From: Candidatus Mediterraneibacter intestinipullorum
GTDB taxonomy: Bacteria; Bacillota; Clostridia; Lachnospirales; Lachnospiraceae
Length of the DNA: 64,000 nucleotides
Reading direction: 5' to 3'
NCBI GenBank assembly: GCA_019118665.1
Contig: DWYM01000045.1
Span: 1-64,000, forward strand
Shown in pieces: positions 1 through 64,000 of the stretch (positions are counted from its first letter, which is position 1; the number at the start of each line of letters is the position of its first letter). The translations under genes and the position numbers were made by a program. The notes under the pieces were generated by a model. That model saw only the letters and a program-made list of their open reading frames with translations. It had not been told where the DNA came from and did not search any database.

Positions 1-214
1 TTGTGTTATACTTGCCATGCGAGGAACTCCTTTGTTAGTATTTTGGGTTTGGCGATTCAAATATAACACAAAAGAGGCTATCCTCGCTTTTTAAATATTC
101 AGTTGTAACACATGTATTGTAATCCTACAATATAAAATGTCTTGCAAAATGGGGAACTGTATGATATTATATAAGTCGCTGTTGAGGAAAAGTCTGCAGC
201 TTGTATTTCATTCA

Positions 215-286
215 GGCCCCGTGGTCAAGCGGTTAAGACATCGCCCTTTCACGGCGGTAACACGGGTTCGATTCCCGTCGGGGTCA
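215..286 (+). tRNA. tRNA-Glu (anticodon TTC); prophage integration target
   Basis: Cloverleaf by eye: acceptor ggccccg/cggggtc, anticodon loop ctttcac, T-arm cgggttcgattcccg. Confidence 0.95.
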
Positions 287-288
287 TT
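275..288 (+). repeat. attL core (ccgtcggggtcatt)
   Basis: Identical to 37059-37072; overlaps tRNA-Glu 3' end. Confidence 0.85.
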
Positions 289-376
289 CAACTAAATTCC
301 GGGAGTGCTTGTTTTTCAAGGCTTGTCGGGATTTTTTATTATTTGAATTCCAAAAATGGGGCAGATAAGGGGCATA

Positions 377-1483
377 CTATATAATTTTCAGCCCTTTAAG
401 CTGGTCATTTTCTTTTTCCTTCAGCCTTTCCGTTATGTGCAGATAGATGCTTTTTGTAATCTCGCTGTCAGAGTGTCCGATCCTGCGGGAGATCGTATCG
501 ATGTTGATCCCATTCTCAGCCAGAAGGCTTACATGAGTATGCCTGAGTGCGTGTGGCGTGATCTTCTTGCCGATGACTCGCAGAGCGTTCTCTTGTAAAT
601 ACTTATTGTATGCATAATAGCTGACATGGCTTCCGTCTTTCCGGCACATATACAAATTCGTACTATACCCATTCATAACTTTCTGCTTCATCATGAGCAG
701 TTTCAGCTCCTTCGCAGCAGTAATCAGCTCGTCCTGCATGTACACATCCCTACATGAATCATATGTTTTCGCCTCTGTCTCAATCTTGCTATTTGGGTCA
801 TACGTCATTGATACATGTATCATCCGTTCATCCAGATCCACGTCCGACTTCTTCAGTGCGGCAAACTCCCCAAACCTCAACCCGGACAGGACAAGAAACT
901 TTGTGACTGCCTTCCATATTGGGTGCTGCATGTCATCAAGAAGATCAGACAGCTCAGAAGCTTCAAGATACTTGTCCTCGATTTTTTCCCGGTGTGGCGG
1001 CGCTTTGAAACGCTCAATCTTATCCAGATAAGATACATCCCCAGTCAGGTCATGCCGGAAGCCCCAGCGGAGCATGCCCTTGAAGCGCTTGAGAATTTCA
1101 TTCTTTACGTCTGGTTTTTCATCAAGGGCAATCAGCCTTGTGCGGATATAATTTGCGTTCAGTGCGCTTACAAGGGTGTTTTTCCCAAATATACGGAGTG
1201 CTTTCTGCGCCATAAAGCGATTACGGCGAGAGGTAGCCTCTTTTTTTGTCATCTTCTGCTCTGCGATATATTGCTCTGCCAGCTTCTCTAAGGTGATGTC
1301 GGCAACAGGCTCATTGTCGCCCACAGCAGATTGTATCTTCGCATCAAGCGCCCTCTGAGCGACTTTTCTTGTCTGAGAGGTGTCTTTCTCCATCACAACG
1401 GAGGTTCGCCTTATTTGACCTGTCAAGGGGTCTCTGTACCGTTCCACAAATTTGTATCCGGTTTTTACTTTTTCAGCCCACAT
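377..1483 (-). CDS. int: Phage tyrosine recombinase/integrase
   Basis: HALRHTHVSLLAENGINIDTISRRIGHSDSEITKSIYLH catalytic region; adjacent to attL; likely start at MWAEKVKTG. Confidence 0.95.
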   Translation of the reverse strand: MWAEKVKTGYKFVERYRDPLTGQIRRTSVVMEKDTSQTRKVAQRALDAKIQSAVGDNEPVADITLEKLAEQYIAEQKMTKKEATSRRNRFMAQKALRIFGKNTLVSALNANYIRTRLIALDEKPDVKNEILKRFKGMLRWGFRHDLTGDVSYLDKIERFKAPPHREKIEDKYLEASELSDLLDDMQHPIWKAVTKFLVLSGLRFGEFAALKKSDVDLDERMIHVSMTYDPNSKIETEAKTYDSCRDVYMQDELITAAKELKLLMMKQKVMNGYSTNLYMCRKDGSHVSYYAYNKYLQENALRVIGKKITPHALRHTHVSLLAENGINIDTISRRIGHSDSEITKSIYLHITERLKEKENDQLKGLKII

Positions 1484-1533
1484 ACTATCATCTCCTTTTT
1501 CTAATTTTGTGTACAAAAAAGACAGATGGTCTC

Positions 1534-1562
1534 TTGCCACCTGTCACCGAAGATGATACAAT
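1534..1562 (+). promoter_or_regulatory. Sigma-A-like promoter TTGCCA-N17-TACAAT
   Basis: Direct read; reads into hairpin + T-tract at ~1608-1640; near copy on minus strand at 36915-36942. Confidence 0.55.
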
Positions 1563-1634
1563 ATTCTTTGCTAAGAGCAGTATATCTTCGGATATGCATT
1601 TCCGTCCTGGTGTTGGCGCACCGGGGCGGTTTTT

Positions 1635-1997
1635 TTATTTTTTTCTAGTTAGTATAGATTTAATAAAGCATAAAACAGTAGATGTAAATGCAAATCCATA
1701 TAGTAATCCAGAAATAAATCTCTTTCTATTATTGGATTCATATCTGGTAAAATACTGTATCGTTCCATCGATAGCAAGTGGTAACATTAAAATAGAGATG
1801 CTCCGATGAAAGGCATAGAATGGTGCTACTATAAAAGCTATTAAATGACCAATGGCTATCCCTGTGCATCTTGCACATAAAGGAGACTGATATCCTTTAA
1901 AAAAGAAGCTTCGTTCAGGGATTTGATGACAACTGCAATACTTTTTACACCAAACCATAGATTTTATCCAGAGTTCATCATTCTTATTTACATTCAT
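1635..1997 (-). CDS. DUF2085-like small membrane protein
   Basis: CHQIPERSFFFKGYQSPLCARCTGI motif. Confidence 0.7.
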   Translation of the reverse strand: MNVNKNDELWIKSMVWCKKYCSCHQIPERSFFFKGYQSPLCARCTGIAIGHLIAFIVAPFYAFHRSISILMLPLAIDGTIQYFTRYESNNRKRFISGLLYGFAFTSTVLCFIKSILTRKK

Positions 1998-2203
1998 ACC
2001 TTAAACTTATTTCCACAGTTGGGGCATACCCAATAATTTGTTGAGTTAATTTGCTTCCCTTTTCCGCAGGCTCCACAAAGTATGCCAAGCGGACCTAACA
2101 AAAGAGCACCGCAGCACCCTTTTCCTGCTGAAAAGTCTTTGCCGGTTGATGTTGTTTCTGAAATGACCTGACAATTGTCATTTCCACATTTAGGGCATTT
2201 CAT
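1994..2203 (-). CDS. Zinc-ribbon small protein
   Basis: CPKCGN...CPNCGNKF. Confidence 0.6.
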   Translation of the reverse strand: MKCPKCGNDNCQVISETTSTGKDFSAGKGCCGALLLGPLGILCGACGKGKQINSTNYWVCPNCGNKFKV

Positions 2204-2261
2204 AATTCTTTCCTCTCTTTCCCCTGTTCCTTTGTACACCACTATATAATCGCCGAAGCGG

Positions 2262-2717
2262 TTATACCTTTTCCATGACTGCCAAATTCGGAATGAAGCA
2301 GATCATATAATTATCAACTTCTACAAATTCTCCGTACTTGTCCCGATAGCAGTCTATGCATTCCTGCAAATATTCTTCTGTTACATCCAGTAACTCCGCA
2401 ATTTCATGCCTGCTCTGGCACCCGGCACGGAATGCATTAATGATGCCGGATAACCCGATCAGCTTATTGTATCCCCAGAGACGGGCCTGACGCTCCTGTT
2501 TGCGGTTGCGGACATCATTCATATCAAGGATATTTCCGACTGATGTGTAATGGTGTCCGAGCTCTTCTGCGAGGACGCAGGTCTTCTGAACTGTGTCCAT
2601 ATCTTCTCGCAGATAGATATTATTGCCTTTTATGCGTCCGTCATAAGTACGGAAAGGACGCTCTTTTATTTTGAGTCCCTCAGTATTGGCATCATTCAAT
2701 AAAACATCATATTTCAT
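2262..2717 (-). CDS. ImmA/IrrE-type metallopeptidase
   Basis: AEELGHHYTS zinc-peptidase motif, next to CI-like repressor. Confidence 0.85.
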   Translation of the reverse strand: MKYDVLLNDANTEGLKIKERPFRTYDGRIKGNNIYLREDMDTVQKTCVLAEELGHHYTSVGNILDMNDVRNRKQERQARLWGYNKLIGLSGIINAFRAGCQSRHEIAELLDVTEEYLQECIDCYRDKYGEFVEVDNYMICFIPNLAVMEKV

Positions 2718-2769
2718 TGTCAACACCTCCGGTCTGATTGTAACATATAAAACGTCCAATAAAACGGAC

Positions 2770-3225
2770 TCAATCTAACATATCCTCATCCTCTTGACGC
2801 TCTTCGTCTGTGAACTCGCCTTTTGAGTGGTGGGCGGCGTTGACTTCCAAATGGGATGGCATCTCAACAATATTATCTGGTGCTTGTTCTGACAGAGCTT
2901 TTGAGCGCTCATATTCCTTTTCAAGAGTGAAATCCACCATCTCTCTGCCGTGATCGTCAAGGATGCGGTATTTTTTTACGATTTCATATTCATCGACAGA
3001 TACGCTGTTTTCCATAGTAGGCATGTCAAATGCATCCTGAAATAGATAATTTGCATCACAATTTAATACATCCATTATTTTGAATAGTATAGGTTCTTTT
3101 GGTGAGCTTACTTCATTTTCATAATTAGAAATAGCTCCCACTGTTACTCCTAACAAATTCGCCAGTTCATTTCTTGAAAGACCTTTATTCTCGCGTAACT
3201 CTTTTATTCTACTTCCAACACTCAT
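2770..3225 (-). CDS. XRE-family CI-like repressor
   Basis: N-terminal HTH SVGSRIKELRENKGLSRNELANLLGVTVGAISNYEN; divergent from Cro-like gene. Confidence 0.88.
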   Translation of the reverse strand: MSVGSRIKELRENKGLSRNELANLLGVTVGAISNYENEVSSPKEPILFKIMDVLNCDANYLFQDAFDMPTMENSVSVDEYEIVKKYRILDDHGREMVDFTLEKEYERSKALSEQAPDNIVEMPSHLEVNAAHHSKGEFTDEERQEDEDMLD

Positions 3226-3258
3226 TATCTCACCAACTTTCATATTCCTTATATAAGC

Positions 3259-3369
3259 ATTGTATTTCAGTTTTCTTGTTGTGTCAATATAAATAAACAA
3301 GAAAATTGTTAAAATGGTATTGACAAAACAAGAAACTTGTCATATACTCACAAATGACAAGAAACTTAT
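3259..3369. promoter_or_regulatory. Lysis/lysogeny switch: divergent promoters with repeated ACAAG-AAA-CTTGT operators
   Basis: Rightward TTGACA(3320)-N17-TATACT(3343); leftward TTGACA(3287-3282)-N17-TACAAT(3264-3259); operator copies at 3269-3279(-), 3297-3309, 3328-3340, 3357-3369. Confidence 0.8.
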
Positions 3370-3391
3370 CATAACGAAAGGAGGAAACAAG

Positions 3392-3658
3392 TTGCTTGAT
3401 ATTCAGACATCAAATAGTGTCGTGGCGAATCGGGTTCGAGAAATTATAAAAGAGAAAGGACTCAAACAAACGGCACTGGCGGAAAAATCTGGATTTACAA
3501 TTCAGGAGTTCAGCGACATGTTGAATGGTAGACGGCTGATGAGAGCGGTAGATATAGCATCTATTATAAATGCGTTAAAAGATGTAGGAGTAGATGCGAA
3601 CTATTTGTTTATGGTCAATCCTAATGAGATTTATTCAGCCGGACAAAAAGGAGAGTGA
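3392..3658 (+). CDS. XRE/Cro-like regulator
   Basis: HTH; aaaggaggaaacaag RBS before TTG start at 3392. Confidence 0.75.
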   Translation: MLDIQTSNSVVANRVREIIKEKGLKQTALAEKSGFTIQEFSDMLNGRRLMRAVDIASIINALKDVGVDANYLFMVNPNEIYSAGQKGE

Positions 3659-3701
3659 TAAAAGGCTATTCCATCCGCAAAATAGAATAGCCCCTTACTA
3701 A

Positions 3702-3830
3702 TTATTTTACCCGAATTGTTTTAGAAGTAGTACGGGTTCTGTGTCCGTTGCTAACGGATGTGCGAACATGAATGCTCTTGCCATTGCTTGAGGGTCTGGC
3801 TGTGGAGCGAATCGTAATTCTTCTTGCCAT
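3702..3830 (-). CDS. Small basic protein, 42 aa (MARRITIRSTARPSSNGKSIHVRTSVSNGHRTRTTSKTIRVK)
   Basis: RBS aaaggcggtgaaa upstream of ATG; TTGCCA-N17-TATTAA promoter on minus strand; below ORF-track size cut-off. Confidence 0.6.
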   Translation of the reverse strand: MARRITIRSTARPSSNGKSIHVRTSVSNGHRTRTTSKTIRVK

Positions 3831-3938
3831 GTATTTTCACCGCCTTTCTTTAGATGAAACGTACGTTCTATTAATAGACTACTATAAAAATAATGGCAAG
3901 TCAAGAATAAAACACTATATAATGCACGGAACATATGT

Positions 3939-3980
3939 TTATCCACAAAATATTGTGCGATATGTGGAAAGTGTGGATAA
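3939..3980. promoter_or_regulatory. Inverted pair of consensus DnaA boxes
   Basis: TTATCCACA at 3939-3947 and TGTGGATAA at 3972-3980. Confidence 0.6.
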
Positions 3981-4035
3981 CTTTGAACGACAAGTCGATT
4001 GATTATTTGTTCCAGGTAGATGAGAAGGAGGAAAG

Positions 4036-4434
4036 ATGAAGAAGAAAATTGTAGCAGCAATAATAGCGGTTTCAGTAGCAGTAGGAATAACGGCATGTAG
4101 CGAAGCTTCAAGGGTAGAAAGCAACCTGACCAAAGAAGCGGATAACTTCAACGTGGTCAGACAGCTCACAGTCATTAACTGCTTACAGGGAGACGTGTTG
4201 TTCCAGATGACCGGGAAGATGTCAATTACAGCAGATGTAAGTGATAATCAGCTTGAAATTATTGTGGAAAACGAAGACGGAAATTACACGAAGCACTTCG
4301 TTGGGCTGAGTGACAATGTGACCTATACGATCGAGGACCTGAACCTTGGGGCAAACGATGTGAACAAGTATCAGTATACGCTCAATTTCAATCCGAATAT
4401 GTGGCTGCCGGTTGAGGTGGACACGATCGACTGA
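4036..4434 (+). CDS. Phage-encoded lipoprotein
   Basis: Signal peptide with lipobox-like VGITAC|S; predicted beta-rich remainder. Confidence 0.65.
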   Translation: MKKKIVAAIIAVSVAVGITACSEASRVESNLTKEADNFNVVRQLTVINCLQGDVLFQMTGKMSITADVSDNQLEIIVENEDGNYTKHFVGLSDNVTYTIEDLNLGANDVNKYQYTLNFNPNMWLPVEVDTID

Positions 4435-4462
4435 GCAGGAATCAGAGAAGGAGGTGAGCTAA

Positions 4463-4801
4463 ATGCTGACAGCGGTAAAAATGGCGCTCGGATCGTATCC
4501 GCTGACTGTTAAACAACTCTCAGAGCTGACTGGGGACAGTACAGCAACGATCCGGCATAGGATTCCGGGCATCAGAGAGCAGATTAAGAAGGGTAGATAT
4601 AACGAATACGCCTTGATCGAGGCTAAGAAGGGGACCAGAATTAACTTCTATGTCTACTATGATTATGACAAGTTCAGGGAAGCCCTGGGGAACCGGAATA
4701 CCTGCAAAGCGGTGCCACCATTTGATCCGGAGCGGATCGCGCAGATCTGCCCGGTAACGCAGGAGGTGGTATTTGTAGATAGTGAGGAGGTGAGTGCATG
4801 A
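4463..4801 (+). CDS. Hypothetical, HTH-like N-terminus
   Basis: LTVKQLSELTGDSTATIRHRI; RBS aggaggtgag. Confidence 0.55.
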   Translation: MLTAVKMALGSYPLTVKQLSELTGDSTATIRHRIPGIREQIKKGRYNEYALIEAKKGTRINFYVYYDYDKFREALGNRNTCKAVPPFDPERIAQICPVTQEVVFVDSEEVSA

Positions 4802-5010
4802 CAAAAAATCAAACACGGAAACAGCGCGGGCTGGATGTCATCCCAGTAAAGCGGAGAACAGCTGCACGCAAAAATAATCATGATGTAGCGCCGGTTAAGA
4901 AGAAAGAGAACCCGGCGGTTCAGGTGATTGAGATCGTTGCTGCAATATCAATGATGCTTAACGTGATCCAGTCAGTGATTATCTACATATTGCAAGTGGG
5001 ACCGATTTAA
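4798..5010 (+). CDS. Hypothetical small membrane protein
   Basis: Basic N-terminus plus one hydrophobic C-terminal segment; overlaps upstream stop. Confidence 0.5.
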   Translation: MTKNQTRKQRGLDVIPVKRRTAARKNNHDVAPVKKKENPAVQVIEIVAAISMMLNVIQSVIIYILQVGPI

Positions 5011-5025
5011 GAGGAGGTGAATACG

Positions 5026-5175
5026 GTGGCAGAAGAAATGAAAACACTGAAAGAACTGGCAGAGCCGTTGGTAGATTTCTTAAAAAACAACTACCATCCT
5101 CATGCTGCAATCATAGTGACCGAAGAACGGACAGTAGTTGTCGAAGATATTGCGTCAACACCGAATACTAACTGA
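5026..5175 (+). CDS. Small hypothetical protein, 49 aa, GTG start
   Basis: RBS gaggaggtg; MAEEMKTLKELAEPLVDFLKNNYHPHAAIIVTEERTVVVEDIASTPNTN; not in ORF track. Confidence 0.6.
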   Translation: MAEEMKTLKELAEPLVDFLKNNYHPHAAIIVTEERTVVVEDIASTPNTN

Positions 5176-5371
5176 TTCTTCGATATCGATGCACTTTGTC
5201 CAGTCGCGACAGTTCAGAGCCAAGTGAAGGGGCGTTCATAAAGCTCTGATATTCGGATTCAGATACATTGTAATACTGATATACAGCTCCATTGTGGAAC
5301 TGAATTTCAAGTGTATCGTTTTCCCATCCTATGTTTGCGATACGGCTGGATGAAACAGGATACCTTTGCAT
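5168..5371 (-). CDS. KTSC-domain protein
   Basis: SSRIANIGWENDTLEIQFHNGAVYQYYNVSESEYQSFMNAPSLGS. Confidence 0.75.
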   Translation of the reverse strand: MQRYPVSSSRIANIGWENDTLEIQFHNGAVYQYYNVSESEYQSFMNAPSLGSELSRLDKVHRYRRIS

Positions 5372-5476
5372 AACCAAGTCTCCTTTCTTATGTACTCGGT
5401 ACACCACAAGACCTGTTCCGAAACCTGTACATAAATTATAGGAGATATCCAAGAACAATACAAGGAGGTGAAGAAG

Positions 5477-5695
5477 ATGCCAGAACAAGCTTTTGAGGTC
5501 TTATACGATGAGATAAGAAAAGGGATCCCTGTGTATACAGATCCGGGAGAACGCATTGCGTACATAACAGGGTATCTCAGAGGTATAGATCCAGACACAT
5601 CCATCACTGTTGGAGAGGTCAGCCAGATCCTTGCACTCAGGTACCCGGAAGAAGAAAAAAGCACCTGTATAGGCTGGGGAGCCACAGGCGCTTAG
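5477..5695 (+). CDS. Hypothetical early protein
   Basis: RBS aaggaggtg; compact ORF. Confidence 0.5.
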   Translation: MPEQAFEVLYDEIRKGIPVYTDPGERIAYITGYLRGIDPDTSITVGEVSQILALRYPEEEKSTCIGWGATGA

Positions 5696-5733
5696 AAAAT
5701 TAACCAACTATATTGTAGCAGAAAGGATAGGAA

Positions 5734-7029
5734 ATGGAAAGTATTAAGATTAACAAACTGGAAATCGAAAATGTAAAACGGATCAAAGCCGTGAAGATTG
5801 AACCGACGGCAAGCGGTTTGACAATCGTAGGCGGCAACAACAACCAGGGCAAGACTTCAGTGCTGGATTCCATCGCATGGGCTTTAGGCGGAGAGAAATA
5901 TCGCCCTTCACAGCCGCAGCGGGAAGGATCTACAATCCCCCCAACCTTACATATCGTACTGAATAATGGGCTGATTGTAGAGAGAAAAGGAAAAAACAGC
6001 TCATTGAAAGTGACGGACCCGAGCGGGAACAAGGGCGGCCAGCAGCTCTTGAATGAATTCGTGGAACAGCTTGCCCTTGATCTTCCAAAGTTCATGGAAG
6101 CTTCAGGAAGGGAAAAGGCTCAGACCCTTCTTAAGATTATCGGTGTCGGGGATCATCTGGCGGCATTGGATCAGGAGGAAAATGAATTATATAACCAGCG
6201 TCGTACAATCGGCCAGATTGCAGACCAGAAAGAAAAATTTGCGAAAGAGCAGCCTTATTATTCAGATGCTCCGAAAGAACTGATATCACCATCGGATTTG
6301 ATTAGACAGCAGCAGGAGATCCTGGCAAGGAATGGAGAGAATCAGAGAAAGCGGGAGCAGGTAAAAAAATATGAAGATTCTGTTTTCTTTCTTCAGCAGT
6401 CTGTTGACAGCATGAATGAGCAGCTTGAAGAAGAGAAGAGAAAGCTTCAGGAAGCAGAAGAAAATCTTCGGATCGCCCAAATGAATGCGCAGGATCTTCA
6501 GGATGAATCCACAGCGAAACTGGAAGAGTCTATTTCTAACATCGAAGAGATTAATCGAAAAGTGCGGGCGAACATGGACAAGGACAAGGCGGAAGACGAT
6601 GCCAAAGAGTACAGGAATCAGTACAATGCACTAACCACAGAGATCGACAAAAAACGGAACGCAAAAACAGATTTGCTCCAGTCTGCGGAACTGCCTCTTC
6701 CGGAGCTGTCCGTGAAAGATGGGGAGCTAATCTATAAGGGACAACAGTGGGACAACATGTCCGGGTCAGACAGGCTGAAAGTATCTACTGCTATTGTACG
6801 GAAGCTCAACCCGAAATGCGGTTTTGTTCTTCTGGACAAGCTGGAGCAGATGGACATCCAAACTCTGAACGAGTTTGGGCAGTGGCTGGAACAGGAAGGA
6901 CTCCAGGCGATTGCGACCAGGGTCAGCACCGGTGATGAGTGCAGCATCATTATAGAGGACGGCTATGTAAAGGATACTTCCGGTGTTCCGGTGCAACAGC
7001 CCAAAACATGGAAGGAGGGCACATTTTAA
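5734..7029 (+). CDS. AAA/SMC-like ATPase (RecF/SbcC type)
   Basis: Walker A GGNNNQGKTSVLDSIAWAL; central coiled-coil. Confidence 0.8.
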   Translation: MESIKINKLEIENVKRIKAVKIEPTASGLTIVGGNNNQGKTSVLDSIAWALGGEKYRPSQPQREGSTIPPTLHIVLNNGLIVERKGKNSSLKVTDPSGNKGGQQLLNEFVEQLALDLPKFMEASGREKAQTLLKIIGVGDHLAALDQEENELYNQRRTIGQIADQKEKFAKEQPYYSDAPKELISPSDLIRQQQEILARNGENQRKREQVKKYEDSVFFLQQSVDSMNEQLEEEKRKLQEAEENLRIAQMNAQDLQDESTAKLEESISNIEEINRKVRANMDKDKAEDDAKEYRNQYNALTTEIDKKRNAKTDLLQSAELPLPELSVKDGELIYKGQQWDNMSGSDRLKVSTAIVRKLNPKCGFVLLDKLEQMDIQTLNEFGQWLEQEGLQAIATRVSTGDECSIIIEDGYVKDTSGVPVQQPKTWKEGTF

Positions 7030-8196
7030 ATGGAAATAACCAGAGGAAAGATCAAGAAGGCAAAGAAGGTCGTAATTTATGGACCAGAAGGAATCGGGAA
7101 GTCCACTTTTGCTTCCCGGTTCCCAGACCCCGTATTTATCGATACAGAGGGGAGCACGAATGACATGGACGTGGCAAGGCTGCCGCGTCCAACAAGCTGG
7201 ACGATGCTCATGGAAGAGATCGATTACATAAAGAAAACTCCCGGAGTATGCAGGACGCTTGTGATTGATACAATCGACTGGGCAGAGCAGCTCTGCGTGG
7301 AGCATATCTGTGCAAAGCATAATAAATCAGGAATTGAGGACTTCGGATATGGAAACGGATATGTTTACACAAAAGAAGAGTTCGGGCGGTTCCTGAACCG
7401 TCTGACGGATGTAATTGAAGCGGGTATTAACATTGTGTTGACAGCCCACGCCCAGCTGCGTAAATTCGAACAGCCGGACGAAATGGGGGCATATGACAGA
7501 TGGGAGTTGAAGCTGGGAAAGAAAACACAGTCACAGACTTCCCCGCTTGTAAAAGAGTGGGCAGATATGCTTCTATTCTGCAACTATAAAACCCATACAG
7601 TCGCAGTAGATGATAAGGGAAAGAAGCACAAAGCTATGGGCGGTAAGAGGGTCATGTACACGTCTCATCACCCTTGTTGGGATGCAAAGAACCGGTATGG
7701 ACTCCCTGAAGAATGCGAGTTTGACTACGGCGTTATTGCCGGAATTATTGGATCGGGAAAAGAAACTGAGAAGCAGGTTACAGAGGCAGATTCTCCTCAG
7801 ACAAAAGCAGAAGAAAAGAAGACACCGGAATTTATGAAAATTCCTGAAGGAACCCCGGAACAGATGGAGTTTGATACAAGCCCATCCGCCGGCAAAACTG
7901 AGGAGAAGCCGCCGCATACTGAACCAGATAAGCCGATTCCAAAAGACAGCGCATTCCATGTGGATGAGCGGATCCCAAAAGCTCTTCGGGATCTGATGGA
8001 AGAGAAGCTGGTATCAGAAGAAGAGATCCAGGCGGTCGTGGCAGACCGCGGATACTACCCCAGGTCAACCCCGATCTTGAATTATGACCCGGATTTTGTC
8101 TCCGGCGTGCTTGTCGGGGCATGGGGGCAGGTGTATGGCATGATTGAAAAACTACGGGAGAGCTATGAAATCCCGTTTGATGAAGATAAGAAATAG
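7030..8196 (+). CDS. Phage AAA ATPase / nucleotide-binding protein
   Basis: VVIYGPEGIGKSTFASRFPDPVFIDTEGST Walker A. Confidence 0.8.
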   Translation: MEITRGKIKKAKKVVIYGPEGIGKSTFASRFPDPVFIDTEGSTNDMDVARLPRPTSWTMLMEEIDYIKKTPGVCRTLVIDTIDWAEQLCVEHICAKHNKSGIEDFGYGNGYVYTKEEFGRFLNRLTDVIEAGINIVLTAHAQLRKFEQPDEMGAYDRWELKLGKKTQSQTSPLVKEWADMLLFCNYKTHTVAVDDKGKKHKAMGGKRVMYTSHHPCWDAKNRYGLPEECEFDYGVIAGIIGSGKETEKQVTEADSPQTKAEEKKTPEFMKIPEGTPEQMEFDTSPSAGKTEEKPPHTEPDKPIPKDSAFHVDERIPKALRDLMEEKLVSEEEIQAVVADRGYYPRSTPILNYDPDFVSGVLVGAWGQVYGMIEKLRESYEIPFDEDKK

Positions 8197-8210
8197 GAGG
8201 ACATTTATTT

Positions 8211-8651
8211 ATGAGCGAAATGGACAGAGAATTAAACTGGGATGATGAGATTGAGAAGGATAATAGTTTTGTTACCCTCCCGGAAGGAGATTATGATTTT
8301 GTGATCGACCACTTTGAACGTGCAAGGCATTCAGGAAGCGAGAAGATCCCGCCCTGCAACAAAGCACTTGTGTTCTTCAATGTAAAGACTCCTGATGGGC
8401 AGGATGTGACGATCCAGGAAGGATATATCCTTCATACAAAACTGGAATGGAAGCTGTCAGAATTGTTCTGCGGTGTCGGGCTGAAAAAGAAAGGGGAGAA
8501 GCTGAAAATGAACTGGGCTGCACTGCCTGGGCTGAAAGGACGCGCGCAGATTTCCCTTGACGCGGATCCAAAAGACCCGAACAAGAAATACAACCATATC
8601 AAAAAGATTTATCCGTTTGAGGAAAAGAAGTTTGAGGCAGGGAAGTTTTAA
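8211..8651 (+). CDS. DUF669-family protein
   Basis: NWDDEIE...LPEGDYDFVIDHFERARH pattern typical of the family. Confidence 0.75.
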   Translation: MSEMDRELNWDDEIEKDNSFVTLPEGDYDFVIDHFERARHSGSEKIPPCNKALVFFNVKTPDGQDVTIQEGYILHTKLEWKLSELFCGVGLKKKGEKLKMNWAALPGLKGRAQISLDADPKDPNKKYNHIKKIYPFEEKKFEAGKF

Positions 8652-10234
8652 TGGAACTGAGACCATATCAGAAAGAAGCAAAAGAAGCGGTGTTTGAGCA
8701 GTGGGAGAATGGGACCAGGAGGACCCTTCTGGTCCTCCCGACCGGCTGTGGAAAAACAATCGTTTTCGCAAAGATCACAGAGGACTGTGTGAGCCATGGA
8801 GACAGGGTGTTAATTCTGGCGCACCGCGGGGAGCTGCTTGAACAAGCGGCAGATAAGATCGCAAAGGCAACCGGACTGAAATGCGCTACGGAGAAAGCGG
8901 AAGAGTCCTGCCTGGGGAGCTGGTACCGGATCACAGTCGGATCCGTTCAAAGCCTTATGAGAACAACCAGGCTGAGCCGGTTCCCAGAAGATTATTTCAA
9001 TACCATCATCATTGATGAAGCGCATCATTGTATCTCAGACAGTTACCAGAGAGTCCTGAAACATTTCCCCGATGCAAAAGTGCTGGGCGTTACGGCAACA
9101 CCGGACCGCGGAGACATGAAGAACCTGGGCCAGGTATTTGAATCCTTAGCATATGAATATACGCTTCCGAAAGCAATCAAGGAGGGATACCTGTCGCCGA
9201 TCAAAGCAGTAACGATCCCTCTACAAGTAGACCTGACAGGTGTAGGGGTCCAGTCCGGGGACTTCAAGGCAGGAGACTTGGGGACAGCCCTGGATCCATA
9301 TCTGGAGGGAATTGCGCAAGAGATGGAGAAATACTGTCAGGAGAAAAAGACAGTTGTATTCCTGCCTCTTGTAAAGACCAGCCAGAAGTTCCGGGACATC
9401 CTGAATTCCCATGGATTCCGTGCAGCGGAAGTCAATGGAGAAAGCCAGGACCGTGCGGAGATCCTGGAGGACTATGCGACCGGAAAATACAATGTCCTGT
9501 GCAACTCTATGCTTCTGACAGAAGGATGGGACTGTCCGGATGTGGACTGTATCGTTGTGCTGCGGCCGACAAAGGTGCGGGGCCTGTACTGCCAGATGGT
9601 AGGGCGCGGTACCCGGCTTGCTCCGGGAAAGGATCATCTTCTCCTTTTAGATTTCCTGTGGCATACAGAGCGGCATGAACTGTGCCATCCGGCCCACCTG
9701 ATCTGTGAGAATGAGGAAGTAGCGCAGAAAATGACAGAGAATCTGGAGAAAGATGCAGGATGTCCTATTGATATCGAAGATGCTGAGAAAACTGCATCTG
9801 AAGATGTAGTGGCGCAGAGAGAGGAAGCGCTGGCGCAGAAACTGGCAGAGATGAAACGAAGGAAGCGCAAGCTGGTAGATCCGCTGCAGTTTGAGATGAG
9901 CATCCAGGCAGAAGATCTTGCCGGATATGTTCCGGCATTTGGCTGGGAAATGGCACCGCCGTCCGAGAGTCAGAAAAAGACACTGGAGAAACTGGGGATC
10001 ATGCCTGACGAGATCGATAACGCCGGGAAGGCATCGAAGTTGCTGGAACGGCTGGACAAGCGCCGGCAGGAAGGGCTTACAACTCCAAAGCAGATCCGCT
10101 TCCTGGAAGGGAGAGGGTTCCAGCATGTTGGTACATGGCAATTTGATACTGCAAAGAAGCTGATCGACCGGATCGCGGGGAATGGATGGAGAGTCCCGCA
10201 CGATATTATTCCGGCAGAATATAAAGGAGCATGA
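8651..10234 (+). CDS. DEAD/DEAH (SF2) helicase
   Basis: LPTGCGKTIVFA, IIDEAHHC, VTATPDRGD, QMVGRGTRLAPGK motifs. Confidence 0.92.
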   Translation: MELRPYQKEAKEAVFEQWENGTRRTLLVLPTGCGKTIVFAKITEDCVSHGDRVLILAHRGELLEQAADKIAKATGLKCATEKAEESCLGSWYRITVGSVQSLMRTTRLSRFPEDYFNTIIIDEAHHCISDSYQRVLKHFPDAKVLGVTATPDRGDMKNLGQVFESLAYEYTLPKAIKEGYLSPIKAVTIPLQVDLTGVGVQSGDFKAGDLGTALDPYLEGIAQEMEKYCQEKKTVVFLPLVKTSQKFRDILNSHGFRAAEVNGESQDRAEILEDYATGKYNVLCNSMLLTEGWDCPDVDCIVVLRPTKVRGLYCQMVGRGTRLAPGKDHLLLLDFLWHTERHELCHPAHLICENEEVAQKMTENLEKDAGCPIDIEDAEKTASEDVVAQREEALAQKLAEMKRRKRKLVDPLQFEMSIQAEDLAGYVPAFGWEMAPPSESQKKTLEKLGIMPDEIDNAGKASKLLERLDKRRQEGLTTPKQIRFLEGRGFQHVGTWQFDTAKKLIDRIAGNGWRVPHDIIPAEYKGA

Positions 10235-10240
10235 CAATAG

Positions 10241-12508
10241 ATGGAGCAGAGGGCAGATCTTTTAGAAATATTGGACAGCATCCATCCCGCTGATCTGAAT
10301 TATCAGGAGTGGGTCAATGTAGGGATGGCGTTAAAACATGAAGGATATACAGCGACAGATTGGGACCAGTGGAGCCGGGGGGATCCTGCCCGATACCATT
10401 CAGGGGAATGTTTCCGGAAGTGGGGTAGCTTCCATGGATCTTCAGAGCCAGTTACCGCCGGAACAATCGTGCAGCTGGCAATGGATCATGGATGGATCCC
10501 AGAACGGGATCCGGGACATGAACTGGACTGGGAAGATGAAATCAGCCGGGAAGGCGTTGTGATAGACAGTGCCTGGGTAGAAGGAAAAGAAACACATGAA
10601 CCGGCTCATTGGGATCCGGCAAAGGAATTGATCAAGTATCTTGAGACCTTGTTCGAGGCAGGTGAGCATGTCGGATATGTAACGCAGAGCTGGGAAAAGA
10701 CAGACGAAAAGGGTACCCGGTGGCTCCCTTCCCGGGGAAACTGGGATAGAACAGCCGGCCAGCTGATCCAGGAACTGAACAAATGTAATGGAGATATCGG
10801 CGCGGTAGTCGGGGACTATAACCCGGATGCAGGGGCGTGGATCCGGTTCAATCCGCTGGACGGGAAGGACTGCACGAATGAGAATGTGACAGACTTCCGG
10901 TATGCGCTGGTGGAGTCGGATGATATGGAACTGGAGAAGCAGAACGCCCTGATCCGAGAGTTGGAACTTCCGGTCGCCGCGCTGGTATTCTCAGGGAAGA
11001 AGAGCCTCCATGCAATCGTCAGAATAGAGGCGGCCGACATGAAGGAATATAAGAAGCGTGTAGAATACCTATACAGTATCTGTAAAAAGAACGGGCTGAA
11101 GCTGGATACCCAGAACAAGAATCCATCCAGGCTGTCCCGGATGCCGGGCGTGACCCGGAATGGAAAGAAGCAGTTCCTGGTAGATACCAATATCGGGAAA
11201 GAGTCCTGGGAAGAATGGGTGGAATGGATTGAAAGCGTAAATGACGACCTGCCAGATCCAGAGTCGCTTAAATCTGTATGGGAGGACCTGCCGGAGCTGT
11301 CCCCATGTTTAATTGATGGGGTGCTCAGAAAAGGGCATAAGATGCTGATTGCAGGACCATCAAAAGCCGGAAAATCCTTCCTTCAGATCGAACTGTGTAT
11401 CTCGATTGCAGAAGGAAAGCCATGGCTGGGCTGGAAATGTGCCCGAGGGCGTGTGATGTATGTGAACCTGGAACTGGACCGAGCAAGCTGCCTGCATAGA
11501 TTCCGGGACGTATATGACGCCCTTGGATGGAAACCGGAGCACTTGGACAGCATTGATATCTGGAACCTGAGAGGGAAATCAGTTCCAATGGATAAGCTGG
11601 CACCAAAGTTGATCAGGAGGGCTTCTAAGAAAGATTATGTGGCGATCATCATCGACCCGATCTACAAGGTGATCACCGGGGATGAGAACAGCGCGGACCA
11701 GATGGCGAATTTCTGTAACCAGTTTGACAAGGTATGTACAGATCTGGGATGCGCGGTAATCTACTGCCACCATCACAGTAAAGGCAGCCAGGGCGGGAAG
11801 AAGTCCATGGACCGCGCCAGCGGATCCGGCGTATTTGCCCGGGACCCCGATGCCCTTCTGGACCTGATCGAGCTGGAGACCACAGATGCCCTGATGAAGC
11901 AGGAAGAAAACAAGGCAATCTGTCAGGTATGCATCGACTGGTTAAAGCAGTATGACGGGCTGATTGACGGCGTGTCCCAAGATGATATGTGCAGCAGTGT
12001 ACAGATGCTGGATTACTGCCGTGAGAAGCTGAAATCTCTTGATTTTAAGGCGCTAAATGTAGAAGTGCAGAAGGCAGTGGACAAGGTCAAAACAATGACA
12101 GCCTGGCGCATTGAGGGGACGCTCAGGGAGTTTCCGAAGTTCCAGCCTGCGAACCTGTGGTTTGATTATCCGGTTCACAGAGAGGATGAGTCAGGAGCTC
12201 TGAAAGATATCCAGCCGGAGGATGAACGGCCGGCATGGCAGAAAGGCAGCGTAAACAATAAGAAGAGCGCACAGAGCCGAAAAGAGGATCGGAAAAGGGC
12301 TCTTCAAGAGGCTGTGGAGGGATGCAATTTCGGTGAGGTACCGACAGTAAAAGCTGTATCTGAGTATCTTGGAATCTCTGAACGGACAGTTCGGGATCGC
12401 ATCAAAGAGCATGGAGGATATACGATCAAAGATGGTGAGGTACATAAAAAAGTAAAAAAGAAGAGTGCGGGGAAGACTGAAAGTTCAGACATCCCCGCCG
12501 AAGAATAA
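10241..12508 (+). CDS. Phage primase/RepA-type ATPase (PriCT-like N-terminus, AAA core)
   Basis: IHPADLNYQEWVNVGMALKHEGY; AGPSKAGKSFLQIEL Walker A; AVIYCHHHSKGSQG. Confidence 0.85.
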   Translation: MEQRADLLEILDSIHPADLNYQEWVNVGMALKHEGYTATDWDQWSRGDPARYHSGECFRKWGSFHGSSEPVTAGTIVQLAMDHGWIPERDPGHELDWEDEISREGVVIDSAWVEGKETHEPAHWDPAKELIKYLETLFEAGEHVGYVTQSWEKTDEKGTRWLPSRGNWDRTAGQLIQELNKCNGDIGAVVGDYNPDAGAWIRFNPLDGKDCTNENVTDFRYALVESDDMELEKQNALIRELELPVAALVFSGKKSLHAIVRIEAADMKEYKKRVEYLYSICKKNGLKLDTQNKNPSRLSRMPGVTRNGKKQFLVDTNIGKESWEEWVEWIESVNDDLPDPESLKSVWEDLPELSPCLIDGVLRKGHKMLIAGPSKAGKSFLQIELCISIAEGKPWLGWKCARGRVMYVNLELDRASCLHRFRDVYDALGWKPEHLDSIDIWNLRGKSVPMDKLAPKLIRRASKKDYVAIIIDPIYKVITGDENSADQMANFCNQFDKVCTDLGCAVIYCHHHSKGSQGGKKSMDRASGSGVFARDPDALLDLIELETTDALMKQEENKAICQVCIDWLKQYDGLIDGVSQDDMCSSVQMLDYCREKLKSLDFKALNVEVQKAVDKVKTMTAWRIEGTLREFPKFQPANLWFDYPVHREDESGALKDIQPEDERPAWQKGSVNNKKSAQSRKEDRKRALQEAVEGCNFGEVPTVKAVSEYLGISERTVRDRIKEHGGYTIKDGEVHKKVKKKSAGKTESSDIPAEE

Positions 12509-12711
12509 ATTGCGGGAAAGCCTTAAAAATAGACATCCCCGCAATGAGCCGAAGAGTGCGGGGAAGACTGAAAACAAGACATCCCCGCGGTGGCGGGGAA
12601 GACTACCCCCCTAAAGGGGGGTAAAATAAAATCCCCGCACTGGGTTACGGGGGTAGGAGAGGGACGGGCCTAAGGCTGCCCGGCCCCGTCTCCCTTCCCC
12701 CTCCCCGTAAC
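12460..12711 (+). repeat. Array of GC-rich hairpins after primase gene
   Basis: Stems GCGGGGA/TCCCCGC at 12467-12498, 12558-12588, 12593-12638; ATTGCGGG/CCCGCAAT at 12509-12545; GTTACGGGG/CCCCGTAAC at 12644-12711; 23-bp direct repeat at 12460 and 12551. Confidence 0.75.
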
Positions 12712-12764
12712 GAGGGCGCACAGGAAAAAGAATAATGATTTCGCACGTTAAAGAGGTGAAGTGA

Positions 12765-13151
12765 ATGGAATTTTTTATGGCAATGGTCCCGCCGACTATT
12801 ACGCACCAAGAAAAGCAGGTGCGTGTGGTGAATGGTAAGCCAAAGTTTTACGAGCCACAGAAGCTGAAAGCAGCCAGGGCAAAACTGGAAACATATCTGG
12901 CGCAGCATAAACCAGATCAGAAGTACGAGGGAGCGGTAGAGCTGGTCTCTACCTGGTGTTTTCCGCGGGGGAAGCACAAGGATGGAGAATACCGGATCAC
13001 AAAGCCGGATACAGACAACCTTCAGAAGCTTTTGAAAGACTGCATGACGGCGGTGGGATTTTGGGAAGATGATGCTTTGGTCTGCCGAGAGATTGTGGAA
13101 AAGTTTTGGGCAGATATTCCTGGAATCTATATCCGGGTGACAGCCTTATGA
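12765..13151 (+). CDS. rusA: RusA-family Holliday junction resolvase
   Basis: ITKPDTDNLQKLLKDCMTAVGFWEDDALV. Confidence 0.9.
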   Translation: MEFFMAMVPPTITHQEKQVRVVNGKPKFYEPQKLKAARAKLETYLAQHKPDQKYEGAVELVSTWCFPRGKHKDGEYRITKPDTDNLQKLLKDCMTAVGFWEDDALVCREIVEKFWADIPGIYIRVTAL

Positions 13152-13357
13152 TGGCAGTCAGGACAGTTTTCAATCTCTTCTGCGACAGCTGGCATCTATA
13201 CCGGAAATACATCACGAAAGCATTAAACGAGGACGACCTGGATGAATTTATCCAAGAGTCAGGAGATCTCTTCCGGAAGTACAGGCAGGATCCATTCGCA
13301 AAGGATCTTCTGCTGGCTGTGACAAATGAGATTGAGAGGAAGGAGAAAGACAAGTGA
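13148..13357 (+). CDS. Hypothetical phage protein
   Basis: ORF overlapping rusA stop and next start. Confidence 0.5.
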   Translation: MMAVRTVFNLFCDSWHLYRKYITKALNEDDLDEFIQESGDLFRKYRQDPFAKDLLLAVTNEIERKEKDK

Positions 13358-13620
13358 TAAAGAAAAAGGGCATGACCCCAACTTTAGCGCGAATGACGCA
13401 GATCAGGAAGGACAATATGCTGATCAGTGCGGCTGGGAAAGCCAACATGATCATATCGCTTATGGTGCTTCATGATAAGTTTGGCTATGGAGAGAAGCGG
13501 CCGAACAAGTTCATTGATGAGTATCAGAAGCAGTTGGATGCGTATAACAGTGGATATGTGGAGAGTGTGAAGGACTTTACCGCTGTGCTGAAAGAAGAAT
13601 GTGGGATTGAGTTGAAATAG
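13354..13620 (+). CDS. Hypothetical phage protein
   Basis: ORF with overlapping start. Confidence 0.5.
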   Translation: MIKKKGMTPTLARMTQIRKDNMLISAAGKANMIISLMVLHDKFGYGEKRPNKFIDEYQKQLDAYNSGYVESVKDFTAVLKEECGIELK

Positions 13621-13676
13621 CAGAGAAAGGAGCCAGCCTCCTGCAGGGGTAAGGGTATACCGGGCTTCTTTGGAAA

Positions 13677-14486
13677 ATGAAAACGATTTTAAAATATCCA
13701 GGAGCTAAGAATCGGATAGCCGACTGGATTTGCGGATACATACCACCGCATGAGGTGTACTGCGAACCATATTTCGGGAGCGGAGCTGTGTTTTTTAATA
13801 AAGCTCCCTGCAAGATCGAAACGCTGAACGATTTGGATGGGAACGTAGTTAATTACTTTAGAGTTATTAGAGAAAAGCCAGAAGAACTGGGAAGAATGTT
13901 GGCAATGACGCCGTTTGCTAGGGATGAGTACTATCATGCTTTTGAATACAGTGAAGAGGATAATGACGTGGAACGGGCAAGAAAGTTCGCGGTGAGATGT
14001 TGGCAAGGATTTGGATGCAGCAATCTGTACCGGAACGGATTTCGGAGCAGCCAAAGCCGTACAAGCCCATGCACTACAAAAGAATGGCGCAACTTGCCGG
14101 AACGACTTATTGAAGCATCGGAGCGACTAAGAAATGCTCAAATTGAGAATCTGCCAGCGACAGAAATTATCCGGCGCTATAACACAAGCGATGTTTTTAT
14201 GTACGTTGATCCGCCATATCTGCATGGTACAAGAAAAAATTATTTGTACCGTTATGAGATGGACGATGCGGAACATATCGAGCTTTTAAAGTTGGTAACA
14301 AAGCATCCGGGGAATGTGTTGATATCCGGTTACGACAATGATTTATACAACTCGATGCTTGTGGGGTGGAAGAAAGTTCATAAAAAGACCCAAGCAGAAG
14401 CAGGAATACAAAGAACAGAGACGTTATGGATGAATTATAAGTTTGGCCAGATGAGTATCGAGGATTTCCAGGAGGTAATGCCATGA
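13677..14486 (+). CDS. DNA adenine methylase (Dam family)
   Basis: KYPGAKNRIADWICGYIPPHEVYCEPYFGSGAVFFNK and DPPYLHGTR motifs. Confidence 0.93.
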   Translation: MKTILKYPGAKNRIADWICGYIPPHEVYCEPYFGSGAVFFNKAPCKIETLNDLDGNVVNYFRVIREKPEELGRMLAMTPFARDEYYHAFEYSEEDNDVERARKFAVRCWQGFGCSNLYRNGFRSSQSRTSPCTTKEWRNLPERLIEASERLRNAQIENLPATEIIRRYNTSDVFMYVDPPYLHGTRKNYLYRYEMDDAEHIELLKLVTKHPGNVLISGYDNDLYNSMLVGWKKVHKKTQAEAGIQRTETLWMNYKFGQMSIEDFQEVMP

Positions 14487-14830
14487 AAGATTTGATTATA
14501 GACTGCTTCGCCTACAAACCCGGTCAGCAGAAGCCTCCACGCCGAAAAGCAGAGTGCACGGCGCTGGACAAGCTGTACTGCAAAGAGGGCGAGTGCAGGT
14601 TTTACAAAGAGCAACAGAATGTAGCGCCATACATCAAAACTGAGTACAACACTCAGAATGCGAGTATGGCGGGTAAGATGATCAGGGCACAGGGCGAGCA
14701 GGTCAAAAGGGTGACAGCAGAGGAGTATTTGATAGACAAGATAGGGAGTGATGCGGATGGACGGATACAATCCAGCAGGATATCGGGCGCTTGCAGCCGC
14801 AGTGGTGGAGCAGGCGGCAAAGGACTATAA
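14483..14830 (+). CDS. Hypothetical Cys-containing phage protein
   Basis: ATG overlaps dam stop; CTALDKLYCKEGECRFYK. Confidence 0.55.
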   Translation: MKDLIIDCFAYKPGQQKPPRRKAECTALDKLYCKEGECRFYKEQQNVAPYIKTEYNTQNASMAGKMIRAQGEQVKRVTAEEYLIDKIGSDADGRIQSSRISGACSRSGGAGGKGL

Positions 14831-15023
14831 ACACGCGCTGAAAATTCTCAGCCGACATCCAAACGACATTGAGGCGAAGAAGCTGAAATGTGACTGTGAG
14901 AAGTTCTTCCGTCATGAAATCGGGACATACTCGGATCTTGATGGAGGATATATCATGAGAGGCATCCGGGAAAATATAGAGCGGGAGGACAAACGTGGAC
15001 AGAAAAAGACTAAACAGACATAA
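14748..15023 (+). CDS. Hypothetical phage protein
   Basis: Overlapping start within operon. Confidence 0.5.
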   Translation: MMRMDGYNPAGYRALAAAVVEQAAKDYKHALKILSRHPNDIEAKKLKCDCEKFFRHEIGTYSDLDGGYIMRGIRENIEREDKRGQKKTKQT

Positions 15024-15414
15024 GAGTAATAAGCGGGAGCTGGCACTGTTGGAAAGGCAACTGGACAGGCTGTATGAGCGTCTGGAGAACGTGGAGACAG
15101 TATCCGGGAAGGTCACGAAGTCCGGGGATGATTTTCCGTACATAGAGGAGCATGTGACAGTACAGATGGCAGAACCAAAGGCGGCGACTGCAATCAAGGA
15201 CCAGATTCGGGTGAAGGAAGACCGGCAGAAGGTGCTCTGGAGCGAGATCGAGCAGGTGGAGAGCTTCATTGGTGCCCTGCCGGACGGGATTGAAAAGCGG
15301 GTACTGGAGATGGTGCATCTGGATGATATGACGCAGAGAGATGCTGCAGAGGCAATCGGGTACAGTTGCGGGAGAATCTCACAGATTATTGCGTCTCTGT
15401 GCGGAAAAGATTAA
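14995..15414 (+). CDS. Sigma-70-like/late transcription regulator (DUF1492/ArpU-type)
   Basis: C-terminal HTH KRVLEMVHLDDMTQRDAAEAIGYSCGRISQIIAS immediately before terS. Confidence 0.7.
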   Translation: MDRKRLNRHKSNKRELALLERQLDRLYERLENVETVSGKVTKSGDDFPYIEEHVTVQMAEPKAATAIKDQIRVKEDRQKVLWSEIEQVESFIGALPDGIEKRVLEMVHLDDMTQRDAAEAIGYSCGRISQIIASLCGKD

Positions 15415-15509
15415 ACAAATTAAACTTTTACCTATGGTATACTTATAATGCGACAAGTAGATATAAGCCATCTGCTTGTTCCTCCCAAGGATTTGAATTC
15501 CCAGAGGAA

Positions 15510-15540
15510 GACGCCCTGCACAGCGTGTGGGGCGTTTTTA
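15510..15540 (+). terminator. Intrinsic terminator candidate
   Basis: gACGCCCtgCACAgcgTGTGgGGCGTttttta. Confidence 0.65.
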
Positions 15541-15544
15541 TCAT

Positions 15545-15603
15545 GCGAGCATATCATCAACGGCAGATGCTTTGTGTCCCGGTTCGACTCCGGGGTGCTC
15601 CGC
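15545..15603 (+). other. tRNA-like fold lacking a D-arm
   Basis: Acceptor gcgagca/tgctCcgc (1-nt bulge); stem CATC-aacggca-GATG; canonical T-arm CCCGG-ttcgact-CCGGG. Confidence 0.55.
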
Positions 15604-15633
15604 TTCAAAAACAGGAAAGTGAGGTGAGCCTGA

Positions 15634-16149
15634 ATGACAAAAAAACAGAAGATATTTGCGGATGAGTACCTGATCGATCTGAATGCCACTCGGGCTTACC
15701 GGGTGGCTTATCCGTCTGTGAAGAAGGATGAGACAGCCGCAGCTGCAGCAGCGAGAATGTTAAGAAATGTTAAGGTTCAGGAATATATTTCAGAACGGAT
15801 GCAGGAGCGCCAGCAGCGAACGGAAGTGACTCAGGACATGGTCGTCAAGGAATTGGCGGCTATTGCTTTTGCCAGGGCAACAGATTATGCTGCGGTTAGA
15901 GGGGGCGCGGTGTGCATTGAAGACACAGACGCTTTATCTGATGAGCAGATCCGGGCGATCGCCGGCATAAAGGAAGGTGCAAACGGTATCGAGATCAAGC
16001 TGAATGACAAGGAGAAAGCTCTGGAACTTCTCGGCCGTCATCTTGGCATGTGGAATGATAAGATAAAGGTGGACGGAGAAATTACAACAAACAATCCGTT
16101 CGAGGGATTGACAACAGAAGAGTTAAAGAAGCTGGTGCGTGGTGGATAG
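15634..16149 (+). CDS. Terminase small subunit
   Basis: MTKKQKIFADEYLIDLNATRAYRVAYPSVK. Confidence 0.93.
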   Translation: MTKKQKIFADEYLIDLNATRAYRVAYPSVKKDETAAAAAARMLRNVKVQEYISERMQERQQRTEVTQDMVVKELAAIAFARATDYAAVRGGAVCIEDTDALSDEQIRAIAGIKEGANGIEIKLNDKEKALELLGRHLGMWNDKIKVDGEITTNNPFEGLTTEELKKLVRGG

Positions 16150-17557
16150 GCAGCAGCGGATTATACAGGGGGCAAAGATTGAACTTGCAAGACGCGAGTT
16201 CTTTTTTTATTGTCAGCTAAAGGCATCAGATTTCTATAAGGACGACAGGGATTTTCTCATTGAGCTGTGTAATGGCTTGCAGGAGTTTATGGTTTCGAAT
16301 GAAGAAGTTTGCGTCGTGAACATCCCTCCCCGACATGGGAAAAGCCGTACCGCAGGGAACCTGGTCGAGTGGTGCTTGGGGCGTGATAACAGTCTGAAGA
16401 TTATGACCGGATCATATAATGAGACTCTGTCCACGATGTTTTCAAAAAACGTCCGGAACAGTATACAGGCAGAAAAAGCGGATGAAAACAAACCAGTTTT
16501 TTCGGATGTTTTCCCAGGTGTGAAGATCAAGCTCGGGGATGGCGCTATGAATCTGTGGAGCCTGGAGAATGGATACAACAACTATCTGGCGACCTCTCCG
16601 ACAGGTACGGCGACCGGTTTCGGCTGTGATCTGATGATTATTGACGATCTGATCAAATCAGCACTGGAAGCCAATAATGCGACTGTGTTGGAGAATCACT
16701 GGACATGGTTTACAGATACTATGCTGTCCCGTCTGGAAGAAGGCGGGAAAATTATAGTTATTATGACACGCTGGCACAGTCAGGATCTGGCTGGACGAGT
16801 GCTGGAGTGGTGCCAGGAAAAGAAGAAAAAGTACCGGCACATCAGTATGAAGGCGCTGCAGAACAAAGAGAAGCATGAAATGCTGTGTTCGGAGATCCTC
16901 AGTTATTCATCTTACCAGGACAAAATCAGTGCTATGGGAACTGATATTGCCAGTGCAAATTATGATCAGGAGCCAATTGACCTGAAAGGTCAGCTGTACA
17001 CATCGTTTAAGACCTATGATGATGTACCCAGAGATCAGACTGGAAAACCTCTGTTTAGTACGATACAGAACTATACAGATACAGCAGATGAGGGAGCGGA
17101 TTATCTATGCAGCATAACATACGGAGTATACAACAAAGAGGCGTATATTCTTGAGATAATCTATACACAGGAACCAATGGAAATAACAGAACCTGCGGTT
17201 GCAAAAATGTTGTACGAATACGAGGTTAATAAGTCAAAGATAGAGTCTAATAATGGCGGTAAAGGGTTTGCCCGGTCTGTTAAGAGCATTCTTGAAAATG
17301 AATATCACAGTAATAAGACATTTGTGAAATGGTTTCATCAGTCTGAAAACAAGATGGCTAGGATTCTTTCAAACAGTACCTGGGTAATGAACCATATTTA
17401 TTATCCAAAGAACTGGAAAGACCGTTGGCCAGAGTATTATAAAGCCATGATACGTTATCAGCGGGAAGGAAAGAATGCGCATGATGATGCACCGGATGCA
17501 ACAACCGGAGTTTCCGAAAATATAAGCAAAGGCGGTTTGGGAACATTCAGGAAATAG
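16139..17557 (+). CDS. Terminase large subunit
   Basis: NIPPRHGKSRTAGNLVEWCLGRD (Walker A-like), LMIIDDLIK, nuclease domain. Confidence 0.93.
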   Translation: MVDRQQRIIQGAKIELARREFFFYCQLKASDFYKDDRDFLIELCNGLQEFMVSNEEVCVVNIPPRHGKSRTAGNLVEWCLGRDNSLKIMTGSYNETLSTMFSKNVRNSIQAEKADENKPVFSDVFPGVKIKLGDGAMNLWSLENGYNNYLATSPTGTATGFGCDLMIIDDLIKSALEANNATVLENHWTWFTDTMLSRLEEGGKIIVIMTRWHSQDLAGRVLEWCQEKKKKYRHISMKALQNKEKHEMLCSEILSYSSYQDKISAMGTDIASANYDQEPIDLKGQLYTSFKTYDDVPRDQTGKPLFSTIQNYTDTADEGADYLCSITYGVYNKEAYILEIIYTQEPMEITEPAVAKMLYEYEVNKSKIESNNGGKGFARSVKSILENEYHSNKTFVKWFHQSENKMARILSNSTWVMNHIYYPKNWKDRWPEYYKAMIRYQREGKNAHDDAPDATTGVSENISKGGLGTFRK

Positions 17558-17567
17558 AGGTGGCAGC

Positions 17568-19058
17568 GTGAAGATAAAAGATATCATAGACAGGTTAAGA
17601 AAAGGGGTGAAAGCAGGCATGGCTGCTGTAAAGGAGAGCAATTCCCTGACAGATACAAGGGTTGTGTACCTGATTGAAAAGTTCAAAACTTCCGGCCGGC
17701 GTGAGTTGATGCTTGAAGGAGAACGGTATTATCAGGTGGATAATGATATTAAGGACAGGCGGATTACGAAGAGTGTTAATGGAAAACGCGTGGAAGAAAG
17801 CTGGAGGGCAAATAATAAACTCGCCCATGCGACATATAAAAATCAGGTGGATGAGAAGATCGCTTACCTGCTGTCTAAGCCGGTTACATACAAGACCAGC
17901 GAAGGCGCTGGATCATCTTATGCGGATAAGATTAAAGATATACTCGGAAAGCATTTCCAGTACCAGCTGACTCAGCTTGGATATGAGGCATCAAACAAGG
18001 GGATTGGATGGCTTCAGGTGTACGTTGATGCAGAAGGAAACCTGAAAACAATGGTGATCCCGGCGGAACAGTGCATCCCGTACTGGAAAGACAAGACTCA
18101 CACTGAGCTTGATACAATGATCCGTGTCTATGACACGACGGTATGGGAATACAGTACGGAGAAAACGGTTACGAATGTTGAGGTGTGGACAGAAGACGGC
18201 GTGAACTTTTACCGGCTGGAAGGCAAACTTCTCATTTATGATTATGAAAGAAGTATGGATGCCGGCGGCCCTGTATCTCATTACAGAAACGGTGATGAAT
18301 GGCAGTCTTGGGGAATGGTACCGTTTATCCCGTTTAAGAATAATCAGATCGAGATGCCTGATATCAAATTCGTGAAGAGCCTTATTGATGGATACGATCA
18401 GGGCAGAAGCGAAGCGGCGAACTATGTGGAGGAGGTCAAGAACCTGATCTTCGTCCTAAAGGGATATGGGGGAGCAGATCTGGATGAGTTCATGCGTGAT
18501 ATCAATGAAGACCGCGCTATTAAGATCGATGATCCGGAAGAAGGCGGAGTTGATACGATTACACCGCAGATGGATATTACTGCACTGCGAGAGCATTACG
18601 AGCAGCTGAAACGCGATATCGCTGAAGCTGGACAGTCTGTGAATAAAGATCTTGATAAATTCGGCGCCGCTCCTTCCGGTGTTGCCCTGCGGTTTATGTA
18701 TTCAGGGCTGGATCTGAAGTGTAACCTGATGGAGACGGAGTTCAAGATGGGTTTTGAACGGCTTCTGTATTTTGTGGATCTGTATCTTCAGCTGACCGGA
18801 CAGGGCGACTTTGAGAAGACGGAGGTTGAGCTGGTGTTCAATCGTGATATGGCGGTTAATGAGTCTGAGCAGATTCAGAACTGTACGAACTCCCGCGGTA
18901 CAATTTCCGACAAAACGATCATTGCGCACCACCCATATGTTTCTGATGTAGAAGAGGAGATGAGACTTATTGAAGAACAAAAGCGGGCTGCAGGCCCGCC
19001 CTGGGACACCGTTCCACCCGTAAAGGATGGTGATGAAGATGGCGACGAAGAAGAATAG
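17568..19058 (+). CDS. Portal protein (SPP1 gp6-like)
   Basis: Position and family-typical sequence. Confidence 0.9.
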   Translation: MKIKDIIDRLRKGVKAGMAAVKESNSLTDTRVVYLIEKFKTSGRRELMLEGERYYQVDNDIKDRRITKSVNGKRVEESWRANNKLAHATYKNQVDEKIAYLLSKPVTYKTSEGAGSSYADKIKDILGKHFQYQLTQLGYEASNKGIGWLQVYVDAEGNLKTMVIPAEQCIPYWKDKTHTELDTMIRVYDTTVWEYSTEKTVTNVEVWTEDGVNFYRLEGKLLIYDYERSMDAGGPVSHYRNGDEWQSWGMVPFIPFKNNQIEMPDIKFVKSLIDGYDQGRSEAANYVEEVKNLIFVLKGYGGADLDEFMRDINEDRAIKIDDPEEGGVDTITPQMDITALREHYEQLKRDIAEAGQSVNKDLDKFGAAPSGVALRFMYSGLDLKCNLMETEFKMGFERLLYFVDLYLQLTGQGDFEKTEVELVFNRDMAVNESEQIQNCTNSRGTISDKTIIAHHPYVSDVEEEMRLIEEQKRAAGPPWDTVPPVKDGDEDGDEEE

Positions 19059-20325
19059 TATATACTGGGAAAAACGGATTGCTGCCGGCACATGGAAAAC
19101 TTATAATTCTCTGGAAGAAAAGAACCGGGAACTCCTGGAGTTCTATATAGATGCTAGTGAGCAGATTAAAAAAGAACTCTATCTGATCGCTGAGAAGTAC
19201 AGCAAAGATGGGGTTCTTTCTCTTTCCGATATGCATAAGCAGAACCGTCTGACGGATCTGAACCAAAAGTTTCAGGACATTATTGAGGATCTGGGGCATA
19301 AGACGGAGAAATCTGCAAAGAGGAATATGCAGGACGGTTTCAAGGCTGTGTATGAGAATACGGCGGTTTGTATGGGGGACGAAGACTTCTCCATGCCGAA
19401 TAAGAAGTTGATGGAAAAGCTTCTTCAGGAACCGTGGCGCGGGGACAGCTTTTCTGGTCGATTGTGGAAGAATCAGAAGAAACTGGCGGTCGGACTGAAT
19501 GATCTTCTTCTTACCGGACGGCAACAGGGCAAGACGGCAACGGAGATTGCGGTCAGCCTACATAACTTTATGGGTCAGGGGTTCAACGAGTGCCATAGGC
19601 TTGTACGGACCGAGACAATGCATTATCTGAATGATGCGACTATGCAGCGTTACAAGGATGCAGGCACCAAGTATGTGCAGATCTGGGCGGCTGAGGACGA
19701 GAGGACCTGCGTTGAATGCTCGAAGTACCACGGAAAGATATACTCTATTGATAAGTGTCCTCATGTTCCGTTCCATCCGAACTGCCGCTGTACAATTGTT
19801 CCGGTTACGGATGAAAAGATGATTGTGGAGTATGAGAAAAAGAACAACATCAAGAAAGATATTGAAAAGAAAGGCGATTCTGATATAATAAATCCATCAA
19901 TAGCGAAAGCAGGAACCGGCGTGACAGTTATACGTTCTCTTGGCAATATAAAAGAAGACATTATTACAAAGGAATTCGGGCAAATTCAAACTGATGAAAT
20001 CATTGTAACTGAAGAAAGGGAAAATCATATAAAAAAGAGACATCCGGAGGACTTTGAATTATTTAAAAAATATGGAGATAAAGCAGTTACTGATCCTGAT
20101 TATATTATTCGTGATGGCAAACATGAAGGAACCGTATTTATGGTAATGAAATTGCCTAATACGAATCTTAATGTTGTTGTAAGAATAGCCCTTGAATCAG
20201 ATGGGAGCGGCTTGAAAAATTCAGTTATGACATTTTATAGAATCCGAGAGCGCAACTTGAAAAAACTGATAGAAAAAAACACTGATCTCCTCGGAAAAGA
20301 CGCAGTGCTTTACAAAAAGGAATAA
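19039..20325 (+). CDS. MuF/SPP1 gp7-like minor head protein fused to C-terminal PBECR2-like nuclease domain
   Basis: RTETMHYLNDATMQRYKDAGTKYVQIWAAEDERTCVECSKYHG head domain; C-term VTEERENHIKKRHPEDFELF...DPDYIIRDGK. Confidence 0.8.
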   Translation: MATKKNSIYWEKRIAAGTWKTYNSLEEKNRELLEFYIDASEQIKKELYLIAEKYSKDGVLSLSDMHKQNRLTDLNQKFQDIIEDLGHKTEKSAKRNMQDGFKAVYENTAVCMGDEDFSMPNKKLMEKLLQEPWRGDSFSGRLWKNQKKLAVGLNDLLLTGRQQGKTATEIAVSLHNFMGQGFNECHRLVRTETMHYLNDATMQRYKDAGTKYVQIWAAEDERTCVECSKYHGKIYSIDKCPHVPFHPNCRCTIVPVTDEKMIVEYEKKNNIKKDIEKKGDSDIINPSIAKAGTGVTVIRSLGNIKEDIITKEFGQIQTDEIIVTEERENHIKKRHPEDFELFKKYGDKAVTDPDYIIRDGKHEGTVFMVMKLPNTNLNVVVRIALESDGSGLKNSVMTFYRIRERNLKKLIEKNTDLLGKDAVLYKKE

Positions 20326-20337
20326 AAGAGATATAAT
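20309..20337 (+). promoter_or_regulatory. Promoter TTTACA-N17-TATAAT
   Basis: Exact read of both boxes with 17-bp spacer, overlapping end of MuF ORF. Confidence 0.7.
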
Positions 20338-20343
20338 ATGCAT

Positions 20344-20498
20344 ACAATAAGTGGGGAGATATTTGAAGTAGAGATTGTGCTGCTACGCACCCTTGTGGTC
20401 AAAAGAAATGTGGGAAGGGGCACACCCACCAAATATCTTTCTACTTACTAAATAAAGACAATGCATACCACCAGTCAGAAATGGCAGGTGGTATTTTG
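20344..20498 (+). ncRNA. Putative structured phage ncRNA
   Basis: 18-bp closing stem 20348-20365/20430-20447 (3 G.U), hairpin GTGC-tgctac-GCAC, H-type pseudoknot CCTT/AAGG + GTGGG/CCCAC, terminator ATACCACC...GGTGGTATTTT. Confidence 0.6.
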
Positions 20499-20527
20499 TT
20501 GCCATATTTTTGTAGTAGAGGTATAAT
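20499..20527 (+). promoter_or_regulatory. Promoter TTGCCA-N17-TATAAT
   Basis: Direct read; upstream of lipoprotein. Confidence 0.65.
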
Positions 20528-20563
20528 CAGGATGTGGTGTAATAGGCACAGGCGAGGGAGGAA

Positions 20564-21031
20564 ATGCTTATGAAAAAATTATTAAGTATGCTGTTATTGG
20601 TGAGTTTGTGCTGCGGGATGCTGTTGGGGTGTAGTGAAAAGAAACAAGATGTTACAAAGCTACCACACAACGATAAACTTAGCATATCTGACACGCAGGA
20701 CGTAATAATGAAAGAGGACAATGTCGTGGAAAACGACTCTGGTGGAACTTTGGGGTCTTATAAAAAAGATGAAAAAGTGAAGCTTGCAGATAAAGAATAT
20801 GTCGTTGGATATGAATTTGATACTGATGATGGAATAAAATGGGTTGCTTATGAATCCGATGAAGCCACTTTAGAGGAAGCGCAGGAGTATGTAGATTCTA
20901 TTTACGGGGAATTGGAAAAGACTGAATATGGTGAATATATTATTAATTGCGAAGGAAAAGTATGGATGGTTAGATGCTTAGAGAGCGCAAACCCAATAAT
21001 TTTTATAGCTAGGGATACTGCATCAGATTAA
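20564..21031 (+). CDS. Lipoprotein moron in head operon
   Basis: MKKLLSMLLLVSLCCGMLLGC|S lipobox; own promoter and terminator. Confidence 0.7.
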   Translation: MLMKKLLSMLLLVSLCCGMLLGCSEKKQDVTKLPHNDKLSISDTQDVIMKEDNVVENDSGGTLGSYKKDEKVKLADKEYVVGYEFDTDDGIKWVAYESDEATLEEAQEYVDSIYGELEKTEYGEYIINCEGKVWMVRCLESANPIIFIARDTASD

Positions 21032-21037
21032 AGGATG

Positions 21038-21071
21038 TTATATGCCACCTGCTTCGGCGGGTGGTATTTTA
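21038..21071 (+). terminator. Intrinsic terminator after lipoprotein
   Basis: CCACCtGCTTCGGCgGGTGGtatttt. Confidence 0.75.
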
Positions 21072-21143
21072 AAGGTAATCAGAACACCTGTCTTATGATG
21101 GGTGTTCTTTTTATACTCAGAAAGCAGGAAAGGAGGAAATGCC

Positions 21144-21323
21144 ATGAAAGCAGTCTGCATCAAGAGTTATTACGATAAGCAGCTGAAAAGAAAGGTCACG
21201 GTAGGTGATGAGTTGGATCTGACTGAGAAACGGTTCAAGGAACTGTCCACAACTTCAAATGAAGCAAAGACAGCCCTTGTGAAAGCAAAGCAGGAAAAGG
21301 AGTCAGCGGCACAGAAAGGATAA
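21144..21323 (+). CDS. Small hypothetical head-region protein
   Basis: RBS aaggagg; MKAVCIKSYYDKQLKRKVTVGDELDLTEKRFKELS. Confidence 0.6.
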   Translation: MKAVCIKSYYDKQLKRKVTVGDELDLTEKRFKELSTTSNEAKTALVKAKQEKESAAQKG

Positions 21324-21483
21324 GGTGATCCTCATATCTCCCTGCTCGGGGTTACAGAGCATATAAAGCATCCGCAAGGGTGGTATTTTTCTACCCTTTT
21401 TTATGGGTTGCAGGGTATAAAGAACAACGGTACAGCCCAGCACCGGGAGAGCCGGTATAAAAATCTATGGAGGTAAGGAAAGA

Positions 21484-22083
21484 ATGGAATGGCTACAGAA
21501 AATTTTGTCAAACGCGGTTTACACGCAGGATGGGAAGTTGGATATTGAGGCGACTATGAAGAAAATCAATGAGGAGGCGCCGAAACATATCGTACCAAAG
21601 GAACAGTATAACGGGAAAGTAAGTGAACTGGATACGGCGAACAAGACGATTAAGAAGCTGGAAGAAGACGCAAAGGACAACCCGGACTTAAAGAAAGCTA
21701 TCGGCGATCATAAAAAAGAGATGGAACGCATCCAGAATGAACATGCAGAAGAAATCCGTGGTATGAGGATTGATTCTGCTATCAGCAAGGCACTGTCCGA
21801 CAAGAAAGCGAAATATCCCGAGCTTCTCTCCGGGAAATTTGACCGGGCAAAGCTCCAGGTCACGGATGATGGAAAAGTGATCGGGCTGGATGAGCAGATG
21901 AAAGAGCTCGAAAAGAGCTATAAGGACATGTTCGGACAGACTATCACTGGAAAACCGCCTGTAAACCCGGATGGAGGCGCAGGCGGTAATGTAAACACGT
22001 TTGATGCACTTGTCAAAAATGCGGATAACATGACGGCTGAAGAGGTGGCTGCCCAGTTTGAAGCTATGGCAAAACAGCAGTAA
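21484..22083 (+). CDS. Capsid scaffolding protein (GP20-like)
   Basis: Charged coiled-coil ORF directly before capsid. Confidence 0.85.
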   Translation: MEWLQKILSNAVYTQDGKLDIEATMKKINEEAPKHIVPKEQYNGKVSELDTANKTIKKLEEDAKDNPDLKKAIGDHKKEMERIQNEHAEEIRGMRIDSAISKALSDKKAKYPELLSGKFDRAKLQVTDDGKVIGLDEQMKELEKSYKDMFGQTITGKPPVNPDGGAGGNVNTFDALVKNADNMTAEEVAAQFEAMAKQQ

Positions 22084-22103
22084 GAAAGAGAGGATGAAGA
22101 ATT

Positions 22104-22985
22104 ATGTCAGTTGATAATTTTAAACCGACACTGTGGGAAGGCGCACTGATCGCGAACTTCCATTCCGTATCAATTGCGGATGTGCTGGCAACCCCGCCGG
22201 CAGAGATCAAAGGGAACAAGGTGATCTTTAACCGTGTAGGGGCAGGAACCCTGAAAGATTACACAGGAACAGTAGATTGGGATGACATCGAAACCACGCC
22301 GGTAGAAATGACGTTCGATAAGAAAAAGTATTTTGCTTTTGCACTGGATGATGTGGACAAAGTCCAGCTGAAAGCGGACGTGATGACATCCACAACGCAG
22401 GAGCACTCAGCGCTTTTGGCAGAGCAGTATGACAAAGATTTCTTTGCAGCCCTGCTGGCAGGAACAACAATCAAGATTGGAAGCACCAGCTCTAAGAAAA
22501 AAGTTACTCCTGCAAATGCATATGACTATATTGTTGATTTGGGGACGGAGCTTTCCAAGAAGAAGGTACCGAAAGCAAACCGCTTTGTAACGGTCAATGC
22601 AGAGTACCTGGGGCTTCTGGCCAAAGACAGGCGCTTTACGCCGAACCCGACTGTACTTGCAAACGGAATTGTTCAGGGGCAGGTTATTGGAGGACTTCAG
22701 GTGATGTGTTCTGAGGAGCTCCCGGCAAATGCGATTATTGCAAATCACAAGTCCGCGATCGGCGCGGCGAAGCAGATCAACGAGATGGAGGCAATGCGGC
22801 TCCAGGGGTCATTTGCGGATGGTATCCGTGGATTGTGTGTCTACGGCGATAAAGTACTGAGGAATGATGCATCCGCAGTACTGTATTACGAAGTGGGTAC
22901 GTCTGCTGATATCGATCCGATCAACGTTAAGATCACGAACGATACGACAAACCCGGTGAACACGAAGGAAGTAGCCGCAGGCTAA
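22104..22985 (+). CDS. Major capsid protein
   Basis: Position after scaffold; family-typical capsid sequence. Confidence 0.85.
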   Translation: MSVDNFKPTLWEGALIANFHSVSIADVLATPPAEIKGNKVIFNRVGAGTLKDYTGTVDWDDIETTPVEMTFDKKKYFAFALDDVDKVQLKADVMTSTTQEHSALLAEQYDKDFFAALLAGTTIKIGSTSSKKKVTPANAYDYIVDLGTELSKKKVPKANRFVTVNAEYLGLLAKDRRFTPNPTVLANGIVQGQVIGGLQVMCSEELPANAIIANHKSAIGAAKQINEMEAMRLQGSFADGIRGLCVYGDKVLRNDASAVLYYEVGTSADIDPINVKITNDTTNPVNTKEVAAG

Positions 22986-23028
22986 GAGAGTGGGAGATTA
23001 CTCCCCTCTCTTTTTGAGGTGATGAGCT

Positions 23029-23337
23029 ATGGAAAAAAAGATTTTGGAAAGCCTGCTGAAGCGACCTGGGCTTCAGGATCAGAAGAGTGTGCTTACAGAC
23101 ATGATTCAGGACAGTATAAATGACATGAGGACAATGCTGAATTATGACGATGAGGAAGAGCTCCCTGACGGTTGTATCCCAACTATAAAAGAACTGGTTC
23201 TGGTTCGTTATAACCAGGATGGCGTTGAAGGAATCTCAAGTGAATCCCAGAGCTCCGGCGGAAGCACGACGTATATGGATGCCCTGCCGGATCGGGTGAA
23301 ACGGACGGTTCGCAAGTACCGCAGACTGCCGGGGTGA
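23029..23337 (+). CDS. Head-tail connector (gp6-like)
   Basis: Position; size. Confidence 0.75.
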   Translation: MEKKILESLLKRPGLQDQKSVLTDMIQDSINDMRTMLNYDDEEELPDGCIPTIKELVLVRYNQDGVEGISSESQSSGGSTTYMDALPDRVKRTVRKYRRLPG

Positions 23338-23341
23338 TATT

Positions 23342-23647
23342 ATGTCAATCAATAGAGATATGAAAGAATATACCTTACAGCATAATGAGCCAGTCCGTGC
23401 CCCTTCTGGCGCAGAGAAGGCGTCCTGGGTAGACAAGGGGACGATTCGGGCAGCGATATACAAAAAGAATGATCTTAAGGTGTCGGCGTCTGAAAAGTAT
23501 ATTGAATCAACTCATACAGGTCTGACATATTCCCGAAATCTGGATTCTGATGGATATCGTCTTGTGGGGGACGGAGTGGTCTATGAGATTACCGACTGCA
23601 ATACGGAGGGGCGGCTGACAAACCTGCTTTTGAAGGTGGTGAGGTAA
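23342..23647 (+). CDS. Head closure protein
   Basis: Position; size. Confidence 0.7.
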   Translation: MSINRDMKEYTLQHNEPVRAPSGAEKASWVDKGTIRAAIYKKNDLKVSASEKYIESTHTGLTYSRNLDSDGYRLVGDGVVYEITDCNTEGRLTNLLLKVVR

Positions 23648-24057
23648 TGGCAGATAACAGTGAATTTATCCGCAGCATGGAGAACGCTACTGCGCAGATG
23701 GTGCTGGATATGGAGAAAAAGGTCGAGAAAGCCTGTCTGGTGGTTGAAACTCAGGCAAAGCAGGACTGCCCGGTCGATCAAGGATTCCTTCGCGCGTCCA
23801 TTACCAGTGAAACAGAAGTGACAGGCGATGAGATTATAGGCAGGATAGGGAGTAATCTGGAATATGCGCCATATGTCCATAATGGGACCGGGATTTATGC
23901 TGTAAACGGGGATGGGAGAAAGACGCCCTGGTTCTATAAAGTAAAGGCTGGAAAGTATAAAGGCGGACATTTGACCGTGGGGCAGAAGCCACAGCCATTT
24001 CTCGCATACGCATACCTGTTTAATAGGGATAAAATTGAGAAGATTTTGGGAGGATGA
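23647..24057 (+). CDS. HK97 gp10-like head-tail protein
   Basis: CPVDQGFLRASITSE...YAPYVHNGTG. Confidence 0.85.
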   Translation: MADNSEFIRSMENATAQMVLDMEKKVEKACLVVETQAKQDCPVDQGFLRASITSETEVTGDEIIGRIGSNLEYAPYVHNGTGIYAVNGDGRKTPWFYKVKAGKYKGGHLTVGQKPQPFLAYAYLFNRDKIEKILGG

Positions 24058-24060
24058 CTT

Positions 24061-24438
24061 ATGGAGATCAGCATCAAAAACTACATAGAAGAAAAAATCC
24101 CGAATCTTTTTGGGAAACTGTATCCGGTTTTCACAACAAGGCTGGATGATATCAGTGTATCTTATACATTCACTCCTTTATCTGGCGGCCATGTAAAGCA
24201 GAGCCAGATTGAACTGAAGATCATCCATGCAGATTATGATGTATGCAAGGAGTATGAGGAAAAGATAAAAGCCCTGCTGGATATGGAGGAAGATCAGCCC
24301 TTTGTGGTGTATGGCGATGTACGGTTTCATTCTAGTTTGGCAGGCGGTGGAACTATTTTTAATGATGGGTGTCAGATGTTCGAGGACACCCTGTATTTCA
24401 TTATTGACTGGAGGAAGTTAAATGAACGATATCAATGA
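24061..24438 (+). CDS. Tail terminator-like protein
   Basis: Position between gp10-like and major tail protein. Confidence 0.65.
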   Translation: MEISIKNYIEEKIPNLFGKLYPVFTTRLDDISVSYTFTPLSGGHVKQSQIELKIIHADYDVCKEYEEKIKALLDMEEDQPFVVYGDVRFHSSLAGGGTIFNDGCQMFEDTLYFIIDWRKLNERYQ

Positions 24439-24982
24439 AATTTTGATAGGTGCATGTGATGTCTATATGTATGAATTCGCGGGAGCGGAAGTCCCGGAAA
24501 GCGCTACGATCGAAACAGATGAACATAATGTTGGGCACTGTTCCAGTGGCTTTACAGTAGACTACAAGCCTACAAAGTATGATGTGAAAAACCAGTATGG
24601 GCAGATTGTCAAATCGGCGGTAACAGAGGAAGCAATTTCTGCGAAGACGGGAGTGCTGACCTGGAATCTTGCAAACATGGCGCTGCTGTCAACAGGAGAG
24701 TACACAGAGGATAAAGAAGGCGCTGTGAGAAAGCTTGTATTTACCGGGAAGGGAAAAGCACTTAAGACGGTGCTGATCCGTGCGGTACACACGAAGGAAA
24801 ACGGAAAGAAGATCCGGTTTACTATGATTGGGCAGGGCGGGTCCGGCTTTGCGATCGCATTTGAGAATAAGGAAGTCACGATCGATGCAGAGATTACTGG
24901 AATTAAGAAGATCGATGGATTCCTTGCAAGCTTCGAGGAAGAGCTGACAGAAGAAGAGGCTGCGGCGATTATAGCAGCGTAG
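24422..24982 (+). CDS. Major tail protein
   Basis: Position and size. Confidence 0.75.
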   Translation: MNDINEILIGACDVYMYEFAGAEVPESATIETDEHNVGHCSSGFTVDYKPTKYDVKNQYGQIVKSAVTEEAISAKTGVLTWNLANMALLSTGEYTEDKEGAVRKLVFTGKGKALKTVLIRAVHTKENGKKIRFTMIGQGGSGFAIAFENKEVTIDAEITGIKKIDGFLASFEEELTEEEAAAIIAA

Positions 24983-24992
24983 GAGGTATAAG

Positions 24993-25319
24993 ATGTTAGA
25001 TCTTGACAAATATATCAACAATTCCATACGGATCAAAATGTTTGGGAAAGAGTATGACATTCTTGAACCGACTGTTGCGATGAATATGGAAATGAAAAAA
25101 ATCGAAGAAAATCTCACAGAAGACAATCTGCATGAAAAACGGCTCGAAGCTGGGCTTTTGCTTTTGAACCATAACAAGCAGAAAAGGAAATTTACAAGAG
25201 AGGAGCTCTCCGCTCTCCCATTTGAGGCACTGACAAGGGTGACTGCTGAGGTTGCCCTGTTAAGACTTAAGGCTGACAAGGACCCAAACTCCGAATCCCG
25301 ATCCCGGACGGAGAAATAG
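24993..25319 (+). CDS. Tail assembly chaperone, zero-frame product (G)
   Basis: Position before tape measure; slippery CCCAAAC at 25283-25289. Confidence 0.8.
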   Translation: MLDLDKYINNSIRIKMFGKEYDILEPTVAMNMEMKKIEENLTEDNLHEKRLEAGLLLLNHNKQKRKFTREELSALPFEALTRVTAEVALLRLKADKDPNSESRSRTEK

Positions 25320-25603
25320 GCAGGGCAATCTGTGAGAAGTATTTCTCTACGGAGGATTGGGAACAAGCATACAGCCTAAAGACAGGAATCATAAAAAGGA
25401 TAAGCCAGTATTCAGGGCTTGATTTCAAAGAAGTTCTGAATCTGCCTTATTCTTATTTTTTGTTGTTGAACCGGGAAAGCTGGATTGCAAGCTATCAAGG
25501 ATCAAAAGAAGGGCATGAGATATTAAAAAACCTTTGGAGATTGCAGCAGACTAAAGCCGATGAGCAGGCAATCAGGAAATTCGCAGAAAGGCAGGTGGGA
25601 TAA
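25283..25603 (+). CDS. -1 frame extension of tail assembly chaperone (GT product)
   Basis: After -1 shift at C-CCA-AAC: PKLRIPIPDGEIGRAICEKYFSTEDWEQAYSLK...AIRKFAERQVG*, stop TAA at 25601; no own start; not in ORF track. Confidence 0.85.
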   Translation, partial: PKLRIPIPDGEIGRAICEKYFSTEDWEQAYSLKTGIIKRISQYSGLDFKEVLNLPYSYFLLLNRESWIASYQGSKEGHEILKNLWRLQQTKADEQAIRKFAERQVG

Positions 25604-25604
25604 T

Positions 25605-28600
25605 ATGTCATCAGGAATAAAGCTCGCACCACTCATGACAGAAATCAAGGTCGACATCAAGAATTTCCAGTCTGACATGGAGAAGGCGGCGGCTGTCGGC
25701 AAAAGCGAAGCAGAGAAGATCAGCAAGGAGCTTGAGACAACCTCAAAGGTCGGAGAGAAATTATCGAAAGTTGGAGATGCACTGACCCTTGGCGTCACAA
25801 CACCTATTCTTGCCGCCGGTACAGCGGTTGGAAAGTTTGCAATAGACGCCGAGAACAGTTTAGGGTTGCTTCAGGGTCAGCTTGGAACCACTGCGGAAGA
25901 GACAGAACGGCTGCGGGAAGTTGCGCAGAATGTGTATGAGGGCGGATATGGAGACAGTATTGATGACTGTATCTCTGATCTGGTCCTGTTGAGACAGAAT
26001 GTCAAAGAGTCAGCGGACTGGACAGACGAGATGACGCAGAGCACCCTTGAGCAGATCAAGACGATCACAGCACTGTTTGACACCAATGCCGATGAAGTGA
26101 CCCGGACAGTCCAGGTCATGCAAAGCAGCGGTCTGATCAAGAATATCTCAGAAGGGCTGGACCTTATCACTTATGGCTTCCAGAATGGGGCAAATTACAG
26201 CGGAGAGATGTTGGATACTCTCCGTGAATACTCTCCGCAGTTTGTGAAACTCGGGCTTGATGGCAACGAGGCGATGCAGTATCTGATCCAGGGCGCGGAA
26301 AGCGGTGCTTTTAACTTGGATAAAGTCGGAGACGCGCTGAAAGAACTTTCTATCCGCGTTGTTGATGGTTCTGACACAACAAAGCAGGGCTTTGAAGCAA
26401 TGGGAATGAGCGCAGATGAAATGGCTCAGAAGTTCGCTGCCGGAGGGAATTCGGCACAGTGGGCATTCCAGGAGACCTTGAATGGGCTTGCAAGCATCGA
26501 GGATCCTGTGCAGCGGAACATTGCCGGGGTAAACCTGTTCGGGACCATGTGGGAGGACCTGGGCGAGACTGTGATCCTGTCCCTGGCAGGTGTACAGGGC
26601 GGTCTGGAAGACGTGGAAGGGGCAACAGAGCGCGCCGGAGAACGGATGAATGAATCTTTCTCTACCCGTGCAATATCGTTGGCAAGACAGTTTATGGATT
26701 CTCTGCTCCCTCTCGGAGAGGTCCTGATCGACATCGGTGAGGATATCCTCCCAGATGTCAAAGAGGGCGTTGAGGACTTTGCGGAAATGATGGAAAACAT
26801 GGATACCCAAACCGCAAAGAATGTTGTAACGTTCGCAGCATTGGCGGCTGCATCCGGTCCGGTGATCAAAACAATCAGCGGCGGGATTTCCGTGTACACA
26901 AAGTTATCAAGTGTGATGGGTGGCGCAACAAAAGCATTAGGTGTGTTTGGAAATGCCCAGAAGACTGCGGCAGCCGCGGCGGCTGGCACAAATGCTGTGG
27001 TAGGATCTTCGGGGCTTACGGGTAGCATGGTCGGACTCCTGGGGACATGCGCACCTCTTGCCGCAGGGCTTGCGGTAGTGGGGGCAGGTGTGTATGCACT
27101 CCATGAGCAAAATGATGTGCTGAACTCCACTGTTTTAAAATCGAGGGAGGAAATGTCCTGGCTGGAAGAAGCTCTTGCAGACCTTCAGGGAGTCACCCGG
27201 TACACGAAAGAGGAGCTGGAGGAGCTCGGGTATGTGCATAAGGAATTTAGTGAGAATTTAAGTCCGGAATTCCAGGAGGCTGTGGAAGAATCTACGAAAA
27301 AGGTCCAGGATTTCTCGGTATTCCTTCGGGAAATCGGATTTGATGACGTAATCACACAGGATGAGACGGACGAATTTGTCAAACGTGTGAATGATACATG
27401 CGATGAGGTTATTGCGACAATCGAGGGCAGGAAGGCAGAAGCACAGAACGGACTGAGAGAGCTCTTTATCGCGGATGATCAGGTCATCGATGAAAGCGAG
27501 CAGCAAGTCTTAGAGATCATCGCACAGTCAAGTGATAATCAGATCAGCGAAGTACAGACCTTGAAAAGTGAGATTCTTGCGATCCAGCAGACCGCCGTGG
27601 ATGAGAAAAGACAGTTGAACGAGCAGGAAATTGCGGATATAGAGTCAAAAAATGCGAGGATTCGGCAGATTGAGCTTGAAGCGGTAGGCGGCACACAAGA
27701 AGAGATATTATATGCGAAGAATGAGTTTGCTGCAAGGGCTAAAAATCTTGACCTAGAGAGCGCATCTGAACTATTGCAGGAGAAAGCGAAGCAACGCGAT
27801 GAAGAGATTGTGCAGATACAGGCATCATATGATACTGAGATCGAGATGTTGAAAGCTCAATTAGAGCAGACCGAGGGTGTTCAAAGGGAAAAACTGGAGG
27901 AGCAAATTTCAAATCTTGAAAAAGACCGCGACGATAAAATAAAAATTCAGCAGGATCTATATAACGAGTACCTCGGCATCATCGAGGAGAACAATCCCAA
28001 ATTGCTCGATGCTATTAACGAACTCAATGGTGAAATCCTGACCGGGGAAGACGAAAAAAACGCTGAGTTTTTGCAAAAAATGCAGGAAAGATATGTTGGA
28101 CTGGAACAGATTACGAAGTCTGGATGCTATACCCTGTACGATACAATTACTGGACAAAATGCTAGGGTAGCTATCAATTACGATGAGGCAACAGGTCGCA
28201 TAATTGGAGTATATAGTGCAACTTCCGGGCTTGTTTCTGGATACACCAATGAGATTCAGGATGCCACAATAGATATGGCCCTGAACAGCGAAGGGGCGTT
28301 TGAACTGATCGGGACATCCCTGGAAGGGCTACAAGTAAAGAATGGACAGCTTGTGAACTCGAACGGAGAAGTAGTAAGCTCTCTCGATGGTGTGAAAGCA
28401 AGTGCAGACGGTACCAGGGAAGGAATTGTGCTTTTGAATGGGACTCCGTGCCAGATCACGGTGAATAAAGATGGAACGATAGCGGATCTACAAGCAATCA
28501 GTAACGCAGCGGATTCCGCCGCTGCAACCAGAACCCTTACAATAAATGCTGTGATTGGATCGGTAACTGGAGGAGTGGGCGCAGGTGCAGATATATTACG

Positions 28601-28850
28601 TCAGGCAATGAGCTACAACTACAATGGATTGGATAACGTCCCATATGATGGATATCAGGCGGTTCTGCACAAAGGAGAACGCGTCCTGACGGCGGAGGAA
28701 AACAAGGCGTATAGTAATGATCCAGGGATTGATTATGTAAAGATGGAACAATGCATGAAATCTGCTGTACGGGAGCTGACAATGAGCGTTGCCGGCAGAG
28801 AGTTTGGCAGGATAATTGATAACAGGCTCAGAGAAAGGGGGCTCCTGTAA
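25605..28850 (+). CDS. Tape measure protein
   Basis: 1082 aa, coiled-coil with hydrophobic segments; likely ATG at 25605. Confidence 0.93.
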   Translation: MSSGIKLAPLMTEIKVDIKNFQSDMEKAAAVGKSEAEKISKELETTSKVGEKLSKVGDALTLGVTTPILAAGTAVGKFAIDAENSLGLLQGQLGTTAEETERLREVAQNVYEGGYGDSIDDCISDLVLLRQNVKESADWTDEMTQSTLEQIKTITALFDTNADEVTRTVQVMQSSGLIKNISEGLDLITYGFQNGANYSGEMLDTLREYSPQFVKLGLDGNEAMQYLIQGAESGAFNLDKVGDALKELSIRVVDGSDTTKQGFEAMGMSADEMAQKFAAGGNSAQWAFQETLNGLASIEDPVQRNIAGVNLFGTMWEDLGETVILSLAGVQGGLEDVEGATERAGERMNESFSTRAISLARQFMDSLLPLGEVLIDIGEDILPDVKEGVEDFAEMMENMDTQTAKNVVTFAALAAASGPVIKTISGGISVYTKLSSVMGGATKALGVFGNAQKTAAAAAAGTNAVVGSSGLTGSMVGLLGTCAPLAAGLAVVGAGVYALHEQNDVLNSTVLKSREEMSWLEEALADLQGVTRYTKEELEELGYVHKEFSENLSPEFQEAVEESTKKVQDFSVFLREIGFDDVITQDETDEFVKRVNDTCDEVIATIEGRKAEAQNGLRELFIADDQVIDESEQQVLEIIAQSSDNQISEVQTLKSEILAIQQTAVDEKRQLNEQEIADIESKNARIRQIELEAVGGTQEEILYAKNEFAARAKNLDLESASELLQEKAKQRDEEIVQIQASYDTEIEMLKAQLEQTEGVQREKLEEQISNLEKDRDDKIKIQQDLYNEYLGIIEENNPKLLDAINELNGEILTGEDEKNAEFLQKMQERYVGLEQITKSGCYTLYDTITGQNARVAINYDEATGRIIGVYSATSGLVSGYTNEIQDATIDMALNSEGAFELIGTSLEGLQVKNGQLVNSNGEVVSSLDGVKASADGTREGIVLLNGTPCQITVNKDGTIADLQAISNAADSAAATRTLTINAVIGSVTGGVGAGADILRQAMSYNYNGLDNVPYDGYQAVLHKGERVLTAEENKAYSNDPGIDYVKMEQCMKSAVRELTMSVAGREFGRIIDNRLRERGLL

Positions 28851-29669
28851 ATGGATGTGTATTACATAAATCATCTGAACGAGAGAATTGCCCTTGATTC
28901 GGATAACATTATCATTCAGTATCAGGAACTCTATGATTATTCGTGGGACTGCGAGACAACGAGTGATAGAATATCTGGATTTTATCGGGACAGCGTCACT
29001 ATCCCAGTAGCGGTTACTGTGACCGCGGATACGGATGAAGAGTATTTCTCAATCCTAGAAGAGTTCTATGCGATCATATCAAAAGATATTATATCTGTAG
29101 TACCTGGTAGGCTATATATAGGCAGTCAGTACCTGGAGTGCTATATTTCAGGTGATCTGAAAAGAGATGCTTTTATGGGTGTGCCAATACAGGTTAAAAA
29201 CCTCACAATCGTTACAGATCGCCCGATGTGGATCATTGAAAACCCATATGCATTTCACAGTTACGGAGTGTCATCATCGAATAACAAGCGCTATCCCGGA
29301 AAGTATCCATGCCGATATGCAAATGGTATGAGCAACACATATATCCAAAATCCTCACTTCACAGATGCAAATTTTTCGCTTGTGATCTACGGACCGGTTA
29401 CGAATCCTATGGTTAGCATTGGCGGACAGAATTACCTGGTAAATATTGTGTTGGAGGCAGGAGAGCGCCTGGAAATTGACAGCCGGACGGAGACGGTCGC
29501 AAAAATCATGGCAAATGGAGAGGCGGTAAACGCTTTTCATAACAGAGCAAAGGGGACGACTTTCTTTAAAAGGATTCCTCCGGGTCGACAGGCGGTTACT
29601 TGGACGGGAAAATTTGACTGGGATCTGACGATCTACGAAGAGAGGAGTGAGCCGAAGTGGAACGGGTAG
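28851..29669 (+). CDS. Distal tail protein (Dit-like)
   Basis: Follows TMP; DCETTSDRISGFYRDSVTIPVAVTV; PPGRQAVTWTGKFDWDLTIYEERSEPKW. Confidence 0.8.
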   Translation: MDVYYINHLNERIALDSDNIIIQYQELYDYSWDCETTSDRISGFYRDSVTIPVAVTVTADTDEEYFSILEEFYAIISKDIISVVPGRLYIGSQYLECYISGDLKRDAFMGVPIQVKNLTIVTDRPMWIIENPYAFHSYGVSSSNNKRYPGKYPCRYANGMSNTYIQNPHFTDANFSLVIYGPVTNPMVSIGGQNYLVNIVLEAGERLEIDSRTETVAKIMANGEAVNAFHNRAKGTTFFKRIPPGRQAVTWTGKFDWDLTIYEERSEPKWNG

Positions 29670-30850
29670 AAGCAACGCTGAAAGGCATTACAAGAACTCT
29701 CCGAGGGATTGAAAGCGATAAGTACCAGGGGCAGATCCGAGCTCCGGCAACAAAATCAAGAGAAGCGGTATACCCGGTGACGATAACTGCTACGGGAGAC
29801 AATGGTGGAGTAACGGAAGAGACAAGAGATCTGATCGTACGGAATGAAAGAATATTTCCGATGAAATTTATCGTCGCTCGCGATACAGGAGAAGAACTGG
29901 GCCACATGGATCGCAATGCAGACGTTGACCTGGATCTGGGAGATACGAATGACTTTGAGCTGAGAATGAACCAGGACGTCTGGAAAAAAGAGTGGTACTG
30001 GTACGGTAACCGCATTTTTGTGCCGGGAACAGAGTACGGCGGAATCATGAATGACCTGGAAGTCATTACAAGAACCCGGGAAATCGTGCTGCGGGGACCT
30101 ACATGGCGGGGATTGCTGGCTCAGAAGATTGTGGAGCCGCCAGAGGGAGAAGACCATCTGACAGTAAGTGGGGATCTGAATGACATACTGAGAGAACTGA
30201 TTGGAGACCGTTTTGACGGTCTTTTTTCTGTGCCTGATATAAAGACGGGTGTATCCGTGACGGGATGGCAAGTGGATCGGTATGTGAAGCTGGATGATGC
30301 GATTATTAAGCTCCTCGACTCTAAAGGATACCGCCTTCAAATCAGCTATGTAGAACCGGAAGGACTGGAATATGGCTATGTTGAGGTACAGGCGGTACCC
30401 GTTACGGATTACTCAGAGGATCTGGAATACTCCAGGGAAGGTAAGGTGGAATTCTCGATCCGCGACTACCGCGGAGGGGCGAATCACCTGATCTGCGCCG
30501 GAAAAGGGCAGGACGAGGAAAGGATCATCCTGCACCTGTATGTCCAGGAAGATGGGAGCATCGGGAAAACACCATATTATACCGGTCTTGCGGAATATGA
30601 AGCGGTATATGAGTTTTCGAGTGCAGACCCAGAAAAACTGGAGGAAGATGGGACGAAGCGCCTGAAGGACCTGCAGAACTACAAGAGCATTGATGTAGAT
30701 GTATCGGATATCGACCTGGAGATCGGAGATATTGTCGGGGGATATGAGGAGATCACCGGCACAAGGCTGCAAAAGCCGATCACAGGAAAAATCATAAAGG
30801 TCCAGGGGGGCGAAGTAACTACGGAATATAAAGTAAAAGGAGATGATTAA
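29657..30850 (+). CDS. Tail protein, ReqiPepy6 Gp37-like
   Basis: Family-typical sequence and position. Confidence 0.75.
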   Translation: MERVEATLKGITRTLRGIESDKYQGQIRAPATKSREAVYPVTITATGDNGGVTEETRDLIVRNERIFPMKFIVARDTGEELGHMDRNADVDLDLGDTNDFELRMNQDVWKKEWYWYGNRIFVPGTEYGGIMNDLEVITRTREIVLRGPTWRGLLAQKIVEPPEGEDHLTVSGDLNDILRELIGDRFDGLFSVPDIKTGVSVTGWQVDRYVKLDDAIIKLLDSKGYRLQISYVEPEGLEYGYVEVQAVPVTDYSEDLEYSREGKVEFSIRDYRGGANHLICAGKGQDEERIILHLYVQEDGSIGKTPYYTGLAEYEAVYEFSSADPEKLEEDGTKRLKDLQNYKSIDVDVSDIDLEIGDIVGGYEEITGTRLQKPITGKIIKVQGGEVTTEYKVKGDD

Positions 30851-31727
30851 TATGTCAGGGTTAAAACCAATCACGGTAAATACAGATCCGACTGCGGAAT
30901 CACACATATATGCCGAAGACGATGCGGCGATCTATCAGAGCATCTTTGGGTCAGACGGTGTGCTGACAATCGGGCGGCAGTGCGAGAGCCAGGTGATCAG
31001 CAATAATAAAGTCCGTGTTAAGGACGGTGTAATCGTAGTGGGCGGGCATATAGCCCGGATACCGTATGGTGATTATTCGGACTGCGAGATCGCGAACGGC
31101 CAGTCCGGGAGAAAACGGAATGACATTATTATTGCAAAGTTCGTGACAACTGGATCAGGCGGGATCGATACATATACCCTGGAAGTAAAACAGGGGGCAG
31201 CTACAACGGGAGATGCGACAGACCCGGCATTGACGCAGAATAATCTGTATGAGTCTGGGAAAGTCAGAGAGATGCCGCTGTATAGAGTGAGAATTGAGGG
31301 GCTGAGTATCGTTGGGGTAGAGCAGATGTTTGAGCTCGTACCAACGATCCCGGGAATGAATGCATACATGTCGGAGCAGTCGGGAGAAAAAATATACGAT
31401 GAATCAGATCTCCCAATCGCCAACTTTTACGACGTCACCGATTTTGACCTGCGAAAACGGGGAAATGAGGTGTTTTTTAATGTATCTCTGTCGATGCAAA
31501 GCGGGACTCAATTTGATCCGAATACGCTATACTCGCTCGGTCCATCTGCAATGATCGAAGAACTGAGGCCGTCAAAAGTATATTTTTTGAACGGATTCGG
31601 ATGCGACTCGAATTGGGGAAATCCGACCCAGATATCCATATTTGTTGACACGAGCGGATATGTGAGATACTGTGCATCAACCCGCAAAACGTATTTTAAA
31701 ATATCGGGACACTGGATTGCGGGATAA
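30843..31727 (+). CDS. Tail/baseplate protein
   Basis: Position; overlapping start. Confidence 0.6.
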   Translation: MINMSGLKPITVNTDPTAESHIYAEDDAAIYQSIFGSDGVLTIGRQCESQVISNNKVRVKDGVIVVGGHIARIPYGDYSDCEIANGQSGRKRNDIIIAKFVTTGSGGIDTYTLEVKQGAATTGDATDPALTQNNLYESGKVREMPLYRVRIEGLSIVGVEQMFELVPTIPGMNAYMSEQSGEKIYDESDLPIANFYDVTDFDLRKRGNEVFFNVSLSMQSGTQFDPNTLYSLGPSAMIEELRPSKVYFLNGFGCDSNWGNPTQISIFVDTSGYVRYCASTRKTYFKISGHWIAG

Positions 31728-31742
31728 TAAGGAGGTATTTGC

Positions 31743-32633
31743 ATGGCAATACAAAAAGTAGAGTTTTTCCTGAAGGGGCAGACCTACCAGATCCCGATTG
31801 AATCAGGAAGAACATATAAAAAAGTGATTGACGCCCCTGGAACTACATCCTGGGGAGAGACAGATCATAAATATGCGTCTCAGCTTAAAATTACGGATGT
31901 CGCTGGAAATGTAACTACGATTGATAAAGACGATCCGACATTCGGGGACAAGATGATGATCCGGGTAGTCGAGACAGAACCACCCGTAATCACGATTACA
32001 TCACCGGCACAGGGAGCATACCTTGGCAGTAACGCTGTGCAGGTTGAGTTTACGGTTACGGACATGGAGTCTGGCGTAGATCCGGAAAGCATCTCTGTAA
32101 AAATCGATTCTGGCGCAGAAATCAAAGACGGGATTACAAAAACACCGGTTTCGAACGGATACAAGTGCAGCTATACTGCAACAGTCCAGAACGGATCGCA
32201 TACAGTAAAAGTCAACGCTGCGGACAATGACGGGAATGAGGCGGCAGAAAAGACGGCATCATTTACGATCGACACGATTGCCCCGACATTGAATATCACA
32301 AGCCCGCCGGAGACGCTGATCGCGAATAATCAGAGCTTAACGGTATCAGGAAAGACAAGTCCGGATTGTAGCGTGACAATTGATCTCAACAGTGCGGATC
32401 AGGGAGCGGTTACAGTTGATGGAACAGGACAGTTTTCGAAAGCCGTATCACTGTCGCCGGGCGAAAACGTGATCAAGATCACGGCAACCAGTCTCGCCGG
32501 AAAGACAACGACAGTGACCCGTGTAGTGACATACGACCCGGATGCTCCTGTTGTGATCAGCATCGACATCTCTCCGAATCCGGTTGAGACGGGAGAGCAG
32601 ATCACGATCACTGTTGAGGCAGTGGATGAATAG
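31743..32633 (+). CDS. Ig-like repeat tail-associated protein
   Basis: Repeated bacterial Ig-like modules (PPVITITSPAQGAYLGSNAVQVEFTVTD; APTLNITSPPETLIANNQSLTVSGKT). Confidence 0.8.
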   Translation: MAIQKVEFFLKGQTYQIPIESGRTYKKVIDAPGTTSWGETDHKYASQLKITDVAGNVTTIDKDDPTFGDKMMIRVVETEPPVITITSPAQGAYLGSNAVQVEFTVTDMESGVDPESISVKIDSGAEIKDGITKTPVSNGYKCSYTATVQNGSHTVKVNAADNDGNEAAEKTASFTIDTIAPTLNITSPPETLIANNQSLTVSGKTSPDCSVTIDLNSADQGAVTVDGTGQFSKAVSLSPGENVIKITATSLAGKTTTVTRVVTYDPDAPVVISIDISPNPVETGEQITITVEAVDE

Positions 32634-32650
32634 GAGGGAGGCTGCCGGAT

Positions 32651-32839
32651 TTGATACAGGTCACAGATGTAAGGATCGAACCGAATCCGGCGGAAGCCGG
32701 AGGGACGATCGAGATTGAAATATCAATCAAGGAAACATACAGCAATGCAAAGCGGTACCGGGGGAAATATCCGTATAGATATGCCGGGATTGATCAGGCA
32801 GAAGGACGGAAATATCCTTACCGGTATCCACGGAAATAA
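32651..32839 (+). CDS. Small tail-region protein with KYPYRY repeats (TTG start)
   Basis: RBS ggaggga; KRYRGKYPYRYAGIDQAEGRKYPYRYPRK. Confidence 0.6.
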   Translation: MIQVTDVRIEPNPAEAGGTIEIEISIKETYSNAKRYRGKYPYRYAGIDQAEGRKYPYRYPRK

Positions 32840-32849
32840 GGAGGCATAT

Positions 32850-33680
32850 ATGAAAAAACTGGTATTTAATGACAGCCGGCAGATCGAAGTGCAGAATGTC
32901 GTAGAAGCGGGAGAAGGGATCCTGCGTGTCCGCATGATCTTGGTGACACCGGAATCGCTGAAGAGCTTGTTTGGCGATACATTTGCAACACAGAAAATGA
33001 CGTATTTCGAAAATCAGACCCAGGCTGCCGTGTATGAAAATTATACGAAGTTTGAATACATAAAAGAGGGGACGGGCGGCATCTTTGAGGTGGAGATGAG
33101 GCAGACCGCTGCGAATACAGATGAGCGCCTGAAGAATCTCGAAGAAAAAGCGAAAAATCAAGCCGATGAACTTGAGAAAGTAAAAAAAGATCTTGCGAAG
33201 AGTGGCGGATCAGGGGTAGATCAGGCGCTCCTTGCGGCGTCATTGGTCGTAGCAAAAGCGAATGCGCAGACGCTTACAGATGGGCAGGCGCTGGAAGCGA
33301 AAGCCCTGTATGACACGTTTGACGATCTTGTAAAAGCGGAATATACCGCTGAGAAACAGGGATTTAAGTTTCGCGACGGAGAAGACCTTTGGAAGACGGC
33401 ACAGGACAATGTAAAATTCCAGGCGCAGTACAGACCTGGTCAGGGCACAGAAAGCCTGTACACACATATTGACGAGGCTCATGCGGGGACTCAGGAAGAT
33501 CCCATCCCGGCGAAGGCAAACATGGAATATGAATACGGAAAGTACTACTCCGAAGGGGATATGATCTATATCTGCGAACGCGGTGGAGTACCGAACCCGG
33601 AGGAGTTGTATGGGCAGAAGGTTGTGTTACAGTATCTGCCTTCTGCGATGATTGGGCAGTATTTCAGACTCGTATCATAA
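32850..33680 (+). CDS. Tail fiber-region protein
   Basis: RBS ataaggaggcatat ATG; central coiled coil. Confidence 0.65.
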   Translation: MKKLVFNDSRQIEVQNVVEAGEGILRVRMILVTPESLKSLFGDTFATQKMTYFENQTQAAVYENYTKFEYIKEGTGGIFEVEMRQTAANTDERLKNLEEKAKNQADELEKVKKDLAKSGGSGVDQALLAASLVVAKANAQTLTDGQALEAKALYDTFDDLVKAEYTAEKQGFKFRDGEDLWKTAQDNVKFQAQYRPGQGTESLYTHIDEAHAGTQEDPIPAKANMEYEYGKYYSEGDMIYICERGGVPNPEELYGQKVVLQYLPSAMIGQYFRLVS

Positions 33681-33759
33681 GCGAGGTGACCAATATGGAA
33701 ATCAGAGCGAGACCGTAACAGGTCTTATTTTTGTGCATATCCATAGAAGGGAGACAGGA

Positions 33760-33972
33760 ATGTTAGACACGATTATAGTTGCTGTTTTATCCTTAATTGG
33801 AACGCTGGCCGGAAGTTTTGGTGGGACACAGCTTATAAAGTATAGGATTGAGCAGTTGGAAAAGAAAGTGGAAAAACATAATTCTGTGGTTGAGCGGACT
33901 TATCTACTCGAAGAAAAGGTCAAAGTTGCCAATCACAGAATCGAAGATTTAGAAAGGAAGGTTGAATCATGA
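33760..33972 (+). CDS. Holin/hemolysin XhlA-like accessory
   Basis: N-terminal TM, C-terminal coiled coil, upstream of holin. Confidence 0.6.
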   Translation: MLDTIIVAVLSLIGTLAGSFGGTQLIKYRIEQLEKKVEKHNSVVERTYLLEEKVKVANHRIEDLERKVES

Positions 33973-34304
33973 ATACGGAGCTTTTAATGCAGTATGTTAC
34001 CTTTGCACTGATTGCGATCGGTGCCCTCGCCTTCTTGGTGAGTGTGATCACACAAGTCATAAAGGAGATGCCTGGACTTAACAACATTCAGACAAATGCT
34101 GTTGCGCTGATAATCTCTTTGATTCTCTGCCCGCTAGCGGCAGTGATCCTTTGTATTTATTTACAGATTGTAATTGCATGGTATTACATTGTAGCGGCGG
34201 TGATCGCTGCGTTTATCGTGTATCTTGTCGCAACAGGAGGTTGGGAGAAGGTATCTGAGATGTGGAAGCGGACAAAGTATAAAAATCAGAATAAAACGGA
34301 GTAG
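33969..34304 (+). CDS. Phage holin
   Basis: Two TM segments, upstream of amidase. Confidence 0.8.
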   Translation: MNTELLMQYVTFALIAIGALAFLVSVITQVIKEMPGLNNIQTNAVALIISLILCPLAAVILCIYLQIVIAWYYIVAAVIAAFIVYLVATGGWEKVSEMWKRTKYKNQNKTE

Positions 34305-34307
34305 ATC

Positions 34308-34334
34308 AGAGGACGCTGTCATGCGTCCTCTTTT
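34308..34334 (+). terminator. Intrinsic terminator
   Basis: AGAGGACGctgtcatgCGTCCTCTttta. Confidence 0.75.
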
Positions 34335-34366
34335 ATTGCGGTGTCGCAACAGAAAGGAGAGTAAAA

Positions 34367-35332
34367 ATGAGTATTTGCAGAGGAATCGCAGGCGCGAGAG
34401 GAAAGAATCCTATAGGAATTTTCATTCACAATGATGCAGGGAGCGCAAATGCGAATGCAGCGTTCTACAAAGGATGGTTGCCATCACATAATCTTTCTGC
34501 CGGGTTTGCACATTACTATGTGGCGCAGGATGGAATCCTGCAGGCGGAGGACGATGCAAACCGCGCATGGCATTGTGGACAGACAGATGGAAATAACAAT
34601 TATCTGTCGATTGAAGTTTGCCAGAGCATGGGAGACTTAGAAACATTCAAGAACAATGAGGAGAAGGCGCTGCAACTTGCCGCGCAGAAATGCAAACAAT
34701 ATGGGATAACCCCTAGTACGAGCACGATTCGGTTGCACCAGGAAGTGTCTGCGACAGCGTGCCCGCATCGGTCCGTTGAGATTCATGGCGGCGCGTCTGG
34801 CGCAAAGGCATATTTTATCAAGCGCATTGGCGAGCTGATGGGAATGAACATAGATGTATCTGTTTCAATGCCTCAGGCATCTGCTGTAGCAAGCAGCACG
34901 CCAACGATTTACTTTAAGTACCGTGTTCGCACAAAAGAGGATGGATGGCTCCCGGAAGTGATCAACCTTGCAGACTACGCCGGTATCCCCGGACATGCGA
35001 TCACAGATATCTCCATCGGCGTTGACAGGGGATCGCTGTGGTATCAGGTGCACGTCAAGGGCGGCGTCTGGCTTCCGACTGTATCTGGCTACAATATTAA
35101 CGACTATAATAACGGCTATGCTGGTAACGGTCAGGTGATCGATGCTGTAAGGGTGTATTACAACACCCCGGCAGATTACGCCGCGCAGTACGGTTACCAG
35201 AAAGCCCAGTACCGTGTCAGCCCGCTGAACGGCAATTACTGGCCGTGGCAGTACGACAATGAGACTGGCGCTGGTCAGGATGGTTACGCTGGAGCGTTTG
35301 GACAAGCTATAGATCGATTCCAGCTCTTTTGA
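34367..35332 (+). CDS. N-acetylmuramoyl-L-alanine amidase endolysin
   Basis: FIHNDAGS...AHYYVAQDGILQAEDDANRAWHCGQTDGN...RLHQEVSATACPH; C-terminal binding region. Confidence 0.93.
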   Translation: MSICRGIAGARGKNPIGIFIHNDAGSANANAAFYKGWLPSHNLSAGFAHYYVAQDGILQAEDDANRAWHCGQTDGNNNYLSIEVCQSMGDLETFKNNEEKALQLAAQKCKQYGITPSTSTIRLHQEVSATACPHRSVEIHGGASGAKAYFIKRIGELMGMNIDVSVSMPQASAVASSTPTIYFKYRVRTKEDGWLPEVINLADYAGIPGHAITDISIGVDRGSLWYQVHVKGGVWLPTVSGYNINDYNNGYAGNGQVIDAVRVYYNTPADYAAQYGYQKAQYRVSPLNGNYWPWQYDNETGAGQDGYAGAFGQAIDRFQLF

Positions 35333-35386
35333 TGGCATAACAATACCCCGGGGCATCAGCTCCGGGGTACTATTTTCAACAAAGTG

Positions 35387-35422
35387 TTGACAAAATTAAC
35401 AACATGAAATATACTGTATATT
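35387..35422 (+). promoter_or_regulatory. Promoter TTGACA-N17-TATACT with overlapping palindrome AATATAC-T-GTATATT
   Basis: Direct read. Confidence 0.7.
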
Positions 35423-35462
35423 GAAATGAGAAGGATGTGTATCACAATATGGAGGAATTATC

Positions 35463-35819
35463 ATGTTGACGAGGTTTGGAAAGCGATTGAGGACTTTGCG
35501 GATAGAAGAAAATCAAAGGCTAAAAGATATGGCTGACAAACTTGGTGTTACTGCTGCATATTTATCAGCCGTAGAAAATGGCAAAAGGAGAGTTCCAGAC
35601 TCTTGGATTGCTACGTTGACAGATGAATATGGGCTAAGTCCGGAGGAGGAAAGAGAATTACAAAAATTGGCATATGAAGATCAAATGAAAAAAGATATAA
35701 AAATCAATTTGGAAAATGCCAACAATTCAGAAATAGGATTAGCTATGTCGTTTGCAAGACGGTTCAGAAATCTGTCTGATGAACAGGTCAATGAACTTCA
35801 AAAAATACTTGACGAATAA
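35463..35819 (+). CDS. XRE-family regulator
   Basis: FGKRLRTLRIEENQRLKDMADKLGVTAAYLSAVENGKRRVP. Confidence 0.88.
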   Translation: MLTRFGKRLRTLRIEENQRLKDMADKLGVTAAYLSAVENGKRRVPDSWIATLTDEYGLSPEEERELQKLAYEDQMKKDIKINLENANNSEIGLAMSFARRFRNLSDEQVNELQKILDE

Positions 35820-35832
35820 CGGAGGTTTGTAG

Positions 35833-36339
35833 ATGTCAAAATGTATAGCAGAGCCGCTTTCTAGAAAGGATATTCGAATAATGGCTGATAAAATAAGAAT
35901 CATAGAAGGGAGTAAAGGCAAGTTTTGCTTTGACATTGTTCATTTTTTGGATGTCACACTACCCAAATTAGACGAAGGTTTTACTCTTCAGATAATGCCA
36001 AAAAGCCAAATGGGAGAGTGTCATGGGTTAACTTATCCAGATCGAAATGAAATACAAATACGAGAAGATGTTTACGATAGAGCTTGCAATGGTAGTGGGA
36101 GAGATCGGTTGACGATGGCGCATGAACTTTTTCATTTGTTACATCACGAAAAGACTAATATAAGCTTTGCGCGAAGTGAGAATATTGAAACCTTTAGAGA
36201 TCCAGAATGGCAAGCGGATGCATTTGGTGGGGAACTGCTTATTCCGCATGATATGGTACAGGGACTGTCTCCAGAAGAAGTTGCATCGAAATGTAAAGTT
36301 TCCTTTTCAGCAGCTTGTTGTCAGTTGAGAAAAAAATAA
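35833..36339 (+). CDS. ImmA/IrrE-type metallopeptidase
   Basis: MAHELFHLLHHE motif; DPEWQADAFGGELLIP. Confidence 0.9.
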   Translation: MSKCIAEPLSRKDIRIMADKIRIIEGSKGKFCFDIVHFLDVTLPKLDEGFTLQIMPKSQMGECHGLTYPDRNEIQIREDVYDRACNGSGRDRLTMAHELFHLLHHEKTNISFARSENIETFRDPEWQADAFGGELLIPHDMVQGLSPEEVASKCKVSFSAACCQLRKK

Positions 36340-36344
36340 AAATG

Positions 36345-36496
36345 ATGTATCAAGCAGAAATGCTTTATACATAGAAAAAACCAAGCACACAAGGTGCTTG
36401 GCACTTACCGAAAGAAACTATATCGTTCGCTTCGGTCAGTTATACTTTTCCTTAGACAAGTAAAGTATAGCACGGTATAGTTCCCTTTGGCAAGTG
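36345..36496 (+). ncRNA. Three-stem structured RNA/leader
   Basis: 12-position stem with GAAA loop 36345-36372; CCAAGCAC/GTGCTTGG 36381-36401; 25-position long stem 36402-36496 enclosing a 10-bp hairpin. Confidence 0.55.
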
Positions 36497-36514
36497 AAAA
36501 TTGAAAGGAGGACT

Positions 36515-36655
36515 ATGCCTATGTATATCATTAGGGCGTCAATCACATTGAAAGACGGAACAAAGATATATGCTCGAGATTATGGCAAAAGAGGCTTTCC
36601 GATCTGGGTAGGACCGGGACCTGAACCAGAATCTTCTAAACGAGTTTATTATTAA
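36515..36655 (+). CDS. Small protein, 46 aa
   Basis: RBS gaaaggagg; MPMYIIRASITLKDGTKIYARDYGKRGFPIWVGPGPEPESSKRVYY. Confidence 0.65.
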   Translation: MPMYIIRASITLKDGTKIYARDYGKRGFPIWVGPGPEPESSKRVYY

Positions 36656-36727
36656 AGTTAGTTCAATATGGATGCGTATTGAGCTGACCAATACGCTATC
36701 TACTATTTGATGAAAGGAAATGGTAAG

Positions 36728-36847
36728 ATGGCAAAAACTAAATCAAGCGTACGAGGTATACAGAATAAGAAAATTGTTGTGGTAAAAGGATATACCAGGA
36801 AGGATGGTACAAGAGTGCCAGAACATCGGCGTTCTACTCCTAACTAA
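36728..36847 (+). CDS. Small basic protein, 39 aa
   Basis: MAKTKSSVRGIQNKKIVVVKGYTRKDGTRVPEHRRSTPN; RBS gaaagg. Confidence 0.6.
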   Translation: MAKTKSSVRGIQNKKIVVVKGYTRKDGTRVPEHRRSTPN

Positions 36848-36914
36848 AATTAAGCCCGGGTTCAGCGGAACTCGGGCTGCTGTATTTCTCGGATCTGATA
36901 CTCCGGGGTGGAAT

Positions 36915-36942
36915 ATTGTATCATCTTCGTGTGTGAGGGGCA
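36915..36942 (-). promoter_or_regulatory. Sigma-A-like promoter TTGCCC-N17-TACAAT (minus strand)
   Basis: 19-bp perfect inverted copy of 1548-1566. Confidence 0.5.
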
Positions 36943-37058
36943 AAAAAGGGGCATATTTTTTATTTTATTGCCCCTTTTGCCTGGTATTCAAATTTCTGAA
37001 AGTTCGCTCTTGCGCTATTTTACGTTATGTGATAATATAATAGCTGGTCTCGGCAAGA

Positions 37059-37072
37059 CCGTCGGGGTCATT
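37059..37072 (+). repeat. attR core (ccgtcggggtcatt)
   Basis: Identical to 275-288. Confidence 0.85.
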
Positions 37073-37076
37073 GAGT

Positions 37077-37238
37077 TGCCGATGTGGCTCAATTCATGAA
37101 GATTGACCGTGTCAATCGCGGGCAGAGCGGCTGATTACAAATCGGCTGCGGTAGATATGCCGATGTGGCTCAATTCATGAAGATTGACTGTGTCAATCGC
37201 GGGCAGAGCGGCTGATTACAAATCAGCTGCCGTAAATA
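37077..37238 (+). repeat. Two 81-bp tandem tRNA-Thr-derived decoys (no T-arm, inverted anticodon arm)
   Basis: 77/81 identity between copies; share tgccgatgtggctcaatt and ggcagagc with tRNA-Thr at 37240. Confidence 0.9.
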
Positions 37239-37239
37239 T

Positions 37240-37312
37240 GCCGATGTGGCTCAATTGGCAGAGCAGCTGATTTGTAATCAGCAGGTTATCGGTTCGAGTC
37301 CGATCATCGGCT
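37240..37312 (+). tRNA. tRNA-Thr (TGT)
   Basis: gccgatg/catcggc acceptor, anticodon loop tttgtaa, T-arm atcggttcgagtccgat. Confidence 0.95.
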
Positions 37313-37340
37313 TTGTTCCTTCGGGAGCAAACATTATTTT

Positions 37341-37414
37341 GGACCTTTAGCTCAGTTGGTTAGAGCAACCGGCTCATAACCGGTCGGTCCTGGGTTCGAG
37401 TCCCCGAAGGTCCA
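37341..37414 (+). tRNA. tRNA-Met (CAT)
   Basis: ggacctt/aaggtcc acceptor, ctcataa anticodon loop. Confidence 0.92.
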
Positions 37415-37511
37415 TTTATGCCGACTCCAGGTTCGCGCTGTATCCTTACCGCGCGCGTCGGCATGTATCGCACATGAGCGTCAAAAGGACAGACGCTGCG
37501 TGCCATCGCAA

Positions 37512-37585
37512 GGCCCAGTGGCTCAGTTGGTTAGAGCGCCGCCCTGTCACGGCGGAGGTCGAGAGTTCGAGTCTCTTCTGGGTCG
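37512..37585 (+). tRNA. tRNA-Asp (GTC)
   Basis: ggcccag/ctgggtc acceptor, ctgtcac anticodon loop. Confidence 0.94.
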
Positions 37586-37625
37586 TTTCCCCCATCAGAT
37601 GATGGGGGAGTACAATTTTATATCA

Positions 37626-37711
37626 GCCGCAGTGGCGGAACTGGCAGACGCCCGGGACTTAAAATCCCGTGGGTAGTGATACCCGTACCGGTTCGATTCC
37701 GGTCTGCGGCA
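37626..37711 (+). tRNA. tRNA-Leu (TAA)
   Basis: gccgcag/ctgcggc acceptor, long variable arm, cttaaaa anticodon loop. Confidence 0.94.
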
Positions 37712-37906
37712 TTTGGATAAAGATGAGAGACGTTGATCTTACAGCGTTTCTCTTATTTTATGCTCTGATTTGTAATTTGGTACAGGAAAAGTGTATTTCA
37801 GTCATTGGAGAATTTAGTTTTACAAAGGGCTATGATATAACTGTTGAGAAGGTGATGGAAGGAAAAAGCAGTAAAAAGCGCTCTTTCTCATGCCGTTTCT
37901 GACACT

Positions 37907-38344
37907 TTAAGAGCGCTTTCTGATATCCTGATCTGTTTCCCCCTCGCGTTTCCCTGACGTTACGCCTGCCGGGATGGTGCGTATCCTTGTAAAGAAATAA
38001 ACATATTTGAAAATGATGAGAAAGACGATGAACAGTCTTCCGTAAATGTTGGGCATCACGAGCATGGCAAGGATCAGCATTGCCGATGCCGGGATGAGCA
38101 GGCTGAATTTTGTCTTTAATGTCATGGACCGGTTTGTGACAAAATCTTCCAGGTGCTTTTTATAGAGCTTTGTGCCGGTAAACCATCTGTGAAAACGGTC
38201 AGAACCTTTGGCGAGGCAAAAGGATGCCAGAAGTAAAAATGGCGTTGTGGGAAGTACCGGAAGTACCACGCCGATCATTCCGACGCCCATGGACAGGAAG
38301 CCTGCGGCAAGCCAGATGATTCTGAAAATGGAACGTTTTTTCAT
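37907..38344 (-). CDS. DUF454/YbaN-family inner membrane protein
   Basis: GMIGVVLPVLPTTPFLLLASFCLAKGSDRFHRWF. Confidence 0.85.
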   Translation of the reverse strand: MKKRSIFRIIWLAAGFLSMGVGMIGVVLPVLPTTPFLLLASFCLAKGSDRFHRWFTGTKLYKKHLEDFVTNRSMTLKTKFSLLIPASAMLILAMLVMPNIYGRLFIVFLIIFKYVYFFTRIRTIPAGVTSGKREGETDQDIRKRS

Positions 38345-38371
38345 GGAAGTCCTCCTGTTTTCGAGAAATAG

Positions 38372-38385
38372 TTAGTTATAACTAA
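38372..38385. promoter_or_regulatory. Palindrome TTAGTTATAACTAA upstream of DUF454 gene
   Basis: Perfect 14-bp palindrome. Confidence 0.6.
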
Positions 38386-38473
38386 TTACAGGTCATACTC
38401 ATTATAATCGGCGGATGAGGCGCTTGTCAACTGAATTATTTTCTCGTTAATGCACATGTTTTCTCAATTGCTC

Positions 38474-38527
38474 TTGACAAATTTTTTAGGGATAATTAAT
38501 GTAATTGATATCGGGTAGTTGCAACTA
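38474..38527 (+). promoter_or_regulatory. Promoter TTGACA-N17-TAATGT followed by palindrome TAGTTGCAACTA (38516-38527)
   Basis: Direct read. Confidence 0.6.
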
Positions 38528-38607
38528 ACTTATCGTGGCTCGTCGGATCAGGGCATACTCGCGGGTGCCTTGTTTATTGATGCTGTCCATCAGCAAGGGG
38601 GAATGTT

Positions 38608-39444
38608 ATGTCTGACAAGTTTGAGAGTCTGAAGATACGGATACTGGTCAGCTTCATCACACTGTCAAAGGAAAGCTGTACGGTTACCGGGCTTGCAAGA
38701 CTTTTGGGAACTGAAAAATACTCTGTCAGCAGGGCCATCAGCGTTCTGGAAAAAGAAGGATTGCTGACCAGGGGCGGGAACCGGACAATGGGACTGACAG
38801 GAAAGGGCAATGATGAGGCCAGGCGTTACGCCGGACTTCTGGAAGCCGCTCAGAGCTGTCTTCTCGATGAGGGCGTGCCGCCCTCGGACGCAAGGCAGGA
38901 TGCCATGGCGGTCGTGCAGGGCTGTTCGGACAGCCTCCTTTCCAGGATACAGGAACTGGGTGAAAAGAGGCGCATCAGGCAGGAACTTGGCATGAGGAAA
39001 GCCATGACAGGTGCCGCGTTTTGCCGTAAGCTCAGGGATGGGAGCTATATGCTGCCCTTTGCCTTATATAGTGGGAAGCCCCGGGGCGGGGAACTGTTCT
39101 CAGCAATGGACGCGGGCTTCGAGCATCCCTGTGAGCTCCATGTGACAGGAGGGACCGGACATCTCTATCTTAAGAGCGTACCGATGCATATCAAACCGCC
39201 GGGCGGAGACAGAAGGATGCAGGGAAAGGTCGTGTCCGTGTACTATTTCGACGGTGAAGCATACAACGAGGCGGGCAAAAGCGGTGATTTTTTCTACTTT
39301 CCCGCCGGGGAAATGCGGATGGTCAGCGTGGGCGGCGGGAAAGAGCAGCTGCTGCACGGAAGTATCTCCCTGAAGCTTTCGTGCTCTGCGGCGGGGGTGC
39401 AGATACCGGAAGAACAGGTCGTAATGGCCGTATTTTTCGGATAG
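38608..39444 (+). CDS. DtxR-like winged-helix regulator with extra C-terminal domain
   Basis: HTH LARLLGTEKYSVSRAISVLEKEGLL; DtxR-dimerisation-like LLDEGVPPSDARQDAMAVVQGCSD. Confidence 0.6.
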   Translation: MSDKFESLKIRILVSFITLSKESCTVTGLARLLGTEKYSVSRAISVLEKEGLLTRGGNRTMGLTGKGNDEARRYAGLLEAAQSCLLDEGVPPSDARQDAMAVVQGCSDSLLSRIQELGEKRRIRQELGMRKAMTGAAFCRKLRDGSYMLPFALYSGKPRGGELFSAMDAGFEHPCELHVTGGTGHLYLKSVPMHIKPPGGDRRMQGKVVSVYYFDGEAYNEAGKSGDFFYFPAGEMRMVSVGGGKEQLLHGSISLKLSCSAAGVQIPEEQVVMAVFFG

Positions 39445-39668
39445 ACGGCTGGCGGTCAGCGCGGAGATATCCGGGATGACAGGATTAAAGTTGCAGTGAT
39501 GCAATACAGGGAGAGGCTGTGATATCAGGGAAAGAAGGAGCAGAAATCCGGTCCTGCCTGAAAGTAGTTGCGGATACGCAACAAAAACAGGGGTGTTCGG
39601 GCGGTAAGGCATGTGTTATAGTTGGTCTGTCCGAAAGAGCGCTCAGCAGTGAGTGTTTTTTTAAACAC

Positions 39669-39690
39669 GATTGGTTAGTAATAACCAATC
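39669..39690. promoter_or_regulatory. Palindrome GATTGGTTA-gtaa-TAACCAATC upstream of NEAT gene
   Basis: 9-bp perfect arms. Confidence 0.6.
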
Positions 39691-39746
39691 AAAATGAGTT
39701 AAAACAAACCCAAAAGGAAAAGGGGAAACAGGAAGGAGTAGGTAAA

Positions 39747-41369
39747 ATGTTTACAAAAAGATTGCGGCAGGCTGTGTCAGCGGCTCTGGCTGTGGCAATG
39801 ATATTCGGTACAAATGTGGTATCAGCGTTTGCGTCAGCGGGGGATCTGGCTCCCGGGAGCACCTACACGGTACCGGTCAGCATGACCTCGGCAGCTCCGC
39901 TGCCAGCGGTCCAGACAGCGTTTGCGACTGCTCTTGGCGACAGTGTGCAGGTAGAAGTAGATGAGCTGGGAAATATGACTGCGGTTGCTCACAGCCAGCA
40001 GATGATAATTGACTTCATGGGTACTTATTATGCGAATATCAAGACCTTTGTGACAGAAGGGGTAGAAGTGGTCTCCACAAGGCAGGGACAGTCCTCCACT
40101 ACTTTCGGAAATCCCGCAGCAGTTGAAACCATCACGGTTCCGGACGAGGTGAGGATTCCTCTGGCAGATAACTCAGGAACTTATGAACTGACTGTGACAG
40201 TTGATTTTATGGATGCTTTCTTGGGAGGAGGACAGCCGTATGAGACCAAAGTCACCATGACGCTGGATCTGGCAAACGCTGTCCAGGTAATCGATTACAG
40301 CGGACTTGAGTCTGCGATCGGGCAGGCGCAGGCGCTGCCGGAGGTAAATTATACGCCGGAGACCTGGGCGAACCTCCAGACCGCGCTTGAGGCCGCTCAG
40401 GCTGCGCTGACGTCTGGAGACCAGACAACAGTAGACAACAGCCTGGCCGCATTAAAAGAGGCCATTGCGGCGTTGGAATACAAAGGGGCAGACTACACGG
40501 CTGTAAACAACGCGATCGCAAAGATACCCGTGGATCTGAGCATTTATACGGATGAAACGGCTCAGGCAGTACGCGACGCTCAGAATGCGGTCGTAGACGG
40601 TCTGGACATTTCCAGGCAGGATGAGGTAAACGCGTTTGCTCAGGCCATCGAGGATGCGGTTGCGGCCCTGGTATTAAAGGACACCACCGGAGGAAATACA
40701 GGTACGCCGGGCGGGGACCAGAATACAGGCAATACAGGAAACGCGGGCAATACAGGGAACACAGGCGCCGGGAACACCGGAGCGGGACAGACGGTCCTCG
40801 ACAAGAACAACCTGCAGGACGGCATCTACGAGGTTCAGGCATACCTCTGGAACGCTACGTCCGACCGTGCCTCCATGGCCGCGGATTCCATGAAGAACAC
40901 CACAAGGATCGTTGTGTCAAACGGCGCTGCGACCATGTATATTTACACGCAGCCCATGACCCTTGGAACCATTACGGCAAGCCTGCAGACGCTCCGGGTG
41001 GAGAATGGGAGCGGAGGCTTTGCGGACGCTGTCGTCCAGACGAGGAGCGCGGATGGGAATCCCACGAGCTTTTCCTTCACCCTTCCTCACAGAGAGGAGT
41101 ACATTAACGTAAAAGTGAACCCGATGGTGGCGATGATGGGCAATCAGGAACTGGATGCCAGGATCAAAGTCGATTACAGCACGCTGACAGCAGTGTCCTC
41201 GACCACCAACCTGGCCGCACAGCCCTCCGGCGGAAGCGGAGCTCCCTCAGCCAGCTCTCCGAAGACAGGGGATATGGCAGAGGCGGGCGCGGCTCTGTGG
41301 CTGTGCATGATGGGCGCGGCTCTGGCGGTTGCTGCGGTCTATGGTAAAAAGAAAGGGATGCAGAGGTAA
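39747..41369 (+). CDS. NEAT-domain cell-surface heme-binding protein with SPKTG-type anchor
   Basis: Signal peptide; FIVAR-like repeats; LQDGIYEVQAYLWNATSDRASMAADSMKNTTRIVVSNGAATMYIY; SPKTGD + TM + KKK. Confidence 0.8.
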   Translation: MFTKRLRQAVSAALAVAMIFGTNVVSAFASAGDLAPGSTYTVPVSMTSAAPLPAVQTAFATALGDSVQVEVDELGNMTAVAHSQQMIIDFMGTYYANIKTFVTEGVEVVSTRQGQSSTTFGNPAAVETITVPDEVRIPLADNSGTYELTVTVDFMDAFLGGGQPYETKVTMTLDLANAVQVIDYSGLESAIGQAQALPEVNYTPETWANLQTALEAAQAALTSGDQTTVDNSLAALKEAIAALEYKGADYTAVNNAIAKIPVDLSIYTDETAQAVRDAQNAVVDGLDISRQDEVNAFAQAIEDAVAALVLKDTTGGNTGTPGGDQNTGNTGNAGNTGNTGAGNTGAGQTVLDKNNLQDGIYEVQAYLWNATSDRASMAADSMKNTTRIVVSNGAATMYIYTQPMTLGTITASLQTLRVENGSGGFADAVVQTRSADGNPTSFSFTLPHREEYINVKVNPMVAMMGNQELDARIKVDYSTLTAVSSTTNLAAQPSGGSGAPSASSPKTGDMAEAGAALWLCMMGAALAVAAVYGKKKGMQR

Positions 41370-41373
41370 AAGT

Positions 41374-42144
41374 ATGGGAAATAAGATGTTGAAAAACATG
41401 GCCACAACTCTCCTTGGAGCAGTTTTGTCTGCCGCTGTCGTTTTGACAGCGGCATTCCCGGTTTCCGCGCTTGAGGATGGCATATACACGGTTGAGCGGA
41501 CCGTTTCTTACGCCAATCCCGAGACCGGGCAGACAGTTGACGGCGGAACAAATATCGCGCTGGGAGACAGCATGGCGCAGAGTATCGTGGACACCGCTGT
41601 GCAGATCGAGCAGACAGGCGGAAAAACATATGTGACGGTGGGCCTGGGACTGATGTCGAACACTTCCAGCGTGACCTTCACCGTGCAGCAGGAGGACGGA
41701 AGCTACGCGGAAGTCCCCTATGAGATCGTGGGGAGCTGTACAAGGCTTGACGACCTGTGCAACCACTATCGGTTTGAGATGACAGATTTAAACGCGCTTA
41801 TCAGCCCCATCATTTATGTGGATCCCATGGGCAGAGACGTGCAGTTCTTTGTCCGGCTTGACACTTCTCCCCTTGACCTTGGCTCAGGCAGCCAGGATGG
41901 TACGGACAGCGCCGGGCAGACAGCGCCGGCGGAGGAGGCTGCGCCCGACACTCCAGAATCAGCAGAGGCCCAGACCGCTGCCCAGCAGCTGGAGGAGGCG
42001 GAGGGGCTCAGCGGAACGTCTGACAATGAAGAGGGAGACACCGGCCAAAACGCGGGCTTTCCTGCATGGGGGAGCGCGGTCATCGCGGTCGCTGTCCTGG
42101 CAGCCGCGGGCGTTGTTTACGTTGTGCTCAGAAGGAGGAAGTGA
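41374..42144 (+). CDS. Shp-like heme-binding membrane protein
   Basis: Signal peptide, LEDGIYTVERTVSYANPETGQTVDGGTNIALGDSM, C-terminal TM + RRRK. Confidence 0.75.
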   Translation: MGNKMLKNMATTLLGAVLSAAVVLTAAFPVSALEDGIYTVERTVSYANPETGQTVDGGTNIALGDSMAQSIVDTAVQIEQTGGKTYVTVGLGLMSNTSSVTFTVQQEDGSYAEVPYEIVGSCTRLDDLCNHYRFEMTDLNALISPIIYVDPMGRDVQFFVRLDTSPLDLGSGSQDGTDSAGQTAPAEEAAPDTPESAEAQTAAQQLEEAEGLSGTSDNEEGDTGQNAGFPAWGSAVIAVAVLAAAGVVYVVLRRRK

Positions 42145-42149
42145 TCCCA

Positions 42150-43040
42150 ATGAAAAGAATGAGATTTGTCTCAGCCCTCTGCCTTCTGGCAGTGATGCTT
42201 GCCGGGTGCGTGGATCAGCACCCGGAGCGTCAGACCGGGAACACGGCGGAGGAGACAAGGATCGTGGCAACGTCAGTAGCTGCCTGCGAGATACTGGAGA
42301 AGCTGGGGATTGAAAGTGAGAAAGTGGTGGGCGTGCCTTCCACCACTGCTTATACTGTTCCTGAGATTTATCAGGGCGCCGAAGAGGTGGGTTCTCCGAT
42401 GGCTCCGGACATGGAGATCGTATCCTCTTTAAATCCCACCATCATCCTGTCCCCCAATTCTCTCCAGGGCGATCTGGAAACCCAGTACGACAATGCCGGG
42501 CTCAACAGCGCCTTTTTGAACCTGAAAAGCACGGTTGGCATGTACAAGTCCATCCAGGAGCTGGGAGAATTGTTCGGGAAAGAAGAAAGGGCACAGGAAC
42601 TTACAGACGAGTTCCTGGCCTACATGGAGGAATACGAGAGCGCAGACAGAGAGGGGGAGGCTCCCCGGGTGCTCATCCTGATGGGGCTCCCGGGCTCCTA
42701 TGTGGTCGCCACGGAGAGCAGCTATGCGGGAAGTCTGGTAAAGCTGGCCGGCGGCATCAATATTTACGGTGACGGAGACGGCACGGATTTCCTGAACGTA
42801 AACGCGGAAGACATGCTGCAGAGAGATCCTGACATCATCCTGCGGACCTCTCATGCCATGCCGGAACAGGTCATGGCAATGTTCCGGGATGAGTTTGCCG
42901 ACAACGATATCTGGCAGCATTTTCGGGCGGTGCAGGAAGGAAAGGTCTATGACCTGGACAACAATAAATTCGGTATGAGCGCCAACTTCCGCTACAAAGA
43001 GGCGCTGGAAGAATTAAAACCCATGCTTTACGGCGGGTGA
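42150..43040 (+). CDS. Heme/iron ABC transporter substrate-binding lipoprotein
   Basis: Lipobox LAVMLAGC; RIVATSVAACEILEKLGIESEKVVGVP. Confidence 0.88.
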   Translation: MKRMRFVSALCLLAVMLAGCVDQHPERQTGNTAEETRIVATSVAACEILEKLGIESEKVVGVPSTTAYTVPEIYQGAEEVGSPMAPDMEIVSSLNPTIILSPNSLQGDLETQYDNAGLNSAFLNLKSTVGMYKSIQELGELFGKEERAQELTDEFLAYMEEYESADREGEAPRVLILMGLPGSYVVATESSYAGSLVKLAGGINIYGDGDGTDFLNVNAEDMLQRDPDIILRTSHAMPEQVMAMFRDEFADNDIWQHFRAVQEGKVYDLDNNKFGMSANFRYKEALEELKPMLYGG

Positions 43041-43066
43041 GGACTGGCACAAGGAGGTACTGTAAA

Positions 43067-44059
43067 TTGAAAAGCACGAAACGCAAAGCTCTCGCCTTTG
43101 CATTCACGATCGCAGGGCTTGTCCTGCTGTTTTTGCTCGCGGTAAATACAGGCGGGCTCAAAGTCGGGTTCCGGGAGCTGCTGGAAGGGCTGTTCGTGTC
43201 ATACAACGAAAATGTGGCTACAATATATGATCTGCGCTTCCCTCGCATATTTATCGCGATGCTGGGCGGGGCGGCACTGGCGGTGTCCGGCGTCCTGCTC
43301 CAGGCGGTGATGAAAAATCCCCTGACGGACCCGGGCATCATCGGCATCAGCTCGGGGGCCAGCCTGACGGCAGTGCTCATGACCGCGTTTTTTCCGTCTC
43401 TTTATTTCATTACGCCCATGTTTGCTTTCTTCGGCGGGATCGCTGCCTGCATCATCGTGTACAGCCTTTCCTGGAAAGAAGGGCTGCAGCCCCTCCGGAT
43501 GATCCTTGTGGGCGTCGCGGTAAATGCCGTCTTTACAGGACTGATGTCGGCATTTAACTCAGCGACAGGCAGTGAGTATTCGGGAGTGGCGAGTATTGTA
43601 AACGCGAACATCTCCCTGAAGACGTGGGACGACGTTCAGATGCTCGTGGGCTATGTGGCGGCCGGCCTCATCCTTGCAATCCTGGTGTCCCGGCTGTGCA
43701 ATCTCCTTGCGCTGGAGGACAGGACGGCCCGCTCTCTGGGCGTGGATGTGACAGGCGCGAGAGTGGGCGTCTCACTGATCGCCGTGATGCTGGCGTCCAT
43801 CTCCACTGCGGTCATCGGGACGATCAGCTTCCTTGCCCTTATCGTGCCTCACATTGCCAGGATCCTGGTGGGCAGTGACCACAAAGTCCTGATTCCATAT
43901 TCGGCTGTCCTGGGAGCCTTTGTCCTCCTGCTGGCTGATACGGTTGGCAGGGTGGTCGCGGCGCCGTACGAGATCAGCTCCTCGGTGATACTGTCATGCG
44001 TGGGAGGACCGTTCTTTATATTCTTGCTAAGGAGGGCGCAGAAAACCTATGGAGGATAA
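43067..44059 (+). CDS. FecCD-family ABC permease (TTG start)
   Basis: RBS aaggagg; RFPRIFIAMLGGAALAVSGVLLQAVMKNPLTDPGIIGISSGAS. Confidence 0.93.
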   Translation: MKSTKRKALAFAFTIAGLVLLFLLAVNTGGLKVGFRELLEGLFVSYNENVATIYDLRFPRIFIAMLGGAALAVSGVLLQAVMKNPLTDPGIIGISSGASLTAVLMTAFFPSLYFITPMFAFFGGIAACIIVYSLSWKEGLQPLRMILVGVAVNAVFTGLMSAFNSATGSEYSGVASIVNANISLKTWDDVQMLVGYVAAGLILAILVSRLCNLLALEDRTARSLGVDVTGARVGVSLIAVMLASISTAVIGTISFLALIVPHIARILVGSDHKVLIPYSAVLGAFVLLLADTVGRVVAAPYEISSSVILSCVGGPFFIFLLRRAQKTYGG

Positions 44060-44828
44060 ATACGTTTATCATGTAGAGGACCTTGACTTTGCGTATGGAA
44101 AGCACAAGGTTTTGGATAAGATCAGCTTTACCATTGCTCCGGGCAGGATCACTACGCTGATAGGGGCAAACGGCTGCGGGAAGAGTACGCTGTTTTATCT
44201 TCTGACGAAAAATTTAAGGCCGGACAGCGGCGCTCTGATGTTCAGAGGGAGGGAGCTGGGGAGCATAAAGCTCAGAGAATTTGCGAAAGAGGCGGCGATC
44301 GTCCATCAGTACAACGTGGCCCCGGCGGACATATCTGTGGAAAAGCTGGTAGGCTATGGGCGTTCTCCGTATCATTCCATGGGACGGACAAAGGATCCGG
44401 ATCTTGATGAGGAGAAGATACGGTGGGCCATGGAGACTACAAATGTGCTCAAGTACAGAGATCGTCCCATGGGCGAGCTCTCAGGCGGGCAGAAGCAGAG
44501 GGTATGGCTTGCCATGGCTCTGGCCCAGGATACAAAGATTTTGTTCCTGGATGAGCCGACGACCTACCTGGACATCCGGTATCAGCTCCAGATATTAAAG
44601 CTGACAAGACGGCTGAACAGAGAGTTCGGCATCACTGTGATCATGGTCCTGCATGACTTAAACCAGGCGCTGTATTACAGCGATGAGATACTTGCCATGA
44701 AGGATGGGAAGATAACGGCTCAGGGAGCGCCCGGGGAAGTGGTGACAGAGCAGGTGCTCAAAGAAGTATATGAGGTGGACCTCAGGCTGGGGGAAGTGGA
44801 AGGGAAGTCCTTCCTCCTCCCTGTGTGA
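44049..44828 (+). CDS. FepC/FecE-type ABC ATPase
   Basis: GANGCGKSTLFYLL; LSGGQKQR; LFLDEPTTYLD. Confidence 0.93.
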   Translation: MEDKYVYHVEDLDFAYGKHKVLDKISFTIAPGRITTLIGANGCGKSTLFYLLTKNLRPDSGALMFRGRELGSIKLREFAKEAAIVHQYNVAPADISVEKLVGYGRSPYHSMGRTKDPDLDEEKIRWAMETTNVLKYRDRPMGELSGGQKQRVWLAMALAQDTKILFLDEPTTYLDIRYQLQILKLTRRLNREFGITVIMVLHDLNQALYYSDEILAMKDGKITAQGAPGEVVTEQVLKEVYEVDLRLGEVEGKSFLLPV

Positions 44829-45025
44829 TAGGCCCGATGATGAAATGACGACCGCCTGATGAACCGGGCGGTAAATCGATGATCGCCTGATGAGCCGGGC
44901 GGCGAAGCAGTTAAGGAGATGGGGAATGAGCGCCCCATCTTTTTTCTTTGAGGAAAACATGGAGCCCTGCCTGCAGCTCCCGGGCTGCTGTCGAAATTTG
45001 TTACAAAGTTATTAACAAATATGTA

Positions 45026-45069
45026 TTGACAAATTTGCGCTACATGATATACTTTGAAAGTCAAAGTAT
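45026..45069 (+). promoter_or_regulatory. fab operon promoter with FabT-type operator
   Basis: TTGACA(45026)-N16-TATACT(45048); palindrome ATACTTTGA-aag-TCAAAGTAT at 45049-45069. Confidence 0.75.
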
Positions 45070-45103
45070 TTAAGAATCAAACTAATTTTGACGGATTTGG
45101 AGA

Positions 45104-46069
45104 ATGATAATGGTAGGAAAAATATGTGGAACCGGTTCCTATGTTCCGCCGCGTGTCATGGATAACGATGATCTTGCGAAGCTTGTAGACACGAACGACG
45201 CGTGGATACGGGAGAGGACCGGGATTGGAAAGCGGCATATCGCTGAGGAGGAGACGACTTCGTTTATGGCGGCTCAGGCGGCGCTCCGGGCAGTGGAGCA
45301 AAGCGGTATAGACCCGGAGGAGATCGAGCTGATCCTTCTCGCGACTTCATCTTCCGAGATGATTTTTCCATGTGCGGCCTGTGAGGTCCAGAAGGCCATC
45401 GGAGCCGTGAATGCGGCGGGATATGACCTGAACGCGGCGTGTACCGGCTTTGTCCTGGCGTTCAACACCGCTCAGGCGTACATAAGCGCGGGGATCTATA
45501 AAACAGTCCTGGTGATCGGCGCGGACAGCATGAGCAGCCTGGTGGACTGGACGGACCGCGGGACATGCATCTTATTCGGAGATGGAGCGGGGGCAGCCCT
45601 GCTGCGCGCAGAGGAGGGCGCGCCGGTATATATGGCAGCCCATTCCGATGGAGAGAAAGGCCCGGCGCTGACCGGGATGAGCAGGCACAGAAAAGGCTGG
45701 GCAGAGGAAAGCGATAATGAATCTTACATCCATATGGACGGACAGGCAGTATTTAAGTTCGCGGTCCGCAAGGTGCCCGAGATCATAGAGGAAGTGCTTG
45801 AGAAGGCGGGAACAGATCTGAAAGAGATCGACTGTTTTGTGCTCCATCAGGCAAACTGCAGAATCATAGAGGCAGTGGCGAAACGGCTGGAGACGGATAT
45901 CGGAAAATTTCCGATGAATCTGGAAGAGTATGCCAATACTTCGGCAGCGACCGTGCCGCTCCTCCTGGATGAGATGAACCGGAAGGGGAGACTGCAGAGA
46001 GGACAGAAGCTCATGCTTGCCGGATTTGGCGCAGGACTCACCTGGGCGGCATGTCTGTTTGAGTGGTAG
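45104..46069 (+). CDS. fabH: Beta-ketoacyl-ACP synthase III
   Basis: DAWIRERTGIGKRHIA; NAACTGFVLAFNTA; VLHQANCRII; GAGLTWAA. Confidence 0.95.
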   Translation: MIMVGKICGTGSYVPPRVMDNDDLAKLVDTNDAWIRERTGIGKRHIAEEETTSFMAAQAALRAVEQSGIDPEEIELILLATSSSEMIFPCAACEVQKAIGAVNAAGYDLNAACTGFVLAFNTAQAYISAGIYKTVLVIGADSMSSLVDWTDRGTCILFGDGAGAALLRAEEGAPVYMAAHSDGEKGPALTGMSRHRKGWAEESDNESYIHMDGQAVFKFAVRKVPEIIEEVLEKAGTDLKEIDCFVLHQANCRIIEAVAKRLETDIGKFPMNLEEYANTSAATVPLLLDEMNRKGRLQRGQKLMLAGFGAGLTWAACLFEW

Positions 46070-46148
46070 GGAACAGAGTGGAAAAAGGTAATTCCCGGCA
46101 GAGCCGGATTACAAATAGTATTTTTATTTAAGAAAGGAAAAGAAAACC

Positions 46149-46373
46149 ATGTTAGAAAAGATCAAAGAAATCGTAGCAGAATCATTAAACGTTGATGCGG
46201 CAGAGCTTACAGAGGCAACTTCATTCAAGGACGATCTGGGCGCGGATTCCCTGGATTTGTTTGAGATGGTAATGGCTTTTGAGGAGGAGTTTGAAGTGGA
46301 GATTCCTTCTGAGGACCTGGAGCAGATCACTACGGTGGGTGATGTTGTGAAGTATCTGGAAGCACACAAATAA
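46149..46373 (+). CDS. acpP: Acyl carrier protein
   Basis: [21 protein letters not shown]. Confidence 0.96.
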
Positions 46374-46429
46374 GACTGATTTATATTTTAGAGATTTTAC
46401 GAGATTCAGAGAAAGAAAGGTTGTAGAGT

Positions 46430-47368
46430 ATGAAGACAAAAGTGACCGAATTATTAGGAATTGAATATCCGATCATTCAAGGAGGAATGGCATGGGTTGC
46501 TGAATATCATCTCGCAGCCGCCGTATCCGAAGCCGGCGGTCTCGGGCTGATCGGCGCAGCGAGCGCGCCGGCTGACTGGGTGCGTGACCAGATCAGGGAA
46601 GCAAAGAAGCTTACTGACAAACCGTTTGGAGTAAATATCATGCTCATGAGTCCGTATGCGGACGATGTGGCAAAAGTGATCGTGGAGGAAGGCGTGAAGG
46701 TCGTTACGACCGGAGCCGGTTCCCCGGAGAAATATATGAAGATGTGGAAGGAAGCCGGAGTAAAGGTGATCCCGGTCGTCGCGTCTGTCGCTCTCGCGAA
46801 ACGCATGGAGAGATGCGGCGCGGACGCGCTGGTGGCTGAGGGGGCAGAGGCCGGCGGGCACATCGGTGAGAACACGACTATGGTACTTGTACCTCAGGTC
46901 GTGGATGCAGTGGAGGTTCCGGTCATCGCCGCGGGCGGCATCGCTGACGGCAGAGGGATCGCTGCGGCGTTCATGCTGGGCGCGCAGGGCGTACAGATGG
47001 GAACTCACTTTGTAGTTACGAAAGAATCTCAGGTTCATGAAAATTATAAGGATATGATCATCAAGGCAAGGGACATTGATTCCAGGGTTACAGGAAGGTC
47101 TACCGGACATCCGGTGAGGGCGCTGAGGAATCAGATGACCAAAGAATACTTACAGAAAGAGCAGGAGGGCGCTTCTTTTGAAGAGCTGGAGCTTCTCACG
47201 CTTGGCGGTCTGAGAAAGGCTGTCGTGGAAGGCGATGTGAAGACAGGCAGCGTGATGGCAGGACAGATCGCGGGCATGGTAAAAGAAAAAATGTCATGTC
47301 ATGACCTGATACAGAAGCTGGCGAAGGAGACAGACGACCTGATCGGAGGAAAAGGATTCTATGAGTAA
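46430..47368 (+). CDS. fabK: FMN-dependent enoyl-ACP reductase
   Basis: PIIQGGMAWVAEYHLAAAVSEAGGLGLIG; position in fab operon. Confidence 0.92.
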   Translation: MKTKVTELLGIEYPIIQGGMAWVAEYHLAAAVSEAGGLGLIGAASAPADWVRDQIREAKKLTDKPFGVNIMLMSPYADDVAKVIVEEGVKVVTTGAGSPEKYMKMWKEAGVKVIPVVASVALAKRMERCGADALVAEGAEAGGHIGENTTMVLVPQVVDAVEVPVIAAGGIADGRGIAAAFMLGAQGVQMGTHFVVTKESQVHENYKDMIIKARDIDSRVTGRSTGHPVRALRNQMTKEYLQKEQEGASFEELELLTLGGLRKAVVEGDVKTGSVMAGQIAGMVKEKMSCHDLIQKLAKETDDLIGGKGFYE

Positions 47369-48281
47369 GATCGCATTTATGTTCCCTGGACAGGGAGCGC
47401 AGAAAGCCGGGATGGGCAAGGATTTTTATGAACAGAGTGAAACGGCAAGGAATGTCATCGACAAGGCAGCGGACCTGCTGGACATAGATATGAAAGCATT
47501 GTGCTTTGAGGAAAATGACAAACTGGACCAGACAGAGTACACACAGGCAGCGCTTGTGACCGTGTGTCTGGCAATGGAACATGTGCTGAGAGAGCGCGGG
47601 CTGAAGGCTGACGTGACAGCGGGATTAAGTCTGGGAGAGTACTGTGCCATCGCATCTGCCGGCGGAATGACCACAGAAGACGCGATCACCACAGTGAGAA
47701 AGCGCGGCATCCTCATGCAGAACGCGGTGCCGGGAGGGAAGGGTTCCATGGCGGCCGTGCTGGGCATGACCGGGGAAGTTATTGAAAACGTGCTCCAGGG
47801 CATCGAGGGCGTGACCATCGCCAACTATAACTGCCCCGGACAGATCGTGATCACCGGCTGGAAGGAGAGCGTGGAAAAAGCTTCAGAGGCTCTGAAAGAG
47901 GCAGGGGCAAAACGTGTGATGCCCCTGAACGTGAGCGGACCGTTTCACTCTCCCATGCTGAAGGAAGCTGGGGAGGAGCTGGGCAGGGTTCTTGAAAATG
48001 TAGAACTCTCTCCGCTTGAAATCCCATATGTGACAAATGTGACGGCAGAGTATGTGACAGACATCAGCGAGACAAAGAAGCTTCTCGCGGAGCAGGTGGC
48101 GTCTTCCGTGCGCTGGCAGCAGAGCGTGGAGAATATGATCGCAGACGGCGTGGACACGTTCGTGGAGATCGGACCGGGAAGGACACTGGCAGGCTTCATG
48201 AGAAAGATCAGCCGTGATGTGAAGGTTTACAATGTCGGCACATGGGAAGATGTAGATAAGGTGGTAAGTGAATTATGTTAA
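47361..48281 (+). CDS. fabD: Malonyl-CoA-ACP transacylase
   Basis: [27 protein letters not shown]. Confidence 0.95.
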
Positions 48282-49015
48282 GTGGAAAAGTTGCAGTAGT
48301 CACAGGCGCTTCACGCGGGATCGGGAGAGCTGTGGCGGTCAAGCTGGCGTCAGAAGGCGCTGCGGTGGTCATCAACTATAACGGATCTAAGGATCGCGCG
48401 GAGGAAGTGAAAAAGGAGATCGAGGAAGCGGGCGGCAAGGCAGAGATCCGTCAGTGCAATGTCTCTGATTACGCTGCGTGTGAGGAAATGTTTAAAGAGA
48501 TCATCGCTGAATTAGGAAGCGTGGATATCCTCGTAAATAATGCGGGAATCACAAGGGATGGTCTTCTGATGAAGATGTCTGAGGAAGACTATGATGCAGT
48601 GCTGGATACGAACCTGAAGGGAACGTTCAACTGCATCCGTTTTGTGGCAAGGCAGATGATCAAACAGAGGAGCGGACGCATCATCAACATGGCGTCTGTG
48701 TCCGGTGTTCTCGGAAATGCGGGGCAGGCAAATTACTCTGCGTCAAAGGCAGGTGTGATCGGGCTGACAAAGTCTGCGGCAAGAGAGCTGGCAAGCCGTG
48801 GGATCACAGTCAACGCTGTGGCGCCCGGATTTATCAACACGGAGATGACGGAAGTGCTGTCCGATAAGGTGAAGGAAGGCGCGGTGGTGCAGATACCGCT
48901 GGGCAGATTCGGAGAGACAGAAGATATCTCAAATGCAGTGGCATTCCTGGCGTCAGACGAGGCACGGTATATAACGGGACAGGTGCTTAATGTAGACGGC
49001 GGAATGGCGATGTAG
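48275..49015 (+). CDS. fabG: 3-oxoacyl-ACP reductase
   Basis: [32 protein letters not shown]. Confidence 0.96.
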
Positions 49016-49022
49016 CATTGAT

Positions 49023-49190
49023 AGGACTTTTTGGGAGGTTTCCGCCGGGATGGGCTGTGTTGTCCCTGCGGACGCGCTCTCGCTCAGGCCGGAACGCAGC
49101 GGTACTAAGGCTGCAAAGGACGCAGCCTTAGTACCGGCGTTCCTCTACGGTCCTTAGTGACAACACAGACCGTCCCGGCTTCGCAGTCCT
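49023..49190. repeat. 168-bp imperfect inverted repeat (fabG-fabF intergenic)
   Basis: Nested arms AGGACT/AGTCCT, GCCGGGATGGGCTGTGTTGTC/GACAACACAGACCGTCCCGGC, GGAACGC/GCGTTCC, GGTACTAAGGCTGC/GCAGCCTTAGTACC. Confidence 0.85.
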
Positions 49191-49372
49191 CAAAAGAGAA
49201 CTAGATCTTACCGGAAGAGGATGTGAAGGTGGGAGGAGGCTGCTTTGCTCCCTCCCCCATATTAGCAAGTGGAAATGGAAAATTCGAGGGTTTTCCCACA
49301 AGCAGAATGTTTGGATTTGAATGGATAGGACGGACGGTTTGGGGTCTGTTTTGGAAAGGATAAGGGTTTAAG

Positions 49373-50611
49373 ATGAAGAGAAGAGTTGTGGTTACTGGGC
49401 TTGGAGCTGTGACGCCGATCGGAAATACGGTGGAGGAGTTTTGGGCCGGCATTAAGGAAGGCAAGGTCGGCATTGGACCGATCACCAAGTTTGACGCGTC
49501 TGAGTTTAAGGTGCAGATAGCGGCTGAGGTGAAGGACTTCGTGGCAAAGGAGCGGATGGACTTTAAGGCGGCGAAGAGGATGGAGCTGTTCTCACAGTAT
49601 GCGGTGGCTGCGGCGAAGGAAGCGTTCGAGGACGCGGGGCTGGACATGGAGAAAGAAGATGCGTACCGGGTGGGCGTGATCGTGGGTTCCGGTATCGGAA
49701 GCCTGCAGTGTGTAGAGACGAACTATGAGAAGATCCTGACAAAGGGACCGAACAAGGTGAATCCGCTGATGGTCCCGCTCATGATATCCAACATGGCGGC
49801 AGGAAACATATCCATCTGCCTTGGCCTGAAGGGAAAATGTACAAATGTGGTGACAGCCTGCGCTTCCGGCACCCACTGTATCGGAGACGCGTTCCGCGCC
49901 ATCCAGTACGGAGATGCGGATGTGATGGTGGCGGGCGGTACAGAGTCTTCTGTGTGCCCCACAGGTATCGCGGGCTTTACGGCCCTGACCGCGCTGTCCA
50001 CGACAAATGATCCGAAATGCGCTTCCCGGCCTTTTGATAAGGACAGAGACGGATTTGTCCTTGGCGAGGGAGCAGGTATCGTGGTCCTGGAGGAGCTGGA
50101 GCATGCGAAGGCGAGAGGCGCCAGGATATACGCGGAGCTGGTCGGTTATGGAGCGACCGGGGACGCGTACCACATCACTTCACCGTCAGAGGACGGAGAA
50201 GGCGCTGGAATGGCGATGAAGCTGGCTATGCAGGAGGCGGGCGCGGCGCCGGAGCAGATCGACTATGTCAATGCTCACGGAACAAGCACCCACCACAATG
50301 ACCTCTTTGAGACAAAGGCCATCAAGTTTGCCCTCGGCGATGCTGCAAAGGATGTTGTAATAAATTCTACCAAGTCCATGATCGGTCATCTGCTCGGGGC
50401 AGCAGGCGGTGTGGAGTTCGTCGTATGCGTAAAGAGCATTGAGGACGGATTCATCCACCAGACAATGGGAACAGAGAACGTGGACCCGGAGTGCGACCTG
50501 AACTATGCGGTGGGCGCTCCGGTGGAGAAGGACGTGAACTATGTGCTCACCAACTCCCTCGGATTCGGCGGGCACAACGCGACACTGCTGTTAAAAAAAT
50601 ATGAAGGGTAA
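49373..50611 (+). CDS. fabF: Beta-ketoacyl-ACP synthase II
   Basis: VVTGLGAVTPIGNTVEEFW; TACASGTHCIGDAF; NAHGTST. Confidence 0.96.
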   Translation: MKRRVVVTGLGAVTPIGNTVEEFWAGIKEGKVGIGPITKFDASEFKVQIAAEVKDFVAKERMDFKAAKRMELFSQYAVAAAKEAFEDAGLDMEKEDAYRVGVIVGSGIGSLQCVETNYEKILTKGPNKVNPLMVPLMISNMAAGNISICLGLKGKCTNVVTACASGTHCIGDAFRAIQYGDADVMVAGGTESSVCPTGIAGFTALTALSTTNDPKCASRPFDKDRDGFVLGEGAGIVVLEELEHAKARGARIYAELVGYGATGDAYHITSPSEDGEGAGMAMKLAMQEAGAAPEQIDYVNAHGTSTHHNDLFETKAIKFALGDAAKDVVINSTKSMIGHLLGAAGGVEFVVCVKSIEDGFIHQTMGTENVDPECDLNYAVGAPVEKDVNYVLTNSLGFGGHNATLLLKKYEG

Positions 50612-50623
50612 GAGGTGTAAAGG

Positions 50624-51142
50624 ATGAAAGTAGAACAGGTATTAGAACTGGTCAAGGCTGTTTCGGATTCAGCTCTTACAGAGTTTAAATATGAGGAGGA
50701 CGGCGTAAAGCTTTCCCTGAAAAAGACATGCGACAAGATCGTACAGATACAGGCACCGGCAGCTCCGGGAGCGGTTCCTGCGGCACCTGCGATGGCTCCG
50801 GCAGTTTCGGGATCAGTTCCTGCGGCGCCCTCACCTGCGGCAGCGGCTCCGGGAGCAGCTCCCGCGGCTGAGGCGGCAGACAGAGGAAACGCTGGGAACG
50901 CCCCGGCGGGGAAGGTCGTCAAGTCACCGCTTGTAGGTACATTTTACGCGGCTCCGGCTGAGGACGCAGAGCCTTTTGTGAAAGTAGGCGACAGTGTAAA
51001 AGAGGGGCAGGTGCTTGCCATTGTTGAGGCGATGAAGCTGATGAATGAGATCGAGAGCGATTTCACAGGCACAGTGGCGGAGATCCTTGTTGAGAACGGC
51101 GAGGCAGTGGAGTACGGACAGCCCCTGTTCGTTATAAGCTAG
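50624..51142 (+). CDS. accB: Biotin carboxyl carrier protein
   Basis: [10 protein letters not shown] biotinyl motif; Pro/Ala-rich linker. Confidence 0.95.
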
Positions 51143-51164
51143 TACAGGAAAGGTGCAGGGTATT

Positions 51165-51596
51165 ATGAACAGTTTAAATGTTGAACAGATCCAGGAGATC
51201 ATCCCCCACAGACATCCGTTCCTCCTGATCGATAAGATCGAGGACTATGTGCCGGGGGAATATGCGGTGGGATATAAGGCAGTCACATTCCGCGAAGACT
51301 TCTTCAAGGGACATTTTCCGCAGAAGGCGGTGATGCCGGGAGTGCTCATCCTTGAGGCGCTCGCCCAGACAGGAGCGGTGGCGATTTTGAGCATGCCCGA
51401 GAACGAGGGAAAGATCGCGTTTTTCGGCGGTGTACAGAAATGCCGTTTTAAAGGGATGGTATTCCCCGGGGACACACTGAAACTGGAAACCAGTATCATC
51501 AGGAGCAAGGGACCGGTCGGAGTGGGCCAGGCGACGGCTTATGTTGACGGAAAGGTAGTTGTCAGCGCGGAGCTGACATTCATGGTAGGAGAGTAG
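51165..51596 (+). CDS. fabZ: 3-hydroxyacyl-ACP dehydratase
   Basis: [24 protein letters not shown]. Confidence 0.95.
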
Positions 51597-51603
51597 CATA
51601 GAA

Positions 51604-52938
51604 ATGATTGGAAAAGTATTGATCGCAAACCGCGGGGAGATCGCTGTCAGGATCATCCGCGCGTGCCGCGAGATGGGGATAGAGACGGTCGCGGTATATT
51701 CGGAGGCGGACCGGGAAGCGCTGCACACGCAGCTTGCGGATGAGGCAGTCTGTATCGGACCCGCGCCCTCTTCAGAGAGTTATCTGAACATGCACAACAT
51801 CATCAGCGCCACGCTGATATCAGGGGCGGACACGATCCATCCGGGTTTTGGGTTCTTGTCGGAGAACAGTAAGTTCGCGGAGCTGTGCGAACAGTGCAAT
51901 ATTACGTTTATCGGTCCCAGGTCGGAAGTCATCCAGAGCCTGGGGAATAAGTCCGAAGCGAGAAATACGATGATCAATGCGGGAGTTCCGGTCATACCCG
52001 GGAGCAAGGAACCCATCTTTGACGCGGAGACCGGAGCGCGGACCGCGGCTGAGATCGGGTATCCGGTTATCGTCAAGGCGGCGCTCGGCGGCGGCGGAAA
52101 AGGGATGCGCGTGGCTGAGACGCCGGAAGAATTTGCGAACAGCTTTAACACGGCGCAGAAGGAAGCTCAGATGGCGTTCGGGGACAACACCATGTACATT
52201 GAACATTTCGTGCAGCATCCGCGCCATATCGAGTTTCAGATCCTTGCGGACGAGCACGGCAATGTGATCCACCTGGGTGAGCGTGACTGTTCCATCCAGA
52301 GAAACCATCAGAAGATGATCGAGGAGTCTCCGTCCGCCGCGCTGAACCCGGAACTTCGCCAGAAGATGGGAGAGGCGGCCGTGAAGGCGGCAAAGGCGGC
52401 TCGTTACACCAATGCCGGGACCATAGAGTTCCTGCTGGAGAAGAATGGGAATTTCTATTTCATGGAAATGAATACCAGGATCCAGGTAGAGCATCCGGTG
52501 ACAGAGTGGGTGACAGGGATCGATCTCATCAAGGAGCAGATCCGCATCGCGGATGGGCAGCCGTTAAGCTGCAGACAGGAAGACGTCCATATTACAGGAC
52601 ATGCTATTGAGTGCAGGATAAACGCAGAGAATCCGGCAAAGAACTTTCGTCCTTCGCCGGGGACCATCACAGATATGTACCTTCCGGGCGGGAAGGGCGT
52701 GCGGATCGACGCGGCGATTTACAGCGGATATACAGTTCCGCCCTACTATGATTCCATGCTGGCGAAGCTGATCGTCCACGCGAAGAACCGCAGTGAGGCG
52801 ATCAAGAAAATGCGGAGCGCCCTGGGAGAAGTGATCATTGAAGGGATTGATACGAATGTAGACTACCAGTATGAAATCCTGAACCATCCGGATTTCATAA
52901 GCGGGAATATCGATATTGAATTTATTGAAAATATGTGA
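51604..52938 (+). CDS. accC: Biotin carboxylase
   Basis: [33 protein letters not shown]. Confidence 0.96.
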
Positions 52939-52958
52939 ATTGTCAGATAATGGCGGCA

Positions 52959-52998
52959 AAAGGGGTCAGGCCCCTCCTGGGAGGGGGCTGACCCCTTT
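52959..52998. terminator. Strong hairpin between accC and accDA
   Basis: AAAGGGGTCAG...CTGACCCCTTT with GCCCCTCC/GGAGGGGGC core. Confidence 0.6.
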
Positions 52999-53036
52999 CA
53001 GAAAACAGCTGATACCTTCAGGAGGTTTAAACGCAT

Positions 53037-54734
53037 ATGAAGCTAAAAGATATGTTCAAGAAAACCAATAACAGGTCTTATTATATATCACTGAAGACCG
53101 GCAGGCCGGAAGTGCCGGCAGGTCTGCTGCGCAAGTGCAACAAGTGCGGCGCGGCGATCATAGCGGAGGATGTGAAGAAAGAATACTATATCTGTCCGAA
53201 ATGTCACGGATATTTCCGCATCCACGCATACCGCCGGATCGAAATACTGGCAGATGAAGGTTCATTTGAAGAGTGGGACAAGGAGATGGAATTTGTCAAT
53301 CCTCTGGACTTCAGGGGATATGAGGAAAAGGTTGCCCGCCTGAAGGAACAGACGAACTTAGATGAAGCGGTCGTGACCGGGAAGGTCATGATCAACGGCA
53401 ATCCCGCGGTGGTGGGTGTATGCGATGGAAGGTTTATGATGGCGAGCATGGGGCACATCGTGGGCGAGAAGATCACGAGGGCAGTTGAAAGAGCCACGGA
53501 GGAGAAGCTCCCGGTCATTATCTTTACCTGTTCCGGAGGGGCGAGGATGCAGGAAGGCATCGTCTCCCTGATGCAGATGGCGAAGACGTCCGCGGCCCTG
53601 AAGCGTCACAGCGACGCGGGGCAGCTCTATATTTCCGTCCTGACGGACCCCACCACAGGAGGGGTGACGGCGAGCTTTGCCATGCTGGGCGATATTATAC
53701 TGGCAGAGCCCAGGGCGCTGGTCGGATTTGCCGGACCGCGCGTCATTGAACAGACCATTGGGCAGAAGCTTCCGAAAGGGTTCCAGCGTTCAGAATTTCT
53801 CCTTGACCATGGGTTCGTGGACCGCATCGTGGAGAGGGAGGAAATGAAGGACGTGCTCACTCATATCCTGGAGATGCACAGCGGCAAAGCGGCTTCTCAT
53901 GCTCTCTCTGATACATCCGATGGAGAGCCTGTGGCCTCAAATGTCAAGAAAGATCTCACGGCATGGGAGAGGGTCCAGCTCTCCAGAAAAAAGGACCGTC
54001 CTGTTGGGACAGATTATATTGAAAAGCTGTTTACGGATTTTATGGAGTTCCATGGAGACCGCTATTTTAAGGACGATCACGCAATTGTGGGCGGTATCGC
54101 GTATTTTCACGGTATGCCTGTGACAGTGATCGCCCAGGCAAAAGGAAAGACGACAAAGGAGAATCTGGACAGGAATTTCTCCATGCCTTCGCCGGAGGGA
54201 TACAGAAAGGCGCTCCGGCTGATGAGGCAGGCGGAAAAATTCGGACGCCCGGTCATCTGCTTTGTGGACACTCCGGGAGCCTTCTGCGGGCTTGAAGCAG
54301 AGGAGAGAGGACAGGGAGAAGCCATCGCAAGAAATCTGTTTGAGCTCTCCGGGCTGAAAGTCCCGGTCCTCTCTGTTGTGATAGGAGAAGGAGGAAGCGG
54401 CGGAGCCCTGGCTATGGCTGTGGCGGACGAAGTCTGGATGCTGGAGAACGCTATTTATTCTGTCCTGTCTCCAGAAGGATTCGCGAGTATCCTCTGGAAG
54501 GACAGCAAGCGTGCCAGCGAGGCGGCGGAGGTCATGAAGCTGACCGCTCAGGATCTGGAAGGTCTGGGTGTCGTGGAGCAGGTGATCGCTGAGCCGGAGG
54601 AATTCACCGGGGCAAATCTGGACTCTGTGTGCAGGGACATGGACAGGAAGATGGAGGCGTTCCTTGAGAAATACTGCGCCATGGACGCGGAGGAACTGAC
54701 AGCAAAGCGGTATGACAGATTCCGCAGGATATGA
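53037..54734 (+). CDS. accDA: AccD-AccA fused acetyl-CoA carboxylase carboxyltransferase
   Basis: N-terminal CNKCGA...CPKCHG zinc ribbon + AccD core; C-terminal AccA ([20 protein letters not shown]...[17 protein letters not shown]). Confidence 0.93.
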
Positions 54735-54759
54735 TACCCGGCGGGAAACAGCCGTCAGC

Positions 54760-54878
54760 TGATCGTCAGACAGGAAATAGATGTCAGACAGAAATAGATG
54801 TCAGACTGGAAATAAATCCATACAGGAAATGGCTATCATACAGGAAATATTCAACAGACAAGAAATGTGAGGACAGAC
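54760..54878 (+). repeat. Degenerate ~17-19-bp tandem repeats (consensus ~atgTCAgACAGgAAATa)
   Basis: Units at ~54760, 54781, 54798, 54816, 54835, 54852. Confidence 0.7.
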
Positions 54879-55931
54879 ATGAAAAATATCAGAATTGGTG
54901 AAAAGATCACCCGCATTCCCCTGATACAGGGCGGAATGGGAGTGGGCATCAGCCTTGGGAGGCTGGCGGGAACAGTGGCGCGGGAGGGCGGTATCGGCAT
55001 CATTTCCAGCGCCCAGATCGGCTACAGGGAGAAAGACTTTGACAGAGCGCCTGCAGAGGCGAATCTCAGGGCGATCGCGAGCGAAATGCTCCGGGCAAGG
55101 AAAATCTCTCCCGAAGGGATCATAGGTTTTAACATAATGACTGCCTTAAAGGAACATGCGGATCATGTGAAAGCAGCCGTCAAGGCAGGGGCGGATATCA
55201 TTATTTCAGGAGCAGGACTTCCTACGGAGCTTCCTGCCCTGACAGAAGGGAGCAGGACGAAGATAGCGCCCATTGTCTCTACTGACAAATCGGCCAACGT
55301 CATCCTGAAATACTGGGACAAAAAATATAAGAAGACGGCAGCTCTTGTCGTGATCGAAGGACCGGAGGCAGGAGGCCATCTCGGGTTTAGGAAGGAAGAG
55401 CTGGAAGGGTATACCCAGGACTCCTACGGACAGGAGATCAAGAAGATCATCGCCACGGTAAAGAAGTATGCGGAAAAATATGGCACAGAGATCCCGGTCG
55501 TAGTGGCAGGCGGTATCTATGACAGCAGCGACGTAAAACGGGTGATGGCCCTGGGGGCGGACGGCGTGCAGGTGGCGACACGGTTTGTCACCACAGAGGA
55601 ATGCGATGCGGATATCCGTTTCAAGGAGGCTTACATCAATGCTTCGGAAGAAGATATCATGATCGTAAAGAGCCCGGTCGGCATGCCGGGGAGGGCAATA
55701 CTGAATCCCCTGATGAAACAGGTGGCGGAAGGATGGCAGATCCCGCACAGCCCATGCCACAGATGTCTTTCAAAATGCAGTCCTGCGGAAATCCCATACT
55801 GCATTACAGACTGCCTTATCGAGGCTGTAAAAGGAAATGTGGAGAAAGGACTTTTGTTCTGCGGGGCAAAGGCCTGGAAAGCGAAAAAGATCGATACGGT
55901 CAGAGAAGCGGTACAGGAACTGTTTGCCTGA
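54879..55931 (+). CDS. FabK/nitronate monooxygenase-family flavoprotein
   Basis: PLIQGGMGVGISLGRLAGTVAREGGIGIIS; EGPEAGGHLGF. Confidence 0.85.
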   Translation: MKNIRIGEKITRIPLIQGGMGVGISLGRLAGTVAREGGIGIISSAQIGYREKDFDRAPAEANLRAIASEMLRARKISPEGIIGFNIMTALKEHADHVKAAVKAGADIIISGAGLPTELPALTEGSRTKIAPIVSTDKSANVILKYWDKKYKKTAALVVIEGPEAGGHLGFRKEELEGYTQDSYGQEIKKIIATVKKYAEKYGTEIPVVVAGGIYDSSDVKRVMALGADGVQVATRFVTTEECDADIRFKEAYINASEEDIMIVKSPVGMPGRAILNPLMKQVAEGWQIPHSPCHRCLSKCSPAEIPYCITDCLIEAVKGNVEKGLLFCGAKAWKAKKIDTVREAVQELFA

Positions 55932-55948
55932 CAGAAAGGAGGGAGGAT

Positions 55949-56392
55949 ATGGATCCGCGTGATACCATCAACGATATTCTGGTCAATTTGTTTAATGAAA
56001 TATGGAAGCTGGAAGAAGATGCCATCATAACCGAAGAGTTTAAGGATATCACAAACAACGACATGCATATCATAGAAGCTGTCGGGTTCTCGGGAGAGAA
56101 CACGATGTCGATGGTAGCGAAAAAGATGGGTATCACGGCGGGCTCTCTCACGACCGCGGTAAACGGTCTTGTCAATAAGAAATATGTGACACGCCAGAGA
56201 AGTGAACAGGACAGGCGGGTTATTTTTCTCAGGCTTACGGAAAAGGGAGTCAGGGCATATGAGCACCATCAGGAATATCACCGCCAGATGACAGACGCAG
56301 TGATCGGTACCCTGGAAGAGAACGAGATACCGGTTCTTGTGAAAACCCTGAAGGGGCTGTCGGAATTTTTCAGAGGCTATAAAAAAGTTTGA
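55949..56392 (+). CDS. fabT: MarR-family regulator, FabT-like
   Basis: MarR winged helix MVAKKMGITAGSLTTAVNGLVNKKYVTRQRSEQDRRVIFLRLTEKG; end of fab cluster. Confidence 0.75.
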   Translation: MDPRDTINDILVNLFNEIWKLEEDAIITEEFKDITNNDMHIIEAVGFSGENTMSMVAKKMGITAGSLTTAVNGLVNKKYVTRQRSEQDRRVIFLRLTEKGVRAYEHHQEYHRQMTDAVIGTLEENEIPVLVKTLKGLSEFFRGYKKV

Positions 56393-56522
56393 CCTTTTTG
56401 CTAAAATGATGTACAATCCCTATGGAACTTTGAGGATTGGGTTGAATATTTGAGGGCACTGACATCCATACAGATGCCAATGTCGAAAATACTTGGTTGT
56501 ATTATTTTAGGAGGGAACAAGT

Positions 56523-57008
56523 ATGGCATTAAAGAAGGCAAATTCAACAACAAAAGCAGCAGCAAAAAAAGAGGCCGCGGTAAAAGCTGAACCGGTAAAA
56601 GCAGCAGAGAAAGCAGTAAAGGCGGAATCTGCAAAGGCTATCGAGACAAAGAAGGACACAACGAAAAAGCTTGAGACAAAAGCAGCAGTCTTAGTAGACA
56701 CACCGGCAGCAAAGACAGAAGAAAAGCCAGCTGCAAAAAAAGCTCCAGCAAAGAAAGCGGCAGCGAAAAAAACGCCAGCGAGAAAAACGACGGCAAAAAA
56801 AGCAGAGCTGAAGACAGAGATGTTCCTTCAGTTTGCGGGAAAAGAGTACACAGAAAAAGAGATCCTTCAGAAAGTAAAAGACATCTGGACAAAAGTCCTG
56901 AAGAACAAGGTGGGCGATATGAAAGATGTCAAGATCTATCTGAAACCGGAAGAGTCAGCAGCGTACTATGTAGTGAACGGCGACACGACAGGAAAGGTAG
57001 AACTGTAA
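56523..57008 (+). CDS. Lys/Ala-rich protein (DUF6465-like)
   Basis: Low-complexity KA-rich N-terminus, compact C-terminal domain. Confidence 0.6.
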   Translation: MALKKANSTTKAAAKKEAAVKAEPVKAAEKAVKAESAKAIETKKDTTKKLETKAAVLVDTPAAKTEEKPAAKKAPAKKAAAKKTPARKTTAKKAELKTEMFLQFAGKEYTEKEILQKVKDIWTKVLKNKVGDMKDVKIYLKPEESAAYYVVNGDTTGKVEL

Positions 57009-57117
57009 GGTTAAAAATATACAAAAGAGAAAACAGGCTCCTCTCTGCATCAGGGAAGTTTCCTCATGGGAAATTTCATATGCAGGGGGGATTTTTCTTT
57101 CTGTGTATTGTGCTATA

Positions 57118-57810
57118 ATGGGAGAGGAGCGGGGAAATGCAGAGCTGGCGGAACAGCGAAGCCCCGAAAAATCGACAGAGCGGAAAAGGGAGACGAAAGC
57201 GGTGGACGAAAGAATAAGGAAAGAAAAGGAACGGCTGGAGCAGCAGATCCGGTTTATCACAGAGGTGGATAAGGTGAAAAATATTTTCCGCCAGACTTAT
57301 CTCGCGGACGGAAAGCGGAAAGAAAATGACGCCGAGCATTCCTGGCATCTGGCGCTCTCGGCGGTCCTTCTGAGGGAGCATATGAGAGAAGAGGTGGATC
57401 TGGAAAAGGTGATGATCATGGTCCTGATCCACGACCTTGTGGAAATTGACGCCGGGGATACTTACGCGTATGACGAGGCGGGTGCAGCCACAAAAAGAGA
57501 GCGGGAAGTTAAGGCGGCAGAGCGCATCTTCGGGCTTCTCCCGGAGGATCAGGGAAGTTATTTCCGTGCCCTGTGGGATGAGTTCGAGGAATATGAGACG
57601 GCGGACGCGAAATACGCCCATCTTCTGGATAATTTCCAGCCGCTTCTCCTAAATGACGCCTCAGAAGGAAAAAGCTGGGCAGAGCACGGTGTGCGAAAGT
57701 CTCAGGTCTGCAAACGCAATGCCCGCATCCGGGAGACATCAGAGCCGGTGTGGGAGAAGATGCTGGAGATCATGGATAAGCATGTGGAGAAGGGGAATTT
57801 GGATGTTTGA
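57118..57810 (+). CDS. HD-domain hydrolase (YfbR-like)
   Basis: DAEHSWHLALSAVLL; IHDLVEIDAGD. Confidence 0.85.
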   Translation: MGEERGNAELAEQRSPEKSTERKRETKAVDERIRKEKERLEQQIRFITEVDKVKNIFRQTYLADGKRKENDAEHSWHLALSAVLLREHMREEVDLEKVMIMVLIHDLVEIDAGDTYAYDEAGAATKREREVKAAERIFGLLPEDQGSYFRALWDEFEEYETADAKYAHLLDNFQPLLLNDASEGKSWAEHGVRKSQVCKRNARIRETSEPVWEKMLEIMDKHVEKGNLDV

Positions 57811-58528
57811 AAGAGAAACAGAACAGTTACAGAAAATCATTGATGAGAGCAGCCGCATCGTGTTTTTCGGTGGGGCCGGAGTTTCCACAGAGAGCGGGAT
57901 ACCGGATTTTCGCAGTGCGGACGGTATCTACCATCAGAAGTATAAATACTCCCCGGAACAGGTCGTAAGCCACAGCTTTTTTCTGAAGTACCCGGAAGCG
58001 TTTTATGAGTTTTACAGGGACAAAATGATGGCGCTGGACGCAAGGCCAAACTCCGCGCACAAAAAGCTGGCAGAGCTGGAAAATGCGGGGAAGCTCACAG
58101 CAGTAGTGACTCAGAACATCGATGGTCTCCATCAGGCTGCGGGGAGCCGGAATGTATTTGAACTTCATGGGAGCATTCACAGGAATTATTGCATGAAGTG
58201 CGGGAAATTTTATGACGCCCGCTATGTAAAGGAGCACAGCGGTGTGCCCAGATGTGAATGCGGCGGTATGATCAAGCCGGATGTGGTGCTCTATGAGGAG
58301 GAGCTGGATCAGGCTACCATACAGGGGGCTGTCCGCGCCATCGCGGAGGCGGACACTCTCATCATCGGCGGCACCTCCCTGGTCGTGTACCCGGCGGCAG
58401 GGTTTATCGACTACTTCAGGGGGAAACACCTGGTGGTGATCAATAAGTCAGAGACGGCCAGGGCCGTCCGGGCGGAGCTTGTCATCGCCGCGCCCATCGG
58501 GAAAATAATGGAAAAGCTCAGAGTATGA
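57803..58528 (+). CDS. cobB: NAD-dependent protein deacylase (sirtuin)
   Basis: GAGVSTESGIPDFRS; TQNIDGLHQ; CMKC...CECGG. Confidence 0.93.
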   Translation: MFERETEQLQKIIDESSRIVFFGGAGVSTESGIPDFRSADGIYHQKYKYSPEQVVSHSFFLKYPEAFYEFYRDKMMALDARPNSAHKKLAELENAGKLTAVVTQNIDGLHQAAGSRNVFELHGSIHRNYCMKCGKFYDARYVKEHSGVPRCECGGMIKPDVVLYEEELDQATIQGAVRAIAEADTLIIGGTSLVVYPAAGFIDYFRGKHLVVINKSETARAVRAELVIAAPIGKIMEKLRV

Positions 58529-58549
58529 CAGAAAACGTCTGGGCTTCTT

Positions 58550-59407
58550 TTATCTCTCCCATCTTCCAGACGCTCCGCAGGGGAGCGACAGTCCTGATTC
58601 TGTCACAGGCAGCCCGATCTCCTGGGATTCCACATATCCGCCCCAGGACTTTAACTCTGTTGCGATCATATAAGTGAGGACCGCGGGGGCAAGACCTGTG
58701 GTGTAGGAATTTACAAGGAAAAACAGAGCGTCCTTTGAGAGGATTTTCGTGCACAGCCTGATAAGCAGATGGATCATATCTTCGATCTTCCAGATCTCGC
58801 CTTTTGGGCCCCTTCCGTAAGACGGCGGATCCATGATAATGGCGTCGTAGGTATTGCCGCGGCGTATCTCACGTTCTACAAACTTTACGCAGTCATCCAC
58901 CAGCCAACGGATGGGAGCGTCCTCCAATCCGGAAGAGACAGCATTTTCCTTTGCCCATCCTACCATGCCCCTGGAGGCGTCCACATGGGTGACCTGAGCG
59001 CCTGCGGCGGCTGCCGCAAGGGTGGCTCCGCCTGTGTAGGCGAAAAGGTTCAGCACTTTGACCGGGCGTCCCGCGTGGCGTATCTTTTCAGAGAACCAGT
59101 CCCAGTTTGTGGCCTGTTCCGGAAAGAGTCCGGTATGTTTGAAGCTGAAGGGCTTCAGATTAAACGTAAGTGCCTTATAGTGGATCTGCCACTGCTGGGG
59201 CAGACGGAAGAACTCCCACTCTCCGCCTCCCTTTTTGCTACGGTGGTAGTGTCCGTTCATCTTCTTCCAGCCGCCATGCTTTTTCGGAGTATCCCAGATG
59301 ACCTGCGGATCCGGGCGCACAAGGAGATAATCTCCCCAGCGTTCCAGCTTCTCTCCTTTTGAGCAGTCTATGACTTCATAATCTTTCCAGTTGTCAGCGA
59401 TCCACAT
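58550..59407 (-). CDS. Class I SAM-dependent (rRNA) methyltransferase
   Basis: VLNLFAYTGGATLAAAAAGAQVTHVDASRG; IMDPPSYGRGPKGE. Confidence 0.88.
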   Translation of the reverse strand: MWIADNWKDYEVIDCSKGEKLERWGDYLLVRPDPQVIWDTPKKHGGWKKMNGHYHRSKKGGGEWEFFRLPQQWQIHYKALTFNLKPFSFKHTGLFPEQATNWDWFSEKIRHAGRPVKVLNLFAYTGGATLAAAAAGAQVTHVDASRGMVGWAKENAVSSGLEDAPIRWLVDDCVKFVEREIRRGNTYDAIIMDPPSYGRGPKGEIWKIEDMIHLLIRLCTKILSKDALFFLVNSYTTGLAPAVLTYMIATELKSWGGYVESQEIGLPVTESGLSLPCGASGRWER

Positions 59408-59574
59408 AGCGTAAGATTCCTTTCTGTAAATATCCGGGGGCTCGTCTCCCGAACGGATTTGTTATACATTTATCTGATTATAGCACAGAAAGAAATTGTG
59501 GAGAAGAGGGAAGGATGATATAATGTGAATCACAGCAGAGAAAAGACATCCGGACAGGAGTGAGAAGAGGTATC

Positions 59575-60345
59575 ATGATAAAAGCAGTATTTTTTGACGT
59601 AGACGGAACTTTAGTATCTCATGCAAAAAAGGAGGTTCCCGAAAGTACGAGGATGGCGCTGGACAAATTGAAAGAGAAAAACATCAAATGTGTCGTTGCC
59701 ACAGGAAGACATATACTGGAGCTGGCGGCCCTGCCTGTCAGGGATATCGATTTTGACGGATACATCACGCTGAACGGACAGCTCTGCCTGGACGACAGCC
59801 GTTCTGTCATCGGCGGCACTCCCATCACCGGGACTGACAAGGAGAGTATCATCCGGCTTTTTGAAGAAAAGAAAATTCCGCTCGTGCTTGTGGAGAAGGA
59901 CGCGATGTATATTAATTTTGTGGACCGGCAGGTTGAACAGACACAGAAAGCAATCTCCACGAGGGTGCCTGAACCGGGCAGCTATACGGGAAATGAAATA
60001 TATCAGGCAGTCGCTTATGTGGAAAAGGAAGAGGGAGAACGGCTGAAAGCCTGTCTGCCGGACTGCAAGATAACACGGTGGAACGACCATGCTGTCGATA
60101 TTATTTCATGCCGCGGAGGGAAAAGTTCCGGCATCAGGCAGTATCTTGAAAAAAACAATATCCGCAGACAGGAGACCATGTCCTTCGGAGACGGAGAAAA
60201 TGATATTGAAATGCTGGAATACACTGCCATCGGGATCGCCATGGGAAATGCGGACGAAGCCGTGAAAATGTGTGCGGATCACGTCGCGGCGGATGTGGAT
60301 GGAGAGGGAATAGAAAAAGCGTTGAAATATTATGGGATTATTTGA
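59575..60345 (+). CDS. HAD-superfamily Cof-type phosphatase
   Basis: VFFDVDGTLVSH; MSFGDGENDIEML. Confidence 0.92.
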   Translation: MIKAVFFDVDGTLVSHAKKEVPESTRMALDKLKEKNIKCVVATGRHILELAALPVRDIDFDGYITLNGQLCLDDSRSVIGGTPITGTDKESIIRLFEEKKIPLVLVEKDAMYINFVDRQVEQTQKAISTRVPEPGSYTGNEIYQAVAYVEKEEGERLKACLPDCKITRWNDHAVDIISCRGGKSSGIRQYLEKNNIRRQETMSFGDGENDIEMLEYTAIGIAMGNADEAVKMCADHVAADVDGEGIEKALKYYGII

Positions 60346-60412
60346 TAAATTTGAAGCCCCGGGAGAGAATCTCCGGGACAGATCTGGACAATGATAAAGG
60401 AGGAAGAAATAT

Positions 60413-61048
60413 ATGATCACAGTAAATGCAATGGGCGATATCTGCCCGATCCCTGTGGTAAAGACAAAGAAAGTGATGGACGCCCTGACCGGGCCGGATC
60501 AGATTGAAGTCCTGGTGGACAATGAGACTGCGATGCGAAATGTCATGAAGCTGGCCAAGAACTCCGGCGCTCAGGCTGAGCAGGAGCAGCTCGGAGAAAA
60601 AGAGTATCGCGTGCTGATCACTGTGGGAGAAGAGGGAGAGAAGAGCGGCGCCTTGGGAACGGCTCCGGCTGGAGCAGACGACCTAAAAGACTCGCAGCCA
60701 TGTCCCACATGCATCGGGACAGTGGTTGCCGTGGGCTCTGACCGGATGGGAGACGGCAGTGACGAGCTGGGACATATCCTGATGAAGAGTTTTCTCTTCG
60801 CGGTGACGCAGCTTGACATTCTTCCGGATAAGATACTCTTCTACAATGGAGGGGCAAAGCTGACCATTGAGGGCTCCGAGAGTCTTGACGACCTGAAATC
60901 CCTGGAGGATAATGGCGTGGAGATCATGACCTGCGGGACATGCCTGGATTATTATGGCATCAAGGATAAGCTGGCGGTCGGAAGTGTGACGAATATGTAC
61001 AGTATCGTAGAAATATTGCAGGGCGCGATGAGCGTGCTTTGTCCATAG
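60413..61048 (+). CDS. yedF: Sulfurtransferase-like selenium metabolism protein YedF
   Basis: GDICPIPVVKTKK TusA-like N-terminus; MTCGTCLDYYG; next to selD. Confidence 0.9.
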   Translation: MITVNAMGDICPIPVVKTKKVMDALTGPDQIEVLVDNETAMRNVMKLAKNSGAQAEQEQLGEKEYRVLITVGEEGEKSGALGTAPAGADDLKDSQPCPTCIGTVVAVGSDRMGDGSDELGHILMKSFLFAVTQLDILPDKILFYNGGAKLTIEGSESLDDLKSLEDNGVEIMTCGTCLDYYGIKDKLAVGSVTNMYSIVEILQGAMSVLCP

Positions 61049-61123
61049 CAGGCGCAGCGAGTGTGAAGAAGAGCAGGTTGAGAAGATCAGCAGGTTGAGA
61101 AGAGAAGGATAGATAGGAGGAAA

Positions 61124-62215
61124 ATGGACATGAGCGGAAAGACTCCTTTTTTGTCAGGGAATGTCCGCCTGACACAGTTTGCGAAGCACGGAGGATGCGC
61201 GGCGAAGATCGGGCCGGATACCTTATCCAGAGTATTGGAGCGGCTGCCCAAGTTCAGCGATCCGTCCCTGCTGGTCGGGTTTGAGACGTCAGACGACGCG
61301 GCGGTCTACAAGGTGACGGATGACATCGCTGTGATACAGACTCTGGATTTTTTCACTTCGGTGGTGGACGATCCCTATACATTCGGGCAGGTGGCGGCGG
61401 CGAATGCTCTGAGCGATGTATACGCAATGGGCGGCGAACCGAAGATAGCGCTTAATATCGTTGAATTTCCCGGAGAGCTGGATCCGGATATATTAGGAGA
61501 GATCCTCCGCGGCGGGGCTGACAAAGTGCATGAGGCCGGGGCAGTGCTCGTGGGCGGGCATTCCATTCAGGATGATGTGCCCAAATACGGACTCGCGGTT
61601 ACAGGATTTGTCCATCCTGATAAAATCTATAAGAACTATGGGTGCCGGGAAGGTGATGTGCTCATCCTGACAAAGCAGATAGGGAGCGGCATCGTGAATA
61701 TGGCCGTAAAGGCGCAGATGGCGTCGGAAGGAGCTGCCCGGGAAGTGATCCGGGTCATGACCACGCTGAACAGGAAGGCAAAGGAGACCGCGCGGAAACA
61801 CAGCATTCATGCGTGTACGGATGTGACCGGATTCGGACTTCTCGGTCACTGCTCCGAGATGGCGTCAGCCAGCGGGGCACAGATACGGATCAATGTGGAG
61901 GATGTGGCCTGTATGCAGGGCGCAAAGGAATATGCGCAGACGGGGCTCGTTCCCGGCGGGGCATACAGGAACCGGAAGCATGTGGCGCCTTTGCTTGATA
62001 CAGGAAACCTGGATATAAACGGCCCGGACGAGGTCTGGCTGGATCTTCTGTGCGATCCCCAGACATCCGGCGGGCTTCTCCTTGCCGTGCCGGAGGCTGA
62101 GGCAGACAGCATCCTGAGAGAATTTGAGCAGGCAGAGATGGAAACGGAAGTGTCTGTTGTCGGGAGAGTGGAGAAAAGCGGATGTGAGAAGGGACGCATC
62201 TGCCTGACAAAGTGA
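61124..62215 (+). CDS. selD: Selenide, water dikinase
   Basis: FAKHGGCAAKIGPDTL; VGFETSDDAAVYKV; TDVTGFGLLGH. Confidence 0.95.
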   Translation: MDMSGKTPFLSGNVRLTQFAKHGGCAAKIGPDTLSRVLERLPKFSDPSLLVGFETSDDAAVYKVTDDIAVIQTLDFFTSVVDDPYTFGQVAAANALSDVYAMGGEPKIALNIVEFPGELDPDILGEILRGGADKVHEAGAVLVGGHSIQDDVPKYGLAVTGFVHPDKIYKNYGCREGDVLILTKQIGSGIVNMAVKAQMASEGAAREVIRVMTTLNRKAKETARKHSIHACTDVTGFGLLGHCSEMASASGAQIRINVEDVACMQGAKEYAQTGLVPGGAYRNRKHVAPLLDTGNLDINGPDEVWLDLLCDPQTSGGLLLAVPEAEADSILREFEQAEMETEVSVVGRVEKSGCEKGRICLTK

Positions 62216-62235
62216 GCCGGAAAGGACAGGTGCAG

Positions 62236-63156
62236 ATGAATCTGAAACAGCTTGAGGCGTTTGTGAAGGTGGCGGAGACAATGAGCTTTTCCGCCGCTGC
62301 CAAACAGCTCTATCTTACACAGCCTACGGTCAGCGCCCATATCTCCTCGCTGGAAAAGGAACTGAATGCGTGCTTGCTGGTGAGGACGACAAAGGAAGTC
62401 GCCCTTTCAGAAAAGGGCAAGGAACTCTATGCCTATGCGGAGCAGATACTTGAACTGGAACAGAAGATCAGAGAGCGGTTCAGGCTGGATGCGGGAAACC
62501 GGGGCAGCGTGCTCCGGATCGCGGCGTCGACTATCCCCTCCCAGTACCTTCTCCCGGGGATCATGGCGGCCTTTCGTGAAGAATATCCGGGAGAGCAGCT
62601 TAAAGTGCTGGAAACGGACAGCGCGGGCGTGGTGGATATGATACTGTCCCACAAGGCGGATGTGGGATTTACAGGAACGGTTTTGGAGAAGGGAAGCTGT
62701 ACCTACCTGCCCTTTTATCAGGACGAGCTGGTCATCATTACCCCGGCGTCGGAACGATTTATGAGGAGGAAAGGCAGAGATATTTCTTCCTGGATAAGGG
62801 AAGAGCCTCTCATCCTGCGGGAGGAAGGCTCAGGTACGAGGAAAGAGACGGCCAGGCTCCTGGCCCGGATGGGGATCGATATGGCGGAGTTCCGCGTTGC
62901 GGCTGTCATGGAGAACCAGGAGACCATCAAACGTTCCGTCAGGAGCGGGATGGGAATATCGATCCTGTCCCGGCTTGCGGCAGAGGATGAAGTGCGTGTG
63001 GGAAAACTTTTGGAGTTTCCCCTGGGAGAAGAGGGCGGAAGCCGGTCGGTCAATCTTGTATTTGACGCGGATTATCCTGTCCTTCCCGCAGCGGACAGGC
63101 TGATACACAAGGTAAAAGAGCTGTATCAGACCGGAGATGACTTTATTTATAGATAA
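62236..63156 (+). CDS. LysR-family regulator
   Basis: MNLKQLEAFVKVAETMSFSAAAKQLYLTQPTVSAHISSLEKEL. Confidence 0.93.
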   Translation: MNLKQLEAFVKVAETMSFSAAAKQLYLTQPTVSAHISSLEKELNACLLVRTTKEVALSEKGKELYAYAEQILELEQKIRERFRLDAGNRGSVLRIAASTIPSQYLLPGIMAAFREEYPGEQLKVLETDSAGVVDMILSHKADVGFTGTVLEKGSCTYLPFYQDELVIITPASERFMRRKGRDISSWIREEPLILREEGSGTRKETARLLARMGIDMAEFRVAAVMENQETIKRSVRSGMGISILSRLAAEDEVRVGKLLEFPLGEEGGSRSVNLVFDADYPVLPAADRLIHKVKELYQTGDDFIYR

Positions 63157-63294
63157 TTCCTATAAGTGGGGGGAAGTTATCGCGGTTTTCAATTAGACTG
63201 GCTGAGCAGGGCGGTTTATACTTAAATCAGCGGAACTATCGCAGGAAAAGAGTGCTTTGCGGAACATACAGCGGAAGGAAGAGGAAAAGGTCTT

Positions 63295-64000
63295 ATGCTC
63301 TATTTGGACAATGCGGCAACTACGATACACAAACCGGAAGAAGTCAGGGCGGCTGTGACAGCCGCCTTTGATACGCTGGGAAATGCGGGAAGAGGGGCGT
63401 CCGCCCCTTCCCTGGATGCCTCCAGGGTGATCTATGAAACAAGGGAGAAGCTGGCCCGCCTGTTCCACGCGGGAGACCCAAGGCGGATCGTGTTTACGGC
63501 AAACGCAACGGAGAGCCTGAACATCGCGCTGAAAGGCCTGTTCTCGGAAGGGGATCATGTCATCACCACAGTGCTGGAGCACAATTCCGTGCTGTGTCCT
63601 CTCTATGAATGCAGAAAGAAAGGCGTGGAGCTTACCATCCTTGGCTGCGATGAGAAAGGTCGGATCTCATACGAGGAGATGGAATCCGCGGTCAGAGACA
63701 ACACAAAGGCTGTCGTCTGCACCCATGCATCCAATCTTACCGGGAACATGATCGCTCTTGAGCAGGTGGGGACTCTTGGAAAAAAGCACGGTCTTCTCCT
63801 GATCGCTGACGCATCCCAGACCGCCGGAGTCTGGCCCATTGACGTGGGGAAGATGCAGATCGATGTGCTCTGTTTCACCGGGCATAAGAGCCTTCTGGGG
63901 CCTCAGGGGACCGGCGGGATGTATGTCGGAGAGGGCGTGCGCATCCGTCCGCTGCTGTCAGGCGGCAGCGGGATCGATACATACAATGAAGCCCATCCCG
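63295..64000 (+). CDS. Class V aminotransferase/cysteine desulfurase (truncated by window end)
   Basis: MLYLDNAATTIHKPEEVRAAV...TGHKSLLGPQGTGGMYVG; absent from the ORF track because it runs off the window. Confidence 0.9.
   Translation, partial: MLYLDNAATTIHKPEEVRAAVTAAFDTLGNAGRGASAPSLDASRVIYETREKLARLFHAGDPRRIVFTANATESLNIALKGLFSEGDHVITTVLEHNSVLCPLYECRKKGVELTILGCDEKGRISYEEMESAVRDNTKAVVCTHASNLTGNMIALEQVGTLGKKHGLLLIADASQTAGVWPIDVGKMQIDVLCFTGHKSLLGPQGTGGMYVGEGVRIRPLLSGGSGIDTYNEAHP

Follow-up and report, generated by a model that had tools for sequence, protein, structure and literature searches.

The type III toxin-antitoxin (TA) systems (ToxIN, CptIN and TenpIN/AbiQ) are carried by phages and plasmids and associate an endoribonuclease-like protein of the ToxN, CptN or TenpN family with an adjacent pseudoknotted RNA that has its own terminator. 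In these systems the RNA is a tandem-repeat array located upstream of the toxin gene, and the locus has a single promoter. ToxIN is the precedent for an RNA that acts as an antitoxin (PMC5086642). In the case of RCd22/AbiF (RF03085), from a prophage of C. difficile, a motif RNA found computationally was later shown to neutralise the neighbouring toxin (PMC12373285). The AbiF protein belongs to the Abi_2 family, its RNA lies upstream, and the structure of that RNA is unrelated to the one described below.

RNases of the colicin D, BrnT and RelE families are counteracted by antidotes that are proteins. Immunity to the MuF polymorphic toxins of temperate phages, in which a MuF head protein encoded in the DNA-packaging module bears a C-terminal nuclease domain, has likewise been assumed to be provided by a protein, the product of a small downstream ORF (PMC5576092). 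Among candidate nuclease domains of phages, the PBECR2 and PBECR3 families (PF18810 and PF18812) were predicted by the authors who described them to be toxic and to adopt an RNase fold (PMC5512222). On the RNA side, the skipping-rope family (RF02924) is typed as an sRNA in Rfam, and its role is unexplained in its description. Weinberg et al. (2017) are said to be the source of the family. A covarying pseudoknot is displayed for it in an Rfam figure (PMC7779021, Fig. 3).

The locus considered here brings these protein and RNA families together. The window, i.e., the whole stretch of 64,000 nucleotides that was analysed, contains a phage packaging and head module composed of genes for a terminase, a portal, a MuF protein, a scaffold and a major head protein. 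Within this module, on the forward strand, the MuF gene ends 32 nt upstream of a skipping-rope RNA. In our assessment, the skipping-rope RNA and the PBECR2/3 nuclease encoded upstream of it probably constitute a toxin/RNA-antitoxin (immunity) module. A full-text literature search, outside of which lay the publication from which the RNA family derives, retrieved no paper linking RF02924 to PBECR, and the identification of PBECR as the partner of the skipping-rope RNA appears to be new.

The MuF gene (positions 19027 to 20325, + strand) codes for a MuF head protein whose C-terminal part is a nuclease domain of the PBECR2 type, as assigned with Pfam, PHROGs, HMM searches and AF2. The MuF domain (PF04233) covers residues 159-257 and the PBECR2 domain residues 314-416, and the product matches head proteins in PHROGs. 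Against the latter domain PF18810 scored 25.8 bits in the Pfam search, under the cut-off of 27.1, and 28.3 bits, over the cut-off, in the genome search, while our own PBECR HMM, the seed of which included the window sequence, reached 112 bits (E 2e-33). The domain exhibits the His plus Ser/Thr active-site pattern, with His334 and Ser399/Thr402 as the predicted catalytic residues. The protein conforms to the pattern of the MuF polymorphic toxins, since it combines a MuF domain with a C-terminal predicted toxin domain and is encoded in the packaging module.

When the window domain (pLDDT 82) and a stand-alone PBECR3 protein (pLDDT 90) were modelled with AF2, both models found their best VIA-align matches among the toxin domains of colicin D, BrnT, RelE/HigB/YoeB and CdiA. 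The Z scores ranged from 4 to 7 (6.5 for colicin D, 6.0-7.0 for BrnT), and the RelE/HigB/CdiA families filled the top rows. A single Z below 8 can reflect a common arrangement, but RNase toxins of the BECR superfamily make up nearly the whole list, in agreement with the prediction of the PBECR authors; the predicted structures point to a fold like that of the colicin D, BrnT and RelE RNases. Foldseek returned no match for the PBECR models at E ≤ 0.001, and a PDB sequence search with the PBECR profile gave weak ribosomal-protein matches only. No PBECR entry was matched in PADLOC.

A predicted sigma-A-type promoter of the RNA (-35 TTTACA and -10 TATAAT, separated by 17 nt) occupies positions 20309 to 20337 (+ strand), where it scores 11/12 and overlaps the last codons of the MuF gene, exactly as an earlier sequence-only reading of this DNA had proposed. 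From the spacing of this promoter, from the terminator and from the folding energy, a transcript of ~154 nt is predicted (20344 to 20497, + strand). The intrinsic terminator that ends it (20465 to 20497, + strand) was also anticipated by that reading, and its hairpin is visible in both sequence and fold. The segment 20344-20500 folds at -54.1 kcal/mol, vs. a mean of -35.0 for shuffled sequences (z -5.2), and none of 200 shuffles equalled it. The same reading had been unable to assign the RNA to a named family, a statement now superseded, as the covariance-model search (cmscan, Rfam) aligned positions 20358 to 20437 (+ strand) with the full RF02924 model (positions 1-80/80) at 58.2 bits (E 2.4e-11), above the gathering threshold of 36.7. 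By this match the RNA gene of the window is a member of the skipping-rope family. The signals that flank it recur across the family: among 140 distinct homologous RNAs, 66% are preceded by a promoter-like site scoring at least 10/12 and 55% are followed, at no more than 100 nt, by a terminator, the corresponding values for dinucleotide shuffles being 3.8 and 2.9%.

In the Rfam consensus, the skipping-rope RNA is laid out as an outer stem (P1), 2 nt, hairpin H1, 1 nt, hairpin H2, 4 nt, hairpin H3 (5 bp), 0 nt and the closing strand of P1, and the window RNA has the same P1/H1/H2/H3 layout. Its P1 pairs positions 20348 to 20365 with positions 20430 to 20447 (both + strand) in a continuous stem of 18 bp with exactly three G.U pairs, as first drawn, compared with 8 bp in Rfam's model, and the extension covaries. 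H1 (20368 to 20386, GUAG/CUAC) and H3 (20410 to 20429, GUGGG/CCCAC, 5 bp) flank H2 (20388 to 20405), a variable arm, all on the + strand. The structure was examined in 64 homologs aligned to the covariance model. Across 63 distinct homologs, 87.6% of the cells of the outer stem and H3 were paired vs. 64% after shuffling, and covariation amounted to 0.63 vs. 0.21. Covariation is strong in H1, in H3 and in P1 including the extension; for the 18-bp stem this was the test that the sequence-only reading had named. Its H-type pseudoknot stood in one half, given that GTGGG (20410-20414) and CCCAC (20425-20429) are the two covarying strands of H3. The other half, a CCTT/AAGG arm, as well as an inner hairpin GTGC (20377-80)/GCAC (20387-90), found no such confirmation (covariation 0.078 vs. 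0.066 shuffled; loop-swap value 2.51 vs. 2.63).

A different tertiary contact is supported instead by the sequence comparisons, in which UGUGC (20376-20380) in the loop of H1 would kiss GCACA (20420-20424) in the loop of H3 through 5 bp. Family-wide, the loops of H1 and H3 share 3.56 complementary bp within a sequence vs. 2.79 ± 0.11 with swapped partners, and the variants UGUGC/GCACA, CGUGGC/GCCACG, GCGUC/GACGC and GGCA/UGCC occur. With its promoter, terminator and covariation, the interpretation of this locus as an autonomous pseudoknotted ncRNA gene is therefore strongly supported at the sequence level, even though part of the fold initially drawn was wrong. In three loci (L083, L084 and L085) the RNA has kept its 3′ half, but its 5′ half is altered or replaced, which points to recombination or to decay of the RNA gene.

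The neighbours of the RNA were inspected at 103 loci, mostly from Bacillota-type genomes (one phylum) with single cases elsewhere. At many of these loci a gene on the same strand stops 17-90 nt upstream of the RNA, and the gap between stop codon and P1 is exactly 32 nt in 12 of them, the encoded proteins ranging in length from 125 to 509 aa. A domain-specific HMM recognised a PBECR neighbour at 48 of the 103 loci (two of them convergent), leaving 55 RNAs without PBECR. As the seed of this HMM was drawn from the same RNA loci, the unbiased test is the reverse search from the protein side. The nuclease gene, which had initially been read as mere context for the RNA, is its conserved partner. Conversely, the location in a phage head operon, although correctly recognised in the window, is incidental, since other copies of the module follow lysis genes beside an att site or are carried by plasmids. 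The two convergent RNAs (L092 and L100), which come from a single genome, lie on the strand opposite the PBECR gene, ~30 nt from its stop codon, an arrangement that counts against the proposed module; at some loci (L067, L068, L152, L153, L304, L305 and L315) two diverged RF02924 RNAs lie close together.

Searches from the protein side, which were blind to the RNA, revealed a nearly obligate adjacency. In a sample of 398 genomes of the phylum, all 11 PBECR2 domains above the cut-off adjoin the RNA, as do 13 of 14 in 99 relatives, where the only exception (G035) is a frameshifted PBECR2 gene. When one genome per species was scanned, for one PBECR3 subgroup only since the wide PBECR alignment is too divergent for back-translation, the RNA was found at 57 of 61 loci of this subgroup, at a median distance of 54 nt from the point where the protein match ends. 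In three of the four misses the contig runs out no more than 130 nt from the match; the remaining one (L271) is interrupted by an in-frame stop and has Gln in place of the catalytic His33. Small PBECR3 proteins thus nearly always adjoin the RNA; no RNA was found with the giant polyvalent PBECR3 proteins (~690-2,360 aa). Where the flank was sufficient, no intact small PBECR above the cut-off lacked the RNA, the exception being a PBECR3-like frame of 191 aa (G412, L210) that lies close to the end of its contig. A sub-threshold PBECR gene (G468) is truncated at its C-terminus, and a 476-aa transposase-like ORF lies between this gene and the RNA. Both plasmid PBECR matches, in Treponema (Spirochaetota) and Brevibacillus, are accompanied by the RNA. 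The chance of such adjacency is ~6e-6 per locus, and the co-occurrence of RNA and PBECR at the genome level has a P of ~4e-16. RNA and protein also diverge together (Spearman 0.89, and 0.83 when only pairs with less than 60% protein identity are taken, vs. a maximum of 0.21 in Mantel permutations), although co-divergence of this kind could be expected from linkage alone.

Among the described systems, this pair recalls the type III TA systems, from which it differs in two respects. On the one hand, the nuclease is BECR/colicin-D/RelE-like by Pfam and by predicted fold and not a ToxN: Pfam names PBECR2/3 only, with no toxin of the ToxN, CptN or TenpN families, and PADLOC gave no AbiQ/ToxN match for the PBECR proteins. 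On the other hand, the RNA is located downstream, has its own promoter and is usually present in one copy. Because both toxin family and gene order depart from those of type III systems, the PBECR/RNA module is not a canonical type III TA system, and in the best-supported reading it would work alike. With respect to the MuF polymorphic toxins, the difference lies in the conserved downstream element, which is here an RNA and not the assumed ORF; indeed, no conserved protein gene was found downstream of the RNA. The BECR-type RNases of nearest predicted fold have protein antidotes, in contrast to the candidate RNA antidote of the PBECR module.

The mechanism that we envisage is as follows. The PBECR nuclease, which in the window forms the C-terminal part of a phage MuF head protein, would be an RNase toxin. 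The RNA would be made from its own promoter, separately from the nuclease gene, and would fold into a compact four-armed kissing-loop structure able to bind and block the nuclease. In a lysogen, the RNA would protect the cell from its own, leaked or injected toxin, and in MuF fusions it would thus act as an immunity factor. The distribution of the two partners has the pattern of an antitoxin because loci with an intact protein practically always have the RNA, and many loci with the RNA have no protein; antitoxins can indeed be orphan. A specific protein partner, and a nearly obligate one, can now be named for an RNA family for which we found no function. For the phage nucleases predicted from PBECR domains, MuF polymorphic toxins among them, the candidate antidote becomes an RNA in place of a protein. 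If this interpretation is correct, the logic of RNA antitoxins would no longer be confined to toxins of the ToxN and AbiF types and would take in the large BECR RNase fold, the survival of lysogens carrying PBECR toxins would be explained, and phages with orphan copies of the RNA would be predicted to carry anti-toxin decoys.

Near-obligate adjacency and co-divergence could also be produced by an RNA that serves the PBECR nuclease as an obligate cofactor, guide or activator in an RNP effector instead of inhibiting it. Decay of the toxin gene after loss of the RNA would fit a required cofactor as well, and the lone RNA-less gene of the species-wide scan is a pseudogene, as if the protein were useless without its RNA. 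Such a role is nonetheless unlikely in view of the RNAs themselves, about half of which stand without the protein, including in complete phages, and have kept a strong structure; the RNA also has a separate promoter. RNases of the most similar BECR folds cleave independently of RNA, which, to the extent that the predicted structures are a guide, argues in the same direction.

The orphan copies in phages and satellites and those that neighbour further genes of toxin or defence type, together with the sRNA type given by Rfam, would in turn agree with an independent trans-acting phage sRNA, operating by base-pairing or as a host-factor decoy, that merely travels with PBECR. This seems improbable to us, as the adjacency seen from the protein side (11/11, 13/14 and 57/61), the conserved 32-nt spacing and the co-divergence all speak against a mere fellow traveller. 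Very improbable is a cis-acting element of the toxin mRNA, which would act in 3′ processing or termination or limit toxin expression by transcription interference: in its favour, at most loci the RNA follows the stop codon at a distance of 17-90 nt and in the same orientation, yet this RNA is flanked by a promoter and a terminator of its own, occurs in convergent and in orphan copies, and adopts a compact kissing-loop fold.

Within the favoured toxin/RNA-antitoxin reading, a more specific version can be put forward tentatively and is rather doubtful as a whole. The skipping-rope RNA would mimic tRNA and confer immunity to the MuF-PBECR nucleases that virions deliver and to related stand-alone nucleases. 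The pairs would form a class of protein-RNA TA modules in which a structured decoy RNA, transcribed separately downstream, blocks a colicin-D-like RNase, and orphan copies in nuclease-less phages and satellites would be counter-measures. The layout of the RNA has the topology of the tRNA cloverleaf, and the contact between the loops of H1 and H3 resembles the tRNA elbow; the 2-nt joint is present in 87 and the 0-nt joint in 113 of 137 parsed sequences, in which the parser can misplace arms. The tRNA covariance model (RF00005) had no cmscan match at the RNA in the window, and mimicry is hypothesised from this likeness of layout.

In the viral search, two sequence patterns yielded true members of the RNA family. 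An initial pattern (AAAAGARATG...) was discarded, as none of its 25 loci matched the RNA model, and two subfamily patterns gave no family members. Orphan RNAs are found in the complete 103-kb Enterocloster phage CB457P2 (L145) and in the Streptococcus satellite phage Javan99 (L146), the records of which contain no PBECR3 match anywhere. These two RNAs could be antitoxin decoys against prophage-borne PBECR toxins, and orphan RNAs of this kind recall the toxI mimic of phage phiTE (PMC3475682). Orphan RNAs may also have another role. Six orphan copies of the RNA (L078, L095, L103, L151, L167 and L185) follow other genes of toxin or defence type at a distance of 0-35 nt; the products of these genes are ParE, an MNT nucleotidyltransferase, a weakly HicA-like protein, Abi_2, a weakly AbiQ/ToxN-like protein and an unassigned protein of 171 aa. 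ParE, Abi_2, MNT and the weak HicA and AbiQ/ToxN matches were rejected as alternative partners, each combination having been seen only once or twice.

Directly behind the RNA, the window encodes a lipoprotein-like protein of 155 aa (20564-21031, within the segment 20499-21070), whose ORF is preceded by a promoter-like site of its own (20499-20527, 11/12) and followed by a hairpin and T-tract. This ORF was rejected as an immunity gene: it has no Pfam or PHROGs match and is absent from a sister phage (L073) that keeps the MuF-PBECR gene and the RNA. This absence gives the ORF the appearance of an independent phage ‘moron’. Elsewhere in the window, a tRNA cluster (Thr, Met, Asp and Leu) occupies positions 37240-37711, with a tRNA-Glu gene set apart at 215-286.

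Follow-up and report, generated by a model that had tools for sequence, protein, structure and literature searches.

Tandem units derived from the 5′ half of tRNA-Thr(UGU) form a conserved, apparently undescribed element that is most likely a leader RNA

Our analysis of a 64,000-nucleotide stretch of DNA (the window) revealed two tandem units directly upstream of tRNA-Thr(UGU) that represent a real, conserved element, apparently an undescribed one; literature searches found no description of it. The element is most likely a leader RNA of tRNA-Thr in which two folds compete. In the fuller form of this reading, which we favor tentatively and at just under even confidence, the units are a conserved, structured, non-coding leader of tRNA-Thr(UGU), probably born by template switching and capable of pairing with itself or with the tRNA, that may tune maturation of the tRNA. 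The units, their parts, and the adjoining tRNA are as follows:

37078 to 37158, + strand: unit 1 (81 bp); match to RNA model R2 at 37078-37151, 84.9 bits
37159 to 37239, + strand: unit 2 (81 bp); match to RNA model R2 at 37159-37232, 89.8 bits
37078 to 37094, + strand: S1 of unit 1, sense copy of tRNA-Thr nt 1-17 (from sequence)
37159 to 37175, + strand: S1 of unit 2, sense copy of tRNA-Thr nt 1-17 (from sequence)
37101 to 37117, + strand: D-loop hairpin of unit 1, GATTGAC-CGT-GTCAATC
37182 to 37198, + strand: D-loop hairpin of unit 2, GATTGAC-TGT-GTCAATC
37121 to 37128, + strand: S2 of unit 1, GGCAGAGC, D-arm 3′ side in sense (from sequence)
37202 to 37209, + strand: S2 of unit 2, GGCAGAGC, D-arm 3′ side in sense (from sequence)
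37130 to 37149, + strand: antisense segment of unit 1, complementary to 37263-37282 at 19 of 20 positions; resembles an anticodon-arm hairpin whose loop is inverted
37211 to 37230, + strand: antisense segment of unit 2, complementary to 37263-37282 at all 20 positions
37240 to 37312, + strand: tRNA-Thr(UGU), template and predicted partner of the units (ARAGORN, Rfam)
37263 to 37282, + strand: part of tRNA-Thr targeted by the antisense segments (3′ end of the D-arm plus the anticodon arm)

Sequence comparison showed that the two units are 95% identical, and the period of exactly 81 bp in phase with tRNA-Thr(UGU) that a preliminary description had claimed was borne out, the 18-nt sequence TGCCGATGTGGCTCAATT being present at 37077, 37158, and 37239. 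Each unit runs in the order S1, a 26-nt insert with the hairpin GATTGAC-NNN-GTCAATC, S2, the 20-nt antisense segment, and an AT-rich tail that ends in ATAT, after which the next copy begins. The hairpin, described earlier as perfect, is indeed so at both positions; with up to two mismatches allowed, its pattern has four matches in the window, a count reached by 0 of 100 window shuffles. Likewise, the antisense segments agree with their first description as an exact reverse complement in unit 2 (inverted repeat 37211-37230/37263-37282, 100%) and a near-exact one with a single G·U pair in unit 1 (37130-37149/37263-37282, 95%). The claim that the whole anticodon arm is reverse-complemented held only in part: the loop is inverted (TTACAAA versus TTTGTAA), together with a flank of a few bases, but the stem, GCTGAT/ATCAGC, is palindromic anyway. 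Because of this palindromic stem, the "inverted arm" comes down to an inverted loop and a short flank. The 5′ arm of the unit is also self-complementary; GATGTGGCTCAATT, within S1, can pair with the near-antisense stretch GATTGA-CCRYGTC downstream, and GATTGACCGTGTC of unit 1 (37101-37113) is also able to pair with S1 (37081-37094). Because the loop and its short flank are inverted and S1 is matched by a near-antisense stretch, the unit reads as a zigzag of sense and antisense pieces from the 5′ half of the tRNA.

As first described, the units carry the 5′ part of the tRNA and lack the T-arm and the 3′ acceptor strand, and by this absence they qualify as neither tRNA genes nor tRNA pseudogenes. 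ARAGORN and Rfam RF00005 did not call them, calling instead the real tRNA-Thr at 37240-37312, and in the region 36900-37850 the only Rfam 15 matches above the gathering threshold were four real tRNAs, with no family for the units. In the E. coli tyrT tandem repeats, which give rtT RNA, the repeats lie 3′ of the tRNA and contain its 3′ end; our full-text literature searches found no paper describing these repeats or rtT RNA. Like them, the units are tandem repeats in the same transcription unit, each with a piece of the neighboring tRNA. Unlike them, the units lie 5′ of the tRNA, copy nt 1-17 and the 5′ half in sense and antisense, and have a covarying fold in many genera.

Searching whole genomes of relatives for the unit, as the preliminary description had proposed, uncovered units or remnants upstream of tRNA-Thr(UGU) in many of them. 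Many species of the window's genus, Mediterraneibacter, carry full or truncated units, in arrays of one to three units or remnants that mostly lie between tRNA-Glu and tRNA-Thr (after tRNA-Tyr in G025). Named carriers are Mediterraneibacter species, Faecalicatena contorta, Ruminococcus turbiniformis, and Lachnoclostridium sp. An76. Units also occur in at least nine other genera of the Lachnospiraceae (G098, G365, G436, G1063, G987, G1065, G1007, G430, and G427), and diverged units occur in three other families of the order, f2 (G037, G107, G213, G260), f22 (G126, G247), and f8 (G168). A class-wide sample of 391 genomes gave no match beyond the order. Within the order, the exact pattern is patchy (12/392 genomes), and truncated remnants are present at L024, L026, L084, and L085. 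RNA model R2 is unusable for prevalence: it is so similar to the 5′ half of the tRNA that most of its census matches are tRNA-Thr itself, at ∼38 bits, and only higher-scoring or full-length matches were taken as units. Of the two observations that the preliminary description had set against a function, units free of constraint were not found, and relatives with an identical operon and no unit were, in several genomes of the same genus. Because of these unit-free operons and the low prevalence across the order, the unit is dispensable.

Every unit lies directly 5′ of tRNA-Thr(UGU), with none at other tRNAs of the same operons. Specifically, an upstream copy of a tRNA 12-mer was present at 37 of 70 tRNA-Thr(UGU) genes versus 1 of ∼270 other tRNA genes from the same loci; the first figure is not a prevalence, as the Thr loci were picked via the unit, and the near-zero value for other tRNAs is unaffected by that choice. 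The lone non-Thr case, a tRNA-Val in L114, adjoins an assembly gap (a run of N) and is probably a partly duplicated tRNA. One alternative is that the units are an attachment or integration scar, or a non-autonomous mobile element that targets the 5′ part of the tRNA and carries a replacement for it. The insertion lies exactly at the tRNA start and restores the tRNA, and direct copies of tRNA nt 1-17 flank the array, as this account would have it. However, neither an autonomous version with an integrase nor a recombinase at the site was found, the pattern matches are all at tRNA-Thr, with none in IMG/VR or in the phage and plasmid collections, and the prophage in the window uses another site, the 3′ end of tRNA-Glu. 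We consider such an origin improbable.

The structure of the unit is well supported. In 13 diverse Lachnospiraceae units, a tRNA-like fold comprising a D-stem, a D-loop hairpin, and an anticodon-like hairpin has 90% of cells paired, with values of 96% for the D-stem and 100% for the anticodon-like stem. Double changes occur at six pairs, in nine cells, compared to 4.0 ± 1.5 in shuffles and at most 3 in slid controls. Judged by these aligned sequences, the units show the covariation expected of a conserved structured RNA. The D-loop hairpin varies in sequence by genus with its pairing kept (ACGATTGA/TCAAGCGT, CCGATTGA/TCAAGCGG, and ATAATTGA/TCAATTAT, as well as CTTATTGAC/GTCAATAAG in G430 and GTGATTC/GAATCAC in f8), and the inserts of several genera, not of others, are more stable than shuffles. 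Within the genus, the alternative S1:A1 hairpin is 97.8% paired and shows covariation at three otherwise widely variable pairs; it is weaker in genera whose insert hairpin is longer. Some of these paired changes may be mutational, as template switching and gene conversion also yield them.

Joint folding predicted that the units can also pair with the tRNA. Folding of each unit with its own tRNA-Thr gave a mean gain of −10.7 kcal/mol (SD 4.3, n = 53), compared to −0.4 and −0.5 kcal/mol with tRNA-Met and tRNA-Asp and −1.1 kcal/mol (SD 1.3) for shuffled units; all of these are equilibrium predictions that leave aside modified bases, tertiary contacts, proteins, and kinetics, from a program (ViennaRNA) that did not recover the cloverleaf even when given the tRNA by itself. 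The antisense arm was predicted in nearly all species to occupy the anticodon or D arm of the tRNA with an equilibrium probability near 1, and in many S1 was predicted to displace the 5′ acceptor strand. The antisense part is directed at the D-arm rather than the anticodon arm in f2 and G430. Cross-pairing was predicted to become favorable after the emergence of ∼36-44 nt of tRNA. In the cells where the tRNA differs from the unit's own partner strand, the antisense arm pairs with the tRNA in 5/5, a small count. Changes in the anticodon core kept pairing in 8/8 cases, through G·U, yet nearly all possible transitions there would do so, and the antisense arm decays freely toward its outer end. 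We also considered S1 as a constrained mimic of the acceptor strand and rejected this, as comparison by eye showed changes that disrupt and changes that preserve this pairing in roughly equal numbers.

The strongest form of such an interaction would be a decoy or off-switch, in which the antisense segments lock the anticodon arm of tRNA-Thr and block its maturation. The exact 20-nt complementarity and the predicted near-complete cross-pairing both point that way. However, all detected tRNA-Thr(UGU) genes lie behind units in G107 (100% complete), G436 (98%), and G009 (92%). Because no unit-free copy was found in these three genomes, tRNA-Thr(UGU) must mature through the units, which contradicts an absolute block, and this tRNA is expected to be necessary for ACA codons. 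In addition, a stable self-fold is predicted for the units, and invasion of the tRNA is not predicted for f22_G126. We therefore think an outright block very unlikely. Of the anticodon-arm sequestration put forward initially, what stands is an antisense segment kept across genera and a predicted pairing specific to tRNA-Thr; simple sequestration does not stand, given the three genomes.

A more serious alternative is that the units are passive fold-back repeats: a palindrome made by template switching from the tRNA 5′ half, amplified and homogenized by recombination, tolerated through self-folding, and without regulatory function. Template switching generates RNA hairpins, inverts loops, and restores pairing (Monttinen & Loytynoja 2022, PMC8794818). 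The units share the signature of template-switch hairpins, with reverse-complement copies, inverted loops, and paired changes, and their inverted loop and sense-antisense layout are what such an event would leave behind; they differ in being a conserved element, most likely a tRNA leader, whereas the earlier work describes a mutation process (PMC8794818). A palindromic duplication would by itself create self-pairing as well as cross-pairing, with no need for selection. The patchy presence, decay, and truncated copies also fit passive repeats, as do the three genomes with all tRNA-Thr(UGU) copies behind units and the way that S1 tracks the lineage's own tRNA (GCCGAC in f2, CAATG in f8), as expected from recombination at S1. 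Three observations are harder to accommodate: the D-loop hairpin is not tRNA-derived, yet its pairing survives sequence change across genera; the unit is limited to one tRNA among 16 kinds examined; and the layout and the bases adjacent to S1 are common to several families. Neutral debris from hairpin inversion, an alternative raised at the outset, thus accounts well for the origin of the units (template switching, PMC8794818) but poorly for structural conservation over multiple genera. We assign the passive account a substantial share of our confidence, short of that given to the leader.

We infer a leader function in tRNA-Thr maturation, which could have arisen and could operate as follows. 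A template switch during replication would have folded the tRNA 5′ half onto itself, producing the antisense segment and the inverted loop. The array would grow and contract through unequal recombination among the 17-nt S1 copies that its members and the tRNA have in common. In the operon transcript, the unit could pair with itself, leaving the tRNA free to fold; alternatively, the antisense arm could pair with the 5′ half of the nascent tRNA while S1 captures the 3′ acceptor strand of that tRNA. Depending on the balance between these states, the operon's tRNA-Thr(UGU) would mature more slowly or at a tuned rate, but its maturation would not be abolished. A more specific proposal, which we regard as unlikely although worth stating, is a self-acting tRNA folding switch, whereby the unit provides a spare 5′ half together with its antisense and strand exchange leads to a native or a trapped tRNA, tuning the supply of ACA-decoding tRNA.

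Other leader and spacer RNAs offer partial parallels. T-box leaders of Gram-positive bacteria precede mRNAs, sense tRNA charging via the NCCA end, and have conserved motifs. Like a T-box, the units would act as a leader RNA offering a codon-like loop (ACA) to one particular tRNA; unlike a T-box, they gave no Rfam T-box match, and the gene downstream of them is tRNA-Thr itself, not one for an aminoacyl-tRNA synthetase or for amino acids. The leuZ 3′ external transcribed spacer, which also stems from a tRNA operon, is functional and binds sRNAs. The units would likewise be RNA from a tRNA operon spacer, whereas the leuZ spacer lies 3′ and has no self-tRNA mimicry. Units released by processing could similarly serve as trans-acting small RNAs, for example sponges; at most loci, tRNA genes of a single operon flank them, and stable hairpins are predicted, but the conserved complementarity points to the adjacent tRNA itself (the one target examined), and we hold this role to be highly improbable. 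It is commonly assumed that tRNA genes do without regulation by a leader and that the spacers of bacterial tRNA operons are waste. If the units are regulatory, they would represent a new mode of tRNA supply control acting on a single isoacceptor in several gut-bacterial families; if passive, they would document with unusual clarity how template switching can build a structured RNA in nature.

In the window, a prophage is inserted in the 3′ end of tRNA-Glu(UUC) (215-37072), with the 14-bp core CCGTCGGGGTCATT at 275-288 and 37059-37072, and encodes a Pfam phage integrase (377-1540, − strand) and an amidase (34367-35332). It splits tRNA-Glu, leaving an intact copy at 215-286 and only the last bases at 37059-37071. 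Thus, the array was placed 3′ of tRNA-Glu correctly as regards relatives, where this tRNA is adjacent, but no intact tRNA-Glu adjoins the units in the window. An integrative element or attachment site was considered for the units and rejected, as there is no gene in the units, which range from 74 to 110 bp, and the nearby integrase is that of the tRNA-Glu prophage. With the prophage in between, tRNA-Glu and the region upstream of it are cut off from the unit-tRNA-Thr-Met-Asp-Leu operon, and transcription of the latter would have to come from the prophage end or by read-through. A σ70 promoter scan between the prophage and the units gave no match (by eye, TATAAT lies at 37036-37041 with no good −35), and a scan for an intrinsic terminator between the units and tRNA-Thr found none. 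The prophage also contains a match to the Rfam "skipping-rope" RNA (RF02924, 58.2 bits) at 20358-20437.

A second repeat of ∼95 bp, with no Rfam match, lies in the tRNA-Met/tRNA-Asp spacer of the window (37420-37503) and has the form GCCGACTACTAAGTTCGC...AGCGTCT...AGACGCT...TAGCGC with two predicted hairpins. It is also present in L010, L016, L024, L026, L032, L064, L102, and L106, directly 5′ of tRNA-Thr in several relatives, and the 13 genomes checked have zero to three copies each, mainly in tRNA operons. In the tRNA-Asp-Val-Tyr-Thr operons L094 and L095 (G016 and G027), a hairpin-rich 78-nt spacer, TGCCGATATTAATCGGGCAGC...TCAGCTGTGAAATAT, precedes a unit-free tRNA-Thr; with TGCCGAT at its start and an antisense-like TCAGCTG at its end, it is possibly another decayed version of the unit. 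Finally, one genome of the genus has a second type of tRNA-Thr(UGU), GCCGGCTTAGCTCAGTTGG..., in a separate tRNA cluster at L090 (G013:C8), 771-843.
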